Below, in pieces: positions 1 through 10,610 of a DNA stretch of 10,610 nt. Each line of letters starts with the position of its first letter. Position 1 is the stretch's first letter. This stretch comes from Dehalococcoidia bacterium. GTDB taxonomy: Bacteria > Chloroflexota > Dehalococcoidia > Dehalococcoidales > RBG-16-60-22. The notes beneath the pieces were generated by a model, which was given only the letters and a program-made list of their open reading frames with translations, did no database searches and was not told where the DNA came from. The DNA lies in NCBI GenBank assembly GCA_013202615.1, contig JABMRL010000124.1:1-10610 (forward strand). The letters are read 5' to 3'. Made by a program: the position numbers and the translations under genes.

Positions 1-330
1 CAGAGTCGTCCTGAAGGCGAGGTCCATCGCCTGGCTGGAGCCGACGGTGATGACGATTTCGGTTTCCGGGTCATATTTTATGCCGTAGAGCTTTTCCAGA
101 TGGCTGGCAACGGCTTCTCGCAGTTCGAGGAATCCCGCCGTAGGTGTATAACTGGTGATACCCTTCTTCATAGCTTCAATGCCGGCCTCACAGATATGCC
201 AGGGCGTGGGGAAATCAGGCTCACCGACACTCAGTGAAATGCCGCCTTCCAGAGAGTGAAACAGGTTTAAAAATTTGGCAAAGCCGACGTCGGACACTCT
301 GGCCACGCGCTCCGCGATTCTTTTTTTCAT
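1..330 (-). CDS. Fold-type I PLP-dependent aminotransferase (N-terminal 110 codons, partial)
   Basis: This is the N-terminal part of an aspartate/aromatic-type (class I/II) aminotransferase; the rest lies beyond the left edge. The translation begins MKKRIAERVARVSDVGFAKF. It contains the family substrate-binding segment SLSVGEPDFPTP (about residues 32-43), the YTPTAGFLELREA segment (about 63-75) and EIVITVGSSQAMDLA near residues 91-105, where the cofactor-phosphate loop begins. The PLP lysine is outside the window, so the substrate cannot be assigned. I chose the ATG at 330, preceded by AAAGGG eight bases upstream. An in-frame ATG at 354 (adding MSAERVTG) also has a GGAAGG about 11 bases upstream and is a real alternative. 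The gene has its own promoter candidate at 440-468 and is separated from dctM by a terminator. It is therefore probably not part of the TRAP operon. Confidence 0.85.
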   Translation of the reverse strand, partial: MKKRIAERVARVSDVGFAKFLNLFHSLEGGISLSVGEPDFPTPWHICEAGIEAMKKGITSYTPTAGFLELREAVASHLEKLYGIKYDPETEIVITVGSSQAMDLAFRTTL

Positions 331-439
331 TCCGGTCACCCTTTCTGCAGACATCGTTATTTGTTCCTTCCCGTCGCGATTATATGGTGCACCGTATCAG
401 TGAAATTTACGAATGTGCGATTATTTTTGCACCGTTAAG

Positions 440-468
440 ATTATAATGTCAGGCGTAGGAAATGACAA
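440..468 (-). promoter_or_regulatory. Sigma70-type promoter for the left-edge aminotransferase
   Basis: Read on the minus strand, TTGTCA (463-468, 5 of 6 consensus) and a perfect TATAAT (440-445) are separated by 17 bases. Transcription would start near 433 and give a leader of about 80-100 nt. The word TGCACCGT occurs at 428-435, just downstream of the -10, and again at 388-395. The second copy lies partly within the palindrome GGTGCACC (386-393). These could be operator half-sites, but that is speculation. Confidence 0.6.
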
Positions 469-559
469 CACGAAGATGATGCGATTGTTTGAGAACTCTT
501 GGCACTGAAAAGAGGCTGTCCCCCGATGAAAGCCGGGTAATTCTCGTACGCAAAAGAGG

Positions 560-586
560 AACCGCCCCGATAAAATCGGGGCGGTT
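560..586 (-). terminator. Intrinsic terminator after dctM
   Basis: A perfect 12-bp inverted repeat (560-571 with 575-586, stem AACCGCCCCGAT) has a 3-nt loop and begins 25 nt past the dctM stop codon. On the minus strand it is followed by TCCTCTTTTG, a modest U-rich tail. The position and stem strength fit the end of the dctPQM transcript and separation from the aminotransferase promoter downstream. Confidence 0.7.
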
Positions 587-611
587 ATTTGGGCAGAGAT
601 TTCTATTACTG

Positions 612-1955
612 TTAGAAGCCGCGTATCATCTGCCCTGGTAGCCAGAGGATTATCTGGGGGAAGATGATGCACAGTGCCAGCGCAGTCACGATGAGGATAA
701 TAAAAGGCCATACCCCACGGATGATGTCACCCGTGGTTACCCCAAGAGATGGGTCAGCGGCACCGCGGAGGTAGAAGATAGCGTAGGCGAAGGGAGGGGT
801 CAGGAAAGACGTCTGCAGGTTAATGCATATCATCATGGCAAACCAGAGCTTGTCAAAACCGAGCTCTGCGCCAATCGGTGAGATTATGGGAATGATAATG
901 AACAGTATCCCCAGCCAGTCGATAAAATAGCCCAGCAGGAAAACGACGAACATGATAATGGCGAAGATGCCCCACTTCCCGCCGGGGGCGCTCAGAATGA
1001 TCTCTTTCACGATATCGCCGCCGCCGCCGCGCATAAATATGCCGACGAAGGCGAAAGCGGTGGCACCGACCAGCAGTACCATCCCGGTGACCTTTATCGT
1101 CTCGGTCATGGTATTCTTAAGGATTTTAAAGTTGAACTGGCGGTAAGCGATGGCCATAAGCGTGGCGGCAAGAGCACCGACGGCGGCAGCCTCGGTGGGG
1201 GTAGCGATACCCATGAAAATACTGCCCAGCACCGCCAGGATAAGTACCACTGGCGGCACCATGGAGGTGAGCAGGTCCCAGGATTTCTTCCCCCAGGAGA
1301 CCGCCCTTTCCTCTAAAGGCACGGAGGGTGCTATTTCTTTCTGTAAGAAACAGCGTATGGCGATGTAGCCGCAGTATAATCCGGAAAGCATGAACCCGGG
1401 GATAAAGGCGGCAAAGAACAGCTTGCCTACCGAGATTTGTGCCATTGGCCCGTAGATTACCAGCATGATGCTGGGAGGAATCAGTATGCCCAGGGTGCCG
1501 CCGGCACATACCGCACCGCTGGCCAGAGCCTTATTGTAACCTCGATTTATCATGGCGGGTAGGGCGATGATGGTCAGCGCCGTGACCGAAGCGCCGATGA
1601 TGCCGACACAGGCGGCCAGGATGGTGCCGAGTAGCACGGTGACTATGGCCAGCCCACCCCTGAAACCGCTGAGCCACAGATACATGGCGGCAAACATTTT
1701 TTCGGTTATGCCCGAGTACCCCAGCATGATGCCCAGGAAGATGAAACCCGGCGCCGCCATGAGGACATAGTTATTCAGCAAGCCAAAAACACGGTGGTAG
1801 ATGACTTCCAGTGCGATAATTGGCCCGAACATGGCGATTCCCATGACGATGCCCATACCACCGACCACGATGGCCAGGGGATAGCCAAGCATGACGAAAA
1901 GCAGGATACCACCGAGCATGGCTATAGTGACTATCTCTGGGCTAATATCAATCAT
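612..1955 (-). CDS. dctM: TRAP transporter large permease subunit (DctM family)
   Basis: This is the membrane channel of a tripartite ATP-independent periplasmic (TRAP) transporter, which imports organic acids using an ion gradient. At 447 residues it is slightly longer than the usual size of about 425. It is almost wholly hydrophobic with many membrane segments. Family signatures are visible: AGGTLGILIPPSIMLVIYG (about 151-169), GIATPTEAAAVGA (249-261), GYFIDWLGILFIIIPI (342-357) and LQTSFLTPPFAYAIFYLRG (380-398). The last two resemble the large permeases of the mannitol/chloroaromatic-compound TRAP group. Its ATG overlaps the TGA of dctQ by the 4-base ATGA at 1952-1955, so the two are translationally coupled. 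A strong hairpin terminator follows the stop codon. The substrate is not determined by this subunit. Confidence 0.95.
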   Translation of the reverse strand: MIDISPEIVTIAMLGGILLFVMLGYPLAIVVGGMGIVMGIAMFGPIIALEVIYHRVFGLLNNYVLMAAPGFIFLGIMLGYSGITEKMFAAMYLWLSGFRGGLAIVTVLLGTILAACVGIIGASVTALTIIALPAMINRGYNKALASGAVCAGGTLGILIPPSIMLVIYGPMAQISVGKLFFAAFIPGFMLSGLYCGYIAIRCFLQKEIAPSVPLEERAVSWGKKSWDLLTSMVPPVVLILAVLGSIFMGIATPTEAAAVGALAATLMAIAYRQFNFKILKNTMTETIKVTGMVLLVGATAFAFVGIFMRGGGGDIVKEIILSAPGGKWGIFAIIMFVVFLLGYFIDWLGILFIIIPIISPIGAELGFDKLWFAMMICINLQTSFLTPPFAYAIFYLRGAADPSLGVTTGDIIRGVWPFIILIVTALALCIIFPQIILWLPGQMIRGF

Positions 1956-2458
1956 AGCTCTTCATCCCTCACCAGAAAATAGATGTCACGGTAGAGCGTG
2001 GCAATACCCTGGAGGGCAAACAAAACAAAGCCAATAAAGATGGCGGTTCGTACCGGGCCCATTATGGGATACCACCAGCTAAACAGGTTCTTCTCATTGG
2101 TTTCCCAGGCAAACCACATCCAGTTCCAGCCGGCGTAGACAAGCAGACCGATAAGCGGCAGGAGAAAGAGCAGGGCGCAAACCACGTCGATGGTAAGCTT
2201 GGCCCACGTTGGCAGGTGGGTGTAAAGAACATCCACCCTGATGTGGCGGCGGTTGAGGTGGACAAAGCCGAAGGAAAGGGCATACATGGAGGCCGCGGTC
2301 ATGACGGCCGTTATCGGCAGTGTTGTCGTCGGGTGGTTAAGCACATACCTCATAAACACCTCAATACAGATGATAGCGATAATGAGGACGGAAAGCCACC
2401 TCACTGCCATGCCCACCCTGTCATTAAGACGGTCTATCGCTTTAATTATCCTTCTCAT
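1952..2458 (-). CDS. dctQ: TRAP transporter small permease subunit (DctQ family)
   Basis: This is the small membrane subunit that pairs with DctM. It has 168 residues and four hydrophobic segments at about 19-38, 50-68, 88-109 and 136-154, the usual DctQ topology. The conserved motif after the second segment is present as HLNRRHIRVDVLY (67-79). The N-terminus RRIIKAIDRLNDRVGMAVRWL is typical, so I keep the ATG at 2458. Its Shine-Dalgarno is weak (GAAAG about 13 nt upstream), which suits low expression relative to the binding protein. The gene lies 104 nt after dctP, with a stable hairpin between them, and overlaps dctM by 4 nt. Confidence 0.92.
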   Translation of the reverse strand: MRRIIKAIDRLNDRVGMAVRWLSVLIIAIICIEVFMRYVLNHPTTTLPITAVMTAASMYALSFGFVHLNRRHIRVDVLYTHLPTWAKLTIDVVCALLFLLPLIGLLVYAGWNWMWFAWETNEKNLFSWWYPIMGPVRTAIFIGFVLFALQGIATLYRDIYFLVRDEEL

Positions 2459-2495
2459 TTTCTGTTTTAATCTTTCAAATTTTATCCTTTACCAT

Positions 2496-2527
2496 GCCCC
2501 GCTCCGGGCTTAGCTCCGGAGCGGGGC
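2496..2527 (-). repeat. Intercistronic hairpin between dctP and dctQ
   Basis: A perfect 12-bp inverted repeat (2496-2507 with 2516-2527, GCCCCGCTCCGG arm) has an 8-nt loop and begins 35 nt after the dctP stop. On the minus strand the hairpin is followed by CATGGTAAAGG with no U-tract, so it does not look like a complete intrinsic terminator. It may protect the 3' end of the dctP message or cause partial attenuation, so that the binding protein is made in excess of the permeases. That role is inferred. Confidence 0.65.
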
Positions 2528-2562
2528 TAAATTGAATTTGGCTGTCGGTAGCTAACCGGGCT

Positions 2563-3759
2563 TTACTTGAATGACCATTTGGCCCAGGAAGGAAGCCCGT
2601 ACAAATCATTCCAGTTCTTGGCAAAATCACGCTGGGACTGCGCTACCTCCATAAATCCGGCGTCCTTGGCCATCTCTTCATCGATGTATTTTATGGCCTC
2701 TTTACCGAACGCCTCCACTATTACCTCGGGCAGAGGCTGCACGATGTTCCCGTAGTCTCTGAAGTTCTGGAGCGCTTCGACATCGCCGGCGATGAGCTGG
2801 TTATGGTAGTCCCATGTCTCCGCCACGCCCATGTCCTCAATGAGGACCTTGAGGTGGTCGGGCAGCGCCTCAAACACGCTCCGCTTCAGCAGAAACATAT
2901 AGACCTCGGTGGGCGCCCGTACCGGGCACATATAGATGTACTTGCCCACTTCATTCAGGCCCATTTCCCAGTCAAAGCGTGGGGAACTGCATTCGTAGGC
3001 GTCAATGAGGCCGCGTTGCATGGCTTCGAAGACTTCGCCCAGGGGCATGAAGAGCGGGCCGACGCCCATGCGGCCGAGGACGGTGCCACCGTCACCGGAG
3101 CATCGCATCTTTATCCCATCCAGGTCGGCGACGGTATTCAACTCCTTTTGAAAGTGGCCGAATATCTCGGGTGGCCCGGCGAAACCAGTACCAGGAGGAA
3201 AGTATAAATCCCACCCCAGTGTCTCGAACCACTTGTTGGCTATGTCACAACCCTCGTTGTCAAGCCATATCTGGAGCTGTTCCGGAGGCATGCCGGCTAC
3301 CGGCTGAATGATATAGCCGCCCCACGGTATGTCGCCTCTCATATAGCCGCCGCCGCTGCCGGCCCAGTCAAGCACGCCGGTCTGAAGAGCCTTGTGCTCT
3401 TCGGTTGCCGGGCAGATGGCGCCGGCGGGGTGAGCTTTCATGATAAGCTGTCCCTGACTGGCGATTTCAATTCGCTTGGCTAAATTCTCCATACCCCAGG
3501 TTACCGGCATTCCGGCGGGCAGGGAGGACTGTCCTATCAAAGTGATTACTTCTGCCGGTGCAGCTGGGGCTGGTGATGGTGCTGGAGTGGGAGCTGGTGC
3601 AGGAGCTGGAGCCGGTGCTGGTGCTGGAGCTGGAGCTGGTGCAGGGGCTGGAGCTGGAGTGGGAGCTGGTGTGGGAGCTGGTGCCGCACAGCCGGCGACG
3701 ATGACGCTGCAGATAAGTACCAGTACCAGAACTGCGGTAATTATTCTTCCTTTCTTCAT
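2563..3759 (-). CDS. dctP: TRAP transporter substrate-binding lipoprotein (DctP family)
   Basis: This is the extracytoplasmic solute receptor of the TRAP system, 398 residues long. A lipoprotein signal peptide ends in the lipobox VAGC with Cys24. A low-complexity Ala/Pro linker follows (about 25-69), then the DctP domain from about residue 71. The segment DLDGIKMRCSGDGGTVLGRMGV (213-233) contains the family arginine (Arg219) that binds the substrate carboxylate. PLGEVFEAMQRGLIDAYE (239-256) is also typical. The spacing and the WGMENLAKRI start resemble 2-oxoacid/monocarboxylate receptors such as TakP, so a 2-oxo or hydroxy acid is a reasonable guess, not a proof. The ribosome site is very strong (GAGGAGGAG, 4-5 nt before ATG). 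The lipid anchor and linker imply tethering at the cell surface. It is the first gene of dctPQM. Confidence 0.95.
   Translation of the reverse strand: MKKGRIITAVLVLVLICSVIVAGCAAPAPTPAPTPAPAPAPAPAPAPAPAPAPAPAPTPAPSPAPAAPAEVITLIGQSSLPAGMPVTWGMENLAKRIEIASQGQLIMKAHPAGAICPATEEHKALQTGVLDWAGSGGGYMRGDIPWGGYIIQPVAGMPPEQLQIWLDNEGCDIANKWFETLGWDLYFPPGTGFAGPPEIFGHFQKELNTVADLDGIKMRCSGDGGTVLGRMGVGPLFMPLGEVFEAMQRGLIDAYECSSPRFDWEMGLNEVGKYIYMCPVRAPTEVYMFLLKRSVFEALPDHLKVLIEDMGVAETWDYHNQLIAGDVEALQNFRDYGNIVQPLPEVIVEAFGKEAIKYIDEEMAKDAGFMEVAQSQRDFAKNWNDLYGLPSWAKWSFK
3553..3687 (-). repeat. Hexamer repeat encoding the Ala-Pro linker of DctP
   Basis: On the plus strand this stretch is made of repeated GCTGGT/GCTGGA/GCTGGG-type hexamers. 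It encodes roughly 45 residues of alternating Ala and Pro with a few Thr and Ser, directly after the lipobox cysteine. Such simple repeats can change length by slippage. The unit preserves the reading frame, so length variants would remain functional. Confidence 0.9.
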
Positions 3760-4227
3760 TTACTCCTCCTCAGAGAATTTTTAATCCAGCTATCCATTGG
3801 TTTGTTTTGAAATTTATCACCCCCTTTTATTCTTTTGGGCATTCGCCCTGAATCTTGATTCTGGCAATGTAAATATATCATTCAACGAAAATAATAATGC
3901 TGAAAATTGAAGAGAGTTGGCTGCTATTGAACTTGCTGCTCGGGGGATACTAATTACCCAAAAAGGTAAAGAATTCTGTTCAGTGGGGGACTCAGCGTGG
4001 TGCTCCGAACTCTCACCCGGTGGAACCCGCGCCCGTCTTCGGTGACGCATTTGAACCGTCCACCAGTTTCATTGAGCCCGCGTGACATCAGGCGATTATT
4101 TTGGGCAATATCATTGTTCCCTTTAAGCGTCCGCTCCTTTCGCCCGAAGGCTTTAAATTATCCTCTGACTGTAGATGCAAACGAAAGGTGGATATTGCCT
4201 GATATTCAATTGTGAATTGCTGCAATT
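3760..4227. other. Long non-coding stretch upstream of dctP, no convincing gene
   Basis: No intact gene is recognised. Weak open frames exist on both strands (minus 3817-4050; plus about 3797-4033, interrupted by a TGA near 3906). None has a good ribosome site or a product I recognise, so they may be decayed coding sequence or chance. Local inverted repeats include GGGC-4-GCCC (3837-3848) and GAATC-2-GATTC (3850-3861). If the promoter at 4228-4236 is used, this stretch would be a dctP leader of about 460 nt. I see no known riboswitch class in it. Confidence 0.4.
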
Positions 4228-4236
4228 ATTATAGCA
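4215..4236 (-). promoter_or_regulatory. Possible extended -10 promoter with adjacent palindrome, upstream of dctPQM
   Basis: On the minus strand TGCTATAAT (4228-4236) is a perfect extended -10 element. It abuts a perfect palindrome AATTGC-T-GCAATT (4215-4227) that would cover the start site, a natural place for a repressor. A TTGACA word at 4242-4247 is only 8 nt away, too close to act as its -35. There is no close -35 match at the correct distance. The assignment to dctPQM is by orientation only. Confidence 0.35.
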
Positions 4237-4444
4237 CGGCCTGTCAAGTATATATAGAGATAAAAAAGAAAAAAAATGATATTTATCGTAATGTAAGGAT
4301 GATAAAGGGCCCGGACGTCTGAATTAAGCCTCTCACACCGCCCGATCCAGAAAGAGAAGGGACAACATCCTGATATATAGGACGCGCTGGTCAGCAGTAT
4401 CGTTACTGTAACGTCCGTCACGGTATTGTCAGGTAGTATAGGGC

Positions 4445-4469
4445 AAAAAAGCGGGCAGGTAAATACCTG
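4445..4469 (-). terminator. Weak intrinsic terminator candidate for the operon that ends at 4675
   Basis: A perfect 6-bp inverted repeat CAGGTA (4456-4461) / TACCTG (4464-4469) is followed on the minus strand, after CCCGC, by six Ts (4445-4450). The stem is short and the loop is only 2 nt unless the inner pairs open. It lies about 200 nt past the aminotransferase stop codon, so it is only a candidate. Confidence 0.35.
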
Positions 4470-4471
4470 AT

Positions 4472-4672
4472 TTGAATTACTCCAAGCTGACGGGCGGCCT
4501 CGACCGGGGAATCGTGGGGTTGAGATATAAGACGTTGCGGCAGATATATGAGGAGAGAAGGCCTCTCTACTTCAAATACGCCGATATCGTAATCGATTAC
4601 CGGGTAAAAGAGCCGGACGAAATAATCGCCGAGATACTAAAGAGCTATCGCCAGTTCGGCAAGGGAAATTAA
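4472..4672 (+). pseudogene. Shikimate kinase C-terminal remnant
   Basis: The 66-codon frame encodes LRYKTLRQIYEERRPLYFKYADIVID followed by a helix EPDEIIAEILKSYRQF. This matches the C-terminal end of shikimate kinases (the ERxPLY...AD...D pattern after the lid). The P-loop, the shikimate-binding arginines and the lid, about the first 110 residues, are absent. The frame is closed by TAA at 4460-4462, and neither the preceding 300 bases nor other frames show the missing part. The only start is TTG (4472) with no clear ribosome site. I call it a remnant. A short expressed protein of unknown role is less likely. Its stop codon lies 2 nt from the convergent stop of the aminotransferase at 4675. 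The family assignment is by motif only. Confidence 0.5.
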
Positions 4673-4674
4673 CC

Positions 4675-5868
4675 TTATTTCCGAAGTGACTGTACCGCCG
4701 CTTTGATTCCAGCGCCGGTCTCCGTCTTGTAGCCTTCTTCCGCCAGCAGTTTCTCCAGTGCGGAGAGGATGAGCAATACGTTCTGTTCGGTGGAGGCATA
4801 GCCCATAAGCCCGATGCGCCAGACCTTACCCTTCAATGTTCCCAGCCCGCCACCGATTTCGATGCTGTAGTCGCTGAGGAGGCGCTGCCGTATCCGGGCA
4901 TCGTCAATGCCATCCGGAATGTGGACTGTGGTCAATGTGTTGAGGCGGTAGCCGGGCGGGACGTGCATTGTGAGCCCTATCGCCTCCAGACCAGCCTGAA
5001 GCGCGGCGCCATGCCTGGCATGACGCTGGATGCGTGCCTCCAAACCTTCCTCGGCGACGAGCGCCAGCGCCTCGTGCAGGGCGTAGAACATGCAGGCGGG
5101 TGCCGTGTGATGATAGGCTCGCTGGCCTTTGTCCCTTATCCAGTACGTGGAGAGCAGGGATAAGTCAAGATAGTAGCTTGGTATAGCATGAGAGCGGTTC
5201 GGGATGGTGTCCATGGCCTTCTGGCTGACGGTGATGGGGGACAGCCCGGGCGGGCAGCTGAGGCACTTCTGAGAGCAGCTGTAGCAGATGTCAACGCCCC
5301 AGTCGTCCACCGCCAGCTCGTGTCCTCCCAGAGACGTAACCGCATCCACCAGGAACAGCGCCTCATGCTGCTTCGCCAATTGAGCAGCTTCGGTGAGCGG
5401 TTGGAGAACGCCGGTGGAGGTCTCGGCGTGGACCAGTGCCAGCAGCTTCACTTTTTTCCGGGATTTAAGGGCGGCTTCGATTGCCTCGGGCTCAATGATG
5501 CGGCCCCACTCGGCATCCAGCTGGATAACCTCCGCACCGCAGCGCAGGGCTATGTTTATCATCCGGTCGGCAAAGAACCCGTTATTCGCGATGACGGCAA
5601 CGTCACCCGGTTCCAGGAAATTGCAGAGGCCGGCTTCCATACCCGCCGAACCGGTGGCCGAGATGGGGAAGGTGAGCTTGTTCTCGGTCCGGAAAAGGTA
5701 GCGCAGGAGGCTCATGGTGTCTTCCATGATGGTGTAAAAATATGGGTCCATATGCCCGAGCACGGGTGCCATCATAGCCTGCTGGACGTGGGGGTGGACA
5801 TTGCTGGGGCCGGGACCGAGGAGAATACGTTGCGGGGGTTTAATTTCCTGATATGGAATACCGGGCAT
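4675..5868 (-). CDS. Serine/alanine-glyoxylate-type aminotransferase (class V)
   Basis: This is a 397-residue PLP enzyme of the alanine-glyoxylate / serine-glyoxylate / serine-pyruvate aminotransferase family. Visible features are the N-terminal LLGPGPSNVHPHV (16-28), the phosphate loop ATGSAGMEA (71-79), VDAVTSLGG with the PLP-ring Asp175, and SCSQKCLSCPPGLSP with the Schiff-base Lys201. YHHTAP (252-257) and VWRIGLMG with the carboxylate-binding Arg351 are also present. Members move the amino group of serine, alanine or a ureido-amine to glyoxylate or pyruvate; the exact donor cannot be read from sequence. The start is the ATG at 5868, because GAGGTG lies 7 nt upstream (5876-5881). An in-frame TTG at 5874 is too close to that site. 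It follows the GcvT-SHMT gene by 37 nt, so serine made there could be converted to hydroxypyruvate, with glyoxylate becoming glycine (inference). Confidence 0.9.
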   Translation of the reverse strand: MPGIPYQEIKPPQRILLGPGPSNVHPHVQQAMMAPVLGHMDPYFYTIMEDTMSLLRYLFRTENKLTFPISATGSAGMEAGLCNFLEPGDVAVIANNGFFADRMINIALRCGAEVIQLDAEWGRIIEPEAIEAALKSRKKVKLLALVHAETSTGVLQPLTEAAQLAKQHEALFLVDAVTSLGGHELAVDDWGVDICYSCSQKCLSCPPGLSPITVSQKAMDTIPNRSHAIPSYYLDLSLLSTYWIRDKGQRAYHHTAPACMFYALHEALALVAEEGLEARIQRHARHGAALQAGLEAIGLTMHVPPGYRLNTLTTVHIPDGIDDARIRQRLLSDYSIEIGGGLGTLKGKVWRIGLMGYASTEQNVLLILSALEKLLAEEGYKTETGAGIKAAVQSLRK

Positions 5869-5905
5869 TGCCAATCACCTCATAAAATATTCTTGGACGG
5901 GGGCC

Positions 5906-8587
5906 TTAAGATTTTAACAGACTGCCCAGCATTTTATCAACAAGCGGCCTGGTTTTTTCCTCGGGCAGGCAGTAGTGCATAATGGTGAATCTCTGCCGGA
6001 AGCGGGCGACCTCCCGGGAGACATTCTTTTTTTCAATGATGACTGCCGCCATATAGTCGGCCAGCTCGGCGAAGTCGGCTTCCTTCATACCAAAGCGGGT
6101 CATCTCCTGGACACCGGTTCTCAGGCCGCTGCTGGCGGTGAAACCTTCGTCATCGGGCAGTGCCTGGAAGTTAACGATGATGTTATTTTCCTCCAGCCGC
6201 TCCGCCATCTCCACGCCGCGGGCATAGCCCACGCGCAGGAGGACCTGGTGTGTTTCCGTGTGGTTGACGGCGGGGTCTCCTTCCACCTGGAGCCCGCGTT
6301 CCTTCAGTGCCAGGGCAAAGGCTTTGGCATTGGCCAGTACCTGCCGTTGGTAATCGCGCCCGTAGGCGTTCATCTCGTAGGCGGCCATGAGCAGGCCGAG
6401 CAGTGTACCGAGGTGATGGTTGCTGACGCTGCCCGGAAAAGACCTCCGCGAAATGCTCCCCCAGAGTTCGGAGTAATCCGAGTCCGGGCTCATATTGCTG
6501 GCAATGATACCGCGCTGCGTGCCGAAGAAAGTCTTGTGTGTGGAGCCGGTGACGATATCGGCGCCTTCCTTCAGCGGCTCCTGAAAGTAAGGCCCGAACA
6601 GCCCGAGGACATGGGCCGCATCATACATTACGATTGGCTTCGGCTTCATATCGGCGATTATTCGGGCTATTTCCGCTACCGGCTCGCGATATAAAATCAT
6701 GCTCTTGCCGAAGATAAAGAGTTCCGGCTGGTACCTGGCGATGAGTTCGGTGGCTCTGGTGATGTCTATCTGGTACGGGTTTTCGGTAAGAACGGGGAAA
6801 TTGACCACCGCCCATCGGTCGGTAGCCGGGTCTATGGAAACGAAGTCCCTCAGCGTGCCCATGGGCTGTGCGCTCAGGTGGCCACCCCGCCCGATATGAT
6901 GGTTCATGACATATCTCATCCGCCTCGGTTCGCTGTGTCGGTCGGTCCGGTTCAGGTAATCCGCGATACCGCTATAGGTGGTGGCATTGGCCATCAGACC
7001 GCTGATGAGCCTCGCTTCCACTTCCGAGCAGTCGAGGAACTTTTTTAATTGCTCCTGTACTTCCTTCTCCACCTCGGCAATGAACCTAGTGCCCTGGTAA
7101 TAAAACGCATCCATGTTTCCCAGCGCTTCCACCTTGCGGTGTTCGGCGTACCGGTGCGATGGGTCAGCAATGGTGAGCAGTTTTACCAGCGGTGATGCCG
7201 TCTGCTCCGACGGTATCAGGTTGATAGCCTGCTGTTGTCGCCAGGTAGTATTATCGTGGGCTTTTTGCACCAGGTTGGCGGCCAGTTCCTCCATTGCTTT
7301 TTCACCTTTTGCGGAGGCATTATTTTTTCTATTGTTGGGCAGCAGGGGGCGGGCGTGGGGGGGTGCCTCGCCGCCGATGTGCCGGCGCACGATGACCGCG
7401 CTTACCGGTTTGTCCCTGATGATGACCTCTGCTTTCTGTCCTTCAGACAAACCAGCATCGAGATAGGCCAGGCAGATAATCCGCCGTGCGGATTCGTCAC
7501 CGGGCCTGGCCATTGTACCGGAACCTTCGAATTCCCAGTAGGGTACCACCGTGCCGCTGGTAACTTTTCCCACGATTCTGCCGTCAACCAGCACCTGATT
7601 GCCGGCCCTGGCAATTCCGTCGCCCGGCAGGGACATTAAAAAAATGCTTCTGGGAACGAGCAGCTTATCTTCAGGCGTATCCAGCCTGCCTTCCCGCCTG
7701 AGTTTAACTTCCTGAAACTGCTGGTGCAGTGCCTCGCGCCCGATGAATTCACCTTTGACGGGACTGAAACTGACGGCGAAACGGGCAGCGGACAGGGCGA
7801 ATATTGGTATCGCTTTTCCATCGGCGTCAGTTCCCAGTTCGTGGCCATAGAGAGGGAAACCCGCCTCCAGCCTTAGCGTATCCCTGGCGCCCAGCCCGAC
7901 CGGCACAATGCCGTGCTCTTTGCCCGTGTCAAGTAATTTGCGCCATAGAGAAGCCGCCGTATCGGCGGGTGGAAATAGTTCAAAGCCAAGCGGTTCGCCG
8001 GTGTACCCGGTTCTGGCAATGGTGACATCGGTGCCCATGAATTGACTGCTGGCCAGGCGGTTCAGAAGAGGCTCGGGAATTCCGGTTTTATTGCCGAGGA
8101 CGGTTTCCAGCACGGCCTTTGTTTTCGGGCCCTGCAGTGCAAACATGGCCAGGTTGCTCGTGATGTCCTCGAAGGTCAGGTCAGGGAATTTGGGAGTGTA
8201 TTGCTGCAGCCATTGCCTGTCTTTCTCCGCATTGGCCGCGTTCGTGACCAGCAGATAATCGTTATCGCCGACACAGTAAAGATATCCGTCGTCTATGGCG
8301 CCGCCCGTTTCATCTGGCAATATGGTGTACTGAGCGATTCCCGGCAGCAGCGCCGCAGCGTTACCGGTCAGGACATACTGCAGAAAGGGCAGGGCATCGC
8401 GACCGCTGATGCGAAACCGGCACATGTGTGAGATGTCAAAAAGTCCGCCGTATTTCCTGGTTGCCAGGTGCTCGGAAAGGATGCCCTGAGGGTAGTGGAG
8501 GGGTATTTCCCAGCCCCCGAACTCAACCATCTTGGCACCCAGTTCCAAGTGCTCTTCATAAAGCGGGGTACGTTTTGCACCGGTCAT
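5906..8587 (-). CDS. Bifunctional GcvT (aminomethyltransferase) - serine hydroxymethyltransferase fusion
   Basis: This is one 893-codon frame with two folate-linked enzymes. Residues 1 to about 415 form a full T protein: GGLFDISHM (47-55), AQYTILPDETGGAIDD (85-100, ending in the expected catalytic Asp), LLVTNAANAEKD, ARTGYTGEPLGFELF and VGLGARDTLRLEAGFPLYGHEL. About 16 polar linker residues follow. Residues 432-893 form an SHMT-like PLP domain with NLIPSEQTASP (catalytic Glu461), GRGGHLSAQPMG (His570), YDAAHVLGLFG (Asp656), GSTHKTFFGTQRG (Schiff-base Lys685) and SGLRTG (Arg823). The T protein releases methylene-tetrahydrofolate from aminomethylated H protein. SHMT uses it to convert glycine to serine, so the pair could pass one-carbon units directly. 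GcvH, GcvP and Lpd are not in the window. The ribosome site before ATG 8587 is weak (GGA). A secondary start lies inside the frame at 7294. Confidence 0.9.
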   Translation of the reverse strand: MTGAKRTPLYEEHLELGAKMVEFGGWEIPLHYPQGILSEHLATRKYGGLFDISHMCRFRISGRDALPFLQYVLTGNAAALLPGIAQYTILPDETGGAIDDGYLYCVGDNDYLLVTNAANAEKDRQWLQQYTPKFPDLTFEDITSNLAMFALQGPKTKAVLETVLGNKTGIPEPLLNRLASSQFMGTDVTIARTGYTGEPLGFELFPPADTAASLWRKLLDTGKEHGIVPVGLGARDTLRLEAGFPLYGHELGTDADGKAIPIFALSAARFAVSFSPVKGEFIGREALHQQFQEVKLRREGRLDTPEDKLLVPRSIFLMSLPGDGIARAGNQVLVDGRIVGKVTSGTVVPYWEFEGSGTMARPGDESARRIICLAYLDAGLSEGQKAEVIIRDKPVSAVIVRRHIGGEAPPHARPLLPNNRKNNASAKGEKAMEELAANLVQKAHDNTTWRQQQAINLIPSEQTASPLVKLLTIADPSHRYAEHRKVEALGNMDAFYYQGTRFIAEVEKEVQEQLKKFLDCSEVEARLISGLMANATTYSGIADYLNRTDRHSEPRRMRYVMNHHIGRGGHLSAQPMGTLRDFVSIDPATDRWAVVNFPVLTENPYQIDITRATELIARYQPELFIFGKSMILYREPVAEIARIIADMKPKPIVMYDAAHVLGLFGPYFQEPLKEGADIVTGSTHKTFFGTQRGIIASNMSPDSDYSELWGSISRRSFPGSVSNHHLGTLLGLLMAAYEMNAYGRDYQRQVLANAKAFALALKERGLQVEGDPAVNHTETHQVLLRVGYARGVEMAERLEENNIIVNFQALPDDEGFTASSGLRTGVQEMTRFGMKEADFAELADYMAAVIIEKKNVSREVARFRQRFTIMHYCLPEEKTRPLVDKMLGSLLKS
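7292..7309 (-). promoter_or_regulatory. Internal ribosome site and start codon at the SHMT domain
   Basis: On the minus strand AAAGGTG (7303-7309) is followed after 8 nt by an in-frame ATG (7292-7294), codon 432 of the fusion, exactly where SHMT homology begins (MEELAANLVQKAHDN). This could yield a free SHMT of 462 residues in addition to the fusion. It could also be a relic of when the two genes were separate. An A6 run (7323-7328 as T6 on the plus strand) lies just upstream in the linker. Confidence 0.5.
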
Positions 8588-8614
8588 TATAAATCCAATC
8601 CGCGTCTCGCAAAT

Positions 8615-9007
8615 TTAGAATAGTCGCCAGTCCCTCAGGCCCTGCTGGATAACCGCCAGGTATTCTTTCGAGGGCGCCGCATCTTCGAGCTTACCGTCTT
8701 TGATGTAGGTTATAGCCTCGATGGGCTCATCATCCTCACCGAAAACAGTGATTTTAAGTCGACTGTAGCCGCTTTCATACCGGTCAAGTCTCTGCAGGCA
8801 GGACTCCGTAACCTCATAGATAGCGCCCCGCACCCGGTCCCCGCGCAAAGACTTTATACTGGCCACCCCTCCCCGCCACTGCCGCGACCACCCGACAAAA
8901 ACGAGCTTGTAGTTGGGCAGGACAGCGGTGAACAGCGGTTTGCCGTCCGGGCAACGTTCTTTCATCTGTTTCTGGTTCAGATTAGAGCCGTAGGCGAAGT
9001 AATACAA
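8615..9007 (-). CDS. Gamma-glutamylcyclotransferase family protein
   Basis: This 130-residue GGCT/AIG2-like protein has a small beta-barrel fold; relatives cyclise gamma-glutamyl amines to 5-oxoproline. It starts MYYFAYGSNLNQKQM, with the YGSNL substrate loop at residues 6-10. It continues with VRGAIYEVTESCLQRLDRYESGYSR, in which Glu78 of the LDRYES motif is the expected catalytic acid. The start codon is TTG at 9007, supported by AGAGGA six nt upstream and by the family N-terminus, which leaves no room for another start. It is 27 nt upstream of the GcvT-SHMT gene and 43 nt downstream of the desulforedoxin gene, so it is probably co-transcribed. The true substrate is unknown, since many bacterial members do not act on glutathione. 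Confidence 0.88.
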   Translation of the reverse strand: MYYFAYGSNLNQKQMKERCPDGKPLFTAVLPNYKLVFVGWSRQWRGGVASIKSLRGDRVRGAIYEVTESCLQRLDRYESGYSRLKITVFGEDDEPIEAITYIKDGKLEDAAPSKEYLAVIQQGLRDWRLF

Positions 9008-9050
9008 AATATATCCTCTGAACAGTGAGCAATTCTATTCCTGGCTCATC

Positions 9051-9212
9051 TTACCCATCAGGTGGTAAGTTCTTCTGGGTAGCTGTCGGGTCACTCAGTT
9101 TTTCCATATCCTCGCCGCAGCAGACCAGAGTGCCACCGCCGGCTTCAGTAACCACCACCTCGTTGCCGCAGATATTGCAGCGATATTTTTCACCAGCTTT
9201 CTCTACAGACAT
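9051..9212 (-). CDS. Desulforedoxin-domain protein (53 residues)
   Basis: This small non-haem iron protein reads MSVEKAGEKYRCNICGNEVV followed by VTEAGGGTLVCCGEDM. Cysteines 12, 15, 31 and 32 have exactly the CxxC-15-CC spacing of desulforedoxin, where they bind one Fe(S-Cys)4 centre. GGGTLVCCGEDM is the signature also seen in the N-terminal domain of desulfoferrodoxin. A 17-residue polar tail replaces the superoxide reductase domain, so the protein is probably an electron carrier, not a reductase itself. The start ATG at 9212 has GGAAGAG six nt upstream. A small hairpin (9231-9249) lies just before that site. Desulforedoxins are typical of anaerobes. It is preceded by the Cys-rich peptide gene and followed by the GGCT gene on the same strand. 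Confidence 0.88.
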   Translation of the reverse strand: MSVEKAGEKYRCNICGNEVVVTEAGGGTLVCCGEDMEKLSDPTATQKNLPPDG

Positions 9213-9230
9213 GTCTCACTCTTCCTTTCC

Positions 9231-9249
9231 CTCTCCCGCACCGGGAGAG
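9231..9249 (-). repeat. Small hairpin before the desulforedoxin gene
   Basis: A perfect 8-bp inverted repeat CTCTCCCG / CGGGAGAG has a 3-nt loop. It lies between the stop of the Cys-rich peptide gene (9264) and the Shine-Dalgarno of the desulforedoxin gene. On the minus strand the following sequence is GGAAAGGAAGAG, not a U-tract, so it is not a terminator. It could tune translation or RNA stability. Confidence 0.5.
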
Positions 9250-9263
9250 AAATCTTGGCTTTC

Positions 9264-9377
9264 TCAGCAACCCGGCTCGCCGGGATGCCCGCAGCAGCTC
9301 TGCCTCTTTACAACCTTGATGGCATTATTTCGCAACAGAAGGTAGACCTTTCGATAAAACGGCATCGGCGCTGACAT
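9264..9377 (-). CDS. Small Cys-rich peptide (37 residues), function unknown
   Basis: The frame encodes MSAPMPFYRKVYLLLRNNAI followed by KVVKRQSCCGHPGEPGC. A basic amphipathic N-terminal helix leads to a compact end with Cys28, Cys29 and Cys37 in a CCGHPGEPGC motif. The Cys-Gly-Pro ending looks deliberate and could bind a metal or iron-sulfur centre. I cannot name a family with certainty. ATG 9377 lacks a clear Shine-Dalgarno. GTG at 9407 (adding ten residues) follows AGGATAGG and ATG 9365 is also in frame, so the start is uncertain. It is first in the minus-strand gene row, 51 nt before the desulforedoxin gene, which supports a redox role (inference). Confidence 0.55.
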   Translation of the reverse strand: MSAPMPFYRKVYLLLRNNAIKVVKRQSCCGHPGEPGC

Positions 9378-9472
9378 ATTGGTGATAAAAACCCGTAAAG
9401 CAGGCACGGTTGCCTATCCTTTTCAATCCCCATTATCACTTTATCACAAATCCTCCTTTGGGTGAAAGGTAT
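9378..9472. other. Divergent control region between the Cys-rich peptide gene and glgC
   Basis: The word TTATCAC occurs twice in tandem (9433-9439 and 9441-9447), and its complement GTGATAA lies at 9382-9388. They could be operator sites, or arms of a hairpin in the minus-strand transcript. An AAAGGAGGA word on the minus strand (near 9452-9460) has no useful open frame behind it: the GTG that follows stops after three codons. No convincing minus-strand sigma70 promoter was found by eye. Confidence 0.35.
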
Positions 9473-9500
9473 TTGACATATCGGCCTGAACAGATATAAT
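9473..9500 (+). promoter_or_regulatory. Consensus sigma70 promoter of glgC
   Basis: Perfect TTGACA (9473-9478) and perfect TATAAT (9495-9500) are separated by 16 bp. Transcription should start near 9507, giving a leader of about 114 nt before the glgC ATG. Both hexamers match consensus fully, so basal expression may be strong unless restrained by a regulator or by the leader structure. Confidence 0.8.
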
Positions 9501-9548
9501 AGGATATACGGCGCTTCAGTTACAAGCAGCCTGACAAATCAAGGAATC

Positions 9549-9591
9549 ACCCGTAATGCGCATTTGCGGGTAACCGGGTAGATAGCTACCC
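9549..9591 (+). promoter_or_regulatory. Paired hairpins in the glgC leader
   Basis: Hairpin 1 pairs ACCCG (9549-9553) with CGGGT (9567-9571) and contains the palindrome AATGCGCATT. Hairpin 2 pairs GGGTAG (9576-9581) with CTACCC (9586-9591). The repeated CGGGTA (9567-9572 and 9575-9580) means that each copy could pair with either partner, so alternative folds are possible. No U-tract follows, so any control would more likely act on translation or RNA stability than on termination. Confidence 0.4.
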
Positions 9592-9620
9592 AAAACAGCA
9601 CAGGGGAGGTGGCGATTACC

Positions 9621-10610
9621 ATGGAAGGTGTCGTGGCTATTATCCTGGCCGGCGGTACGGGGGAGCGGCTGGGAATACTGGCGGTGGAGAGAACTAAGCC
9701 GGCGATTCCCTTTGCCGGTAAATACCGGATTATAGACTTCACGCTGAGCAACTGCGTTAATTCCGGCATATACAGTGTGGCCATACTGACTCAATATCAA
9801 CCGCGCTCGCTGGCGGACCATATCGGCATCGGTATGCCCTGGGGGTTTGCCCGCCCCGACAGTAAAATACAGCTCCTGAATCCATACCTGACACGCGAGG
9901 AGGGTCGAGGCTGGTATAAAGGTACGGCGGATGCTGTCTACCAAAACTGGCAGTATGTTGAGGAGCAGGAGACAGAGCTGGTGGTGATACTGAGCGGGGA
10001 CCATGTCTACAAGATGGACTATGCTGATATGATTAATTTTCACCGTAAAAACCAGGCGGATGCCACCATAGCGGTTACCCGCCTGCCCAAAGATGAGCTT
10101 CTACAGTTTGGCACGGTGACTGTTGATGAGAACCAGCAGGTTATCGGCTTTCAGGAAAAGGTTAAAGAACCGAAGAGCGACCTTGTGTCCATGGGCGTGT
10201 ATGTATTCCAGAAGGAACTGCTTCATAAGATTCTGGAGGAAGACGCCCAGCGGCGCTCGTCGAAACACGATTTTGGCCGCAATATCTTTCCGCAGCTGGT
10301 GGGTAACTGCCGGCTTTATGCCTATAACTTTGAGGGATACTGGCGGGATGTTGGTACCATCCGCAGCTACTGGGAAGCCAATATGAGATTGCTTGAATCG
10401 CCACCATCCATCAGTTTCACCGCTGACTGGCCGGTTCGCACTCAGGAAGACGAACCCAGGGCGCCGGCGACCATTTCCCGCCGTGGTGATGTGGTCAACA
10501 GCATGATATCGCATGGCTGTGTCATTGAAGGCAGGGTGGAAAATTCAATCCTTTCACCAGGGGTTAGAGTAGCGGCCAATGCCGTGGTCAAATATGCGGT
10601 GATTATGAAC
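9621..10610 (+). CDS. glgC: Glucose-1-phosphate adenylyltransferase (ADP-glucose pyrophosphorylase), N-terminal 330 codons
   Basis: This enzyme makes ADP-glucose from ATP and glucose-1-phosphate, the committed step of bacterial glycogen synthesis. The frame runs off the right edge; full enzymes have about 400-430 residues. The nucleotidyl-transferase domain is complete: LAGGTGERL (9-17), [21 protein letters not shown] (24-44), [11 protein letters not shown] with catalytic Asp127, FQEKVKEP with the sugar-phosphate Lys180, [12 protein letters not shown] (215-226) and [16 protein letters not shown] (239-254). After residue 290 the C-terminal left-handed beta-helix begins ([17 protein letters not shown]). 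ATG 9621 is chosen with GGGGAGGTGG upstream. An in-frame GTG at 9609 falls inside that ribosome site. The gene is divergent from the redox/one-carbon gene row. Confidence 0.95.

Follow-up and report, generated by a model that had tools for sequence, protein, structure and literature searches.

The window, a 10,610-nucleotide stretch of DNA from a Dehalococcoidia assembly (G000; the prefixes G, L and P denote genomes, loci and protein-database sequences, respectively), carries a single open frame of 893 codons that starts with ATG and has no internal stop (Table 1). Its product is a complete glycine-cleavage T protein (GcvT) followed, in frame, by a complete SHMT. These are folate enzymes of glycine and serine metabolism and are ordinarily separate proteins. 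The Pfam models GCV_T (2.6e-80) and GCV_T_C (residues 318-347, 1.4e-08) exceed their gathering scores, as does that for SHMT (1e-31; 110.4 bits against a gathering score of 27), and the SHMT half extends past its domain to residue 893. An aminotransferase of class V, closest to alanine-glyoxylate aminotransferase, lies 31 bases downstream on the same strand.

Table 1. Coordinates of the fusion gene, its parts and its neighbours in the window
Feature	Position	Strand	Basis
GcvT-SHMT fusion gene, 893 aa	5906..8587	-	ORF, Pfam, NCBI models, database matches
T-protein half, residues 1-410	7358..8587	-	Pfam GCV_T and GCV_T_C; NCBIfam TIGR00528
T folate-binding domain, residues 9-254	7826-8563	-	Pfam GCV_T
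Asp99-Asp100 pair	8288..8293	-	Aligned with D97/D98 of E. coli GcvT
Linker, residues 411-440, of variable sequence and length	7268..7357	-	Linkers of 28 rows; alignment
In-frame ATG (Met432, 7292-7294) and AGGTGA at 7302-7307	7292..7307	-	Linker sequence
SHMT domain, residues 442-846, archaeal-like by sequence	6050..7264	-	Pfam SHMT; best solved relative 4bhd/4uqv
Lys685, presumed PLP lysine (E. coli K229)	6533..6535	-	Alignment with E. coli GlyA
Alanine/serine-glyoxylate-type aminotransferase	4675..5874	-	Best PDB match 1vjo, 5.7e-116
Gamma-glutamylcyclotransferase-like (GGACT) gene	8615..9007	-	27 bases upstream of fusion gene

Conserved residues and divergence of the two halves

Conservation was assessed in an alignment with E. 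coli GlyA that comprised 142 full-length fused rows, 141 of them distinct; the window and other loci supplied 28 and the protein database 114. The sequence-only reading of this DNA had proposed GcvT and SHMT in one 893-residue protein with a catalytic Asp near residue 100 and Lys685. The first point is borne out by the open reading frame, Pfam and database matches, and the residues agree as well, since Asp99, Asp100 and Lys685 are unchanged in all 142 rows. The Asp pair presumably marks the region of the catalytic Asp of T protein. The T half also passes the GcvT equivalog TIGR00528 (274.5 bits, cut-off 235.85) and a second NCBI GcvT model (307.5 against 300); the TIGR00528 cut-off was likewise passed by nine of nine further T sequences scanned. 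By sequence, the nearest solved structures are the T proteins 1yx2 and 1woo.

In the SHMT half, S460, Y480, E482, Y497, H570, D656, H659, H684, K685 and R823 (S35, Y55, E57, Y65, H126, D200, H203, H228, K229 and R363 in E. coli GlyA) are unchanged in 142 of 142 rows, and are kept in 65 stand-alone relatives (455-480 aa) and 16 more distant loci. These ten positions are taken here to be SHMT active-site residues, with K685 as the PLP lysine. Elsewhere the half departs from GlyA: R235 is replaced by Q in every fused row and N347 by Q in 141, and the loop between the equivalents of E57 and Y65 has 14 residues in the window and 7 in E. coli (it is also longer, by varying amounts, in the other printed rows). 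The curated SHMT subfamily PRK00011 gives 240.9 bits, under its cut-off of 335, and 218-255 bits in seven other fusions scanned. The best solved relatives are 4bhd/4uqv (186 bits over nearly the whole domain), which we take to be the SHMT of Methanocaldococcus jannaschii. Judged from its sequence, the SHMT half is divergent and archaeal-like, and because of the score under the cut-off, the two replacements and the lengthened loop its carrier or substrate could differ from that of ordinary SHMT. The M. jannaschii enzyme is reported (PMC3697235) to bind and use tetrahydromethanopterin (H4MPT), a modified folate, so the carrier of the fusion's SHMT half is not to be assumed.

The same features bear on whether this half might be a threonine- or fluorothreonine-type transaldolase or aldolase rather than a folate-dependent SHMT. 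The next-best solved relative, 7k34, is ObiH, an L-threonine transaldolase, and matches at 106 bits over the C-terminal part only; the model for fluorothreonine transaldolase gives 152.8 bits; and the loop in question (loop 1) is, according to PMC10495429, a folate-binding region in SHMTs that is variable among threonine transaldolases and differs in length across their clusters. Against this, 4bhd/4uqv score higher over nearly the whole domain, the equivalents of Y55, E57 and Y65 are unchanged, the fluorothreonine transaldolase cut-off of 650 is not approached, and no GlyA was seen in nine of the ten genomes of the window's family with a fusion-type gene. A transaldolase is thus very unlikely, and a divergent SHMT is the preferred reading.

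The linker has no listed column with at least 90% conservation from residue 415 to 438 in an alignment of 57 rows. Such variability is easier to reconcile with a loose tether than with a built tunnel, and the roughly 30 residues most likely act as a flexible tether holding both enzymes close and in equal amounts. AGGTGA sits seven bases upstream of the Met432 ATG in the window, and the position of Met432 coincides with the N-termini of the stand-alone relatives P0135, P0150 and P0162. An in-frame linker ATG is found in the window and in L003 (G200) and is absent from the sister L004 (G201), both in the window's genus. As a guess from these motifs, Met432 may be where translation of a free SHMT begins within the gene, or a relic of such a start.

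Distribution and history of the fusion

A whole-protein database search gave 5769 matches among 7997 candidates scored. Both PF01571 and PF00464 are present in 119 of the best 120 of these, most of about 890 aa, so a search for the same domain order, which the sequence-only reading had proposed, finds it widely. Scanning genome contigs gave 183 relatives, of which 80 were taken further; tblastn with each half then located both at 32 loci (L003-L033 and L037), some of them cut by a contig end and one (L007) with one stop. By record titles the fusions belong to Dehalococcoidia, Pirellulales and another planctomycete, Spirochaetales, many Desulfobacterota/'Deltaproteobacteria', Nitrospiria, Kiritimatiellae, Stahlbacteria, Rhodospirillales, Hyphomicrobiales, Muproteobacteria and Thioalkalivibrio sp. 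HK1; since nearly all these records come from metagenome bins, individual assignments could be binning errors.

Five of the six genomes of the window's genus have the fusion gene. Both halves lie in one frame in G000, G200, G201 and G202, and in G199 (L022) the end of the T part is in frame with SHMT at the contig edge; neither half was found in G203. In a wider draw of 148 Dehalococcoidia genomes, of which 130 have some SHMT match, canonical GlyA predominates, and the fusion occurs in G000 and G085, the latter also with GlyA.

In a quick tree of T sequences (68 rows, including 17 hand-picked database rows and 20 T-only loci), the 45 fused rows all group together (SH-aLRT 100, branch 0.57), and only two unfused rows, L034 and L051, fall in that clade. 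The SHMT tree (88 rows; hand-picked database rows 25 fused and 18 stand-alone) has 11 changes between fused and stand-alone states, at least five of them by well-supported branches, with stand-alone rows repeatedly inside the Chloroflexota fused group. The four Pseudomonadota fusions are separated from the rest by long branches and placed close to a very distant outgroup, which leaves the root of this tree unsure. In L034 the T gene ends with TGA at 5470-5472 and the ATG of SHMT follows two bases on, at 5475; in G205 and G206 the T and SHMT genes are on separate contigs. Two separate genes in related genomes had been named as what would count against the fusion, and such genes do exist in these three cases; as the splits lie inside the clade of fused genes, they suggest that the genes came apart later, and do not mark the window's fusion as an artefact. 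They also indicate that joining is not needed for function. The simplest reading of the trees is one old fusion that would have spread from phylum to phylum and been split repeatedly within Chloroflexota.

Two other explanations of the open frame were rejected. An artefact or chance joining is ruled out by the two-domain matches, the conserved residues and the single T clade, and a pseudogene by the open frame with its active-site residues kept.

A longer form was found at L014 (Nitrospiria bin). Its frame reaches the start of the contig without closing; the first part encodes the GcvPB C-terminal domain (PF21478, 9.8e-22), and GcvT and SHMT follow with no stop in between. A search with this GcvPB end, restricted to lengths of 544-1730 aa, gave 608 matches. 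Among the best 120 of these, which were inspected, P0238 (1368 aa, on a contig of 44,969 bases) is the sole chain of GcvPB, GcvT and SHMT; it is 98% identical to L014 over 989 aa, L014 being a contig-cut copy, and its identity to the window's protein is 53% in the T part and 59% in the SHMT part. P0239, P0240 and P0241 (906, 895 and 891 aa), from the same 120, join GcvPB to GcvT and have no SHMT. The T parts of all four fall inside the fusion T clade. The presence on one chain of the P, T and SHMT enzymes of the route from two glycines to serine supports identification of the T half as the T protein of the glycine cleavage system (GCS).

Glycine cleavage partners and gene neighbourhoods

The window's assembly (1.34 Mb in 277 contigs, 77% complete) has one SHMT match and one GCV_T match, both of which are the fusion gene; no other T or SHMT was found in it, and the fusion probably serves this genome as its sole T protein and sole SHMT. 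As far as the assembly shows, its GCS would lack a T protein without this gene. GcvH, the first part of GcvPA (cut by the contig end) and phosphoglycerate dehydrogenase SerA (629.4 bits against a cut-off of 454) are contiguous on C159. GcvH scores above its model cut-off and has an ETVKA motif, presumably its lipoyl-lysine site. The remark in the sequence-only reading that no other glycine-cleavage genes are nearby therefore holds for the window and fails for the genome; the search for GcvH and GcvP elsewhere that it had suggested yielded GcvH and a partial GcvPA, GcvPB being missed by a P-protein search that detects it weakly in relatives.

Among 31 genomes of the window's family, fusion-type SHMT (fused, contig-cut or split) occurs in 10 and canonical GlyA in 16, with both in one (G209) and neither in six; a 429-aa SHMT-like match in G211, only 28% identical, was left out of the fusion-type set. 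GCV_T was found in nine of the 31, in each case as the fusion or its split form, and in no family genome with GlyA alone. P protein is present in nine family genomes, comprising eight of the 10 with a fusion-type gene and one of the 21 without (Fisher p 4.7e-5, uncorrected for kinship or completeness). That one is G203, where P protein is present and the fusion gene was not found; conversely, P protein was not found in the fusion-type-bearing G198 and G201 (62% and 78% complete). GlyA accompanies the fusion-type gene in one of 10 genomes and is present in 15 of the 21 without it (Fisher p 0.002, likewise uncorrected for kinship or completeness). In the window's family, therefore, the gene tracks P protein and mostly replaces ordinary GlyA. 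Across 34 named genomes with a fused or split gene, P protein is present in 30 (not found in G002, G007, G012 and G028). The fusion-type gene is the sole SHMT in 11 and accompanied by another SHMT in 23, and a further T (frame of 370-475 aa, at least 190 bits) occurs in ten (G009, G010, G011, G013, G014, G015, G025, G027, G029 and G035). Where an extra T or SHMT is present, the role of the fusion may be special.

The neighbourhood setting is serine-glycine-one-carbon metabolism. The class V aminotransferase gene also follows the SHMT part in L003, L004, L005, L022, L120 and L123, and in the split-gene genomes G205 (L104/L118) and G206 (L035/L105), each pair of loci being from the same genome. 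GCS genes are near seven of the 32 fused loci (L007, L014, L018, L021, L026, L027 and L028), including GcvH, PA and PB at L007, the end of PB at L014 and Lpd at L021, as well as at L121 (window's family) and the split L034. None was detected with the reference proteins used at the other 25 fused loci, many of which are short. In L018, L026 and L028 a Lrp/AsnC-type gene precedes the fusion and a phosphoserine-phosphatase-like gene with an ACT domain follows it (in L018, 120.8 of the 144.15 set for SerB). L034 has a phosphoglycerate-dehydrogenase-like gene (430.1 bits, cut-off 454).

These partners bear on the alternative raised in the sequence-only reading, that the T domain demethylates another amine. 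A demethylase of dimethylglycine, sarcosine, TMAO or DMSP could also deliver methylene-THF to SHMT. The window itself holds no GCS gene, and the fusion-bearing Pseudomonadota G027, G028, G029 and G031 have 15, 6, 27 and 14 GCV_T matches, many of them in frames of 700-1100 aa, with a separate T near P in G027 and G029. Demethylase-type models, where they match at all in the T sequences scanned, nevertheless fall far under their cut-offs (with the window's fusion soxA, 142.2 of 1164; TMAO demethylase, 129.1 of 1100; DMSP demethylase, 46.7 of 410), whereas the GcvT equivalog is passed by the window and by all nine other T sequences. GcvH and GcvPA occur in the same genome, GCS genes adjoin several fusion loci, the gene co-occurs with P protein and the GcvPB-GcvT-SHMT chain exists. 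The demethylase alternative is therefore disfavoured for this genome, as a most improbable reading, and the T half is treated below as a GCS T protein.

Proposed function and comparison with known systems

Given its domains, its intact residues, the GcvH and GcvPA genes of the same genome, the lack of a second copy in the incomplete assembly, co-occurrence with P protein and a GcvPB-linked relative, the protein is most likely the T protein of the cell's own GCS together with the cell's SHMT. In all likelihood it is a bifunctional enzyme in which the SHMT is archaeal-like; the two activities, the THF carrier, reversibility and any benefit of joining are deduced from sequence. The T half would use the aminomethyl group from lipoyl-GcvH and THF to form 5,10-methylene-THF and ammonia, and the SHMT half would interconvert glycine and methylene-THF with serine and THF. 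Together with GcvP, GcvH and Lpd, the fusion would thus interconvert two glycines with one serine, CO2 and NH3. This reaction scheme, via GCS and SHMT, is established.

Whether T protein hands methylene-THF directly to SHMT has long been asked of glycine-to-serine conversion, as in plant photorespiration. The sequence-only reading had proposed such a direct transfer. It is conceivable, if doubtful, that in the fusion methylene-THF passes from the T site to the SHMT site without leaving the protein, with a bound folate cycling almost like a prosthetic group as two glycines become serine, one lineage having added the P subunit. The variable linker and repeated natural splitting make it less likely that direct folate hand-over is essential. 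A somewhat better prospect, still short of probable, is that both activities exist and the fusion has no kinetic meaning, being a frozen in-frame joining that is harmless and readily lost. This would fit the 11 state changes, with stand-alone SHMT among fused rows in the Chloroflexota part of the SHMT tree, the variable linker, the adjacent split genes of L034 and those on separate contigs in G205 and G206, and the occurrence of GcvPB-GcvT chains without SHMT alongside GcvPB-GcvT-SHMT. It fits less well with the T halves of 45 fused rows forming one clade over several phyla, which argues that the joined form lasted, and with the joining of a third GCS enzyme in one lineage.

The presence of SerA, of the aminotransferase and of FTHFS is compatible with serine synthesis, with one-carbon supply or with reductive glycine flux. 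Since FTHFS is present in 27 of the 31 family genomes, G000 included, either direction of flux is possible, the net glycine-to-serine conversion of the sequence-only reading being one of the two. The same steps are part of the reductive glycine pathway, in which, according to PMC7547702, the serine branch can proceed to hydroxypyruvate by transamination. No description of a GcvT-SHMT fusion was found in titles and abstract openings of the open-access literature, nor was any paper found there that treats the reductive glycine pathway for Dehalococcoidia; it is not claimed that the fusion is unpublished.

Among the 120 listed of the 5769 database matches, source names, where there are any, read 'aminomethyltransferase' or 'glycine cleavage system aminomethyltransferase GcvT'. 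Such names hide the SHMT, and genomes may be wrongly scored as without serine-glycine interconversion. The natural fusion can be set beside its split counterparts from sister genera and a three-enzyme form, which offers a direct experiment on methylene-THF hand-over.

Compared with GcvT (1yx2, 1woo), the T half aligns over nearly its whole length, keeps the Asp pair, reaches the equivalog score and has GcvH and GcvPA in its genome; it differs in the joined SHMT and in extra residues at about 298-318, ahead of the C-terminal barrel. The SHMT half shares STHKTFFG-Q, SNHH and a C-terminal extension with M. jannaschii SHMT (4bhd, 4uqv), but its loop beyond Glu482 is longer and it is preceded by a T domain. 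With E. coli GlyA it shares the ten aligned active-site residues, whereas R235 and N347 are both Q, GG262-263 is SN and the PRK00011 score stays below the cut-off. ObiH (7k34) resembles it in SHMT-like sequence and in a loop 1 unlike that of ordinary SHMT, yet the match is confined to the C-terminal part. Among the natural chains with GcvPB, GcvPB-GcvT-SHMT (P0238) has a T part of the same clade and the SHMT part, GcvPB-GcvT (P0239-P0241) a T part of that clade, and both differ from the window protein in their N-terminal GcvPB.

Stand-alone archaeal-like SHMT

Archaeal-like SHMT with 46 to 55% identity to the SHMT half of the window's fusion was encoded as a stand-alone protein at loci L036, L038-L050 and L082. 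Several of the genomes concerned had no other SHMT above the cut-off, and no fusion-type T protein was found with the stand-alone SHMT in the DNA examined at these loci.

Split, extended and interrupted forms, and a genome with two fusion genes

At L034, where the two halves are separate genes, the SHMT start lies two bases beyond the T stop, and the pair is surrounded by Lpd-like, GcvH, GcvPA/PB and phosphoglycerate-dehydrogenase-like genes. Longer chains also occur: database protein P0238 (1368 aa) carries three enzymes, GcvPB-GcvT-SHMT, as does the chain of the Nitrospiria bin (L014), and P0239-P0241 are GcvPB-GcvT chains. The single in-frame TAG in the Spirochaetales fusion gene (L007) may be an error, a true stop or decay. 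The Kiritimatiellae genome G023 has two fusion genes (contigs C132 and C377; frames of 968 and 912 aa) and also a canonical GlyA.

Neighbouring genes

The genes of about 300 aa at L018 and L026 are related to each other, and neither had a Pfam match. In the window, the TRAP transporter genes lie downstream of the aminotransferase gene, and DctP has a long Ala-Pro repeat close to its N-terminus.

Coordinates of features at the fusion locus and related loci
Feature	Locus	Position	Strand	Remark
TRAP transporter DctM, DctQ, DctP	window	612-3759	minus	Pfam
Gene of ~300 aa between fusion and SerB-like gene	L018	12723-13637		
Gene of ~300 aa between fusion and SerB-like gene	L026	8119-9030		
In-frame TAG, SHMT half of fusion	L007	12089-12091		
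Adjacent split T and SHMT genes	L034	4207-6893		
GcvPB-GcvT-SHMT chain	L014	1-2970		cut by contig start
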